Below, piece after piece: positions 1 to 47,255 of a stretch of DNA of 47,255 bases. The notes beneath the pieces were generated by a model. That model was given only the letters and a program-made list of their open reading frames with translations, was not told the origin of the DNA and made no database searches. The stretch comes from Actinomycetales bacterium (GTDB taxonomy: Bacteria; Actinomycetota; Actinomycetes; Nanopelagicales; Nanopelagicaceae). Within the stretch, counting starts at the first letter, position 1, and each line of letters starts with the position of its first letter. Position numbers and translations under genes: made by a program. Where the stretch lies: positions 1 to 47,255 of the forward strand of contig JAGWYO010000010.1 in assembly GCA_018969355.1 (NCBI GenBank), written 5' to 3'.

Positions 1-2
1 AG

Positions 3-38
3 CACAAAGGGCGCCAGATTGCTCTGACGCCCTTTGTG
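3..38 (-). terminator. Stem-loop terminator after the 5'-nucleotidase gene
   Basis: Two 16-nt arms (3-18 and 23-38) around a 4-nt loop form a long hairpin just past the stop codon of the minus-strand 5'-nucleotidase. The one non-complementary position (14/27) is C-A in plus-strand RNA but becomes a G-U wobble in minus-strand RNA. The stem is therefore fully paired only in the transcript of the minus-strand gene. Whether a U-tract follows cannot be seen because the window ends. Confidence 0.75.
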
Positions 39-50
39 ATTACTACTTAA

Positions 51-2066
51 TTAGCCAACCTTCTTCACACGTCCATCAAGGACTGGAACTTGGGTAACCT
101 TTCCTGCTGCCATATCAGCCTTTAGTGCATCTACAAATACATCAAGTAGTGCGCCATAAACCTTGGCTTTTGCAGGTGAGAAGACATCAACATAACCATC
201 GCCACCATAAATAATGTAGTCGAGAGTTGTGAGTGTGTATTCAGTTGCATCCTTTGCAATTGCAGTTCCATCGTTCTTTGTTACAGAAACGATTCGAGCT
301 CCAACTGGCTTTGAAGAATCAAATGAGAACTTCAAGCCAGATACTTGAGGGAAACGTCCATCTGCTGGATAGTTTCCGCCCACACCGTTTTCAAGTGCTT
401 TCCAAAGGTTTGCACCTGTAACAACAGTTGTTGCAACTTGATTACCGAATGGATAGACAGTGAGTGCATCACCTAGTGTTACATCAAGTGGGCCGGTACC
501 TGTGCGAACAAGTGCGGTGTTAGCTGGGATGTATGTCTTGGCAGGGAATGTGTCGCGGATACCGCCACCATTTGTAATTGCAAAGTCAGTCTTGTATTTA
601 GCACGTAGAAGATCAGCGATGTAAATACCCATTGGGTTTTCACCTGAACGCTCAACTGCAGGTGATCCACCACGTGGGAAGAGACCTGATACTGAACCGA
701 TTTTCACATCAAGCTTGGTAGTTAATTGATCCTTATATTTCTTGACTAATGCCGCACCTGTTGCATCAGCTGTAGTAACTGTGCTCACCACGCCAGTGTT
801 AATGGTTGGCGCTGCAGACTTGAGAACGTGCTGCAATGAAGAGCCCACAACTTTGCCGTTTTGAACACAAATCTGTGAACGTGTGTATTCAACGCCAGCG
901 TTTCGAACTTCACCCAGTAGAACTGGTGCTTGTGCGCGACCTGCTGGAATCAAAGTAGAGAATGTCTGGTGGCTGTGACCGCCATAAATAACTGTTGCGC
1001 CCTTGATCTGTGATGCTAGGTTGTTAAATAGCCCCTTGGCAACACCATCTGAGTTTTCAGTCCATCCTTGGTGAATCAAGACAACCACAATCTCAGCTCC
1101 GGCCTCTTTTGCTTCAACAATAGCTTTATTGACTCCAACGACACCTGGATCGATTTGAATTGTCTTTTTAGCACCTGAGGCATCTTTGTAATCAAGGTTT
1201 CCAGGAAATACCTGCTCGATTGTCTCTGGAGTATTAGCTCCAACGATTCCAACCTTAAAGCCACCACGATCGATGATTGTGAATGATTTTGCAGCCTTAT
1301 CGCCGGATCTAAGCGCAGCTAATGACTCTGCACCATAGTTAGAGACCACCCATTGGAAATCCGATGCTCCAATTACCTTTTGAACGTGAGCCAAGTTGCG
1401 ATCATGCTCGTGGTTACCAAATGTTGAAACATCCATCTTCATTAAATTCATTGATTCGATTGTTGGCATTTCTTCAAACTCTGTTGAGATTGGTGGTGCT
1501 GCGCCAATGTTGTCACCGGATGAAAGGGTGATTGTGGCGGCAGCTGCCTTTCGATCTGCAGCAAAGTTGCTCATAAGAAGTGATGTTCCGAAGGAGTTTC
1601 CTGTTTCAATCGCACCGTGCAGATCGCTAAATTGCAGTAGTTGCAAGACACGGTTGCTGGCAGATGAAACTTTAGCTAATTGATCAGCTGTAAAGCTTTG
1701 TTTTGAAATTCCTGGCTTAGAGAATCCATAAGCATTGACTGCTTGAACAAATGGAGTTCCTGCTGGTTGACCAAGGGCAACTGGCATTGTTACCACTGAG
1801 TGGTAGTTAGCTGGAACATAAATTGGGCAAGAGCCAGCACCGGCAGAAACTACATAGCCAGTAACTTCTGGTGTTACATCACTTGCTGGTGTCCATTTAA
1901 CAACAACACCACGTGCACCAATATATGAGGTTACATTTGTGGGAGCGCCCGGTAGCGAATAAATCGCAGCTTGGGCGGTAGGAACTACTAGAGAAACTAA
2001 TAGTGCGATGGCCGTGGCGAGTGCACCAAAGCCTGTAATTTTTCTTGTTGAGAGGGCTTGTTTCAT
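51..2066 (-). CDS. Secreted 5'-nucleotidase / UDP-sugar hydrolase family phosphoesterase with N-terminal FN3-like domain
   Basis: This gene encodes a 671-aa exported metallophosphoesterase that probably removes phosphate from extracellular nucleotides so the cell can take up nucleoside and phosphate. The N-terminus has a basic segment, a long hydrophobic core and an AQA-type cleavage site near residue 33. A fibronectin-III-like stretch follows (about 39-127). The metallophosphoesterase motifs are FSDLHG (Asp148, His150), SGDN (Asp185), GNHEHD (about 217-222) and GGHSH. The C-terminal 5_nucleotid_C domain shows NGGGIRD and YPFGN motifs. An in-frame ATG lies 54 nt upstream at 2120, but it would bury the signal peptide behind 18 charged residues, so I prefer 2066. 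No clear Shine-Dalgarno is present at either. The gene lies downstream of the ferredoxin reductase with a short gap and ends at a strong hairpin. Exact substrate is not determinable. Confidence 0.9.
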   Translation of the reverse strand: MKQALSTRKITGFGALATAIALLVSLVVPTAQAAIYSLPGAPTNVTSYIGARGVVVKWTPASDVTPEVTGYVVSAGAGSCPIYVPANYHSVVTMPVALGQPAGTPFVQAVNAYGFSKPGISKQSFTADQLAKVSSASNRVLQLLQFSDLHGAIETGNSFGTSLLMSNFAADRKAAAATITLSSGDNIGAAPPISTEFEEMPTIESMNLMKMDVSTFGNHEHDRNLAHVQKVIGASDFQWVVSNYGAESLAALRSGDKAAKSFTIIDRGGFKVGIVGANTPETIEQVFPGNLDYKDASGAKKTIQIDPGVVGVNKAIVEAKEAGAEIVVVLIHQGWTENSDGVAKGLFNNLASQIKGATVIYGGHSHQTFSTLIPAGRAQAPVLLGEVRNAGVEYTRSQICVQNGKVVGSSLQHVLKSAAPTINTGVVSTVTTADATGAALVKKYKDQLTTKLDVKIGSVSGLFPRGGSPAVERSGENPMGIYIADLLRAKYKTDFAITNGGGIRDTFPAKTYIPANTALVRTGTGPLDVTLGDALTVYPFGNQVATTVVTGANLWKALENGVGGNYPADGRFPQVSGLKFSFDSSKPVGARIVSVTKNDGTAIAKDATEYTLTTLDYIIYGGDGYVDVFSPAKAKVYGALLDVFVDALKADMAAGKVTQVPVLDGRVKKVG

Positions 2067-2142
2067 GTCAATATCTAAACACTTTTGGATTTCACTTCGA
2101 TGTTCTTTAGGTAACGACATGGTTACCGCAGAGTGAAAAAGG

Positions 2143-3411
2143 TTACGAGAGACCTAACTTTAAAAGCTCATCCCACTTCACACTCTTAACCCGAGGTTTA
2201 CCCTTTGGCTCACCCGCAGCCACTTCGGCTTCATTAATCTTTTGCCACGCGTTTTGATCCACAACTACTTGGTGAGTCAACAACTGCGAAATATCACCAG
2301 CAGCTTTGGGTGTCTTTAAATCGCTGATCATCATTTCAACAACTGCAGCAGCATCTGATTTGTTTGTGCCTATAACTCCTGATGGGCCACGTTTTGCCCA
2401 ACCAACAACATACATATTCTCATTCACCCGACCATCTGTGTTAACAACCTTGCCGTTTTCATATGGCACACCGTCAATACCCGCTGCTTGATAGCCAATT
2501 GCAGTAATTACTAATCCGCACTTTATGGTGACATCTCCGTTAGGAGTTGAAAACACAATGCCTTCAACGCAATCTGTGCCAAGAATCTGCTTGGGGGTGT
2601 GCTGGAAAAGAAAGTGCATGGTGCGCTCATGCGCGCTTTTTTGTGACTGGGCAATTAACAGCATTGCATCCAGGTTACTTTTCACATCTTTTTCAGGCTC
2701 TGCTCCTGCGCGAACTATCGCTGCATCAATATCTGCTTTGTCGATGACAACATTGGTGTGTTCAAGCTTTGGTAGTTCTCGAAGTTCTGGGGAAGTAAAA
2801 GCTGCATGCTCTGGTCCACGGCGAGCGCTGATATAAACATCGCGCACAGCGCTAGCTTTAAAGGCCTCAATTGCATGATCTGCAGTATCTGTTGGATCTA
2901 GCTCACTTGGTTCTAACGCCAACATGCGTGCAACATCCATTGCAACATTGCCTGCGCCAATTACGACAGCTGTGTCGCAATCAAGTGGGACCTTCACATC
3001 CGCATAATCTGGATGTGCGTTATACCAAGGGACAAAATCTGCGGCCGATAGCGAACCAGGTAGATCTTCTCCTGATATCCCTAGCCTCTTACCTAGCGCC
3101 GATCCGGTTGCGATAACAACTGCGTCGTATTTTTCTTTGAGTTGGGCAACGCTTATCTCGCTACCGATTTCAATGTTGGCAAAGAGGCGAAAGTTGGGAT
3201 CGGCGGCAATCTTTTCAAAGACCTTAGAAACAGTTTTAATCTTTGGGTGATCGGGTGCAACACCACTTCGCACTAATCCCCATGGTGTGGGAAGGCGTTC
3301 AATCATGTCTATTGCAAAAGTTCGATCTTCATTTTGTTGATTGTGTAAGGCTTGGGCTGCAAAATAGCCCGCTGGTCCTGCGCCAACGATTGCTACTTTA
3401 AACAATGGCAC
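2143..3411 (-). CDS. fprA: Ferredoxin/adrenodoxin-type NADP+ reductase (FprA-like)
   Basis: This is a flavoprotein of 422 aa that moves electrons between NADPH and ferredoxin-type carriers, of the adrenodoxin-reductase-like FprA family known from mycobacteria. Visible features are the FAD-binding GAGPAG motif at about residues 10-15, the LPTPWGLVRSGVAPDHP segment typical of the family, a second dinucleotide motif (VIGAGNVAMD, about residue 150) for NADPH, and a C-terminal GWAKRGPSGVIGTNK segment that contacts FAD. Start choice: a TTG at 3417 directly abuts an AAAGGAG sequence, leaving no spacing. The GTG at 3411 sits 6 nt downstream of that same Shine-Dalgarno, so GTG 3411 is the better start. 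Upstream is a tRNA-Ser on the same strand. The physiological ferredoxin partner is not in the window. Confidence 0.92.
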   Translation of the reverse strand: MPLFKVAIVGAGPAGYFAAQALHNQQNEDRTFAIDMIERLPTPWGLVRSGVAPDHPKIKTVSKVFEKIAADPNFRLFANIEIGSEISVAQLKEKYDAVVIATGSALGKRLGISGEDLPGSLSAADFVPWYNAHPDYADVKVPLDCDTAVVIGAGNVAMDVARMLALEPSELDPTDTADHAIEAFKASAVRDVYISARRGPEHAAFTSPELRELPKLEHTNVVIDKADIDAAIVRAGAEPEKDVKSNLDAMLLIAQSQKSAHERTMHFLFQHTPKQILGTDCVEGIVFSTPNGDVTIKCGLVITAIGYQAAGIDGVPYENGKVVNTDGRVNENMYVVGWAKRGPSGVIGTNKSDAAAVVEMMISDLKTPKAAGDISQLLTHQVVVDQNAWQKINEAEVAAGEPKGKPRVKSVKWDELLKLGLS

Positions 3412-3435
3412 AGCCAACTCCTTTAATTATCTTTA

Positions 3436-3527
3436 TGGCGGAGACGAGGAGATTTGAACTCCTGAAGGGTTTAACCCCTTACCTCGTTAGCAGTGAGGCG
3501 CACTCGACCGGGCTATGCGACGTCTCC
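3436..3527 (-). tRNA. tRNA-Ser (anticodon GCU), CCA encoded
   Basis: On the minus strand the acceptor arms GGAGACG (5' end at 3527) and CGTCTCC (3440-3446) pair. The anticodon loop CTGCTAA gives anticodon GCU, reading AGC/AGU serine codons. A long variable arm (AAGGGGTTAAACCCCTT) and a T-arm with GTTCAAATC confirm a class II serine tRNA. Discriminator G is followed directly by CCA (3436-3438), so the 3' end is encoded. The closing pair of the anticodon stem (31-39) is an A-C mismatch. Confidence 0.96.
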
Positions 3528-3581
3528 GAGTACAGGGGGAGTTTAGCGTGTGGGTGGGTGGCTACCAATTCTCTTCACCAT

Positions 3582-3587
3582 TACGCT
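3582..3587 (+). promoter_or_regulatory. TAnnnT -10 box for leaderless pepP transcript
   Basis: TACGCT lies exactly 6 nt upstream of the pepP ATG at 3594, with no Shine-Dalgarno before the ATG. This spacing would place the transcription start on the A of the start codon. Confidence 0.5.
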
Positions 3588-3593
3588 CACCAT

Positions 3594-5036
3594 ATGGAAA
3601 ATTCAGACAAAGCGTTGGATACCGGCAGCAAGCGCGTTTATGACGTTGCGCCATCAGAGATGTTTGGCGAGTTCATGAAAACTGGTTGGGCACCAACGCC
3701 TTTGACTGGAATCGTTCAAGATGAAGTAATTCCTTATTGTGTTGCACGCAGAGCAGATCTTTCAGCTGCTTTCTCTGGCTTACGAGTTGTATTGCCAGGT
3801 GGTGAGTTAAAGCAACGTAGCAATGACACTGATTACCAGTTCCGCCCTCATAGCGCTTTTGCTTACTACACCGGCGTGCAAGGTGTTGAAGCACAGCCTG
3901 GTTCTGTATTAGTCATGGAGCCAACGAAGCAAGGCCACACCCCTATTCTCTTTATTAACCCACGATCTACTCGTGACACTGATGCTTTCTATCGTGATGC
4001 CAAAAATGGTGAACTCTGGGTGGGTCGTCGTTTCACAACTGATGAGGCTGCAGCGCGTTATGGCATTGAAGTGCGCGAAGTAGGTGAACTTGAAGCTTTC
4101 TTAAAAGGTAAAACCGCTGTTGCACTTCATGGTTATGACGAGATTGTGGATGCAAAGGTAAAAAAACATGCACGTGATGAAGAGTTGATTAACTTTGTCT
4201 CTGTTGCTCGCCTTATTAAAGATGAGTATGAAATTCGCCAGATGCAAAAGGCAGTTGATGCTACGCACTGTGGCTTTAGTGATGTAATCCGTGTTCTTCC
4301 TGCAGCAGTTGCCACACCACGTGGTGAGCGCGTTATCGATGCCGCTTTCTATGGGCGTGCCCGTGTTGAAGGAAATGATTTGGGATATAACACCATTGCA
4401 GCCTCTGGTTCACATGCTTGTGTGTTGCACTGGAATCGCAATGACGGTGAAGTAATACCTGGTGATTTATTACTCCTTGATGCCGGAGTTGAAGTTGATT
4501 CTTACTACACCGCCGATATCACTCGCACCTTGCCCATTAATGGAAAGTTCTCACCGGCCCAACGCGCCCTGTATATGTTGGTCTATGAGTCACAAAAAGC
4601 TGGAATTGAAGCGATTAAAGCTGGTGTTCCATTCCTTGAAATTAACCGCGCCAGCCACAGCGTTTTAGCCCAAGGATTAATTGATATGGGAATTATCACG
4701 ATGAGCCTTGGAGAAGTGATGGATCCAGCTGCTGGATTACACAAGCGCTGGACTCTTCACGGTGTCAGCCACATGCTCGGCATGGATGTTCATGACTGCG
4801 CCCAAGCACGCGCAGATCAATATCGCGATGGGATCTTGGAAGCAGGAATGATTTTAACTGTTGAACCAGGTCTTTATATCCAACTCGATGACGAGCTCTT
4901 CCCAGCTGAATACCGTGGAATCGGTATTCGAATTGAAGATGATGTTTTGGTGACAGAGGATGGATGCATCAACTTATCTGAAAACATTCCCCATCACCCA
5001 GATGAGATTGAAAGCTGGATGGCTTCTCTACGCTAG
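3594..5036 (+). CDS. pepP: Xaa-Pro aminopeptidase (M24B family)
   Basis: This is a 480-aa metallopeptidase that removes an N-terminal residue preceding proline, used in peptide turnover. It has an N-terminal aminopeptidase-P domain (about 45-180) and a C-terminal creatinase/methionine-aminopeptidase fold. The dinuclear metal ligands are recognisable: Asp in LLDAGVEVDSYYTADITRT, His in HGVSHMLGMDVHD, Glu in VEPGLY and Glu in IGIRIEDDVLV. The reading frame stays open upstream to 3405, but that extension runs across the tRNA-Ser gene. The ATG at 3594 is preceded by a TAnnnT box at leaderless spacing, so it is chosen as the start. The 3' end overlaps the convergent crcB gene by 9 nt. Confidence 0.94.
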   Translation: MENSDKALDTGSKRVYDVAPSEMFGEFMKTGWAPTPLTGIVQDEVIPYCVARRADLSAAFSGLRVVLPGGELKQRSNDTDYQFRPHSAFAYYTGVQGVEAQPGSVLVMEPTKQGHTPILFINPRSTRDTDAFYRDAKNGELWVGRRFTTDEAAARYGIEVREVGELEAFLKGKTAVALHGYDEIVDAKVKKHARDEELINFVSVARLIKDEYEIRQMQKAVDATHCGFSDVIRVLPAAVATPRGERVIDAAFYGRARVEGNDLGYNTIAASGSHACVLHWNRNDGEVIPGDLLLLDAGVEVDSYYTADITRTLPINGKFSPAQRALYMLVYESQKAGIEAIKAGVPFLEINRASHSVLAQGLIDMGIITMSLGEVMDPAAGLHKRWTLHGVSHMLGMDVHDCAQARADQYRDGILEAGMILTVEPGLYIQLDDELFPAEYRGIGIRIEDDVLVTEDGCINLSENIPHHPDEIESWMASLR

Positions 5037-5363
5037 CGACATACCTAGGGATGCTGCAAGTAAACCAAAGACAAGGGATGCACTTAAGTTAATCGCTGCA
5101 TCTTTATACTTCTTTAACTCATAGGCTAAAAAGAAATCCACCATAAATGTTGACCATGTTGTGAAGGCACCTGCAAAACCAATAGCACAGAGGGCGTAAG
5201 TATTTTGGGCACTTTTCATTGTTAGACCAAATACAAAAGAGCCCACAATATTGACAAGAAAGATTCCGTAGGGCTTATCAGTAAACTTACGAATGTATTG
5301 ATCTATGGCAAAGCGGGCAGGTGCACCAATTGCTGCGCCGAGAATGACAAGAAGAGTTCTCAT
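5028..5363 (-). CDS. crcB: Fluc/CrcB fluoride exporter, subunit 1
   Basis: This is a small 111-aa membrane protein of the Fluc (CrcB) family, which forms dimeric fluoride channels that protect enzymes such as enolase and pyrophosphatase. Four hydrophobic segments are visible. Family signatures are GAAIGAPARF near the N-terminus, VNIVGSF with the conserved Asn, and GFAGAFTTWSTF, where the usual TTFS is TTWS. The ATG at 5363 overlaps the stop of the upstream crcB gene (ATGA), which is typical of a translationally coupled heterodimeric Fluc pair. The gene is last in a minus-strand run that starts with sdhC. Its end overlaps convergent pepP. Confidence 0.92.
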   Translation of the reverse strand: MRTLLVILGAAIGAPARFAIDQYIRKFTDKPYGIFLVNIVGSFVFGLTMKSAQNTYALCAIGFAGAFTTWSTFMVDFFLAYELKKYKDAAINLSASLVFGLLAASLGMSLA

Positions 5364-5713
5364 GGGCGCACCGCAATGACTTTTCTAGCAATAGGAAGAA
5401 CGAGAAGGATGATTATCATTGAAAACATCACATTATGAAAAAGAAATAGCGTCCCGCCCTCTCTTGGTTCAAGAGATAGTCCAGCAACTGCTGAAAATGT
5501 TGTTAAACCTGCGCAAAAGCCAGGCAATAAGAAATGCCGTAAGTTTTCATTACCTCTACGTTGCATTAAAACAAGTAAGAAAGTAGCAATGCCAACACCG
5601 ATTAAATTGGCAGTTAAGGTTGCTTGGCGTCCATCGCTTAACTCAATACCCAACCAGTAACGAACTAGGGAGCCCAAAACACCGCCTAGTGAGACTAGAA
5701 CTAGCGATTTCAG
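5360..5713 (-). CDS. crcB: Fluc/CrcB fluoride exporter, subunit 2 (probable CTG start)
   Basis: This is the second Fluc/CrcB subunit, a four-helix membrane protein carrying the NLIG and GFCAGLTTFSA signatures. The frame has no ATG or GTG. The first common start codon is TTG at 5677, but starting there deletes half of helix 1 and the conserved LGGVLG part of the family's N-terminal GG-x-x-G-x-x-x-RY motif. Reading back to CTG at 5713 gives an N-terminus LKSLVLVSLGG that matches ordinary CrcB starts, and the CTG overlaps the TGA of the preceding gene (CTGA). I therefore propose a CTG start and 117 aa; the TTG version would be 105 aa. Function as a fluoride channel partner of the following crcB is inferred from family and pairing. 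Confidence 0.85.
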   Translation of the reverse strand: MKSLVLVSLGGVLGSLVRYWLGIELSDGRQATLTANLIGVGIATFLLVLMQRRGNENLRHFLLPGFCAGLTTFSAVAGLSLEPREGGTLFLFHNVMFSMIIILLVLPIARKVIAVRP

Positions 5714-6063
5714 TGTGGCAGGGCTTTCTTAGCAACACCTGAAACAAGGCGAGTTACTACGCTAATTACTAACGCTGCCAATACTGCCGACCAGAAGTTT
5801 GTGACATCTAAACTCTCACTCCAGTTGGCAAGTAACATCAATACCGCTGCATTGACAACTACAAGAAAGAGCCCAAGAGTTAAGATCACTGCAGGAAGTG
5901 TTAAGAGCTTAAGCAGACTTCCAAGTGTTGCATTGAGTAAACCAAAAAGAAGTGCAACCCATAGATACGTTGTGAAACCTCCTAGAACTTCAATTCCAGG
6001 AATCAACGCTGTTGCAACCCAGAACGATAAAGCTAGAGCTGCCCAACTGCGTAGAAGTTTCAT
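5710..6063 (-). CDS. Phage-holin-4-like (YvlD-type) small membrane protein
   Basis: This encodes 117 aa with four predicted membrane helices and a KKALPH basic tail, resembling the Phage_holin_4_2 / YvlD family. The name is historical: these chromosomal proteins are widespread and not evidence of phage. No catalytic motif is visible. The ATG at 6063 follows the sdhB stop after 7 nt, and its TGA overlaps the proposed CTG start of crcB, so it sits inside the sdh-crcB transcription unit. Function is unknown; a membrane-integrity or ion-related role is possible only by proximity. Confidence 0.8.
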   Translation of the reverse strand: MKLLRSWAALALSFWVATALIPGIEVLGGFTTYLWVALLFGLLNATLGSLLKLLTLPAVILTLGLFLVVVNAAVLMLLANWSESLDVTNFWSAVLAALVISVVTRLVSGVAKKALPH

Positions 6064-6070
6064 GTCTCTA

Positions 6071-6829
6071 TTAAAGACCCTCGCGCCTTCGAATCTTGGA
6101 ACCTAGCCAACGTGCAGGATCATATTTAATGTCTACTACGCGCTCCTTCATAGGAATGATGGCGTTATCGGTGATTCGGATGTGTTCTGGGCAGACCTCA
6201 GTACAGCACTTGGTGATGTTACACATTCCAAGGCCATGCTCTTCTTGAGCCGTCTTTTTGCGATTCTTCAAGATATCCAATGGATGCATATCTAGCTCGG
6301 CGATGCGAATGAAGAAGCGAGGTCCAGCAAAAGACTTCTTATTCTCTTCGTGATCGCGGATTACGTGACACACATCTTGGCAAAGAAAACATTCAATGCA
6401 TTTGCGGAACTCTTGGCTGCGCTCAACATCTACTTGTTGCATGCGTGCATCACCTGGAGCTAAATCTGCAGGAGGAGCATAAGCAGGGATTTCCATTGCC
6501 TTTTTGTAGTTGAAGGAAACATCAGTCACTAAATCTTTAATAACAGGAAATGCACGAAGTGGTGTGACAGTAATTGTCTCCCCTTCAGGATATGAAGCAA
6601 CCTGTGTCATGCATGCAAGACGGGGCTTTCCATTGATTTCCATGGAACAAGATCCACACTTGCCAGCCTTACAGTTCCAGCGAACAGCTAAATCACCTAT
6701 CTGTGTGGCTTGAACACGATGGATTACATCTAGAACTACTTCGCCTTCATTGACTTCTACTTGAACATCTTTGAGTTCACCTGAATCAGAGTCACCACGC
6801 CAGATGCGAAGATTGAGTTTGCGCGCCAT
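6071..6829 (-). CDS. sdhB: Succinate dehydrogenase / fumarate reductase iron-sulfur subunit
   Basis: This 252-aa subunit carries electrons from the flavoprotein to the membrane quinone site of complex II. All cluster-binding motifs are visible: [2Fe-2S] ligands in CKAGKCGSC and the later Cys of PRLAC; [4Fe-4S] ligands in CIECFLCQDVC; and the remaining ligands in CNITKCCTEVCPEH. The length and the order sdhC-sdhA-sdhB resemble mycobacterial Sdh1 (Rv0249c-Rv0247c), not the SdhCDAB type. The ATG at 6829 shares one base with the sdhA stop (TAATG), indicating translational coupling. Confidence 0.96.
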   Translation of the reverse strand: MARKLNLRIWRGDSDSGELKDVQVEVNEGEVVLDVIHRVQATQIGDLAVRWNCKAGKCGSCSMEINGKPRLACMTQVASYPEGETITVTPLRAFPVIKDLVTDVSFNYKKAMEIPAYAPPADLAPGDARMQQVDVERSQEFRKCIECFLCQDVCHVIRDHEENKKSFAGPRFFIRIAELDMHPLDILKNRKKTAQEEHGLGMCNITKCCTEVCPEHIRITDNAIIPMKERVVDIKYDPARWLGSKIRRREGL

Positions 6830-8709
6830 TAGTTGGAACCGCCTTTCGCAATTTCTTCCGGTGTCATGTATTTCTCCAACTCATGCACATCAAAGAGATC
6901 AAATAACTCTTTAGGTAGCATCGGTAGAACTTGTTCACGAACATTTACTTTTGTGCCATCAAAGGATGAGATGTGGTTGACCTGGCGCCACTTGTTATTC
7001 ATGCCTGGGAAGTCATCACGTGTGTGTCCACCACGAGATTCTTCACGCGCAATTGCAGATTTAGCAGTGCTTTCTGCAACTAACAACATATTGTCTAAGT
7101 CAAAAGCTAAGTGGAATCCTGGGTTGAACTTACGTCCACCGCTTACAGAAACATTAGCACTGCGTTTTCTAATATCTGCAATCTTTTCGATTGCACTTTG
7201 TAGTTCAGCACCTGTACGAATAATTCCCACTAGGTTGTGAGTAATTTCTTGTAGTTCTGCGTGTAAGGAATAAGAGTTTTCTCCACCGTCGCGATCAAAA
7301 GGGGCTTGAATTTTGGCTGCTGCAGCCGTTACTGCACCCTCACTAACTGGGTTCTTCCCAGCGTTCTTCACATATTCGACTGCGCCCATTCCTGCACGGC
7401 GACCAAATACCAAAAGATCCGTTAGCGAATTTCCACCTAAACGATTTGAACCATGCATTCCACCAGCAACTTCACCAGCTGCAAATAATCCTGGAACACC
7501 AACAGCTGCTGCGGTATCTGGTTCTACTTCAACCCCGCCCATGACGTAGTGACATGTTGGGCCAACTTCCATTGGCTCCTTTGTAATGTCCACACCAGCT
7601 AGTTCATAGAACTGGTGCCACATAGAGGGAAGGCGCTTTTTAATAACATCGGCAGATAAACGCTTAGAAACATCAAGGAATACCCCGCCATGTTCTGTTC
7701 CGCGACCTGCTTTAACCTCGCTGTTAATTGCGCGTGCAACTTCATCACGTGGAAGAAGCTCTGGTGGGCGACGGTTATTATCTTGATCTTCATACCAACG
7801 ATCGGCTTCTTCTTCATTATCTGCATACATCTTCTTAAATACTTCTGGGATGTATTTGAACATAAAACGTTCACCACTGGTATTTGTTAAAACTCCGCCT
7901 TCACCGCGAACAGATTCAGTTACTAAAATTCCGCGTACTGAGGGTGGCCAGACCATTCCTGTTGGGTGGAACTGCAAGAACTCCATATCAACCAGGTTTG
8001 CACCGGCCTTTAATGCAAGTGCATGTCCATCTCCTGTACCTTCCCATGAGTTAGAAGTAATCTTGAAAGTCTTACCAACTCCACCAGTTGCAATGACAAC
8101 TGCGGGTGCTTCAAACAATACTTCTGCGCCAGTTTCGCGCCAGTAACCGTAGGCACCTGAAATCTTTCCATTCTCTTTAAGAATGTCGGTGATAGTTAAC
8201 TCCGCAAAAACTTTGATTCCACTTTCCATGTCGCCTGTTTCGCGACCATCCTTCTGCTGCAACGCAACAATCTTTTGCTGCATTGTGCGGATAAGTTCAA
8301 GACCGGTGCGATCTCCCACGTGTGCAAGGCGTGGATACTCATGCCCGCCAAAGTTACGTTGTGAAATCTTTCCTTCTGTCGTGCGGTCAAAGAGCGCACC
8401 CCATACCTCTAGCTCCCAGATGCGATCTGGTGCCTCTTTGGCATGTAATTCAGCCATGCGGTAATGATTGAGGAATTTACCTCCGCGCATCGTGTCGCGA
8501 AAGTGAACCATCCAGTTGTCATTGTCATTGACATTACCCATGGATGCAGCTGCGCCCCCTTCTGCCATGACTGTGTGGGCCTTACCAAATAGTGATTTAC
8601 AGATGATTGCTACGCGCAATCCTGCCTCTCTTGCTTCAACGGCAGCGCGCAGACCAGCACCACCTGCTCCAATAATAAGGACATCGTAATTATGGCGCTC
8701 AATTGTCAT
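6829..8709 (-). CDS. sdhA: Succinate dehydrogenase / fumarate reductase flavoprotein subunit
   Basis: This 626-aa catalytic subunit oxidises succinate to fumarate. The FAD-binding IIGAGGAGLRAA motif lies at about residues 12-23. His45 within KAHTVMAEGG corresponds to the histidine that binds FAD covalently in the family. The substrate-site FLQFHPTG and the HGSNRLGGNSLTDLLVFGRRAG segment are intact. It is the middle gene of sdhC-sdhA-sdhB. A weak AAGGA lies about 9 nt before the ATG at 8709, and the sdhC stop is 14 nt upstream. Its role is in the TCA cycle and respiratory chain at the cytoplasmic face of the membrane. Confidence 0.97.
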   Translation of the reverse strand: MTIERHNYDVLIIGAGGAGLRAAVEAREAGLRVAIICKSLFGKAHTVMAEGGAAASMGNVNDNDNWMVHFRDTMRGGKFLNHYRMAELHAKEAPDRIWELEVWGALFDRTTEGKISQRNFGGHEYPRLAHVGDRTGLELIRTMQQKIVALQQKDGRETGDMESGIKVFAELTITDILKENGKISGAYGYWRETGAEVLFEAPAVVIATGGVGKTFKITSNSWEGTGDGHALALKAGANLVDMEFLQFHPTGMVWPPSVRGILVTESVRGEGGVLTNTSGERFMFKYIPEVFKKMYADNEEEADRWYEDQDNNRRPPELLPRDEVARAINSEVKAGRGTEHGGVFLDVSKRLSADVIKKRLPSMWHQFYELAGVDITKEPMEVGPTCHYVMGGVEVEPDTAAAVGVPGLFAAGEVAGGMHGSNRLGGNSLTDLLVFGRRAGMGAVEYVKNAGKNPVSEGAVTAAAAKIQAPFDRDGGENSYSLHAELQEITHNLVGIIRTGAELQSAIEKIADIRKRSANVSVSGGRKFNPGFHLAFDLDNMLLVAESTAKSAIAREESRGGHTRDDFPGMNNKWRQVNHISSFDGTKVNVREQVLPMLPKELFDLFDVHELEKYMTPEEIAKGGSN

Positions 8710-8723
8710 AGTCGATTTTCCTT

Positions 8724-9524
8724 TTAGAAGAAGTAGAAGTTTGTCCAGGCACCAGTTGCAACTTCGCGGACATAAATATCAGCAAAGGCAACGGCGGCAA
8801 GTGAATACCAAGCAAATTGTTGGTGCTTGTGATTGAGGATTGAAACCCATGTCCATAACTTGTATCGCACTGGGTGCTTTGAGAAATGTTTTAAACGTCC
8901 ACCAACTGTGTGACGGCATGTGTGACAAGAGAGTGAGTAGAACCAAAGAAGTGTTGAGCTTATAAGTAACACAAGAGAACCAACGCTTGCGTGTCCCCAT
9001 TGTCCTTCTGGGTTCTTGAAAGAAATGATTGCGTCATATGTTAGAAAGACGTTGAAAACTAAACCTGCATAAAAGAACCAACGGTGGGCGTTTTGAAAAA
9101 TAAGTGGGGGACGAGTTTCACCAGTGTATTTCTCGTGTGGTTCTGCAACTGCACATGCTGGTGGTGATAACCAAAAGGAGCGGTAGTAAGCCTTGCGGTA
9201 GTAGTAACACGTCATTCTAAAACCAAGTGGGAAGATTAAAATAATTAAAGCCGGTGATAGCGCAAAGTTAAGAACCTGCGCACTGACTGGAGTAAAGCCA
9301 GCAATCGTTGATCCTGCAACGCAGGCCTCTGAAAGACATGGTGAATAGAAAGGTGAAATCAACGGCTCTGTGAAGTAATAAGCGTTTTCAAAAGCACGAA
9401 ATGTCGCATAGATAATGAAGGAGAAAAGAACTCCAAAGGTTACAAGTGGTTGTAACCACCACTTATCTGTGCGTAACGTGCGCTCTTTGATCTTTGCGCG
9501 CGTTGGTGAAAAAACACCTGACAT
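8724..9524 (-). CDS. sdhC: Succinate dehydrogenase membrane anchor (Sdh1-type SdhC)
   Basis: This 266-aa integral membrane protein anchors SdhAB and passes electrons to quinone. About five hydrophobic helices can be recognised. Its size and single-gene anchor architecture match the mycobacterial Sdh1 anchor. A C-H-x-C-x-H motif (Cys200, His201, Cys203, His205; bases 8910-8927) at the end of a helix offers two Cys and two His, a Rieske-like ligand set. The open frame begins at TTG 9542, but ATG 9524 follows a GGGGGAG Shine-Dalgarno at 6-nt spacing, so 9524 is the start. It is the first gene of the sdh-holin-crcB run. Confidence 0.92.
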   Translation of the reverse strand: MSGVFSPTRAKIKERTLRTDKWWLQPLVTFGVLFSFIIYATFRAFENAYYFTEPLISPFYSPCLSEACVAGSTIAGFTPVSAQVLNFALSPALIILIFPLGFRMTCYYYRKAYYRSFWLSPPACAVAEPHEKYTGETRPPLIFQNAHRWFFYAGLVFNVFLTYDAIISFKNPEGQWGHASVGSLVLLISSTLLWFYSLSCHTCRHTVGGRLKHFSKHPVRYKLWTWVSILNHKHQQFAWYSLAAVAFADIYVREVATGAWTNFYFF

Positions 9525-9638
9525 TAATAGCTCCCCCGGCAAGTGATAACTTGGGGTAAGTCTCCTCTTAGAGTGAATTTTCGGCTAGAAATACTCACGC
9601 CTAAGGCCTATGAACTCAACCACAGGGGTAAAGAAAAA

Positions 9639-9724
9639 TGGCGGAGGGCGTGGGATTTGAACCCACGAAACTTTCGTTTGCCGGTTTTCAAGACCGGTGC
9701 ACTCGGCCGCTATGCGAGCCCTCC
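9639..9724 (-). tRNA. tRNA-Ser (anticodon UGA), CCA encoded
   Basis: Minus-strand acceptor arms GGAGGGC (5' end 9724) and GCCCTCC (9643-9649) pair. The anticodon stem CCGGT/ACCGG encloses CTTGAAA, giving anticodon UGA for UCN codons. A short variable arm hairpin (AAAC-GAAA-GTTT) and T-arm CGTGGGTTCAAATCCCACG are present. Discriminator G and CCA (9639-9641) are encoded. Confidence 0.96.
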
Positions 9725-9772
9725 GTGGGAGAGATTACCCGAAGATGGCCGGAGTCGAAAATCGGCTAAAAA

Positions 9773-10585
9773 TTAAGCGGGCAGATCTAACAACTTCTCA
9801 ATAACTATTGCTACACCATCGCTGTGATGTGATGGAGCTACATCTTTTGCATAGTTGATTGCATCAGGGTGCCCATCAGCCATTGCATATGAGCGGCCAC
9901 ACCATTCAAGCATTGAAAAATCATTTGGATTATCGCCAAATGAAACACAATCTGTGGCATCAATCCCAAGTCGACCAGCAACTTTTGCAAGTGTTGTTCC
10001 TTTTGATATTCCTAGCGCTGAAATCTCAAGCAGTGATTCTCTAGCATTTGAATGTGTGACGGTGACTAAACCACCAAGTTCACGCAGTGCAACTTCTAAC
10101 ATTTCATCCGATGTCAATTCCCCACCACTACAACGGGCCAACATTTTAAATACTGGTCCTTTTGCTGCATCTTCAATTCTTTCAACACCAACATTATCTA
10201 GACCGATATCCCATCTAGGAACATAGGATTTTTCGCGGTGGTAGTAATCATGAGTCTCAATTGCAAATGAGATGTGTGGAATTGCCTTACGCATTCTCTG
10301 CGCAATTTCAATCTGTTGATCTTTTGAAATCATCCACTCTTCAGTAACCTCACGCTTGTGTAAGTCATAGAGCATTGCACCATTGCCACAAATTGCTTCA
10401 CCAAAACCGAAAACTTCTCGAATTTCATTCATCCAGCGCGGCGGGCGGCCAGTTACAAAATAAATATGAACCCCGAGATCGCGCGCTCGTGTGAAAGCAT
10501 CAATTGTGCGTTGCGTGATTGTGCCATCGTGGTGAACGATCGTGCCGTCTAAATCTGTTGCAATAAGTTTGGGGCGTTTACTCAC
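9773..10585 (-). CDS. HAD-superfamily (Cof-type) phosphatase
   Basis: This 270-aa protein is a haloacid-dehalogenase-like phosphatase of the Cof/IIB subfamily, which act on sugar phosphates, nucleotides or cofactors. Motif I is DLDGT with the nucleophilic Asp near residue 11, motif II is VTGRP, and motif IV is [11 protein letters not shown] near residue 215. A large cap domain lies between motifs II and III. The start is GTG at 10585, which overlaps the serS stop (GTGA), so the two are translationally coupled. The positional counterpart in Mycobacterium is a HAD gene in the serS neighbourhood. The substrate is unknown. Confidence 0.9.
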
Positions 10586-11841
10586 ACCAACTCAAATCGT
10601 GCTTTGCCAAGAAATGGTTGAAGAGCTTTTGGAATATTGACAGTTCCATCTGCATTTTGGTGGTTCTCTAAAATCGCAACAATCATGCGTGGAATGGCAA
10701 CTAAAGTTCCATTTAATGTTGCAACAGGCTTTGTACCATCGGTATCTTTGTAACGGATGTTCAAGCGCCTAGCCTGGAATTCTGTGCAGTTAGAGGTACT
10801 TGTCACTTCACGGTATGCCTTTTGTGTTGGAATCCATGCTTCACAGTCGAATTTACGGTTCGCACTTGATCCAAGGTCCCCTGATGCCACATCAATGACG
10901 CGATAAGGAATCTCCATTGCATTAAGGAAGTCTTTCTCCCATTGCAAAATACGTGCATGCTCAGCTTTTGCTTGATCTGGATGGCAGAAAGAGAACATTT
11001 CAACTTTATCAAATTGGTGAACGCGAATAATCCCGCGAGTATCTTTTCCATAGGTTCCAGCTTCACGGCGAAAACATGAAGAGTAGCCGGCATAGCGCAT
11101 AGGAAGTTTGTCTCCGTTAAGAACTTCATCCATATGCATCGCTGCTAATGGAACTTCAGAAGTTCCTACTAAATACACATCATCTTTTTCAATTCTGTAA
11201 ACATTCTCTGAAGCTTGGCCTAGAAATCCTGTGCCTTCCATAGCAGCAGGATTAACAAGTACTGGAGGAATAACTGGAACGAATCCAGCCTTGACAGCCA
11301 TGGAGATTGCATAGTTAACGAGTGCAAACTCTAGAAGCGCGCCAGAGCCAGTTAAATAATATGAACGAGAGCCCGCAACCTTTGCACCGCGCTCGGTATC
11401 AATTGCACCTAGAAGTTTTCCTAGTTCAACATGATCTTTTGGTTCAAAATCAAAATTAGGTGGTGTGCCAACATGTTCGAGGACTTGGAAATCTGCTTCA
11501 CCGCCAATAGGGGCGCCTGGATCGAGAATATTAGAAAGTTGCATTACTAAAGCTCTGGTCTGCTCTTCTGCCTCTGCGCGCTTACTATCGGCCTCTTTTA
11601 CAGCCGTTGCTAACTCTTTAGCATTTTCTAGAAGAGCGGTTTTCTCATCACCTTTAGCTGCTCCTACCGATTTAGATAAAATGTTTTGTTCTGCGCGTAG
11701 TTTTTCAAACTTTTCAATGGCAACGCGGCGTAGTTCATCAGATGCAATTATCTGATCAACAATTGATGCATCTTCTCCGCGGCCCGTTTGTGATGCGCGG
11801 ACAACATCTGGGTTCTCGCGAATGAATTTAACGTCAATCAT
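10582..11841 (-). CDS. serS: Seryl-tRNA synthetase
   Basis: This 419-aa class II aminoacyl-tRNA synthetase charges tRNA-Ser; two of its substrate tRNAs are encoded in this window. The N-terminal coiled-coil arm (about residues 25-105, rich in Glu, Lys and Ala) is the part that reads the long variable arm of tRNA-Ser. Motif 2 is seen as [20 protein letters not shown] with the following QFDKVEMF, and motif 3 in [13 protein letters not shown]. The ATG at 11841 overlaps the pheA stop (ATGA). There is no leader RNA upstream, so T-box control is not indicated. Confidence 0.97.
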
Positions 11842-12668
11842 TTACCGGCCTTTTCTCGTGGATATGAACCAAGGAAGCGAATATCTTCACAGATTGCTCG
11901 CAACGCCTCTACTGTCTCCTTTACTGGAGCATCACTGACGTGGCCCTCGGCATCAATAATGAAATGGTAATGGCCAAGTTCTAGACCCGTTGGACGCGAC
12001 TGAATAAAAGTTAAGTTCACATCACGCTTGGCAAACTCAGTCAAGATATCGAGTAACGCTCCAGCGTGGTCGATGCCAATAAATACAGCTAGAGATGTTC
12101 GGTCATACCCGGTTGCCTTAGGCGGTGTTGCAGGTTTTGAGACTAAAACAAAGCGAGTAACCGCCCCGACAATGTCGCCGATGTTATCTGCAACAACTGT
12201 AAGTCCGTAATGGGCTGCAGCAACGGGGGCTGCAATGGCTGCATCAAATTCTCCGCGGCCAATTGCTTCAGCAGCTGCTGCAGTAGATGCAGTTGGGATT
12301 AACTCTGCATCTGGATAATTCTTAGCAATATAGGTCCGGCATTGAGCCTCGGCGTGTGGGTGTGTAGCAATGCGGCGGATATCAACGTTCTCGCGCTTTG
12401 ACATGAGCGCAAAAGAAACAGGCAAAGTAACTTCGCCAACGATCGAAAGTGGGGTCCCTGTTGCTAATTCATCAAGGGTTCTTGCGACAACTCCTTCAAC
12501 AGAGTTTTCAATCGGTACTAGCGCAAAGTGCGCTTTACCAACACGGACAGCATCTAGAGCCGCCGTCACATTTGCATACGGGATGAGGGAATCATTTGAA
12601 GAAGTGATCTTTTTGAGAGCAGCTTCGGTGAATGTTCCTTTGGGGCCTAAATACGCGTATGTGCTCAC
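11838..12668 (-). CDS. pheA: Prephenate dehydratase
   Basis: This 276-aa enzyme converts prephenate to phenylpyruvate in phenylalanine synthesis. The catalytic domain begins with [13 protein letters not shown] and holds the TRF motif (GAVTRFVLV) near residue 170. The C-terminal ACT domain (about 185-270) contains GALLDIL and QSRPT, where many homologues have ESRPT in the phenylalanine-sensing site. The start is GTG at 12668, three bases after the stop of the upstream glycerophosphodiesterase gene. Monofunctional, with no chorismate mutase domain, as is usual in Actinobacteria. Feedback control by Phe is likely from the ACT domain but its sensitivity is unknown. Confidence 0.95.
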
Positions 12669-12671
12669 TGG

Positions 12672-13349
12672 CTAATGATACCCGAGCACCTTGCGTGCAT
12701 ATGACGGGTTATTTGTAATCAGGACCTCAACACCATTTTCTAAGCAAAAGCGCATATCGTCAGCATCATCTACGGTCCAGACATATAAAGGCTTGATTGC
12801 ATGAGTCATCTCTGGGTGTGAGCGTAGATACCCCACGCTAGGACCAAGAATGGGCGCAGATGTAAAACGCTGCATCAAATAATTGAACCTATCCTCCAAA
12901 AGTGCCACAGTTTTTTGTTGTGGGTTAATCTTTCTAATATTTTCAATTGCTAGCCAAGAAAATGACATCAAGACAATATCTGTTGCTAACTCTTCTTGTT
13001 CTAGTAGTTCTAAAACTTTCTTTTCCACTAAACTTCCTTGAGGAACTGGGTGTTTGGTTTCAATTGCAAGTTCCATATCGTTGTCTCGAGCAAGTTCTAA
13101 TAATTCTTCGAGCAACATCGCTTGTGGGTACTGCTGTTTAATTTGAGGGTAGGTCATCTCGGCGATGCGACCTGCGTATCCAGCGGTGCGCTTCATGTCA
13201 GCGTCATGCCACAACAACATCTGGTTATCTTTTGTCAAACGGACGTCACACTCCATGCCATCAGCGCCTTGATCGACGGCGGCTTTATATGCATCCATGG
13301 TCATCTCTGGGAAATCTATAGAGGCTCCGCGGTGGGCATATATTTTCAT
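12672..13349 (-). CDS. Glycerophosphodiester phosphodiesterase (GDPD family)
   Basis: This 225-aa TIM-barrel phosphodiesterase probably hydrolyses glycerophosphodiesters to glycerol-3-phosphate and an alcohol. Family motifs are AHRGAS at residues 5-10, FPEMTMDAY (where PENT is the usual form), the GADGMECDVRLT segment with metal-binding Glu and Asp, and LLWHD. No signal peptide is visible, so it is cytoplasmic. The ATG at 13349 lacks a Shine-Dalgarno but has a TAATCT box 6 nt upstream. It diverges from pstP across a very short gap and leads the GDPD-pheA-serS-HAD run. Synteny matches glpQ1-pheA-serS proximity in Mycobacterium. Confidence 0.92.
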   Translation of the reverse strand: MKIYAHRGASIDFPEMTMDAYKAAVDQGADGMECDVRLTKDNQMLLWHDADMKRTAGYAGRIAEMTYPQIKQQYPQAMLLEELLELARDNDMELAIETKHPVPQGSLVEKKVLELLEQEELATDIVLMSFSWLAIENIRKINPQQKTVALLEDRFNYLMQRFTSAPILGPSVGYLRSHPEMTHAIKPLYVWTVDDADDMRFCLENGVEVLITNNPSYARKVLGYH

Positions 13350-13355
13350 GATTCA

Positions 13356-13361
13356 AGATTA
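13356..13361 (-). promoter_or_regulatory. TAnnnT -10 box for leaderless GDPD transcript
   Basis: On the minus strand TAATCT is followed by 6 nt and then the GDPD ATG at 13349. No Shine-Dalgarno exists between them. Confidence 0.55.
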
Positions 13362-13369
13362 ACAGGGGT

Positions 13370-13375
13370 TAGGCT
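13370..13375 (+). promoter_or_regulatory. TAnnnT -10 box for pstP
   Basis: TAGGCT lies 7 nt upstream of the ATG at 13383, consistent with a leaderless transcript. It is only 9 bp from the opposing GDPD box, so the two promoters overlap. Confidence 0.5.
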
Positions 13376-13382
13376 TATGCCC

Positions 13383-14156
13383 ATGAGCGCTATTTACTTC
13401 CAGAGCAGTGCGCGCTCGGCTGATGGTTTACAGCGCAGCGGAAATGAAGATTCTGCTTTTGTTTCCGGTCGCCTCATTGCAGTTGCCGATGGAATGGGCG
13501 GACATGCTGGGGGTGAAGTTGCTTCAAAGATTGCAATTAAAGTTCTGCAAAAACTCAGTCCCGTACTTACAAGTTCAGAGATAGATTCTGATTCCATAGA
13601 AGATCTCCTTCTTCACTCACTTTTCACCATCGATTCACAGATTGGCGAATACGCCGAAGAAGCAGTTGAACTTCGTGGGATGGGAACAACCCTGACTGCT
13701 TTACTACTAATTGATTCAACTATCGCTCTCTTGCATGTGGGAGATTCTCGTTGCTATCGATTGCGCGCTAACACGCTCGAACAATTAAGTAATGACCACA
13801 CAGTTATTCAAGAGCTTCTCGATCAAGGCGCTATTTCACAATCTGATGTTGCCGATCATCCGCAGCGCTCGGTTTTAACTCAAGCGCTCATGGGACAGGG
13901 AACGGTCACTCCTGTATTACAGATCTATGAAGTGAAAGAAAAAGACCGGTATCTGTTGTGCAGTGATGGTTTATCCAGTGTTCTGACTGAGAAAGAGATT
14001 AAATCTTTATTAAAGAAATCTGATCGCTCTGATGCTCTTAAAGGGTTAATTGATGCCACTTACATCAATGGTGCACCAGATAACGTCACTGTTATTGTTG
14101 CCGACATAAGCGGTGAAGAAGTGCTCACCAATGAAGTTTTAGGGGCGGCGCAATGA
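13383..14156 (+). CDS. pstP: PP2C-family serine/threonine phosphatase
   Basis: This 257-aa protein phosphatase should reverse the action of the PknB kinase encoded next. PP2C motifs are present: SGNEDS, VADGMGGHAGGEVAS, GMGTTLTALL, HVGDSRCYRLR, LSNDHT, LLCSDGLS and GAPDNVTVIV, which provide the acidic metal ligands. No transmembrane segment follows the catalytic domain, unlike mycobacterial PstP, so it appears soluble. Two in-frame ATGs (13377 and 13383) are possible; 13377 has an AGGGG 8 nt upstream, while 13383 fits the TAGGCT box. I list 13383. Its TGA overlaps the pknB ATG (ATGA), so kinase and phosphatase are translationally coupled. Confidence 0.93.
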   Translation: MSAIYFQSSARSADGLQRSGNEDSAFVSGRLIAVADGMGGHAGGEVASKIAIKVLQKLSPVLTSSEIDSDSIEDLLLHSLFTIDSQIGEYAEEAVELRGMGTTLTALLLIDSTIALLHVGDSRCYRLRANTLEQLSNDHTVIQELLDQGAISQSDVADHPQRSVLTQALMGQGTVTPVLQIYEVKEKDRYLLCSDGLSSVLTEKEIKSLLKKSDRSDALKGLIDATYINGAPDNVTVIVADISGEEVLTNEVLGAAQ

Positions 14157-15703
14157 TTAACTCGCTCTTTGGTGATCGCTACAAACTGGGCGAAATGATT
14201 GGCACCGGCGGTATGGCAGATGTCTATGTTGCCCAAGACACTCGCCTTGCTCGCCAAGTTGCAATAAAAGTCTTGCGTAGTGATTTAGCCCGCGATCCAT
14301 CCTTTGTTGCCCGTTTTAGAAAAGAAGCGTTGGCTGCTGCAGGATTGAATCACCCTGGAATTGTTGCGGTCTATGACTCTGGTGAAGTGCCTGCCCCCTA
14401 CATAGTGATGGAGTTGGTCTCTGGCCACACGTTGCGCGATTTAATTCACGATGGAGAGCGTGTGCCACTCAAACGCGCACTTGAAATCGGTGAAGGAATA
14501 TTGGCGGCACTGGAATATTCACATGAGCGCGGAATTGTTCACAGAGATATAAAGCCGGCCAACATCATGATTACAGATCATGGCGATGTGAAGGTGATGG
14601 ATTTTGGTATTGCGCGCGCCCTTGCAGATCTTGGCGCAACCTTAACTAGCACGTGGAACATTGTTGGAACTGCGCAATATCTCTCTCCTGAGCAAGCGTT
14701 AGGTGAAGTTGCAGATTTGCGCAGTGATATTTATTCAACTGGATGCTTGCTCTATGAAGTATTAACTGGCAAGCCTCCATTTACTGGTGACACACCCGTT
14801 TCAATCGCCTATCAACATGTTTCCGGTGTATTAGTTACACCTAGCAAGATCCAACCTGATTTACCTGAGGGCATAGATGTCATTCTCTCTGTGGCCCTTG
14901 CTAAAAAACCTGAAGATCGCTATCAATCAGCAGGATTGATGCTTGATGATTTGTTTAAAGTGGGAACTGGGCAGGCGCTAACTACAACTATTCCTAAAGT
15001 TACAATCTCGCGTCGCAAAGTCTTAGTGGGCGCATTGAGTTCAATTCTTGCAATTACTGTTATTGCCGCAGGTTTATTTGTTACACGCCCCGCTGGGAAT
15101 ACAAATAATCTGCCTCAAATCCCAAATGTTGTGGGTTTGACTCAAGCTGATGCTCAGGCTCTTTTGAAAGATTATGTTGTAACAATCCAACGTGCTCATG
15201 ATGGACGAATTCCCATAGATCGAGTTGCTAGCCAAATACCTTTGGCGACAACACGTGCACAAAAGGGTTCTGGAGTTGTGTTAACTATTTCAGATGGGCC
15301 GGGAGATGCGATTATTCCTGCAGATTTAGTGGGTATGTCTCTCATCGATGCTCGCGCTGCTCTGAGCGCTGTTGGTTTACTCGTCTCTCGCACAGAAGCA
15401 GTCCCATCTGATGAAGCCCTTGGAACGGTTTTGAAAGTAACCCCAGAGCTTGGTTCAACTATTACCGCAGGTAGTGGAGTTGTCTTACAAATTGCCAGTG
15501 GTCAAGTTATTGTTCCCGCACTTATTGGAGTGGATGCAATTCAGGCTCGAACCCTGCTTGTTCAAGCTGGCTTCTTAGTCAATGCCATCGATGCTTATGA
15601 TGCAAACCAACCTATTGGTGTAGTTATTAGACAAGCACCTGATGGCGGAACTACACAAACTATTGGTAAATCAGTAACCATTACAGTTAATAAAGCACCT
15701 TAA
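14153..15703 (+). CDS. pknB: PASTA-domain serine/threonine protein kinase
   Basis: This 516-aa membrane kinase couples muropeptide or lipid II sensing to control of wall synthesis and division. Kinase motifs are the GTGGMADVY glycine loop, Lys39 in VAIKV, HRDIKPAN with Asp132, and DFG with Asp150. A single transmembrane helix lies at about 288-312. Outside are three PASTA repeats (about 318-382, 384-450, 451-516), each beginning with an IPxxVG- or VPxLIG-like turn. Mycobacterial PknB has four. It overlaps pstP upstream. The stop overlaps convergent pabA by 4 nt. Expected kinase targets encoded nearby are CwlM and PonA, by analogy with mycobacteria. Confidence 0.96.
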   Translation: MINSLFGDRYKLGEMIGTGGMADVYVAQDTRLARQVAIKVLRSDLARDPSFVARFRKEALAAAGLNHPGIVAVYDSGEVPAPYIVMELVSGHTLRDLIHDGERVPLKRALEIGEGILAALEYSHERGIVHRDIKPANIMITDHGDVKVMDFGIARALADLGATLTSTWNIVGTAQYLSPEQALGEVADLRSDIYSTGCLLYEVLTGKPPFTGDTPVSIAYQHVSGVLVTPSKIQPDLPEGIDVILSVALAKKPEDRYQSAGLMLDDLFKVGTGQALTTTIPKVTISRRKVLVGALSSILAITVIAAGLFVTRPAGNTNNLPQIPNVVGLTQADAQALLKDYVVTIQRAHDGRIPIDRVASQIPLATTRAQKGSGVVLTISDGPGDAIIPADLVGMSLIDARAALSAVGLLVSRTEAVPSDEALGTVLKVTPELGSTITAGSGVVLQIASGQVIVPALIGVDAIQARTLLVQAGFLVNAIDAYDANQPIGVVIRQAPDGGTTQTIGKSVTITVNKAP

Positions 15704-16332
15704 GAACGAATACCAACTACTGGTGATAAACCAACTGCTTTAGCCTGTGCATTCTTATCACCGCATATAGTTAGCCAATTAGCTAACATCTGATGACCGT
15801 GTTCTGTTAGTACTGACTCTGGATGAAACTGCACTCCTTCAATCGGTAATGTGCGATGGCGCATAGACATAACAATTCCAGATTCGGTTGCTCCTGTTAT
15901 CTCTAAATCTGCACCAACCGTGTCTCGCTCCACACACAGTGAGTGATAACGAGTTGCTGTAAATGGTGATGGTAGATCTTTAAGCACGCCTTGTTGGCGG
16001 TGATGCACTAAAGAGGTTTTTCCGTGTAGGAGTTCTGGTGCGCGTGAAACTGTTGCGCCAAATGCAACACCAATTGCTTGATGGCCTAAACACACACCAA
16101 AAACTGGAATTTTTTTCTCAGCGCACAACTTAATCATCTCAATACTCACACCAGCCTTTTCAGGAATGCCGGGACCTGGTGAGATGAGAACGCCGTCATA
16201 GTTGGCAGCTTCAGATGCCTGCACCGCATCGTTTCTAACAACGGTGCACTCTGCGCCTAGCTGCTGCAGGTATTGCACCAAGTTAAAGACAAAGGAGTCA
16301 TAGTTATCAACGACAAGGATCTTGGTGGCCAT
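15700..16332 (-). CDS. pabA: Aminodeoxychorismate/anthranilate synthase glutaminase component
   Basis: This 210-aa class I glutamine amidotransferase supplies ammonia for p-aminobenzoate (folate) or anthranilate (tryptophan) synthesis. It begins ILVVDNYDSFVFNLVQYL. Catalytic Cys lies in GVCLGHQAIG (about residue 79), and His/Glu in GVQFHPES. Start options are ATG 16332 and ATG 16350, the latter preceded by GAAAG. I prefer 16332 because MATKILVVDNYD matches family starts and an AAGAAT sequence lies 6 nt upstream. The location between pknB and crgA matches trpG/pabA in Mycobacterium. The partner synthase component I is not in this window, so Pab versus Trp cannot be settled. Confidence 0.92.
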   Translation of the reverse strand: MATKILVVDNYDSFVFNLVQYLQQLGAECTVVRNDAVQASEAANYDGVLISPGPGIPEKAGVSIEMIKLCAEKKIPVFGVCLGHQAIGVAFGATVSRAPELLHGKTSLVHHRQQGVLKDLPSPFTATRYHSLCVERDTVGADLEITGATESGIVMSMRHRTLPIEGVQFHPESVLTEHGHQMLANWLTICGDKNAQAKAVGLSPVVGIRS

Positions 16333-16354
16333 AGGAGCATTCTTGCCCATGGTG

Positions 16355-16360
16355 TATCTT
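16355..16360 (+). promoter_or_regulatory. TAnnnT -10 box for leaderless crgA transcript
   Basis: TATCTT is followed by exactly 6 nt and the crgA ATG at 16367, with no ribosome binding site. The box lies in the 34-bp gap between divergent pabA and crgA. Confidence 0.5.
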
Positions 16361-16366
16361 TCGCGT

Positions 16367-16633
16367 ATGCCTAAATCAAAGCTCCGTAAGAAGGTCGTCC
16401 AAGCGCGCGCCCACAATCAGGAAGTTGTAGTTGAAACTCCCCATGGCCCGCTAGAGAGCCCTAAGTGGCTAGCTCCAACGATGGTGACCGCCTTCTTAAT
16501 TGGCCTGTTCTGGATCGTGGCCTTCTATGTCACGCAGACTAAGTACCCAATTCCAGGTATCGGAGCTTGGAACATGATTATTGGCTTTAGTTTTATCGGT
16601 GTGGGCTTCTCATTAGCCACTCGCTGGCGTTAA
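16367..16633 (+). CDS. crgA: Cell division protein CrgA
   Basis: This 88-aa protein of the CrgA family is an actinobacterial septation factor that bridges FtsZ and septal peptidoglycan enzymes. It has a basic cytoplasmic N-terminus (PKSKLRKK) and two membrane helices (about 33-53 and 65-82) joined by a short TQTKYPIPGIGAWN loop, the arrangement typical of CrgA. The frame is open back to 16322, but MPKSKLRKK is the family start and has a TATCTT box at leaderless spacing. It is oriented opposite to its neighbours pabA and the rhomboid gene, as in Mycobacterium. Confidence 0.95.
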   Translation: MPKSKLRKKVVQARAHNQEVVVETPHGPLESPKWLAPTMVTAFLIGLFWIVAFYVTQTKYPIPGIGAWNMIIGFSFIGVGFSLATRWR

Positions 16634-16660
16634 TACCTTCTTAATTACATTGGTGTAATT

Positions 16661-16692
16661 CAATCCACAGTGTGGGTAAAGGTTGTGGATAA
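16661..16692. promoter_or_regulatory. Small DnaA-box cluster in the crgA-rhomboid gap
   Basis: Three box-like 9-mers occur in 32 bp: CAATCCACA (16661-16669), TGTGGGTAA (16671-16679, one mismatch) and TGTGGATAA (16684-16692, an exact reverse complement of TTATCCACA). The gap is only 63 bp, and it also carries a 7-bp hairpin (AATTACA/TGTAATT). The cluster lies roughly 9 kb from the origin. Confidence 0.55.
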
Positions 16693-16696
16693 CCCT

Positions 16697-17230
16697 CTAA
16701 CGTTTATTGAGGATGAGTTGGGCTGCGATAACACCGCCCACTAACCCGCCAAGGTGTGCTTTCCAATCAACTCCTCCAAGTGCAAAACCAATAGCAAAGT
16801 TAATTGCGATAATGACATAGATCGAACGTGTGTCAGCACCAATGCGCTTTCCCACAATTGCTAGAGCGCCAAATAAGCCAAAGATCGCACCTGATGCCCC
16901 CACTGAATAAGAAGTTGGGGATGCAAAGTAGGCAGAGGTGAGAGAGCCGGTAAGAAGAGAGAAGAAAAAGATGATGAGCATTTTGTTCTTACCAAATGCT
17001 TCTTCGATTGGATTGCCTAATACCATGAGGGCATACATATTAAAACCTAAGTGTAATAGCCCGGCATGAACAAGGCAGACGCTAAATAATCGATACCACT
17101 CATTAGTTGCTCTTAAATAATCAAGGTTAGGTAGAACTAAGCGGATTTCAATTGTCGGAATAATCATTTGCAGCAGATATGCACCGCAAATAATTGCGAT
17201 TAAAGAATAAGTAGCTGAGCGCTTAAGCAA
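16697..17230 (-). CDS. Rhomboid-family intramembrane serine protease
   Basis: This 177-aa membrane protein has about six helices. The catalytic Ser lies in [11 protein letters not shown], and the His in [10 protein letters not shown] of the last helix. The HxGxxHLxxNM-type segment appears as [14 protein letters not shown]. The start is TTG at 17230, which overlaps the ppiA stop (TTGCTTAA); no ATG or GTG is available before the first helix. It sits between ppiA and crgA, as in Mycobacterium (Rv0010c position), though here it is co-directional with ppiA. Substrates are unknown. Confidence 0.92.
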
Positions 17231-17735
17231 CGGTAACGTTGTTAATTGTTATGGGTGTCACTGGCTTATCTTGCGCACCCGTCTTAGTTGTCGCAATAGC
17301 ATCAACTACAGCCTGGCTAGCAGAATCCTTTACCTCTCCAAAGATTGAGTGTTTGCGATTTAACCAAGTAGTGGGTGCAACAGTGATAAAAAACTGTGAA
17401 CCATTTGTCCCTGGGCCTGAGTTGGCCATTGCAAGAATGTATGGGCGATCAAAAACTAGCTCGCCGTGAAACTCATCTGCGAAGCGATAACCAGGTCCAC
17501 CAGTTCCTTGACCAAGTGGATCTCCACCTTGAATCATGAAACCGTCGATGACGCGGTGAAAAATAGTTCCGTCATATAGATTGGAAGTTGTCTTTTTTCC
17601 TGTGCGTGGATCAGTCCACTCTTTTGCACCAGTTGCCAACTCAACAAAGTTTGCAACAGTCTTTGGTGCATGGTTAGGAAATAGCTCGATGACGATGTCA
17701 CCGAGTGAGGTGTGTAGGGTCGCTGTAGTAGTCAT
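17223..17735 (-). CDS. ppiA: Cyclophilin-type peptidyl-prolyl cis-trans isomerase
   Basis: This 170-aa cytoplasmic cyclophilin helps protein folding at proline bonds. It starts with [16 protein letters not shown] and contains the active-site [15 protein letters not shown] segment (catalytic Arg) and NGSQFFIT. No signal peptide or membrane segment is visible. It follows the tRNA-Ala gene closely on the same strand and overlaps the downstream rhomboid gene. Location after gyrA and the Ile/Ala tRNAs is the conserved actinobacterial position of ppiA. Confidence 0.95.
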
Positions 17736-17739
17736 AACG

Positions 17740-17812
17740 TGGAGACCAGGGGAATCGAACCCCTAACCCCCGCCTTGCAAAGGCGGTGCTCTACCAATTG
17801 AGCTAGGTCCCC
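17740..17812 (-). tRNA. tRNA-Ala (anticodon UGC), CCA not encoded
   Basis: Minus-strand acceptor arms GGGGACC and GGTCTCC include the G3-U70 wobble that marks alanine tRNAs. Anticodon loop TTTGCAA gives UGC. D-arm AGCTCAATTGGTAGAGC and T-arm GGGTTCGATTCCC are standard. Discriminator A is followed by CGT, so CCA must be added after transcription. Confidence 0.97.
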
Positions 17813-17826
17813 GTGTGAGAGCGGGG

Positions 17827-17901
17827 TGGGCCTAGATGGACTTGAACCATCGACCTCTTCCTTATCAGGGAAGCGCTCTAACCAGGCTGAGCTATAGGCC
17901 C
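17827..17901 (-). tRNA. tRNA-Ile (anticodon GAU), CCA not encoded
   Basis: Minus-strand acceptor arms GGGCCTA and TAGGCCC pair fully. The anticodon stem CTTCC/GGAAG encloses CTGATAA, giving anticodon GAU. The discriminator is A, followed by CCC, so CCA is not encoded. It lies 14 bp upstream of tRNA-Ala, as in other Actinobacteria downstream of gyrA. Confidence 0.97.
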
Positions 17902-18001
17902 GCAACAAAGATGTATCTCGATTGCAGAAGCGCAAGGTTACCTTGAACTTCCCTAACTCCCAAAATGGGGGTTGGCCTCTTTACTCAGAGTGCGAACCAT
18001 A

Positions 18002-20496
18002 CTAACTTTTCAAAGAAATCTCATCTTCACTGTTTTTGGTCACCGAGACCAATGCCACGCCTTCATCCAGGTTCACAAGGCGCACACCCATGGAATCACG
18101 CCCAGTGTGTCGAACCTGCGCCGCTGGCGTGCGCATCACTGTTCCAGCAGATGTAATTGCAAGGACTTCATCCTCATCTTGAAGAACAAGTGCACTGACT
18201 AATGATCCTCTAGAACTCTCATCGATCTTGGCAGCTTTAATTCCAATTCCACCGCGGCCCTGTAAACGATATTCCTCAAGAGGAGTCTTCTTGCCATAAC
18301 CGGCATCAGTTGCTGTAAAAACAAATGAGTTTGCAGCAAGTCCTGAGTTCACTCTGGCCATTGTCAGTAGAGAATCGCTTGCGCGAAACTTCATTCCAAT
18401 AACACCACTAGTTGATCGGCCCATTGGTCGAAGTGATTCATCATCTGCGGTAAATCGCAGTGACATTGCCTTAGTTGAAACAAGTAAGAGTTCATCGCCG
18501 TTATTAACAAGTGATGCGCCAACTACTTCATCTCCTGGTTTTAATGAGATTGCAATCAAACCACCAGTTCGAGGTGAATCAAATTCAGTAAGAGGGGTTT
18601 TCTTAATTAATCCCTTTTTAGTTGCGAGAACCAAGAATGGGGAAATTGTGTAGTCTTTGAGTGAGAGAACTTCAGCGATTTTCTCATCGGGTTTAAATGC
18701 CATTAAGTTGGCAACATGTTGTCCGCGAGCATCGCGTCCTGCATCGGGTAGCTCGTGCACCTTTGTACGGTATACGCGTCCTTGGTTTGTAAAGAACAAC
18801 AACCAATCATGAGTGGATGCAACAAAGAAATGATCAACAACATCATCTTCCTTAAGTGCTGCTCCTTTAACGCCACGACCACCACGACGCTGTGAACGAT
18901 AGAGATCTGCCATGGTGCGCTTTGAATAGCCACCTCTTGTGATTGTTACCACCACATCTTGATCTGGAATTAAATCTTCAGCGCTGAAGTCGCCTTCGCT
19001 GGCCACAATCTGCGTGCGGCGCTCATCGCCATATTTTGCAATTAAATCAGTGAGCTCTGTTTTAACGATATCGCGTTGCTTTTCAGGGCTTAGAAGAATC
19101 GCATTTAACTCAACAATCTCAGCCATTAAAGCCTCATATTCATCATTAATTTTCTGGCGCTCAAGAGCTGCAATTCGGCGCAGTTGCATATCCAAAATAG
19201 CGTTAGCCTGAATTTCATCAACATCTAGAAGTTTCATTAAACCTGTGCGAGCTTCTTCCGGTGTTGTCGATGCTCGAATCAATGCAATAACAGCATCAAG
19301 GGCATCGAGGGCTTTGAGATAGCCCTGCAAAATATGTGCGCGCTTTTCTTTTTCAGTTAAACGGAACTTAGTTCGGCGAACAATTACTTCAATCTGGTGA
19401 TCGATGTAGTAACGGATGAACTCATCTAGGCGCAAAGTGCGCGGTACTCCATCAACGAGTGCCAACATGTTGGCGCCAAAAGTATCTTGTAGTTGTGTGT
19501 GCTTATAGAGGTTATTGAGAACAACCTTTGGGATCGCACTTGATTGTAAAACAATAACTAATCTCTGGCCTAAGCGCTCATTGCCTTCATCGCGCACATC
19601 GGCAATTCCTTTGATCTTTCCGTCTTTAACAAGTTCAGCAATCTTCAACGCTAAATTATCTGGGTTTACTTGATAAGGAAGTTCACTAATTACTAAACAT
19701 GTGCGCTTATTAATCTCTTCTACTTGCACCACTGCGCGCATAGTGATTGATCCACGACCTGTGCGATAAGCATCTTCAATACCACTACGACCAACAATTA
19801 ATCCCTTTGTAGGAAAATCTGGGCCTTTAACAATAGTTAAGAATTTAGCTAGAAGTTCTTCTTGCTTCATCTCTGGATTTTCTAGCGCATAAATAACTGC
19901 TTCACCGATTTCACGAAGATTATGTGGTGGAATATTTGTAGCCATCCCAACAGCAATACCGGCGCTACCGTTAACTAGAAGGTTAGGCAGTCGAGAAGGT
20001 AAAACTGTTGGCTCCTGTGAGCGTCCATCGTAATTGGGAACAAAATCAACGGTCTCTTCATCGATATCGCGCATCATCTCCATTGCTAGAGATGACAAGC
20101 GGGCCTCGGTATAACGCATAGCTGCGGCTGGGTCATTGCCTGGAGAGCCAAAGTTTCCATTTCCATCGATGAGTAAATAACGCAATGACCAGTGTTGGGC
20201 AAGACGAACTACAGAGTCATAAATCGCTCCATCACCATGCGGATGGTAATTACCCATAACATCCCCGACGATACGAGAAGATTTGTAGTAACCCTTATCT
20301 GGTCGATATCCCGCGTCATACATCGCATATAGCACGCGGCGGTGAACTGGTTTTAGGCCATCGCGAATATCGGGCAGTGCGCGACCGACAATAACTGACA
20401 TGGCGTAGTCAAGATAGGAGCGCGCCATTTCCACTTGAAGATCAACGGTTTCAACTTTGTCGAAAGATTCGAGGTTGTTTGGGTTCAATTCATCCA

Positions 20497-20497
<1 letters not shown>
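18002..20497 (-). CDS. gyrA: DNA gyrase subunit A
   Basis: This 831-aa subunit breaks and rejoins DNA during negative supercoiling. Catalytic Tyr129 lies in [11 protein letters not shown]. The GyrA box QRRGGRG (about 540) in the C-terminal wrapping domain marks true gyrase rather than topoisomerase IV. The quinolone-determining region reads HGDGAIYD, with Gly90-Ala91-Asp94; Mycobacterium has Ala90-Ser91-Asp94 and E. coli Ser83-Ala84-Asp87. The ATG at 20497 shares a base with the gyrB stop (TAATG). It is followed by a 100-bp spacer and the Ile and Ala tRNAs. Confidence 0.98.
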
Positions 20498-22533
<2,036 letters not shown>

Positions 22534-22633
22534 CTAGTGGGTAGATGAGGATTGAAATAGCCACAATAAGCCTTAGATGTGGGTATAGCCGAACTTTGAG
22601 CCTGCGGGTGAGGGTGCCTAGTGGGTTTAGGCC

Positions 22634-23092
22634 TTATCCATAGGTATCTCGAGCCCCTCGGGCGTTGCGAATAGTTCGGAGCCCTTTTTTCCAACTGGGG
22701 CCCTGGGGAGCTATAAATCGCAGCTTTTGAATCGTGGCACCTGATGGATCATTTTGAATTGTGGCCAACAAATTATCTGCAACCAATGTGAGTTGTGTTG
22801 CCCACGCAGTTGATGATGTTTGAATCGTTAATACTGAATCCATAATAGAAATTGGTGTTGCATGCTGCGCAATTTCTGCGCCAACAATAGTTGCCCATGT
22901 AATAAACAAGTTTCCTTCAGCTAAACCGCTATTCCATTCGCGTTCTTGAATCATGTTGTTGAGTAATTCACCGATTAATTCCGGGTCGCCAACTTGTCCA
23001 ACGGTTTTTGTTGGCGCAACTTTGTTAGGTTTTCTAGTCACACCAGTTTTAAATGTCTTAAAAAGATCAAGAGCTAAATCGCGCTTTGTCAT
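22634..23092 (-). CDS. dciA: DciA (DUF721) replicative helicase loader
   Basis: This 152-aa DUF721 protein sits in the conserved slot between recF and gyrB. DciA proteins help load the DnaB helicase in bacteria lacking DnaC/DnaI. The N-terminal 40 residues are basic and probably disordered. The conserved core (about 55-130) contains WATIVGAEIAQHATP and STAWATQLTLVADNLL, both typical of the family. The ATG shares one base with the recF stop (TAATG). Assignment as helicase loader is from family knowledge and position. Confidence 0.9.
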   Translation of the reverse strand: MTKRDLALDLFKTFKTGVTRKPNKVAPTKTVGQVGDPELIGELLNNMIQEREWNSGLAEGNLFITWATIVGAEIAQHATPISIMDSVLTIQTSSTAWATQLTLVADNLLATIQNDPSGATIQKLRFIAPQGPSWKKGLRTIRNARGARDTYG

Positions 23093-24186
23093 TAACTCTT
23101 TCCTTTCTTAACTATTCCGGGTGTTACATAAAACTTTTGGGTTAACAACTTCGCTGGTACATCACTTTCAACGGCTGCTGTAATAATAGTTTGCTCCGCT
23201 AGTTGAGTAGCAGAGATTAACTGTTTACGGCGGAATGTATCTAGTTCAGCAAAAACATCATCCAAGATAAGAATGGGTTCTGAACCTTCACTCTTTAAAA
23301 GATTAAACGACCCAATACGCAATGAAATCGCCATCGACCAAGATTCGCCGTGGCTGGCATAACCTTTTGCAGGAAAATCACCAATGTGTAAGTGGAGGTC
23401 GTCTCGATGGGGACCGATTAAAGAAACCCCGCGTTCAATCTCTTGATAAGCAACTTCTTCTAATCTCTTTGTTAACACCTCAATATTGTTCTCAAAACTA
23501 TTGGAGGCACCTTCACTGCCGCATTTATATGAAATAGAGGCTGGTTTAACTTCATTTAAGTTTGCATAGTTTTTGGCAACCCAAGGATTTAAAGCCTCAA
23601 CAAGGGCGATTCTCTCTGCGGTTAGCTGTGCGCCAAACTTAATTAACTGTTCGTTCCAAGGTAGTAGCGCACTGGCAGAAGAGCGTGTTTTCAATAAGGT
23701 ATTGCGTTGTTTCACTACCCGTTCATAATCAGCAATAACCCCAGCCATTCGGGGGGTGCGAGTAATAAGCAGGCGATCAAGGAAATCGCGTCGCCCCCCT
23801 GGCTCTGAGCGCACTAGATCTAAATCTTCGGGAGAGAAGTAAACAACTTGACATGCACCTAAAATCTCACGCTGGCTTCTTGTTGGGTTGCCATTAATTC
23901 TTGCCCGATTAGCTTTATTAGCGTTAATCTCAAGATCGATATTTAATATTCGATTATCGCGTTCAATTTCAGTTCTAATGATTGCCTGTTGTGCACCCAG
24001 TGAAATAAGTGGAAGGTTATTGGCAACACGGTGGGATGAGAGAAAAGCTAAATAGATTAAAGACTCTGCGATATTTGTTTTACCGGAGCCGTTATCGCCG
24101 ATAAATGTGGTAACCCCAGGTTCAAACTCTATCTCCAATGAGGGATAGGAGCGAAAGTTGGTCAACGCCAACTTATTAATACGCAT
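23092..24186 (-). CDS. recF: DNA replication and repair protein RecF
   Basis: This 364-aa SMC-like ATPase assists RecA loading at gaps. The Walker A motif GDNGSGKTNIAESL lies at about residues 31-44, the DFLDRLL segment in the middle, and the Walker B/D-loop LILDDVFAELD near residue 310. The ATG at 24186 has no Shine-Dalgarno but is preceded at 6 nt by TAGGTT (24193-24198), so a leaderless transcript from within the 16-nt dnaN-recF gap is possible besides read-through from dnaN. Confidence 0.96.
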   Translation of the reverse strand: MRINKLALTNFRSYPSLEIEFEPGVTTFIGDNGSGKTNIAESLIYLAFLSSHRVANNLPLISLGAQQAIIRTEIERDNRILNIDLEINANKANRARINGNPTRSQREILGACQVVYFSPEDLDLVRSEPGGRRDFLDRLLITRTPRMAGVIADYERVVKQRNTLLKTRSSASALLPWNEQLIKFGAQLTAERIALVEALNPWVAKNYANLNEVKPASISYKCGSEGASNSFENNIEVLTKRLEEVAYQEIERGVSLIGPHRDDLHLHIGDFPAKGYASHGESWSMAISLRIGSFNLLKSEGSEPILILDDVFAELDTFRRKQLISATQLAEQTIITAAVESDVPAKLLTQKFYVTPGIVKKGKS

Positions 24187-24192
24187 GAATGA

Positions 24193-24198
24193 AACCTA
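24193..24198 (-). promoter_or_regulatory. TAnnnT -10 box for possible leaderless recF transcript
   Basis: On the minus strand TAGGTT is followed by 6 nt and the recF ATG. The box lies between the dnaN stop and recF start. Confidence 0.4.
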
Positions 24199-24202
24199 TA
24201 AA

Positions 24203-25333
24203 TTATGAGGCATAGCGCATTGGCATTAATAAGTAACGATAGTTCTCGACAAGTGCGCCGTCTTTATCACTTTTACCCATTAAAATCGCTGGCTTGTTAG
24301 GACCTGTAAATGAGATCTGCACAAACTTTGTTCCAACAGCGGTTAAACCATCAGCAAGGAAAACTGGGTTGAAGGCGATGGAGATTGGTTCACCAGTTGA
24401 CAAGATTTCGATCGCCTCTGTCGCTTGTGCTTCTTCACCAGCTCCTGCTTCAAGAGAGAGTGTGTTGTTATTAAAATCAAGACGAAGTGGGACGGTTTTA
24501 TCTGTCACAAGTGCAACGCGGCGCACAGAATCTAGAAGTGTTGCAACCTCAATGAGGGCAGTAGAAGTAACTTCTTGAGGAAGTAAGTGGCGGTATGGAG
24601 GGAAAGTTCCATCCAGCATACGAGATGTCATAGTCTTACCATCACCAGCAAATCCGGCGAGGCGATCATTGCTAGATGAAGGCGCAAAAGAGAGTGAAAC
24701 TGTTTTCGTTCCTGTTAAAGATTTCGCCGCATCTGCAATGGTGCGGGCGCGCAGCAGCGCGCTCGTTGAAACATTGGGAGTTGTTGGATCCCATTGAATT
24801 TCGCGCACAGCTAAGCGATATCTATCAGTTGCGGCCAAAGTTACTGTTTCCTCATTAATTTCAACGTGAACACCCGTCAGGGTTGGTAATGAATCATCGC
24901 GCCCTGCTGCAATTGCTACTTGTGACACCGCGGTTGCAAAAACATCACTAGCTAAAGTTCCTGTTGTATCCGGTAGCTCTGGAAGGTTGGGATACTCATC
25001 GACTGAGAGTGTTGGTAATGTAAATTTTGCACTACCGCTTGTTACTAAAACACGGGATCCATCTAGTGTAAAAGTAATGGGTTTATTAGGAAGAGAGCGG
25101 GAAATTTCAGCGAGAAGTTTTCCAGAAACTAATACTTTTCCGGGCTCTTTTACCTCTGCTAGAAAATGAGATTTACTAGCTGTCTCTAAATCAGAAGCAG
25201 ATAGATACACCTGATCACCTGTTGCATCTATAACTATTCCTAGGAGCTCTGTTTTGATTGGCCTTATTGAAAGGGAGCGGGAAACCCAATTAACACCATC
25301 AACTAAGACTGACTGCTCGACAATAAATTTCAT
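24203..25333 (-). CDS. dnaN: DNA polymerase III beta subunit (sliding clamp)
   Basis: This 376-aa clamp has the three repeated DNA-clamp domains (about 1-125, 130-250, 255-376) and ends with the typical VENYRYLLMPMR segment. The open frame begins with TTG 25345; ATG 25333 gives the usual MKFIVEQSVLVDGVNWV start and has a G-rich stretch (GGGGCAGGG) just upstream. It is the first gene of the dnaN-recF-dciA run leaving the origin. The 14-bp AT palindrome at 25375-25388 in its upstream region could contribute a -10 element. Confidence 0.97.
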   Translation of the reverse strand: MKFIVEQSVLVDGVNWVSRSLSIRPIKTELLGIVIDATGDQVYLSASDLETASKSHFLAEVKEPGKVLVSGKLLAEISRSLPNKPITFTLDGSRVLVTSGSAKFTLPTLSVDEYPNLPELPDTTGTLASDVFATAVSQVAIAAGRDDSLPTLTGVHVEINEETVTLAATDRYRLAVREIQWDPTTPNVSTSALLRARTIADAAKSLTGTKTVSLSFAPSSSNDRLAGFAGDGKTMTSRMLDGTFPPYRHLLPQEVTSTALIEVATLLDSVRRVALVTDKTVPLRLDFNNNTLSLEAGAGEEAQATEAIEILSTGEPISIAFNPVFLADGLTAVGTKFVQISFTGPNKPAILMGKSDKDGALVENYRYLLMPMRYAS

Positions 25334-25649
25334 ACCCTGCCCCAATTCAATGAAAGGTTCGTTTCACATCTAGATTTATATATATAAAGGTAGTCGTAGT
25401 AACCAGGCAGCTTTAGTGTGGATAGAGAAGAAAAGCCCAGTTCAACGCGGTGTTTCAACATCCAGAACCTGTGAATAAGGCGGGAAAAGGTGTGCACAAA
25501 TAACATATTTACACCCTTCCCCTTCCTACTCTTCATAGCAACAATGTGGCCTATCCACATAAAAGCCAGAGATCTCCACAGTTGTCCACAACTTATCCCC
25601 AACTGGGGGTAAAGAGTGTCAAAGCGGACATTTCACACTTTTGGTGCGC
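25334..25649. other. oriC: oriC region between dnaN and dnaA
   Basis: This is the only gap over 300 bp in the window. It contains DnaA boxes of both orientations: TGTGGATAG (25417-25425), TGTGAATAA (25470-25478, exact TTATNCACA on the other strand), TGTGCACAA (25491-25499), CTATCCACA (25551-25559) and TTGTCCACA (25582-25590). Weaker versions lie at 25572-25580 and 25593-25601. The AT palindrome TTTATATATATAAA (25375-25388) is a candidate unwinding element next to dnaN. Genes on both sides point away from the dnaA region, as expected at an origin. The dnaN-dnaA interval is the origin location in other Actinobacteria. Confidence 0.85.
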
Positions 25650-27047
25650 CTACCTCGCGTGTTGCTTAATTCTGGTGGTGAGTTCGTTGACCTGGTTATA
25701 GATCGAACGACGCTCAGCCATCAGCTGACGGATTTTGCGGTCGGCATGCATAACCGTGGTGTGATCACGCCCGCCGAATGTTTGACCGATTTTTGGGAGC
25801 GAGAGTTCGGTTAGCTCGCGGCAGAGATACATCGCAATTTGGCGGGCGTTTACTAATACCCGAGAGCGAGATGTTCCGCATAGATCATCGATAGTAAGCG
25901 AGAAATAAGCAGCGGTCTGAGCCATGATTGTGGCGCCAGTGATTTCTGGATTGTTCTCATTAGGAATTAAATCTTTTAAAACAATTTCAGCAAGTGATAG
26001 ATCAACACTTTGACGATTTAAAGATGCGAAAGCTGTAACACGAATGAGTGCGCCTTCAAGTTCGCGAATATTAGTTGAAATCTTGCTAGCGATGTATTCC
26101 AAAACATCATCAGGCGCATTTAATTTATCTTGCGCGGCTTTTTTGCGAAGAATCGCAATACGTGTCTCTAACTCAGGAGGTTGAATATCTGTAATTAAAC
26201 CCCACTCAAAACGAGAACGTAGGCGATCTTCCAAGGTTGTTAACTGCTTGGGTGGTCGATCACTAGAGATAACAATCTGCTTATTAGCGTTATACAAAGT
26301 GTTGAAAGTATGGAAGAACTCTTCTTGAGTTCGCTCTTTATTTTCTAAAAATTGAATATCATCAACAAGCAAAACATCTAGATCGCGATAGCGGCGCTGG
26401 AAAGCTGTGGCTTTATCATCACGAATGGAGTTAATAAAATCATTAGTGAACTCTTCTGATGAAACATAGCGAACGCGAACGCTGCCATAGAGCTCTTTTG
26501 CATAGGCACCAATAGCGTGTAATAAGTGGGTTTTTCCAAGGCCTGACTCACCATAAATAAACAGCGGGTTGTATGCCTTAGCTGGTGCCTCAGCAACTGC
26601 CACGGCTGCGGCATGTGCAAAACGATTGGATGCACCAATAACAAAAGTCTCAAAGATGTAGCGAGAGTTAAGTTGTGAAACTTCGGCGCTTTTTGATGGA
26701 GTTTCTTCTCGGCCCGTTCCAACCTTGGGTGCTACAAATTCAATATCAACTTCTGGGGTTTGTGGTTCGGCAGATTCCAAGGTTTCATCAACGGTCACAG
26801 CAATACTGGCCTTGTCACCCAGTTCGCGAGTTAAAACATCGCAGACAACTGTGCGCAGGCGGCTCTCTAAAACATCTTTTGCAAAAAGATTAGGGGTTGC
26901 CACCAAGAGCGTTGTTTGATCGTTGTTATGGAGAAGACCTAACGGTTGCGTGAGTTGTAAAAACGCTCGATGTTGAGGCGCATCAACGGCAACTTCTTCA
27001 ATAACGCGATCCCAGAGAAGCGTTAACTCAATCTCTTTAACGGCCAT
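25650..27047 (-). CDS. dnaA: Chromosomal replication initiator protein DnaA
   Basis: This 465-aa AAA+ initiator binds DnaA boxes and opens the origin. Domain I (about 1-85) is followed by a short linker (about 90-135), much shorter than the long domain II of Streptomyces. Domain III has Walker [10 protein letters not shown] (about 165-173) and Walker [13 protein letters not shown]. Domain IV ends with the signature [15 protein letters not shown] that reads the box. ATG 27047 is preceded by a GAGAGGGG Shine-Dalgarno. DnaA boxes occur on both sides, implying autoregulation. Confidence 0.98.
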
Positions 27048-27062
27048 TGCCGCCCCTCTCTG

Positions 27063-27249
27063 ATATCCACAAGGTTATCCACAGCCTGTGGTCTAAACCC
27101 CAGGTTGAGCCCTTATATGCCCCCCAAAAGCTATAAAGCTGTGGAGGAGGGCGTAAAAGTAGAGCGGATTGGGAAAAAAAGCAACTGGTTATCCACAGAA
27201 TGAGGCTGTGGGGGTGAGTCCAGATCTGAGTTTGACCGGCTTATCCCCA
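27063..27249. promoter_or_regulatory. DnaA boxes in the dnaA-rpmH divergent promoter region
   Basis: Two exact TTATCCACA boxes (27075-27083 and 27189-27197) and weaker ones, ATATCCACA (27063-27071) and TTATCCCCA (27241-27249), lie between dnaA and rpmH. All share one orientation. They may autoregulate dnaA or form part of a bipartite origin. A TATA-rich stretch (27130-27138) on the dnaA side could hold its -10 element. Apart from this the 276-bp region shows no coding potential. Confidence 0.75.
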
Positions 27250-27323
27250 GACCTCTACCGTTACCTCCTCGCTTCCCCCGTATTTCTGGCCCGCACAAAA
27301 GTATAAGTATTGAGGAGTTTGAC

Positions 27324-27461
27324 ATGACAAAGCGCACCTTCCAACCCAATTCACGCCGCCGCGCCAAAAAGCATGGTTTCCGCGCCCGTATGGCCACGCG
27401 AGCAGGCCGCGCTGTTCTGGCAGCTCGCCGTGCAAAAGGCCGCGCGCGCCTTTCTGCCTAA
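27324..27461 (+). CDS. rpmH: 50S ribosomal protein L34
   Basis: This 45-aa highly basic protein ([19 protein letters not shown]...) is L34 of the large ribosomal subunit. ATG 27324 has a TGAGGAG Shine-Dalgarno at 6-nt spacing. It opens the plus-strand run rpmH-rnpA-yidD-yidC leaving the origin. It is too short for ordinary ORF length cut-offs. Confidence 0.97.
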
Positions 27462-27482
27462 GGACTCTGTAGGAAAACTCTT

Positions 27483-27836
27483 GTGCTTGCTAAAAGCGCA
27501 CGTTTGACTGAGAGCGGGGATTTTGCCCGCGCAACAAAAAGTGGAATCCGTTACTCATCTACCAACTTTGTCGGCTACCTGTATGTAACCCAACTCAATC
27601 AACCTGCCCGCGCTGGATTAATTCTAAGTAAAACTATTGGCAGTTCAGTGGCTCGACACCGCCTGGCGCGAAAAATCCGCCACTGTATCTTTGATAACTA
27701 CGCATCACTTCCAAACGGATCCCTGTTAGTTATTCGCGGACTCAACAATTCAATAGAGGCCGATTGCAAGTCAGAGATTGCAACTGTTCTTGCACATCTC
27801 ATTCGCAAAACTAAAGAGTGCGCGGTCACGCAATGA
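27483..27836 (+). CDS. rnpA: Ribonuclease P protein component
   Basis: This 117-aa basic protein assists the RNase P RNA in maturing tRNA 5' ends. The family motif appears as SKTIGSSVARHRLARKIRH at about residues 48-67. The start is GTG at 27483, with AGGA 8 nt upstream. It follows rpmH by 21 nt, and its TGA overlaps the yidD ATG (ATGA). Confidence 0.95.
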   Translation: MLAKSARLTESGDFARATKSGIRYSSTNFVGYLYVTQLNQPARAGLILSKTIGSSVARHRLARKIRHCIFDNYASLPNGSLLVIRGLNNSIEADCKSEIATVLAHLIRKTKECAVTQ

Positions 27837-28060
27837 GAACTCTCCTGACTGCACCTATCAAGTTTTATCAACAATGGATCTCCCCGTCACTTGCACCTCG
27901 ATGTAAGTACTACCCATCATGTTCATCTTATGCGGTTACCGCAATTGAAACGTATGGATTAAAAGGAGTTGCAATGAGCGCTTGGCGTTTAGTGCGCTGT
28001 AACCCGTGGTCACATGGCGGCGTGGATTATGTTGTTTCACAAGAGAAAGCTGGAGTGTAA
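27833..28060 (+). CDS. yidD: Membrane protein insertion efficiency factor YidD
   Basis: This 75-aa protein has an amphipathic N-terminus (TLLTAPIKFYQQWISPSL) and the invariant RCKYYPSCSSYAV motif, followed by LVRCNPWSHGGVDYV, all diagnostic of YidD. The ATG at 27833 overlaps the rnpA stop; the frame is open 15 nt further upstream but without support. It assists YidC-dependent insertion, and yidC follows 3 nt after its stop. Confidence 0.95.
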   Translation: MRTLLTAPIKFYQQWISPSLAPRCKYYPSCSSYAVTAIETYGLKGVAMSAWRLVRCNPWSHGGVDYVVSQEKAGV

Positions 28061-28063
28061 TCT

Positions 28064-28963
28064 ATGGGATCTATCCTAAACCCCTTATATATCGCTGTTT
28101 CTTGGGTGATTGTAACAATCCACAAAGTGCTCTCTCCTATTTTTGGCAAAGACAGCGGTGCGGCATGGTCATTATCCATTGTCGGTCTTGTGATTATCAT
28201 CCGTATTATATTGGTGCCACTTTTTGTCAAGCAGATTAAGAGCCAACGAGCACTAACTGCCCTTCAACCACACATGAAGGAAATTCAAAAAAAGTATAAA
28301 GATGATCGCCAGAAACAATCAGAAGAGATGATGAAGCTCTATAAAGAGCACAAAACAAATCCATTAGCTTCATGTTTTCCCATTCTTGCCCAAGCACCAA
28401 TTTTCTTTGCACTCTTCACTGTTCTCAATGGTATTGGTAAGAACCCTCCTGTAAAACACGGCGTGTTAACCCAAGATGATGTAGTGAGTGCAGCTAACGC
28501 TAAATTCTTTGGAGCGCCAATCTCAGATACTTTCCTCGGGACTGACATCACAACAGTTAAAATTGTTACTGTTGGCTTAATTGCTTTGATGTCACTGACA
28601 ACTTTTACGACGCAACGTCAGTTAATGACAAAGGGCATGCCAAAGATGGATTCAAGCAACAATATGATGTTGCAGCAGCAGAAGATTATGTTGTATGCAT
28701 TCCCAGTAATTTTTGCAATCTCTGGCGTGAACTTCCCAATCGGCGTTTTAATTTATTGGTCAACAACAAATCTTTGGACATGGGGACAACAGTTCTATGT
28801 CATTAAGCGAAACCCAACACCAGGATCACCTGCCTATGAAGAGTTGCAGAAAAAGCGCAACCGTAAAAACGGGGTCGTAGCCCCTGAATCAGATGTGGCC
28901 CCAACACGTGAAGAAGTTGCAGGGCAACGAAAGCAACCCAAAAAGAAGAAAAAGAAGAAATAG
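28064..28963 (+). CDS. yidC: Membrane protein insertase YidC
   Basis: This 299-aa insertase has five or so membrane helices: a first helix near residues 7-25, one at about 36-57 carrying the conserved Arg of the groove (IIRIILVPLF), then GPxxFALF-type APIFFALFTVL and two C-terminal helices. The cytoplasmic KQIKSQRALTALQPHMKEIQ hairpin is typical. A very basic tail ends in a run of lysines, which can bind ribosomes. GGAG lies 9 nt before the ATG. It is a short (Gram-positive type) YidC without the large periplasmic domain. Confidence 0.96.
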   Translation: MGSILNPLYIAVSWVIVTIHKVLSPIFGKDSGAAWSLSIVGLVIIIRIILVPLFVKQIKSQRALTALQPHMKEIQKKYKDDRQKQSEEMMKLYKEHKTNPLASCFPILAQAPIFFALFTVLNGIGKNPPVKHGVLTQDDVVSAANAKFFGAPISDTFLGTDITTVKIVTVGLIALMSLTTFTTQRQLMTKGMPKMDSSNNMMLQQQKIMLYAFPVIFAISGVNFPIGVLIYWSTTNLWTWGQQFYVIKRNPTPGSPAYEELQKKRNRKNGVVAPESDVAPTREEVAGQRKQPKKKKKKK

Positions 28964-29018
28964 GACAAAACTGTACAAATAGTATTAATTCACTACAAAC
29001 CCGACTGGGAGATATGTA

Positions 29019-29546
29019 ATGGCAAAGGCAAAAACAGAGGTTATTGAAAAGGTAGAAGAAGATGCAGTAGAGACAAAGCCAGTAAAGGGCGTTGCAAAAC
29101 TTGAAGAAGAGGGCGATATCGCCGCTGACTACCTAGAGGCGTTGCTCGACATCGCAGATCTAGATGGAGACATCGATATTGACGTTGAAAACGACCGTGC
29201 CTCACTGGCTATCGTTGGAGGAAAATTGAGCCACCTTGTTGGCCGTGAGGGTGAAGTCCTCGATGCTATTCAAGAGCTCACCCGCCTAGCGGTTCAGACC
29301 GCCACCGGAGATCGATCACGCCTCATGCTCGATATCGATAACTTTCGTGCTAACCGTCGCACAGAGTTAACAAAACTTGCCAAGGAGATGGCCGAGGAGG
29401 CAAAGTCAACTGGGGCTTCAATCAAGCTAGCTCCCATGAACGCCTTTGAGCGCAAAATCATCCATGACACAATCCAAGAGCTAGGCCTTAGTAGCGAATC
29501 TGATGGGGAAGACCCCAACCGCTGCGTTGTTATCTATCCAGCCTAA
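29019..29546 (+). CDS. khpB: RNA-binding protein KhpB / Jag (KH and R3H domains)
   Basis: This 175-aa protein has an acidic Glu/Val-rich N-terminus (1-35), a KH-II-like domain (about 37-105, with GGKLSHLVGREGEVLDAIQEL as the GxxG region) and a C-terminal R3H domain (about 110-172, FERKIIHDTIQE). Jag/KhpB binds RNA and influences division in several Gram-positives. GGGAG lies about 9 nt before the ATG. It lies between yidC and rsmG, the conserved position; the rsmG ATG directly abuts its TAA. Confidence 0.93.
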   Translation: MAKAKTEVIEKVEEDAVETKPVKGVAKLEEEGDIAADYLEALLDIADLDGDIDIDVENDRASLAIVGGKLSHLVGREGEVLDAIQELTRLAVQTATGDRSRLMLDIDNFRANRRTELTKLAKEMAEEAKSTGASIKLAPMNAFERKIIHDTIQELGLSSESDGEDPNRCVVIYPA

Positions 29547-30125
29547 ATGCAGGTTTCACGTGAAACCCTGATCGAGCGATACTTTCCTGATATCGATCGG
29601 GTTCATGCCTATGCCGCTTTCCTTGAAAGCGCTGGAATTGAGCGTGGATTAATCGGTCCCCGCGAAGCTGACAAGATCTGGGATCGCCACATCTTTAACT
29701 GCCTGCCCGTGACCTCCCTATTAAATGAGGGCTCCATAGTCTTTGATATCGGCTCAGGGGCAGGTCTGCCTGGAATCGTGATTGCACTGGCCCGCCCAGA
29801 TCTCAAAGTGACCCTCATTGAGCCCCTTGAGCGCAGAGTGGGGTTCCTCAAAGAGGCTGTTGCTGGCCTTGATATTGAGATTATCCGCGGTCAAGCCCAG
29901 GATGTGCGCACTACTGCCCACTATGTAACAGCTCGGGCAGTGGCCCCTCTTGAGAAGTTAAAGAAGATGAGCTGGCACCTTGTAAAAACCAACGGCTCCC
30001 TTATGGCTATTAAGGGAAAGTCGGCCGAAGAAGAGATGAAATCTGTGCCGAAAGCGGTGCTCCATGAGGTAAATCTTGACGGCATTGAGCCAGGACGCAT
30101 AGTAGAAGTGCGTAAAGGTGCTTAA
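29547..30125 (+). CDS. rsmG: 16S rRNA (guanine527-N7)-methyltransferase
   Basis: This 192-aa SAM-dependent methyltransferase modifies G527 of 16S rRNA. The SAM-binding motif VFDIGSGAGLPGIVIAL lies near residues 66-82, followed by LIEPLERRVGFLKE and TARAVAPLEKL. The ATG directly follows the khpB stop. Codons 2-7 (QVSRET) are spelled by a perfect palindromic parS site, so the start of this gene doubles as a chromosome-partition element. Gene order khpB-rsmG-parA-parB is conserved. Confidence 0.95.
   Translation: MQVSRETLIERYFPDIDRVHAYAAFLESAGIERGLIGPREADKIWDRHIFNCLPVTSLLNEGSIVFDIGSGAGLPGIVIALARPDLKVTLIEPLERRVGFLKEAVAGLDIEIIRGQAQDVRTTAHYVTARAVAPLEKLKKMSWHLVKTNGSLMAIKGKSAEEEMKSVPKAVLHEVNLDGIEPGRIVEVRKGA
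29552..29567. promoter_or_regulatory. parS: parS site 1 (inside rsmG start)
   Basis: GGTTTCACGTGAAACC is a perfect 16-bp palindrome containing the GTTTCACGTGAAAC core known from Streptomyces and, with altered outer bases, Bacillus parS. It encodes residues 2-7 of RsmG. It lies about 2.5 kb from dnaA, beside parA-parB. Confidence 0.93.
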
Positions 30126-30134
30126 CTAACCCAC

Positions 30135-31046
30135 GTGGATGATTCACGTGAAACAAGGCAGGTTATCGGCGTTCGCCGCCTCAAAGAGGCGATGGCAAAA
30201 CCAGCCTCCCTTCGAATTATCACGGTAGCCAATCAAAAGGGTGGGGTCGGCAAAACCACCACCACGGTTAACTTGGCGGCAGCCCTTTCTATGGGCGGCC
30301 TACGGGTGGCAGTCATTGATCTAGACCCTCAAGGAAATGCCTCAACTGCCCTGGGGGTAGAGCACTTAGAAAATGCTGGAATTTATGAAGTTCTTATGGG
30401 CGATTTAACAATGTCGCAAGCAATTCAAAAAGTTAAAGGATTTCCATCCCTTGAATGTGTTTCATCCAATACTTCACTTGCACAAGCCGAGATTGAATTA
30501 GTTCCCATGGTTGCACGTGAGATGCGATTAAAAGATGCCATTGATGAGTTAGCAACACAACGCATAGCTGCCGGTGAACCGCTTGATTATATTTTTATTG
30601 ATTGCCCACCATCTCTTGGTTTATTAACAATTAATGCGCTAACTGCCGCAAAAGAAATGTTGATTCCTATTCAATGTGAATACTACGCACTTGAAGGATT
30701 ATCACAACTATTAAAAACATATGAATTAGTTAAGAAGCGTTTGAACTCATCACTCAAACTTTCAACATTTATTTTGACAATGTTTGATTCTCGCACACGG
30801 CTTGCTAATGATGTTGCAGATGAAATCCGCAAACATTATCCACATGAATTAATTGACATTCCCATTCCACGCGCTGTGCGCGTTTCAGAGGCACCGGGAT
30901 TTAGTCAAACAGTAATGACGTATGACGCATCATCACCAGGTGCTATTGCTTATATGTTAGTGGCTCGCGAATTAGCAGAGCGTGGCAAACCTTTTGATTC
31001 CAATGTTGTTTCCATTAATTACAAGCGCGAAGGTGAGATTGCGTAA
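30135..31046 (+). CDS. parA: Chromosome partitioning ATPase ParA
   Basis: This 303-aa deviant Walker ATPase drives origin segregation with ParB. The Walker A motif KGGVGKTTTTVNLA lies at about residues 35-48, the A' motif VIDLDPQGNAST follows, and the FIDCPPSLG motif comes near residue 153. GTG 30135 gives an N-terminal extension DDSRETRQ that contains the second parS sequence, like SRET-containing extensions in actinobacterial ParA. An alternative ATG at 30192 (SD-like AAAGAGG but only 2 nt spacing) would remove it. Followed by parB in a TAATG overlap. Confidence 0.95.
   Translation: MDDSRETRQVIGVRRLKEAMAKPASLRIITVANQKGGVGKTTTTVNLAAALSMGGLRVAVIDLDPQGNASTALGVEHLENAGIYEVLMGDLTMSQAIQKVKGFPSLECVSSNTSLAQAEIELVPMVAREMRLKDAIDELATQRIAAGEPLDYIFIDCPPSLGLLTINALTAAKEMLIPIQCEYYALEGLSQLLKTYELVKKRLNSSLKLSTFILTMFDSRTRLANDVADEIRKHYPHELIDIPIPRAVRVSEAPGFSQTVMTYDASSPGAIAYMLVARELAERGKPFDSNVVSINYKREGEIA
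30140..30155. promoter_or_regulatory. parS: parS site 2 (inside parA start)
   Basis: TGATTCACGTGAAACA matches the 16-bp parS consensus TGTTTCACGTGAAACA at 15 positions. It spans codons 2-7 of parA. It is 588 bp from site 1, measured start to start. Confidence 0.85.
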
Positions 31047-31909
31047 TGGCACGTCGTGGAGGGCTAGGCACAAACCTAGATGCATTGATTCCAACATCAT
31101 TAACTGTTGCAGGTCAAGAAGTTGCAACGCACAATGAAATTGATATCAATCTGATATCTGCTAACCCACGTCAACCCCGCCAACACTTTGATGTTGATGC
31201 ACTCAATGAATTAACCGCATCTATTAAAGAGATTGGCATCTTGCAACCTCCTGTTGTTCGCCAGAAAGCAAATGGTTCCTATGAACTCATTATGGGAGAG
31301 CGCAGATTCCGCGCAGCTAAAGCAGCTGGATTAAAAACAATTCCAGTCATCATTCGCCAAACTCCAGATAATGAGCTGTTGCGAGAGGCGTTGATCGAGA
31401 ACATCCATCGCAGCCAACTTAACTCACTTGAAGAGGCAGCGGCCTATTCACAACTTCTCACAGACTTTAACTGCACACATGACGAACTGGCGGCAAAGCT
31501 TGGACGATCACGTCCATTAATTTCCAACACCATTCGTTTAATGAACTTACCAACTGCAGTTCAACACAAACTTATTACCGGTGCGCTCAGTGCAGGACAT
31601 GCACGCGCACTATTGGGTTTAAGTGATTCAAGTGAAATTGAAAAACTAGCTGCGCGCATTGTTGCGCAAGGTTTGAGCGTTCGTGCAACTGAAGAAATTA
31701 TTTCAACGGGGGCGCCAAAGCGAAAAGGTGCAAAGAAGTTAAAGGCTACAAAGTCGGCCAGCCCTGAACTTCAAGAGATTGCTGACACCATAGGTGACAC
31801 TTTAGATACCCGAGTTTCCATTCAAGGCAGCATAAAAAAGGGAACAATTGTTATTGAGTTTGCAGGGGCTGAGGATTTAAAACGTATTGCTAAGGCGATT
31901 AATAATTAA
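31046..31909 (+). CDS. parB: Chromosome partitioning protein ParB
   Basis: This 287-aa CTP-dependent clamp loads at parS and spreads. The N-terminal ParB/Srx domain (about 28-120) carries the CTP-binding GERRFRAAKAAG and the ENIHRSQLNSLEEA segment. The helix-turn-helix recognising parS is at about 140-170 (HDELAAKLGRSRPLISNTIRLMNLP). A basic linker (PKRKGAKKLKATK) precedes a dimerisation domain at the C-terminus. The TAA overlaps the stop codon of the convergent aminotransferase gene by 2-3 bases. Confidence 0.96.
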   Translation: MARRGGLGTNLDALIPTSLTVAGQEVATHNEIDINLISANPRQPRQHFDVDALNELTASIKEIGILQPPVVRQKANGSYELIMGERRFRAAKAAGLKTIPVIIRQTPDNELLREALIENIHRSQLNSLEEAAAYSQLLTDFNCTHDELAAKLGRSRPLISNTIRLMNLPTAVQHKLITGALSAGHARALLGLSDSSEIEKLAARIVAQGLSVRATEEIISTGAPKRKGAKKLKATKSASPELQEIADTIGDTLDTRVSIQGSIKKGTIVIEFAGAEDLKRIAKAINN

Positions 31910-33168
31910 TTTAGTTGGTTGATGCCACGGCGAGACATCTCGGTCTTAATAACCCCGCCCAAAGCTTTCACACCTTCGCGGATGCGCTCTGGTGTTGGGT
32001 AGCAATAGGACAAACGCATGGACCAGGAACCAAAACCATCGGCATAGAAGGCTGTGCCTGGTACATAAGCAACTTTGGCAACAATCGCCTTTGGCATCAG
32101 AGCTTTAGTATCGATTTCTGGCGGCAAAGTTACCCAGACGTAAAAACCACCACCAGGTTTAGTCCACTTGGCAGTTGCTGGGAAGTGTTCATCTAAAGCT
32201 TCAAGCATTGCATCGCGGCGTACTTTATAGAGATCGCAAAAAGAAGCAATCTGATCGCGCCATGGTTGATCAGCTAAATAACTAGAAATCGTTAACTGTG
32301 AAAAGTTAGAAGGACACAAAATGGAAGATTCGCTGGCAATAATTAATTTCTCTTTTAATGACGGTGGCACTAGCGCCCAACCCACACGCATTCCAGGTGC
32401 GATGGTCTTTGAAAATGAACCCAGATAGATAACATTTTCAGAGTCCTCAGCACGCATGGCATTAGGTGATGGCTTATCAAAGCCAAGCAGGCCATAAGGA
32501 TTATCTTCCACAACAAAAATACCCTCTGTGCGGGCGATATTTAAGATCTCAGTACGGCGATCTGCAGGAAGGAGAACTCCTGAAGGGTTTTGGTAATTAG
32601 GGATTGTGTAGAGAAACTTAACTCGGCGCCCTGATGCGCGCACGCTTTTAATCGCAGCACGTAGCCCATCTGGAACTAACCCCAAATTATCGGTTTCAAC
32701 GTGAACTACCTTGGCTTCATATTGGTGGAAAGTACCGAGGGCTCCAACATAGGAGGGTGCTTCAGCTAAAACCACATCGCCTGGGTCAATAAAGATACGT
32801 GAGATTAAATCGAGAGCTTGCTGCGAACCTGTTGTTACTAAAACATCATCAGGATTAGCGCGAATTCCTTCTAGCGCCATCATTTCGCAGATTTGTTCGC
32901 GAAGTTTTGGATGACCTTGCCCGCTTCCATATTGCAGAGCCTCTTGGCCATTAGTCACAATAAGTTTTTGCACGACATCAGCCATCATCGCCATGGGAAG
33001 TGCTGAAAGATTAGGCATTCCACCAGCAAGTGAGACAATCTCAGGACGTGATGCAACAGCAAAAAGTGAGCGAATCTCACTTGGTTGCATGTGCGCAGCC
33101 CGTCCCGCAAAGCGCTCCTCGAGATTTTGAGGCGCTCCAGTTGCAAAACGTGGCGTTACATCAGACAT
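31906..33168 (-). CDS. PLP-dependent class I/II aminotransferase (2-aminoadipate/valine-type)
   Basis: This 420-aa fold-type I aminotransferase resembles the LysN/ARO8/MocR-catalytic group. Motifs are SLAGGMPN, LQYGSGQGHPKLRE, VTTGSQQALDLISR, YTIPNYQNPSG (Asn/Tyr binding PLP), VVEDNPYG, and the PLP-lysine in GSFSKTIAPGMRVGW near residue 252. No N-terminal GntR DNA-binding domain exists, so it is an enzyme, not a MocR regulator. A GGGAG Shine-Dalgarno lies 9 nt upstream of ATG 33168. It follows cwlM on the minus strand after 41 bp. Substrate is unclear from sequence. Confidence 0.88.
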   Translation of the reverse strand: MSDVTPRFATGAPQNLEERFAGRAAHMQPSEIRSLFAVASRPEIVSLAGGMPNLSALPMAMMADVVQKLIVTNGQEALQYGSGQGHPKLREQICEMMALEGIRANPDDVLVTTGSQQALDLISRIFIDPGDVVLAEAPSYVGALGTFHQYEAKVVHVETDNLGLVPDGLRAAIKSVRASGRRVKFLYTIPNYQNPSGVLLPADRRTEILNIARTEGIFVVEDNPYGLLGFDKPSPNAMRAEDSENVIYLGSFSKTIAPGMRVGWALVPPSLKEKLIIASESSILCPSNFSQLTISSYLADQPWRDQIASFCDLYKVRRDAMLEALDEHFPATAKWTKPGGGFYVWVTLPPEIDTKALMPKAIVAKVAYVPGTAFYADGFGSWSMRLSYCYPTPERIREGVKALGGVIKTEMSRRGINQLN

Positions 33169-33209
33169 GGCGTAAGTCTCCCATATGCCGGCACATCGCC
33201 GAACACTAA

Positions 33210-34202
33210 TTAACGACGAATACCGGCTTTGCGCAGATCAGAGATACGCAAAGTTCCTGTTTTTGCATCATCTTCAGCAGCTAAATAGAGGCGCTGAATT
33301 GCAATAACAAGGGCTTCTGCAATCACATCACGAAAATCAGGACGGGACATACGCCCACTATCGCCAGGATTAGTTTTATAACCCAAATCAATGCGAACTG
33401 CGGGGGCTTTAGTTAGACGCAACAAATCCCACGTCATGGCATGTGTGCGGCAGTTAGCAAAATCAGTACGGGCACATATTTCTCGCTGAACTAATGATGC
33501 AAATCTTTCACCAACGATTGAGTGCACACCGTGCACATCACTTCCATAAAAGTAAGTTGCTGCACCATGTGCGTTTTCATTCTTATAACTATCTTCATGT
33601 AGTGAAATCATCAAATCCGCATTGCTGGTATTTGTGAAAGCAATTCGCTCACTTTCGGAAGGATTATTTTTTTCACCACGCGTTAAGAAGACAGATGCAC
33701 CAAGTGCTAATAAACGGCCTTCAGTACGAACTGCAACATCATAAACAAGTGCATCGTCACCATCAGGGTTTAAAACTATTGTCTTATTGGCAAGTGCAGG
33801 GCCACGATCTTTTTGATTTGCACTCTCGCGCAAGATAGAAGGCGCACCACCAGAGACAATTTTAGTCAAACGGATAAGTGCGATGATTGTTGCCGGGCCA
33901 CATTTACCATCAACGGTTGCACCAACAGATTTCTGGAATTCTTTCACCGCTAACTCAGTGCGCAGGCCGTAGATTCCATCCACCCGCCCACAATCGAAAC
34001 CCATTTCAGTCAAACGTGATTGCAATGCAGCAACATCATCACCATGCATCAAGGGTGGCTCTTGCAGATTTAACGATCTATCTCCGAGTTTCCACTGCGC
34101 TTCTTCAAGTGCGCGGGCCGTGACTTCATCAACAAGACCCGTGACACTTAAACCACGAGCTTGTTGAAAAGACCGGATCTGGGACTCAGAGAGCTGTGAC
34201 AT
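33210..34202 (-). CDS. cwlM: CwlM-like peptidoglycan-binding protein with degenerate amidase domain
   Basis: This 330-aa protein has two peptidoglycan-binding-like repeats (about 3-45 and 50-112) and an N-acetylmuramoyl-L-alanine amidase (Amidase_3) fold (about 140-312). There is no signal peptide. The zinc/catalytic residues are lost: the DPGHGG motif reads NPDGDD (145-150, His replaced by Gly), the usual Glu ligand is not found after it, and the catalytic Glu of the VELGF segment is Asp (RIDLGY). Only His202 (SLHED) remains. Mycobacterial CwlM is a cytoplasmic PknB substrate that regulates MurA and MurJ rather than a hydrolase. Position next to trxA-trxB-murJ matches Rv3915. A regulatory role here is inferred. 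Confidence 0.88.
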   Translation of the reverse strand: MSQLSESQIRSFQQARGLSVTGLVDEVTARALEEAQWKLGDRSLNLQEPPLMHGDDVAALQSRLTEMGFDCGRVDGIYGLRTELAVKEFQKSVGATVDGKCGPATIIALIRLTKIVSGGAPSILRESANQKDRGPALANKTIVLNPDGDDALVYDVAVRTEGRLLALGASVFLTRGEKNNPSESERIAFTNTSNADLMISLHEDSYKNENAHGAATYFYGSDVHGVHSIVGERFASLVQREICARTDFANCRTHAMTWDLLRLTKAPAVRIDLGYKTNPGDSGRMSRPDFRDVIAEALVIAIQRLYLAAEDDAKTGTLRISDLRKAGIRR

Positions 34203-34207
34203 TTTCT

Positions 34208-34531
34208 TTAGGAGAGAAAGCTTTCAAGTTCCTTCAACATCGCAGGCTTTGGTTTGGCTCCAACTATTGTCTTGACGATTTGGCCGTTAACAAAGACGTT
34301 CATAGTTGGAATTGATGAGATTCCATACTTAATTGCAATTGCTGATTCTTCATCAGTGTTGAGCTTTACGATTTTTAGCTTTGAGCCGTATTCGTCAGAG
34401 ATCTCTTCCAGAATTGGTCCCACAGCACGGCATGGGCCACACCATTCAGCCCAAAAATCGACCAATACAGGCGTGCTGCTCTTTAAAACCTGCTCATCAA
34501 ATGTTGCTGTAGTGACTTTACTCGTGGCCAT
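34208..34531 (-). CDS. trxA: Thioredoxin
   Basis: This 107-aa thioredoxin carries WCGPC (Cys about 31 and 34) in FWAEWCGPCRA and the cis-proline SIPTMNVF segment. Two adjacent ATG codons (34534 and 34531) are possible. AAGGAG lies 3 nt before the first and 6 nt before the second, so 34531 is preferred. It is reduced by the thioredoxin reductase encoded directly upstream. The pair corresponds to trxC-trxB2 in Mycobacterium. Confidence 0.96.
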   Translation of the reverse strand: MATSKVTTATFDEQVLKSSTPVLVDFWAEWCGPCRAVGPILEEISDEYGSKLKIVKLNTDEESAIAIKYGISSIPTMNVFVNGQIVKTIVGAKPKPAMLKELESFLS

Positions 34532-34570
34532 CATTTACTCCTTGATATCTATTGGTAGAGGTAGAGAACT

Positions 34571-35500
34571 TTAGTGTCCTGCCAGGAATCTTTCAGCATC
34601 TAACGCTGCGGCGCAGCCAGAGCCAGCTGCAGTGATTGCTTGGCGATAGGTGTGGTCCACCAAGTCACCGCAGGCAAAGACTCCCTTGATATTTGTTCTA
34701 GTGGATCGATCTTCAACTTTTACATAGCCTTCAGCATCTAAATCGATTTGACCAATGATTAATTCACTGCGTGGAATATGCCCAATGGCAACAAATAAAC
34801 CAGTGACATCTAAAGTTGATTCAGATCCATCAACAGTGTTCTTAATCTTTAGACCAGAAACTTTGTCAGCCCCGAGAACATCAATAACTTCAGAATTCCA
34901 TAAGAATTCAATCTTAGGATTATTGGCAGCGCGCTCTGCCATAATTCTTGATGCGCGCAAAGAATCACGACGGTGAATCAAAATAACTTTGTCAGCAAAT
35001 CGAGTTAAGAATGTTGCTTCTTCAACTGCTGAGTCTCCCCCGCCAACAACTGCAATTGTTTGTCCACGGAAAAAGAAACCATCACATGTGGCACACCAAG
35101 AAACACCATGGCCAGATAGACGCTTTTCATTTACTAAACCAATTTCGCGGTATGCACTACCTGTTGCAAGAATGACAGCCTTTGCTTTAACAGTGTTTCC
35201 TGAACCATCTTTCAAAATCTTGATATCACCTGATAAATCCATTTCAACAATGTCATCGGTGATTAACTCTGTGCCAAAGCGCTTAGCTTGCTTTCGCATA
35301 CTGTCCATTAAATCTGGACCCATCACACCATCAATAAATCCAGGAAAGTTTTCAACTTCAGTGGTGTTCATCAGTGCACCGCCTGCAGTTACAGAACCCT
35401 CATAAATAATTGGATTTAACTGCGCGCGAGATGCATAAATTGCAGCTGTGTATCCAGCTGGGCCTGATCCAACTATTACGACATCTCTAACGTCACTCAT
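34571..35500 (-). CDS. trxB: Thioredoxin reductase
   Basis: This 309-aa flavoenzyme transfers electrons from NADPH to thioredoxin. The FAD motif [11 protein letters not shown] lies at about residues 10-20. The redox CATCDG motif is near residue 137, the NADPH motif [12 protein letters not shown] near 154, and the C-terminal FAD segment is [36 protein letters not shown] Shine-Dalgarno precedes the ATG. It lies between murJ and trxA. The sigM gene found at this spot in Mycobacterium is absent. Confidence 0.97.
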
Positions 35501-35532
35501 GTGTACTCCCTGTAACCCCTAACTTATCTTCT

Positions 35533-37170
35533 TTATTCCACTTGGCCAGGACGTCGTAAAACGGAGTTCTTGAGATGTCTAATCATTGTGATTTCTTCAA
35601 CACCAGCTGCCTTGCCAGCAATGAGATAGCCAACAAAGGCGGTGGCCATAACGACTACTAACTCACCTAATCTAGCGATTTTACTTATCTCCACACCCAC
35701 CCAATCCAAATACTGGGTTAATGCAAAAAGCGGCACCATCACGGCAAAAGAGGCTCCGAATAGGCGAAGGTGTTGCCCACCAAAATCTTTTAAAGAAATT
35801 CGGCCAGTGTGTTTTTTAAGTAATGACAAAGTGACTAACAAACCAATTAAGTAAGAGATCGAGAACGCTGCACCTAAACCAATTGTCACCCATTGGTTGC
35901 GCAAGGTGAAGAGTGAGAGATAAGAGAGTGCAACGGCAATAATGTTAATGATAAGTATTGAAATAACTTGTGTGCGAGTATCTTCAAAGGCGTTAAAACC
36001 ACGGATCAAAATTAAGTTGATAGAGAATGCAACTAAACCGAAACTTAGCGCAGCTAATACATATCCGATATATCTAGAATCTTCTATTGGAATGCCTATA
36101 AAAATAACGGAAGTAATGAGTGGGCCAAATAACAAGAAAGCAACTGCACTGGGAATAGTAATAACACCTACCAGTCGTATGGCACGAATTAACTGCTCAC
36201 GCACTTCTTCAGCTTTCTTCTCTAGAGCAAGGCGTGAGATGTGAGGCAATATAGCTGTAATGATTGAGATGGTCACAATTGAATAAGGCAACAACATGAC
36301 GAAATAGGCATATGTATAGGGCGTGTAACCAACCCCTCGTTCTATTCCTTCTTGGGCACTTCGCACAGCAGCACTTGTAGCAACGTTTACTGTTACTAAA
36401 TAACCAAGCTGTGAAATCAAAACATAAATCAAAGTCCAGCCTGCTAGACCAAAAGATTTACCAAGTCCCTTTACGCCCCATTGCGGGCGTAGTTTTATCC
36501 CTAATCTTTTTACCACTGGTACTAAAACCAGCGCTTGAACAACCACACTCAGTGTTGTTCCCCATCCTAAGATCTGCACTTGAATATTTGAAATGTTATC
36601 GATGCTCACAGGTGGCGCAAAAACAAGAAAAGCGCCAAATAACGCTATACCAACAATGTTATTAGCTATCGGCGCCCACATCAGCGGGGCGAAGGAACCA
36701 CGGGCATTTGCTACCTGGCCCAGCATCGTAAAGAGGCCTAAGAAGAAGATTTGAGGTAGGCAGTAACGAGTAAATGCAATTGCAATCTCTTTTTCAACCT
36801 CAAAACCAGTGGTGGAAAATTCCGGTGCATAGAGACGAACTAGAGCCGGTGCGAAATACATTCCTAAGGCAACGAGTGCAAATAAAATAATTGAAATTGT
36901 TGTAATTAAGCGTGATGCAAAACCATCTCCGCCATCTTCATGATCAAAAGATCTCACCAACTGTGGAATAAATATGGCAGTTAACGCGCCGCCCACAAGC
37001 AAGTTATACAAAATGTTAGGCATTGTGTTTGCCACATTGTATGTATCTGCAAGTAGGGCTGTACCAAGAACTGCAACAATTAAAATGCCACGGATAAATC
37101 CAGTAATGCGCGAAATAATTGTGCCAAGTGCCATGATCCCTGAGGCGCGGAAAAGTTCATTAGATTTCAT
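35533..37170 (-). CDS. murJ: Lipid II flippase MurJ (MviN family)
   Basis: This 545-aa membrane protein has about 14 hydrophobic helices and the MOP-superfamily start (MALGTIISRITGFIRG), with the NxxPNILYNLLxGGALTAIFIPQ segment typical of MurJ. It flips lipid II for peptidoglycan synthesis. It lacks the C-terminal pseudokinase domain that the mycobacterial protein (Rv3910) has, ending shortly after the last helix. Its start overlaps the 3' end of the upstream gene by 11 nt. Neighbour of cwlM, whose mycobacterial homologue interacts with MurJ. Confidence 0.93.
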   Translation of the reverse strand: MKSNELFRASGIMALGTIISRITGFIRGILIVAVLGTALLADTYNVANTMPNILYNLLVGGALTAIFIPQLVRSFDHEDGGDGFASRLITTISIILFALVALGMYFAPALVRLYAPEFSTTGFEVEKEIAIAFTRYCLPQIFFLGLFTMLGQVANARGSFAPLMWAPIANNIVGIALFGAFLVFAPPVSIDNISNIQVQILGWGTTLSVVVQALVLVPVVKRLGIKLRPQWGVKGLGKSFGLAGWTLIYVLISQLGYLVTVNVATSAAVRSAQEGIERGVGYTPYTYAYFVMLLPYSIVTISIITAILPHISRLALEKKAEEVREQLIRAIRLVGVITIPSAVAFLLFGPLITSVIFIGIPIEDSRYIGYVLAALSFGLVAFSINLILIRGFNAFEDTRTQVISILIINIIAVALSYLSLFTLRNQWVTIGLGAAFSISYLIGLLVTLSLLKKHTGRISLKDFGGQHLRLFGASFAVMVPLFALTQYLDWVGVEISKIARLGELVVVMATAFVGYLIAGKAAGVEEITMIRHLKNSVLRRPGQVE

Positions 37171-38275
37171 CAGCGCGCCCCTTTCTTACTCGGCGAAGGC
37201 TTTGAGCAACAGCAGCAAGCAAGAGCAGGATGGCTGCCCCAGTAGTAAACCATGTCACACGTTTATCGATAACTGTTGAATTAATCTGCAGAATAGATGC
37301 TGGCACTATCTGCACACTCGTGGCATCGGTAATCTGGGCAGTTATCGTGGTCTCCCCAGGGGCAACTACATCAAGAGTGAGCTCTAACTGCTTTTTAGAG
37401 TTAGCGGGCACCACGACACCGGCAAAGTTTTCAACTACAACTCGGGAATTCATGGGGGTCATTTCCACATTGACCATGACATCAACTGAGAACTCATTGA
37501 TGAGCGTCACAGGAAGTTTCGCAGATTCAGTTGTCACTTGATATTTACCTGGGTTAATCCGCAGTTTACGAACGTGGGCATCAACTGCAGATTTAGCGCT
37601 GTATGAGAAATAGTTGCGTGAATCTTTATCTAAAGAAGGTGACAAAAGACGACTCAAACGGGCGCGCAGCAGCGTTAATTCTGGATCGCTAACAGCGCGT
37701 GATAATCGAGTAAGGGCCTTACGGCGATCGCTGTAGTTCTTTTTTAACACTGGGCTGAGCCTTGATTTTCCTGTGCTCCACCCACCATCTGGTTCACTGC
37801 GCACAATGCGCCCCAACGCAATCTGTAACTGTGATTGTCCAAATACGTAATACAGCTTTAATTCACTAGGCGCTAAAGACGTAGCTAGTGCAATGTCAGG
37901 ATTGCCATAGGCAAGAGCTATAACATCATTGCCCCTAGATACTTTCTGCAACTGGGCTAACCAATTAGAGGCGATCGGTGAACCGATAGGTGTGGCACCG
38001 GTTGCTAATGTGTATTCACCAGTCATCGCTATAACCTCATCGATTAAAGCTGGATCAATTACCCAAATTTTAGAACGAGAAACGGGCACATACACTAATT
38101 GGCCTAACTTGCCTGAAGGTGTTAACTCTTGCGCCAAATCATCATTTCTAAACTCGCCAGTGAAAGTTTGATGTGCAGGGCTAATAATACGAACTATTGT
38201 TGAATCTGCGTGAACAGGCGATAATGGCGCAAACAGGAAGAGAGCTGTGAGCAAAAAACCTATAACTTTCTTCAT
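37160..38275 (-). CDS. Exported single-pass membrane protein (DUF6049-like position, Rv3909 counterpart)
   Basis: This 371-aa protein has a signal peptide (about 1-23, ending VHA) and one C-terminal membrane helix (about 340-360) followed by a basic RRVRKGR tail. The extracytoplasmic part has no motif I recognise; a beta-rich region near 265-330 resembles an immunoglobulin-like domain. It occupies the slot between murJ and a NUDIX gene that large DUF6049 proteins (Rv3909-like) take in Mycobacterium, but at roughly half their length. Its ATG overlaps the NUDIX stop (ATGA). Function is unknown; a link to wall synthesis is inferred from position. Confidence 0.75.
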   Translation of the reverse strand: MKKVIGFLLTALFLFAPLSPVHADSTIVRIISPAHQTFTGEFRNDDLAQELTPSGKLGQLVYVPVSRSKIWVIDPALIDEVIAMTGEYTLATGATPIGSPIASNWLAQLQKVSRGNDVIALAYGNPDIALATSLAPSELKLYYVFGQSQLQIALGRIVRSEPDGGWSTGKSRLSPVLKKNYSDRRKALTRLSRAVSDPELTLLRARLSRLLSPSLDKDSRNYFSYSAKSAVDAHVRKLRINPGKYQVTTESAKLPVTLINEFSVDVMVNVEMTPMNSRVVVENFAGVVVPANSKKQLELTLDVVAPGETTITAQITDATSVQIVPASILQINSTVIDKRVTWFTTGAAILLLLAAVAQSLRRVRKGRADEI

Positions 38276-38841
38276 GGTCGCAACTCACCATTTTTGGCAA
38301 GTAATTTCTTTTCATCGGGATAAGCCAAGCGCTCCACAATTTCACTTAAAGGAAACCAGGAGACCTCATCGACTTCACTAACTTGTGGTGTTAATTCACC
38401 ACTGACTTCAGTAAAAATAAAGTGGTGGACAGTCTTGTGAATACGTTTACCGCCAGCCATAAACCAAAAATCAATCACACCTAGGGATTTAGTAATTGCC
38501 GAGGTAATTCCAGTTTCTTCAGCCACTTCACGAATCGCAGCTTGTTCTGGCGTTTCACCTTCTTCTATATGTCCCTTTGGTAAGGACCACAGAATGCGCT
38601 TTCCAGAGGTGTCTTTATGATCAATGCGTCCAATAAGTAAGCCTTGTGTGCCAGAGGTGTCGATAACTAACCCGCCAGCGCTGATTTCATCCACGCGTTT
38701 GGCATAGGGACGTTTGTTTTTTGGGTGAAGAGTTTTTTCAGGGTGTGAAGAACTCTGTGTTTGGGGGCCGCGGTTAGCGGGGCGTTTGCGCTTCCGCTTC
38801 TTTTTAATGCCTTCGCTGCCCGCACCAGGTGCCGGGGTCAT
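38272..38841 (-). CDS. NUDIX hydrolase
   Basis: This 189-aa protein has a long, strongly basic N-terminal tail (about 12-50, rich in Lys, Arg and Pro) and a NUDIX domain. The Nudix box GHIEEGETPEQAAIREVAEE follows G-x5-E-x7-REUxEE-x-G at about residues 95-117. The counterpart in Mycobacterium is Rv3908 (mutT4). The ATG at 38841 has no Shine-Dalgarno but a TACCCT box 6 nt upstream. It heads the NUDIX-DUF-murJ-trxB-trxA-cwlM run. Substrate is unknown; the basic tail could bind nucleic acid. Confidence 0.9.
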   Translation of the reverse strand: MTPAPGAGSEGIKKKRKRKRPANRGPQTQSSSHPEKTLHPKNKRPYAKRVDEISAGGLVIDTSGTQGLLIGRIDHKDTSGKRILWSLPKGHIEEGETPEQAAIREVAEETGITSAITKSLGVIDFWFMAGGKRIHKTVHHFIFTEVSGELTPQVSEVDEVSWFPLSEIVERLAYPDEKKLLAKNGELRP

Positions 38842-38847
38842 GGAGCA

Positions 38848-38853
38848 AGGGTA
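38848..38853 (-). promoter_or_regulatory. TAnnnT -10 box for leaderless NUDIX transcript
   Basis: On the minus strand TACCCT is followed by 6 nt and the NUDIX ATG at 38841. Confidence 0.5.
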
Positions 38854-38859
38854 CTGCTC

Positions 38860-38865
38860 TAACCT
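38860..38865 (+). promoter_or_regulatory. TAnnnT -10 box for pcnA
   Basis: TAACCT lies 8 nt upstream of the proposed pcnA GTG at 38874. It is 6 bp from the opposing NUDIX box. Confidence 0.4.
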
Positions 38866-38873
38866 TACTTATT

Positions 38874-40313
38874 GTGAGTAAGGCATTAGGAGCCGCGGGC
38901 GAGCTAGCCATTCGCTCGCTGATTGGACGAGCCCCGCTGGCAAGTTCTCTAGCGCAATCCTTTAAAGCCAAAGGCTTTACTTTGGCATTGGTAGGTGGAC
39001 CTGTGCGCGATGCGCTCTTAGGCAGATTGGGAAATGATTTAGATTTCACAACGAATGCGCTGCCGAATGAAACAAAAAAGATTCTCAATCAGTGGGCAGA
39101 AAATGTGTGGGATACCGGTATTGCGTTTGGAACTGTTGCAGGTAAACGTGGTGATACAACTGTTGAAGTAACTACCTATCGCAACGAACATTACGAAGTT
39201 GATTCACGCAAACCATCAGTTGAATATGGCAAAGATATCAACGGTGATTTATCACGTCGTGATTTCACTATTAATGCAATGGCGTTGGAGTTAACAACCG
39301 ATACACCAGAGTTCATCGATCCATTTAATGGTTTGAAAGATTTAGCTTCAAAAACTCTGCGCACACCAGGTCTGCCCAACGATTCATTTAATGATGATCC
39401 ACTTCGCATGATGCGTGCTGCCCGTTTTGCCTCTCAATTAGATTTTGACATCGAACCTGCAGTTCTAGCTTCTATTAGAGAGTTAGCACACCGTATTTCA
39501 ATTATTTCAGCTGAGCGCGTGCGCGATGAGTTCACAAAGATTCTCATGTCTAATAACCCTCGCAAGGGAATTACATTATTAGTAGATACTGGCCTAGCTG
39601 AATTAGTTTTGCCAGAGATTCCTAAGCTGCGTCTTGAAGTCGATGAGCACCACCACCATAAAGATGTGTATGAGCATTCAATTACTGTCCTTGAACAAGC
39701 AATTGAACATGAAGATCGCCTAGGTGGCCCTAACCTTGTTATTCGCCTTGCTGCGCTACTCCATGACATTGGAAAACCAAAAACTCGCGCCTTTATAGAA
39801 GGTGGCGGGGTTTCATTTCACCACCATGAAGTAGTGGGTGCCCGCCTTGCTAAAAAGCGTCTATCTGAACTTCGCTTTGATGGAGATACTGTGGAGGCTG
39901 TTGAGCTTTTAACTGCCCTGCACCTGCGTTTTCATGGCTATGGAGATGGAGAATGGACGGATTCTGCCGTGCGCAGATATGTGCGAGATGCCGGTGATTT
40001 ACTGACTCATCTACATGTTCTCACCCGAGCTGATTGCACCACTCGCAATAAAACTAAAGCTGCGCACCTTGCAACTGTCTATGACTCTCTCGAAGCGCGC
40101 ATCGCAGTATTAATGGAACTGGAAGAGTTGTCAAAGATTCGCCCCGATCTAGATGGTGAACAAGTGATGCAGTTATTGAACTTAAAACCTTCACGAGATG
40201 TTGGTGCAGCGATGGATTTTCTTATGGAGCTACGTCTTGAGGCCGGACCAATCGGTGAAGAAAAAGCTACCGAATCTCTACTTAATTGGTGGAAAGACAG
40301 AAGCGCGAAGTAA
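38874..40313 (+). CDS. pcnA: CCA tRNA nucleotidyltransferase with HD domain
   Basis: This 479-aa enzyme adds or repairs the CCA end of tRNAs. The nucleotidyltransferase head has LVGGPVRDALLG and the catalytic DLDFTTNA. RRDFTINAMAL and NDDPLRMMRAARFA follow. A C-terminal HD phosphohydrolase domain carries ALLHDIGKPKTR near residue 300. The frame is open to GTG 38829, but that would overlap the divergent NUDIX start. GTG 38874 leaves a 32-bp gap and has a TAACCT box at 8 nt, so it is preferred. The last 36 nt overlap the convergent MFS gene. Confidence 0.93.
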   Translation: MSKALGAAGELAIRSLIGRAPLASSLAQSFKAKGFTLALVGGPVRDALLGRLGNDLDFTTNALPNETKKILNQWAENVWDTGIAFGTVAGKRGDTTVEVTTYRNEHYEVDSRKPSVEYGKDINGDLSRRDFTINAMALELTTDTPEFIDPFNGLKDLASKTLRTPGLPNDSFNDDPLRMMRAARFASQLDFDIEPAVLASIRELAHRISIISAERVRDEFTKILMSNNPRKGITLLVDTGLAELVLPEIPKLRLEVDEHHHHKDVYEHSITVLEQAIEHEDRLGGPNLVIRLAALLHDIGKPKTRAFIEGGGVSFHHHEVVGARLAKKRLSELRFDGDTVEAVELLTALHLRFHGYGDGEWTDSAVRRYVRDAGDLLTHLHVLTRADCTTRNKTKAAHLATVYDSLEARIAVLMELEELSKIRPDLDGEQVMQLLNLKPSRDVGAAMDFLMELRLEAGPIGEEKATESLLNWWKDRSAK

Positions 40314-41549
40314 GCGCACTCCCACTAATAAGTATGCCGCACTCACACATAGCGGAACCGTTGCACCTAAACCAGTTGTTGGAAGCAAGAGCGCTGCGAT
40401 TAATCCTCCAGAGACAATTGCACCATTTACTAGAACATCATAGACGGCAAAAACTCGACCACGGTAGTAATCATCAATCTTAGATTGGACGAGTGCATCA
40501 TTAGTAACTTTTAAGTTTTGGCCAAAGAAAGAGACTAAGAATGCTGTGAGAATTAATGTGACTTGAGTTTGTGTTGAAGCTAAAATTAAGGGACATGCAG
40601 CACTTGTAAGAATTGCTAAACGAATCCAACGGTGGCGGCCCACTTGAGAAACACCATAGGGGGCTAGAAATGCACCCAGAAAGACGCCAATCCCTGCAAA
40701 TGAGAGGGCAAAGCCAAAGCCTTTTAAGCCCTGCTCTGGAAAGTTCGGATCATTGAAAGTATTTCGCTCAAGTAATAGAGCTGTAAGAGTCAGCGCAGTT
40801 AATCCTCCGCGGTGCACAGCAGTTGCAAGAATTCCACGTGCAGCATCAGAATGAATACGCAGGAACTGGAAGCCTTCACGCATCTCTGTCATACCTTGCA
40901 TGAAACTGGCCTGCTTTATCTCATGCTCTAATGGGCCGATTTCAAATGTGTTTAAGCGGCCAGTCAATAGCGCTGCTACAAAATATCCACCACTGGCGAT
41001 GAGAATCAGGAGTGCATCAGCGTGGTTAGCAAAGGCCAATGAATCGATAACTGCTCGCACTCCCACGCCAATTCCCCCACCAACAACGACAAGAACAGAG
41101 CCACCCGTAACAGCCATCGCATTTGCCGTGATGAGAGATTGTGAATCAATGAGCAGAGGTAAACCTGCAGACAGGGCTGCAAGAATTAAGCGATTGATCC
41201 CAAAGGCAATTAGGACAACAGTTGTTAATTCAATACCGGTTGTTCCGCTAAAAACAAAGAGTGCAACAAGTAATAAGTTTGCACTTCGGGCTAGATTTGC
41301 AATAAGTAATGCACGCTGGCGTGAAAGACGATCCAATATAGTTCCAACAAAAGGACCAACGATGGAATATGGTAATAAGACAACAGCAAAAGCTAGGGCT
41401 GCGCTCAAGGCGTTAGCTTGGCGCTCAGGAGAGAACAGGACAAAGGACGCCAAGGCACTTTGAAAGATGCCATCGGTTGCCTGCCCCGTCCAGCGGATTG
41501 CAAGCAGGCGCGAAAACCTTGGATGCCGTAGCAAACCAAGGAAACTCAT
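40278..41549 (-). CDS. Major facilitator superfamily transporter
   Basis: This 423-aa protein has about 12 membrane helices in two halves with a central cytoplasmic loop (about 200-230). The GTILDRLSRQRALL loop between helices 2 and 3 resembles the MFS signature. YYRGRVFAVYDVL near residue 365 is typical of the MFS_3/enterobactin-exporter-like group. Substrate cannot be told. ATG 41549 has a TACGCT box 7 nt upstream and no Shine-Dalgarno. It is convergent with pcnA, overlapping it by 36 nt, and divergent from the DUF5318 gene by 43 bp. Confidence 0.9.
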   Translation of the reverse strand: MSFLGLLRHPRFSRLLAIRWTGQATDGIFQSALASFVLFSPERQANALSAALAFAVVLLPYSIVGPFVGTILDRLSRQRALLIANLARSANLLLVALFVFSGTTGIELTTVVLIAFGINRLILAALSAGLPLLIDSQSLITANAMAVTGGSVLVVVGGGIGVGVRAVIDSLAFANHADALLILIASGGYFVAALLTGRLNTFEIGPLEHEIKQASFMQGMTEMREGFQFLRIHSDAARGILATAVHRGGLTALTLTALLLERNTFNDPNFPEQGLKGFGFALSFAGIGVFLGAFLAPYGVSQVGRHRWIRLAILTSAACPLILASTQTQVTLILTAFLVSFFGQNLKVTNDALVQSKIDDYYRGRVFAVYDVLVNGAIVSGGLIAALLLPTTGLGATVPLCVSAAYLLVGVRLLRASVFPPIK

Positions 41550-41556
41550 GATGAAG

Positions 41557-41562
41557 AGCGTA
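41557..41562 (-). promoter_or_regulatory. TAnnnT -10 box for leaderless MFS transcript
   Basis: On the minus strand TACGCT is followed by 7 nt and the MFS ATG at 41549. Confidence 0.45.
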
Positions 41563-41578
41563 CTGGCTCACTTAGGTT

Positions 41579-41584
41579 TATTCT
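41579..41584 (+). promoter_or_regulatory. TAnnnT -10 box for DUF5318 gene
   Basis: TATTCT lies 8 nt upstream of ATG 41593, with no Shine-Dalgarno between. Confidence 0.4.
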
Positions 41585-41592
41585 TTCCACTA

Positions 41593-42006
41593 ATGAAATC
41601 AAAACGTTCGTTCATCGACTATTCACTCGATAAGCGCGCCACTTTAATGGCACTCTTTCGTGGAGTTGTTGATGCGTGCGACGCGGATCCTTACTTATTG
41701 CGGGCAGCTAAGTGGCATGGCGAGAAAGTGAGCCGTAACTGCCCGGTGTGTAAGAAAGGCGAACTTGTTGAACTTCGATACACATTTGGCGAACAGCTGG
41801 GACAGTACTCAGGTCGCATTAAGAATGAAAAAGAGTTAATGCAGATGGAGAGTGAGTTTGGAGAATTTCGCGTCTATCTGGTGGAGGTATGTAAAGGTTG
41901 TTCGTGGAATCACCTCTGTGCCTCATTCATTTTGGGCGATGGCCATGAACGCAAGGCGCCCCGCAAAGTACGCACCTTGGAGGACGAGGATTACGCCACA
42001 CGGTAG
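41593..42006 (+). CDS. DUF5318 family zinc-ribbon-like protein
   Basis: This 137-aa protein is the positional and apparent sequence counterpart of Rv0049, which sits before ponA1 in Mycobacterium. It contains two Cys pairs, CPVC (about residue 51) and CKGC (about residue 99), plus a further Cys in NHLC, which could form a zinc ribbon. The frame extends upstream to 41467 but that region overlaps the divergent MFS gene; ATG 41593 gives the KSKRSFIDYSLDKR start. Its stop TAG lies within the -10 box of ponA. Function is unknown. Confidence 0.85.
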   Translation: MKSKRSFIDYSLDKRATLMALFRGVVDACDADPYLLRAAKWHGEKVSRNCPVCKKGELVELRYTFGEQLGQYSGRIKNEKELMQMESEFGEFRVYLVEVCKGCSWNHLCASFILGDGHERKAPRKVRTLEDEDYATR

Positions 42007-42009
42007 CCT
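42004..42009 (+). promoter_or_regulatory. TAnnnT -10 box for ponA
   Basis: TAGCCT is followed by 6 nt and the GTG start of ponA at 42016. The first three bases are the stop codon of the DUF5318 gene. Confidence 0.45.
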
Positions 42010-42015
42010 TAAGTA

Positions 42016-43914
42016 GTGCGCACGTTCCTCATCAGATCAGCTGTCTTTCTAGGCGGCTTTGGTTTCATTGCAGGAGCTGTCCTTTTTGCTCTGGCCTACT
42101 TCACTGTAGATATTCCAGATGCCAATGCGTATGTGAACTCTCAATCAACGATTATTCAATACTCTAATGGTGAAGAAATTGGTCGCGTTGGAACGCAGAA
42201 TCGTCAGATCGTTCCTCTTGCAAAGATTCCACTCAATGTTCGCCATGCGGTTTTAGCTGCAGAAGATCGTGGTTTTTATTCCAACCGAGCCTTTTCTGTC
42301 ACAGGGATTTTGCGCGCAGTTGTTAACAACCTAAAGGGTGGGTCATTGCAGGGTGGCTCAACCATTACCCAGCAATATGCAAAGACTGCCTTTTTAACCC
42401 CAAGTCGCACAATTCAAAGGAAAATTAAAGAGTTAGTCATATCAATTAAGTTAGAAAACCAACTCTCCAAAGATCAAATCTTTGAAAGCTACTTAAATAC
42501 TATTTACTTTGGTCGTGGTTCATACGGTGTGATGACAGCCTCCCAACAGTATTTCAACCGTAATGTTGATCAATTAACAAATGCTCAAGCTGCAGTTATC
42601 GCATCTATTTTGCGCTCTCCTGGCCTATATGATCCAGCATTTAAAGAAGGAAACCTAGAGCGTTTACAAGCCCGCTTTGAATACGTCAAAGCAGGAATGA
42701 TTGATGCTGGTTGGTTAGATAAAGATGCAGCCGCAAAGATGAAGTTCCCAACTGTTGCACCACGTTCAACGTCAGGACAGCTCAGTGGACCGAAGGGTCA
42801 CATCATTGAAGCTGTAACAAAGGAACTATCTAAGTTAGGTTTTAGCCAAGACCAACTTCTAGTTGGTGGTCTTGTTATTAAGACAACACTTGATCAAAAA
42901 GCCCAACAATCTGCCGTTGATGCAGTCAACAAGTTCTATCCCTCTAAAGCCCCGGAAAACTTACATATTGGTTTAGTAGCTATCAGGCCTGGAACCGGTG
43001 AAATCGCAGCTTTGTATGGTGGCCGGGATTACTTACAGCGCCAACTCAGCGATGCAACACAATCCATTGCACTGGCTGGTTCCACATTTAAACCATTTGC
43101 AATTATTGCAGGACTTGAGCAAGGAATTCCTTTAACATCGATGTGGAATGGTGATTCACCGCAAGTATTTGATGATGCAGGGAAACCATATGAAGTTTCT
43201 AATTATGGCGATGAAGGCTGGGGTCAAATAGATCTGCTCTATGCAACTAAGCACTCTGTTAACACAGTTTTTGTTCCTCTAGGAATTAAAGTCGGCCCAA
43301 TTGCAGTTGTCGATGTTGCTCGTCGTGCTGGAATTCCAGAATCAGTAGCAATGATGCCAACACCCTCTGTTGTGTTGGGTGTTGCAAGTCCGCACGTTAT
43401 CGATGTTGCAAATTCTTATGCCACCTTTGCCGCCCAAGGAATAAAAGCAAAACCATATCTAGTTGCCCAAGTTATTGGTTCTAACAAGGGTGTTTTGTAT
43501 GAAGCAAGGCAAGAGACCCAAGAAGTCTTTAGTAAAGAAGTAATGGCAGATTTAACCTATGCACTTAAAGGGGTTGTAACTGGTGGTACTGGTGCTGCAG
43601 CCTTAGCCCTTGGTCGCCCAGCTGCAGGAAAAACTGGAACATCTCAGTCCAACGCCTCTGCCTGGTTTAGTGCTTACACACCACAATTAGCAGCCTCTGT
43701 GGCTTTGTTTCGCGATAGCGCATCTGAGTCCCTCAATGGAATTGGTGGGTTGAACTCAGTAACAGGTGGAACCTTCCCTGCCAGAATTTGGACTGCCTTT
43801 ATGAAAGGCGCACTCAAGGATGAACCAGTAATGGATTTCCCAGCACCGTCAAATATCGGTGGCCTTGATCCAGTTGTGATGACTTCTGGTGGAAAGCAAA
43901 CCCGCAAACCGTAA
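42016..43914 (+). CDS. ponA: Class A penicillin-binding protein (bifunctional)
   Basis: This 632-aa peptidoglycan synthase has a short cytoplasmic tail and one membrane helix (about 5-30). A glycosyltransferase 51 domain follows (about 55-230: AAEDRGFYSN, GGSTITQQYAK, RKIKELVISIKLE, YFGRGSYG). The transpeptidase domain has Ser356-Thr-Phe-Lys359, Ser414-Val-Asn416 and Lys539-Thr-Gly541. No PASTA domain or long proline-rich tail is present, unlike mycobacterial PonA1. GTG 42016 has no Shine-Dalgarno; a TAGCCT box lies 6 nt before it. It corresponds to Rv0050. Regulation by PknB is possible by analogy. Confidence 0.95.
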   Translation: MRTFLIRSAVFLGGFGFIAGAVLFALAYFTVDIPDANAYVNSQSTIIQYSNGEEIGRVGTQNRQIVPLAKIPLNVRHAVLAAEDRGFYSNRAFSVTGILRAVVNNLKGGSLQGGSTITQQYAKTAFLTPSRTIQRKIKELVISIKLENQLSKDQIFESYLNTIYFGRGSYGVMTASQQYFNRNVDQLTNAQAAVIASILRSPGLYDPAFKEGNLERLQARFEYVKAGMIDAGWLDKDAAAKMKFPTVAPRSTSGQLSGPKGHIIEAVTKELSKLGFSQDQLLVGGLVIKTTLDQKAQQSAVDAVNKFYPSKAPENLHIGLVAIRPGTGEIAALYGGRDYLQRQLSDATQSIALAGSTFKPFAIIAGLEQGIPLTSMWNGDSPQVFDDAGKPYEVSNYGDEGWGQIDLLYATKHSVNTVFVPLGIKVGPIAVVDVARRAGIPESVAMMPTPSVVLGVASPHVIDVANSYATFAAQGIKAKPYLVAQVIGSNKGVLYEARQETQEVFSKEVMADLTYALKGVVTGGTGAAALALGRPAAGKTGTSQSNASAWFSAYTPQLAASVALFRDSASESLNGIGGLNSVTGGTFPARIWTAFMKGALKDEPVMDFPAPSNIGGLDPVVMTSGGKQTRKP

Positions 43915-45107
43915 TGGCAATGCGCACGCGGGCGATACTTGCACTAGCTATCTTTGCCGCACTGCTCTCTTTTACTAAGTTTTCACATTGCCAGGGCACC
44001 AACTGGGCCACCCCAGATCAATATATTCACGCCTGTTATAGCGACCTGCCTTCACTTTTTGGTGAGCGTGGCATGGTCGATAACACCTGGCCCTATGCAA
44101 GTGATACCAACGCAGTTGAATACCCAGTACTTACTGGATTAGTTATGTATGCAACTTCTTTTGTTGCTCATTCACCCATCTCTTACTTTAACTTCAATGC
44201 ATTTCTATTAGCGCTACTCTTTATAGCACTTGTTTATATTGTTTATAGAATAAAACCAGAGTTCACATATCTACTCCCTCTTGCACCAGCCATGATTGCC
44301 TCTCTCTATATCAACTGGGATCTTTGGGCAATTGCCACCATGATGCTGGCAATTTATTGCTTTGATAGAAAGCAATACCTGTATAGCTCACTTGCGTTAG
44401 CAGTATCAATTTCTACTAAATTCTTACCTGTCTTTTTACTTCTTCCCATTCTTTTTATTCTCTGGCGCTCTAATCAAATGCGAGAGTTAGTTAAGTACGC
44501 GTTGACAACAACTGCGCTGTGGTTGGCAATTAACCTTCCCTTTGCTCTTACAACCCCAAATGGTTGGTGGCGTTTCTATAAACTTAATATGGAGCGCGAA
44601 GCCGATTGGGGCTCATTGTGGTTAGCCTTTAGCCAATTAGGTTTGGGCCTTGCAAACCTCAATTACTTAGCTATATTGTTATTACTCATTGGATTAACTT
44701 CTTTTGTCATATTCCTCTTTGAATTAAAGAACACACCCACTCTGGCATCTGTCGCCTTTATCCTTTTAGCTATCGTGATGATTGCTAGCAAGGTCTATTC
44801 ACCGCAGTATGTCTTGTGGTTAACGCCGCTGGCAGTTATTGCACTGACAAAGAAAAAAGATCTGCATGCATTTTGGATTTGGCAGATTGCAGAGACGTTG
44901 TATCACGTTGCAATCTGGCAACACTTAGCGCTTTTCACCGGAGCACAATTTGGTTTGCAACAGGGTGGCTATGCCACCATCACGCTGATCCGTATCGCTG
45001 TCACCATCTATTTGGCCTTTGTCCTGATAAAACGGGCTCTGGAGGCCCGAAATACACAGGGATCCCTGTTCGATTTACTCTTTGAGGCCTCTAAGCCTTA
45101 CCCTTAG
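43914..45107 (+). CDS. GT87-like polyprenol-phosphate-dependent mannosyltransferase family membrane protein
   Basis: This 397-aa multi-pass protein has about ten hydrophobic helices and corresponds in position to Rv0051, next to ponA. An early extracytoplasmic loop carries acidic residues (CYSDLPSLFGERG, YASDTNAVEYPV), a pattern seen in GT-C fold glycosyltransferases such as GT87. INWDLWAIATMML and a helix-rich C-terminus follow. The ATG shares one base with the ponA stop (TAATG), so the two are coupled. A role in assembling a wall glycan is inferred; donor and acceptor are unknown. Confidence 0.82.
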   Translation: MAMRTRAILALAIFAALLSFTKFSHCQGTNWATPDQYIHACYSDLPSLFGERGMVDNTWPYASDTNAVEYPVLTGLVMYATSFVAHSPISYFNFNAFLLALLFIALVYIVYRIKPEFTYLLPLAPAMIASLYINWDLWAIATMMLAIYCFDRKQYLYSSLALAVSISTKFLPVFLLLPILFILWRSNQMRELVKYALTTTALWLAINLPFALTTPNGWWRFYKLNMEREADWGSLWLAFSQLGLGLANLNYLAILLLLIGLTSFVIFLFELKNTPTLASVAFILLAIVMIASKVYSPQYVLWLTPLAVIALTKKKDLHAFWIWQIAETLYHVAIWQHLALFTGAQFGLQQGGYATITLIRIAVTIYLAFVLIKRALEARNTQGSLFDLLFEASKPYP

Positions 45108-45146
45108 CCTCCCCGAATCAGCCCCCTAGGTTGGTTTGAGGAAAGT

Positions 45147-45206
45147 ATTAACCCTCCTGTCACGGAAATACCGTGGCCGTCTTAGTCCAAAGGAGGTCGG
45201 GTTAAC
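45147..45206 (+). promoter_or_regulatory. Candidate S6:S18 autoregulatory RNA leader of rpsF
   Basis: The rpsF leader can fold into an inner hairpin GTCACGG-AAATA-CCGTGGC (45159-45165 with 45171-45177, one U-G pair). This is enclosed by CCTCCT (45153-45158) pairing with AGGAGG (45191-45196), the rpsF Shine-Dalgarno. Alternatively TTAACCC (45148-45154) pairs with GGGTTAA (45199-45205) while TCCT pairs with AGGA. A CCG trinucleotide (45177-45179) lies at the base of the inner stem, as in known S6:S18 leaders. The structural match is by eye. Confidence 0.55.
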
Positions 45207-45208
45207 GC

Positions 45209-45493
45209 ATGCGTCACTATGAACTTATGGTCATTCTTGATCCAGAACTTGAAGAACGCACAGTCACACCAAGCCTAGAAACATATCTCAAAATCATTAA
45301 AGATAGCGGTGGAATCGTCAACAAGCTCGACTTGTGGGGCCGTCGTCGTATGTCTTTTGAAATTGCGAAAAAAGGCGAAGGTATTTATGCAGTCATTGAT
45401 ATGCACTGCCAACCAGCTGCAATCAAAGAGTTGGATCGCCAACTCAATTTGAATGAAGCAATTCTGCGCACCAAAGTAGTTCGCCCAGAATAA
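45209..45493 (+). CDS. rpsF: 30S ribosomal protein S6
   Basis: This 94-aa protein ([16 protein letters not shown]...) is S6 of the small ribosomal subunit and pairs with S18, encoded two genes downstream. [18 protein letters not shown] is typical. AGGAGGT lies 11 nt before the ATG and can be sequestered by the leader hairpin. It is the first gene of rpsF-ssb-rpsR-rplI. Confidence 0.97.
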
Positions 45494-45536
45494 TTAATTA
45501 AGCACGGACTCCACGAGTAGAGATGAGGAAATAGTT

Positions 45537-46043
45537 ATGGCAGCAGGAGATACAACAATCACAATGATCGGCAACCTTGTCGATGATCCAGAGCTTCGCT
45601 TTACCCCCTCGGGTGCGGCGGTTGCAAAGTTTCGCGTAGCTTCAACTCCACGCTATTTAGATAAGCAAACTAATGAATGGAAAGATGGCGAGAGCCTTTT
45701 CCTTCAGTGTCAGATTTGGCGTCAAGCAGCCGAAAATGTTGCAGAGACACTGACAAAAGGAATGCGTGTCATTCTCTCTGGTCGCTTGAAGCAACGTTCT
45801 TATGAAACTAAAGAAGGCGAAAAGCGCACTGTCTTTGAGGTAGAAGTTGATGAAGTCGGACCATCACTACGTAACGCAACTGCAAAGGTCACTAAGACCC
45901 AACGCGCTGGCGGAACAAGTGGTGGATTTTCTGCACCTGCTGCAGCTGATTCATTTAACGACGATCCATGGGCAGCAGCTTCATCCACCTCAAGCGGCGG
46001 AGGTTGGGGAGCATCCTCAACAACCGACGAACCACCGTTCTAA
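45537..46043 (+). CDS. ssb: Single-stranded DNA-binding protein
   Basis: This 168-aa protein has an OB-fold (about 4-110: [47 protein letters not shown]) followed by a flexible Gly/Ser/Ala-rich linker and the acidic tail DEPPF that docks replication and repair partners. A GAGGAAA ribosome binding site precedes the ATG. It lies between rpsF and rpsR, the standard position. Confidence 0.97.
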
Positions 46044-46062
46044 ACCAACCTATCCATCCATT

Positions 46063-46097
46063 CCTAGTACCAAGCTTTAAAAAGCAACTGGACTAGG
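46063..46097 (+). other. Stem-loop in the ssb-rpsR spacer
   Basis: CCTAGT-A-CCA (46063-46072) pairs with TGG-ACTAGG (46089-46097), leaving one bulged A, around an inner GCTT/AAGC hairpin (46074-46077 with 46082-46085). No U-tract follows, so it is not an intrinsic terminator. It could be an mRNA processing or stability element. Confidence 0.45.
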
Positions 46098-46117
46098 GCC
46101 CGAAAAGGAGCACCACA

Positions 46118-46405
46118 ATGGGAGCAAGAAATAACAAAACTCTTCGTGAACCGAAGAATAAGGGCGCAAAAGCCGCTGCCCTTAATAAGAAATTTAAGAA
46201 GAAGCCATGCAGCTTCTGCCAGCAGAAGGTCACCTATATCGACTACAAAGATATTGCCACCCTTCGCAAGTACATCTCAGATCGCGGCAAAATCCGCGCT
46301 CGCCGCGTTACAGGTGCCTGCACACAGCACCAGCGTTCAATCGCAACTGCGGTAAAGAACAGCCGTGAAGTAGCGTTACTTCCTTACACATCAACAGCGC
46401 GATAA
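46118..46405 (+). CDS. rpsR: 30S ribosomal protein S18
   Basis: This 95-aa basic protein has the S18 core [33 protein letters not shown]-type sequence, with a CxxC pair, and ends in the LLPYTS motif. AAGGAG lies before the ATG. With S6 it probably binds the rpsF leader to control this operon. The N-terminal 25 residues are strongly basic. Confidence 0.97.
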
Positions 46406-46417
46406 GGGGAACTGGAT

Positions 46418-46864
46418 ATGAAACTCATCCTTACTCGTGAAGTTGCAGGCGTTGGTTCGCCGGGAGATGTCGTAACTGTTAAAGATGGCTTTGCACGCAA
46501 CTTCTTGTTGCCACGCGGAAATGCAATTGCATGGTCACTGGGTGGAGAAAAGCAGATTCAGAGCATTCGCCGTGCGCGTTCTGCTCGTGAAGTGCGCGAT
46601 ATCGACCACGCTAAAGAGATCAAGGCCAAGCTGGAGTCAGCAACTGTTGTTGCTAAGGCAAAGGTTGGCGCAAAAGGCGCTCTCTTTGGTTCAGTAACTG
46701 ATAAAGATGTTGCTAGTGCAATCAAGGCAGCCGTTGGTCTAGATATCGATCGTCACTCAATTAAGACTGCCGGACATATCAAGAAGGTTGGAAACCACGA
46801 TGTGAAGGTCGCACTTGGCCACAATATCGTTGCAAAGATTACAATCTCCGTAACCCCAGAATAA
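46418..46864 (+). CDS. rplI: 50S ribosomal protein L9
   Basis: This 148-aa protein has the L9 N-terminal domain (MKLILTREVAGVGSPGDVVTVKDGFARNFLLPRG), a connecting helix and a C-terminal domain with LFGSVTDKDVASAIKA. AAGGGGA precedes the ATG. It ends the ribosomal operon and is followed within 20 nt by an intrinsic terminator. The dnaB gene that often follows is not here; a convergent phosphotransferase gene is. Confidence 0.97.
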   Translation: MKLILTREVAGVGSPGDVVTVKDGFARNFLLPRGNAIAWSLGGEKQIQSIRRARSAREVRDIDHAKEIKAKLESATVVAKAKVGAKGALFGSVTDKDVASAIKAAVGLDIDRHSIKTAGHIKKVGNHDVKVALGHNIVAKITISVTPE

Positions 46865-46882
46865 AAAGTACTTCGTAAGAAG

Positions 46883-46910
46883 GCCCGTTGCTTATGCGGC
46901 GGGCTTTTTT
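46883..46910 (+). terminator. Rho-independent terminator after rplI
   Basis: GCCCGTTGC (46883-46891) pairs with GCGGCGGGC (46896-46904) through nine pairs including two G-U, around loop TTAT, followed by six Ts (46905-46910). It ends the rpsF-ssb-rpsR-rplI operon. The T-tract overlaps the stop codon of the convergent gene. Confidence 0.93.
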
Positions 46911-47255
46911 ATTTCGTTGTAACTGCCACCAAAGCTTTATTGAAATAATCACTTGTGAATTCACTTCTAGCTAAATCGTATTTAGACATTCCCCACTCCC
47001 AGAAATCAAATTCAATTTCGCTCACTGAATCTTGAATCGATGCCCATAGTGTCCATCCATACTTTGCCATCAAGGCCCACAGCCACGCACGTGCAACTTT
47101 GTCTGGGCAATGTGCGCCGTAGTAAGCGGTGACTAGCTCTTCTAGTGCTTCAATAGGTTGAAAGGCTTCTGCCCAGACGTTGCCAATCTCAAAGCAGGCA
47201 TCGTTATTTCCTGAGTATTCATAGTCAATGAGCCAGATTTTTGTGCCATCATCAA
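46909..47255 (-). CDS. Choline/ethanolamine-kinase-like phosphotransferase, C-terminal part (cut by window edge)
   Basis: The last 347 bases hold 114 codons of an open minus-strand frame that runs off the window edge and ends with TAA at 46909-46911. The sequence IWLIDYEYSGNNDACFEIGN near the cut matches the choline-kinase motif of the APH/choline kinase family, where the first Asp binds metal. The remaining segment (TAYYG, LWALMAKYGWTLWASIQ, FDFWEWG) is the typical helical C-terminus. The catalytic HxDxxxxN loop lies outside the window. It probably phosphorylates a small amino alcohol or sugar; the true substrate is unknown. Confidence 0.85.
   Translation of the reverse strand, partial: DDGTKIWLIDYEYSGNNDACFEIGNVWAEAFQPIEALEELVTAYYGAHCPDKVARAWLWALMAKYGWTLWASIQDSVSEIEFDFWEWGMSKYDLARSEFTSDYFNKALVAVTTK

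Follow-up and report, generated by a model that had tools for sequence, protein, structure and literature searches.

Mycobacterial CwlM (Rv3915 / MSMEG_6935) is the closest described system. The available sections of Boutte et al. (2016) reported that it is a cytoplasmic protein that is phosphorylated by PknB and activates MurA, with the phosphorylated form (CwlM~P) raising mycobacterial MurA activity about 30-fold in vitro (PMC4946905). According to the same sections, mycobacterial CwlM does not conserve the zinc residues, a mycobacterial cwlM allele lacking all four residues complements, and 97 actinobacterial CwlM homologues comprise intact and degenerate forms, all without a secretion signal. 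In M. tuberculosis, phosphorylated CwlM binds FhaA and the unphosphorylated form binds the linker of MurJ, as stated in the accessible excerpt of another study (PMC6180346). The available part of a further study indicated that the activation of mycobacterial MurA by CwlM~P needs an acidic REEEL site, the predicted partner of which is MurA Arg346 plus Arg355, and that mutating REEEL had only a mild impact in vivo in M. smegmatis (PMC12723410).

In the present study, we analyzed a cwlM orthologue in the window, which denotes the whole 47,255-nucleotide stretch of DNA. The original prediction held its product to be a regulatory, cytoplasmic pseudoenzyme. Orthology, a dead zinc site, a likely cytoplasmic location and a candidate phospho-tail fitted such a regulatory role, but the pattern had already been published for mycobacterial and actinobacterial CwlM. 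The window pseudoenzyme is thus a new instance of the published pattern (PMC4946905, available sections). The pairing of CwlM with MurA carrying an active-site Asp looks newer than the pseudoenzyme finding.

Gene, domains and neighborhood of the window protein

Pfam analysis revealed two PG_binding_1 stretches followed by Amidase_3 (E 7.6e-25) in the window protein. This order of PG-binding repeats and amidase domain is typical of CwlM, and the first repeat is partly missing here. In the predicted structure (mean pLDDT 80), residues 137-308 superposed on Rv3717 (4m6i_A) with a Z of 23.5 and an rmsd of 2.2 over 168 aligned residues, and residues 51-114 matched the PG-binding domain of SleB; the PDB listing was used solely as a fold lead. 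The structural comparison with zinc amidases, which had been suggested as a check, thus recovered the Amidase_3 fold. The NCBIfam search of the protein returned no equivalog above the cut-off. Orthology with CwlM was evident together with the gene neighborhood (murJ, trxB, trxA and parB/parA), and no other Amidase_3 protein was found in the 1.40 Mb draft genome. The protein was 96% identical to that of Actinobacteria bacterium IMCC19121 and 74% identical to that of Candidatus Planktophila versatilis, with further matches in Nanopelagicaceae MAGs; by these identities, the genome belongs to the Nanopelagicaceae and is most likely from Planktophila.

CwlM measured 330-374 aa in the window's genus, whereas its relatives elsewhere in the family, with fragments excluded, spanned 362-403 aa. 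An upstream extension of the first repeat is impossible because the open frame of the window gene is only 337 aa long. The N-terminus was not hydrophobic, the best 15-residue Kyte-Doolittle mean being 0.9 (a plain hydropathy score and not a dedicated signal-peptide prediction); the predicted lack of a signal peptide was therefore borne out by hydropathy alone.

The murJ-trxB-trxA-cwlM context is retained in the window, and the coordinates of all features are collected in Table 1. Complete MurJ frames in the window's family were 530-589 aa long, versus 1296-1615 aa in family f4. In the class draw, FhaA (PF12401) was found in 258 of 265 genomes outside the family but in none of the 31 from within it. 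It was likewise missing from all 15 family genomes checked individually, which included genus g8 and partly overlapped with the class draw. The sole FHA-domain protein found in the window's genome was about 150 aa long (L005 1276-1725), a size like that of GarA or FhaB, and might serve the kinase as its only phospho-reader. The PP2C gene directly adjoins that of the PASTA kinase (13122-15703). In mycobacteria, rodA, pbpA, pknA and fha genes accompany the kinase and phosphatase genes; none of these was adjacent to the pair in the window. In addition, two adjacent small ORFs at 5028-5677 resembled, by inspection only, a CrcB/Fluc fluoride channel pair.

Table 1. Features of the cwlM locus and of related genes in the window
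Feature	Position	Strand	Basis
cwlM orthologue, catalytically degenerate Amidase_3 protein, 330 aa	33210..34202	-	ORF translation, Pfam
N-terminal PG-binding repeat (residues about 6-39), truncated throughout the genus of the window	34086..34187	-	alignment
Second PG_binding_1 domain (residues 51-113)	33864..34052	-	Pfam; match to SleB domain 6tci, Z 11.8
Amidase_3-fold domain (residues 138-309)	33276..33791	-	Pfam, predicted structure
Equivalent of mycobacterial REEEL, R125-E-S-A128	33819..33830	-	alignment
NPDGDD replacing DPGHGG; no zinc His, shorter loop before second ligand	33753..33770	-	alignment
His202, sole zinc His left	33597..33599	-	alignment
His254, His in 180/181 CwlM rows, intact and degenerate alike	33441..33443	-	alignment
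Asp272 at catalytic Glu position	33387..33389	-	alignment
Tail motif T315-G-T317 (candidate kinase site), in line with mycobacterial TGT tail	33252..33260	-	alignment; PMC4946905 (available sections)
trxA (thioredoxin), upstream neighbor of cwlM	34208..34534	-	WCxPC motif upstream in 94/100 CwlM loci
trxB	34571..35500	-	sequence; named by inspection
murJ, 545 aa, lacking linker and pseudokinase at the C-terminus	35533..37170	-	sequence
PP2C phosphatase ORF (PstP-like; start codon uncertain)	13122..14156	+	sequence
PASTA Ser/Thr kinase (PknB-like)	14153..15703	+	sequence

The zinc site and its distribution among CwlM proteins

Compared with the canonical His-Glu-His ligand set plus catalytic Glu, the window protein retained one of three ligands (His202) and had no Glu. 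The equivalent of DPGHGG was N145-P-D-G-D-D150. The column of the first zinc His held Gly148 or a gap, owing to the shortened loop between ligands 1 and 2, and the second ligand, a Glu, aligned with Asp150 or with a deletion. The original prediction had therefore named the right residues for this motif, with its His-to-Gly exchange now read as Gly148 or a gap. Its missing zinc Glu was a fair description, yet an acidic residue stays under the Asp150 alignment. The single remaining zinc His and the replacement of the catalytic Glu by Asp272 were both confirmed. On its own, the Asp in the last column says little, since His-Glu-His-Asp occurred in 7 of the 53 sequences outside the family. The protein has the fold of an active Amidase_3 zinc amidase but neither its ligand set nor its catalytic Glu, and an active amidase was rejected on the ligand losses. 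As read from the alignment, the window protein would be unable to hold zinc in the canonical site.

Within the order, CwlM was present in 100 of 101 genomes, all of them small, and in each of the 90 good ones; the sole genome without it was 87% complete. Across diverse Actinobacteria, a comparison that had also been proposed as a check, the zinc site was intact in 3 of the 113 distinct family sequences versus 42 of the 53 outside the family, the other 11 being degenerate. Among the 113, three retained the first His, 56 the Glu ligand and 74 the second His, and Asp occupied the last position in 103. The loss of the first His is not a matter of chance, because it was gone in 110 of the 113. An intact amidase site was observed inside the window's own family, in three sequences (L051, L052 and L253) that come from genus g8 and from a named MAG almost identical to it.

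On a CwlM tree of 81 rows, from which the active-site columns were left out, parsimony gave at least five changes between intact and degenerate sites. These changes fell in the f4 group (whose sequences bear mycobacterial-type REEE and TGT features), in the Nocardioides jiangsuensis group, in the window's family minus g8, and twice in f29. Parsimony alone does not show whether sites were lost or gained, but the match of the intact sites to those of active amidases makes loss the natural interpretation. Judged from the sequences, the zinc-site loss in the window's family is independent of the mycobacterial loss.

The dN/dS of the window cwlM was 0.029-0.062 against nine of ten relatives, the tenth being saturated, and low values held in both halves of the gene and in its tail. 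In addition, the TGT tail motif occurred in 121 of 128 family rows. The dN/dS values showed that the gene is under purifying selection and is not a pseudogene. A decaying gene without function would account for the shortened loop and the truncated first repeat, but such decay has practically no chance against a dN/dS of 0.03-0.06 and the retention in all but one genome of the order; a pseudogene was ruled out on both grounds. It is also very improbable that the protein works as an amidase through another metal site, for example Asp150/His202/His254/Asp272. The near invariance of His254 and an acidic fourth position in 112 of the 113 distinct family rows would suit such a site. However, conservation of His254 is just as high in proteins with an intact normal site, so that this residue does not compensate for the loss of that site, and His202 itself was gone in 39 of the 113 sequences with the protein still retained.

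Co-distribution of CwlM with Asp-type MurA and the contact surface

The window genome encodes one MurA (L003 1468-2727, minus strand) plus an AroA-like paralogue. We compared the occurrence of CwlM and window-type MurA in the class draw of 296 genomes, using cut-offs of E 1e-40 and E 1e-100, respectively, which were set after gaps had been seen. The two agreed in 291 of 296 genomes (180 genomes with both and 111 with neither), an agreement that is inflated by shared ancestry because the counts are not resolved into independent joint losses. The window-type lineage accordingly occurred in 180 of 184 genomes with CwlM versus 1 of 112 without it. CwlM stood alone in four genomes (G115, G167, G282 and G360) and the MurA lineage in one (G163); the MurA scores of G282 (8.7e-95) and G360 (8.3e-87) fell between the two MurA groups. 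Both CwlM states occurred within only two families, f22 and f28.

Asp was found at the catalytic Cys position in all 60 MurA sequences read from genomes with CwlM, and these 60 formed one side of a branch with an SH-aLRT of 99, in a tree that warned of long branches meeting. The best MurA of genomes without CwlM carried Cys in 18 of 18 read (30 were tried, and 12 gave none at 1e-60). Among second MurA copies, three in f15 had Asp but lay outside the branch, and five in genomes with CwlM had Cys. The literature matches listed, with subscription papers outside the scope, included no paper linking CwlM to the Asp or Cys type of MurA and none on CwlM in Nanopelagicales.

The residues of the mycobacterial type of contact were absent from the window CwlM and from the MurA of its genome: RESA replaces the acidic site of CwlM, and Ala and Glu occupy MurA positions 346 and 355. 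We examined 60 paired CwlM-MurA genomes, 39 outside the family and 21 inside. Arg or Lys occupied both MurA positions in 37 of 39 outside versus 3 of 21 inside, and the fourth-position acid of REEEL was present in 26 of 39 versus 1 of 21. MurA Asp348 was retained in 59 and His350 in all 60. Strict co-variation of the acid with the two basic residues was not supported, because 12 of the 13 outside-family genomes without the acid retained both. The comparison suggests that the contact in the window's family has either moved or come to matter less. MurA may not be the main client, since the REEEL mutants were mild in M. smegmatis (PMC12723410, available part).

Proposed role and comparison with known systems

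The window protein is probably a cytoplasmic pseudo-amidase that represents CwlM in a streamlined freshwater actinobacterium; the PASTA kinase would act on its TGT tail, and it would tune precursor synthesis via Asp-type MurA. The kinase would most likely phosphorylate the tail, with PP2C antagonizing it, and phosphorylated CwlM would then stimulate the Asp-active-site MurA and in this way adjust the synthesis of peptidoglycan precursors. For the window organism, we infer the cytoplasmic location, the phosphorylation, and the binding and activation of MurA. Two observations count against the MurA model, namely that the mapped mycobacterial contact is not conserved in the family and that FhaA and the MurJ extension are absent. 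The mycobacterial-like role of the original prediction was thus upheld for the tail, the PASTA kinase, PP2C and the Asp-type MurA, but not for FhaA, the MurJ extension and most of the REEEL/MurA charges.

The decay of the interface charges would also be expected if CwlM acted mainly on the neighboring MurJ, a lipid II flippase, or served as a membrane-linked sensor of lipid-linked precursors via its PG-binding repeat, with MurA control secondary or lost. The gene order points in the same direction, as murJ adjoins cwlM in the window and lay near it in most genomes among those listed, and the available excerpt of PMC6180346 describes the binding of unphosphorylated CwlM to the MurJ linker in M. 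tuberculosis. However, the window MurJ has neither linker nor pseudokinase, the part bound in M. tuberculosis according to that excerpt. Moreover, CwlM co-distributes with the MurA lineage, and MurJ was present in all 61 CwlM-containing genomes searched, the search covering only such genomes. We consider a main action on MurJ or as a sensor unlikely, and the control of Asp-type MurA remains the preferred reading.

The pseudoenzyme repeats what is known from mycobacteria, yet it shows that loss of the zinc site is recurrent and that CwlM is retained even where FhaA and the MurJ extension are missing, in actinobacterial genomes that are among the smallest. The near-perfect pairing offers a simple testable rule: does Asp-type MurA need CwlM, and does Cys-type MurA make CwlM dispensable? 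We tentatively suggest, as a possible extension, that CwlM may be the obligate partner of Asp-type MurA, that the two may be lost only together, with a fall back on Cys-type MurA, and that the zinc site may have been discarded at least five times as service to MurA, not amidase activity, was selected. The Nanopelagicales would then have a stripped-down switch of kinase, phosphatase, CwlM and Asp-type MurA that lacks FhaA and in which the contact surface has evolved anew.

Among known proteins, Rv3717 / Ami1 (Amidase_3, zinc bound in 4m6i) shares the fold of window residues 137-308, but it is an active zinc enzyme without PG-binding repeats, and the window protein lacks its ligands. The intact-ligand CwlM homologues from g8, a basal genus of the window's family (L051), and from Kribbella/Jiangella-type genomes (L257 and L259) are orthologous and share the tail type and fold family with the window protein; they retain His-Glu-His-Glu, whereas the window protein does not. 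Mycobacterial CwlM shares with it the architecture, the TGT tail, a degenerate zinc site and the lack of an obvious signal sequence, and the two systems have in common the trx neighbors, a PASTA kinase in the genome and an Asp-type MurA. They differ in that the window protein lost the first His, the second-ligand Glu and the loop, whereas mycobacterial CwlM lost both His, and in that the window protein has a truncated first PG-binding repeat and lacks the acidic residues of REEEL. Unlike the mycobacterial system, that of the window operates with a MurJ without extension and has no FhaA.
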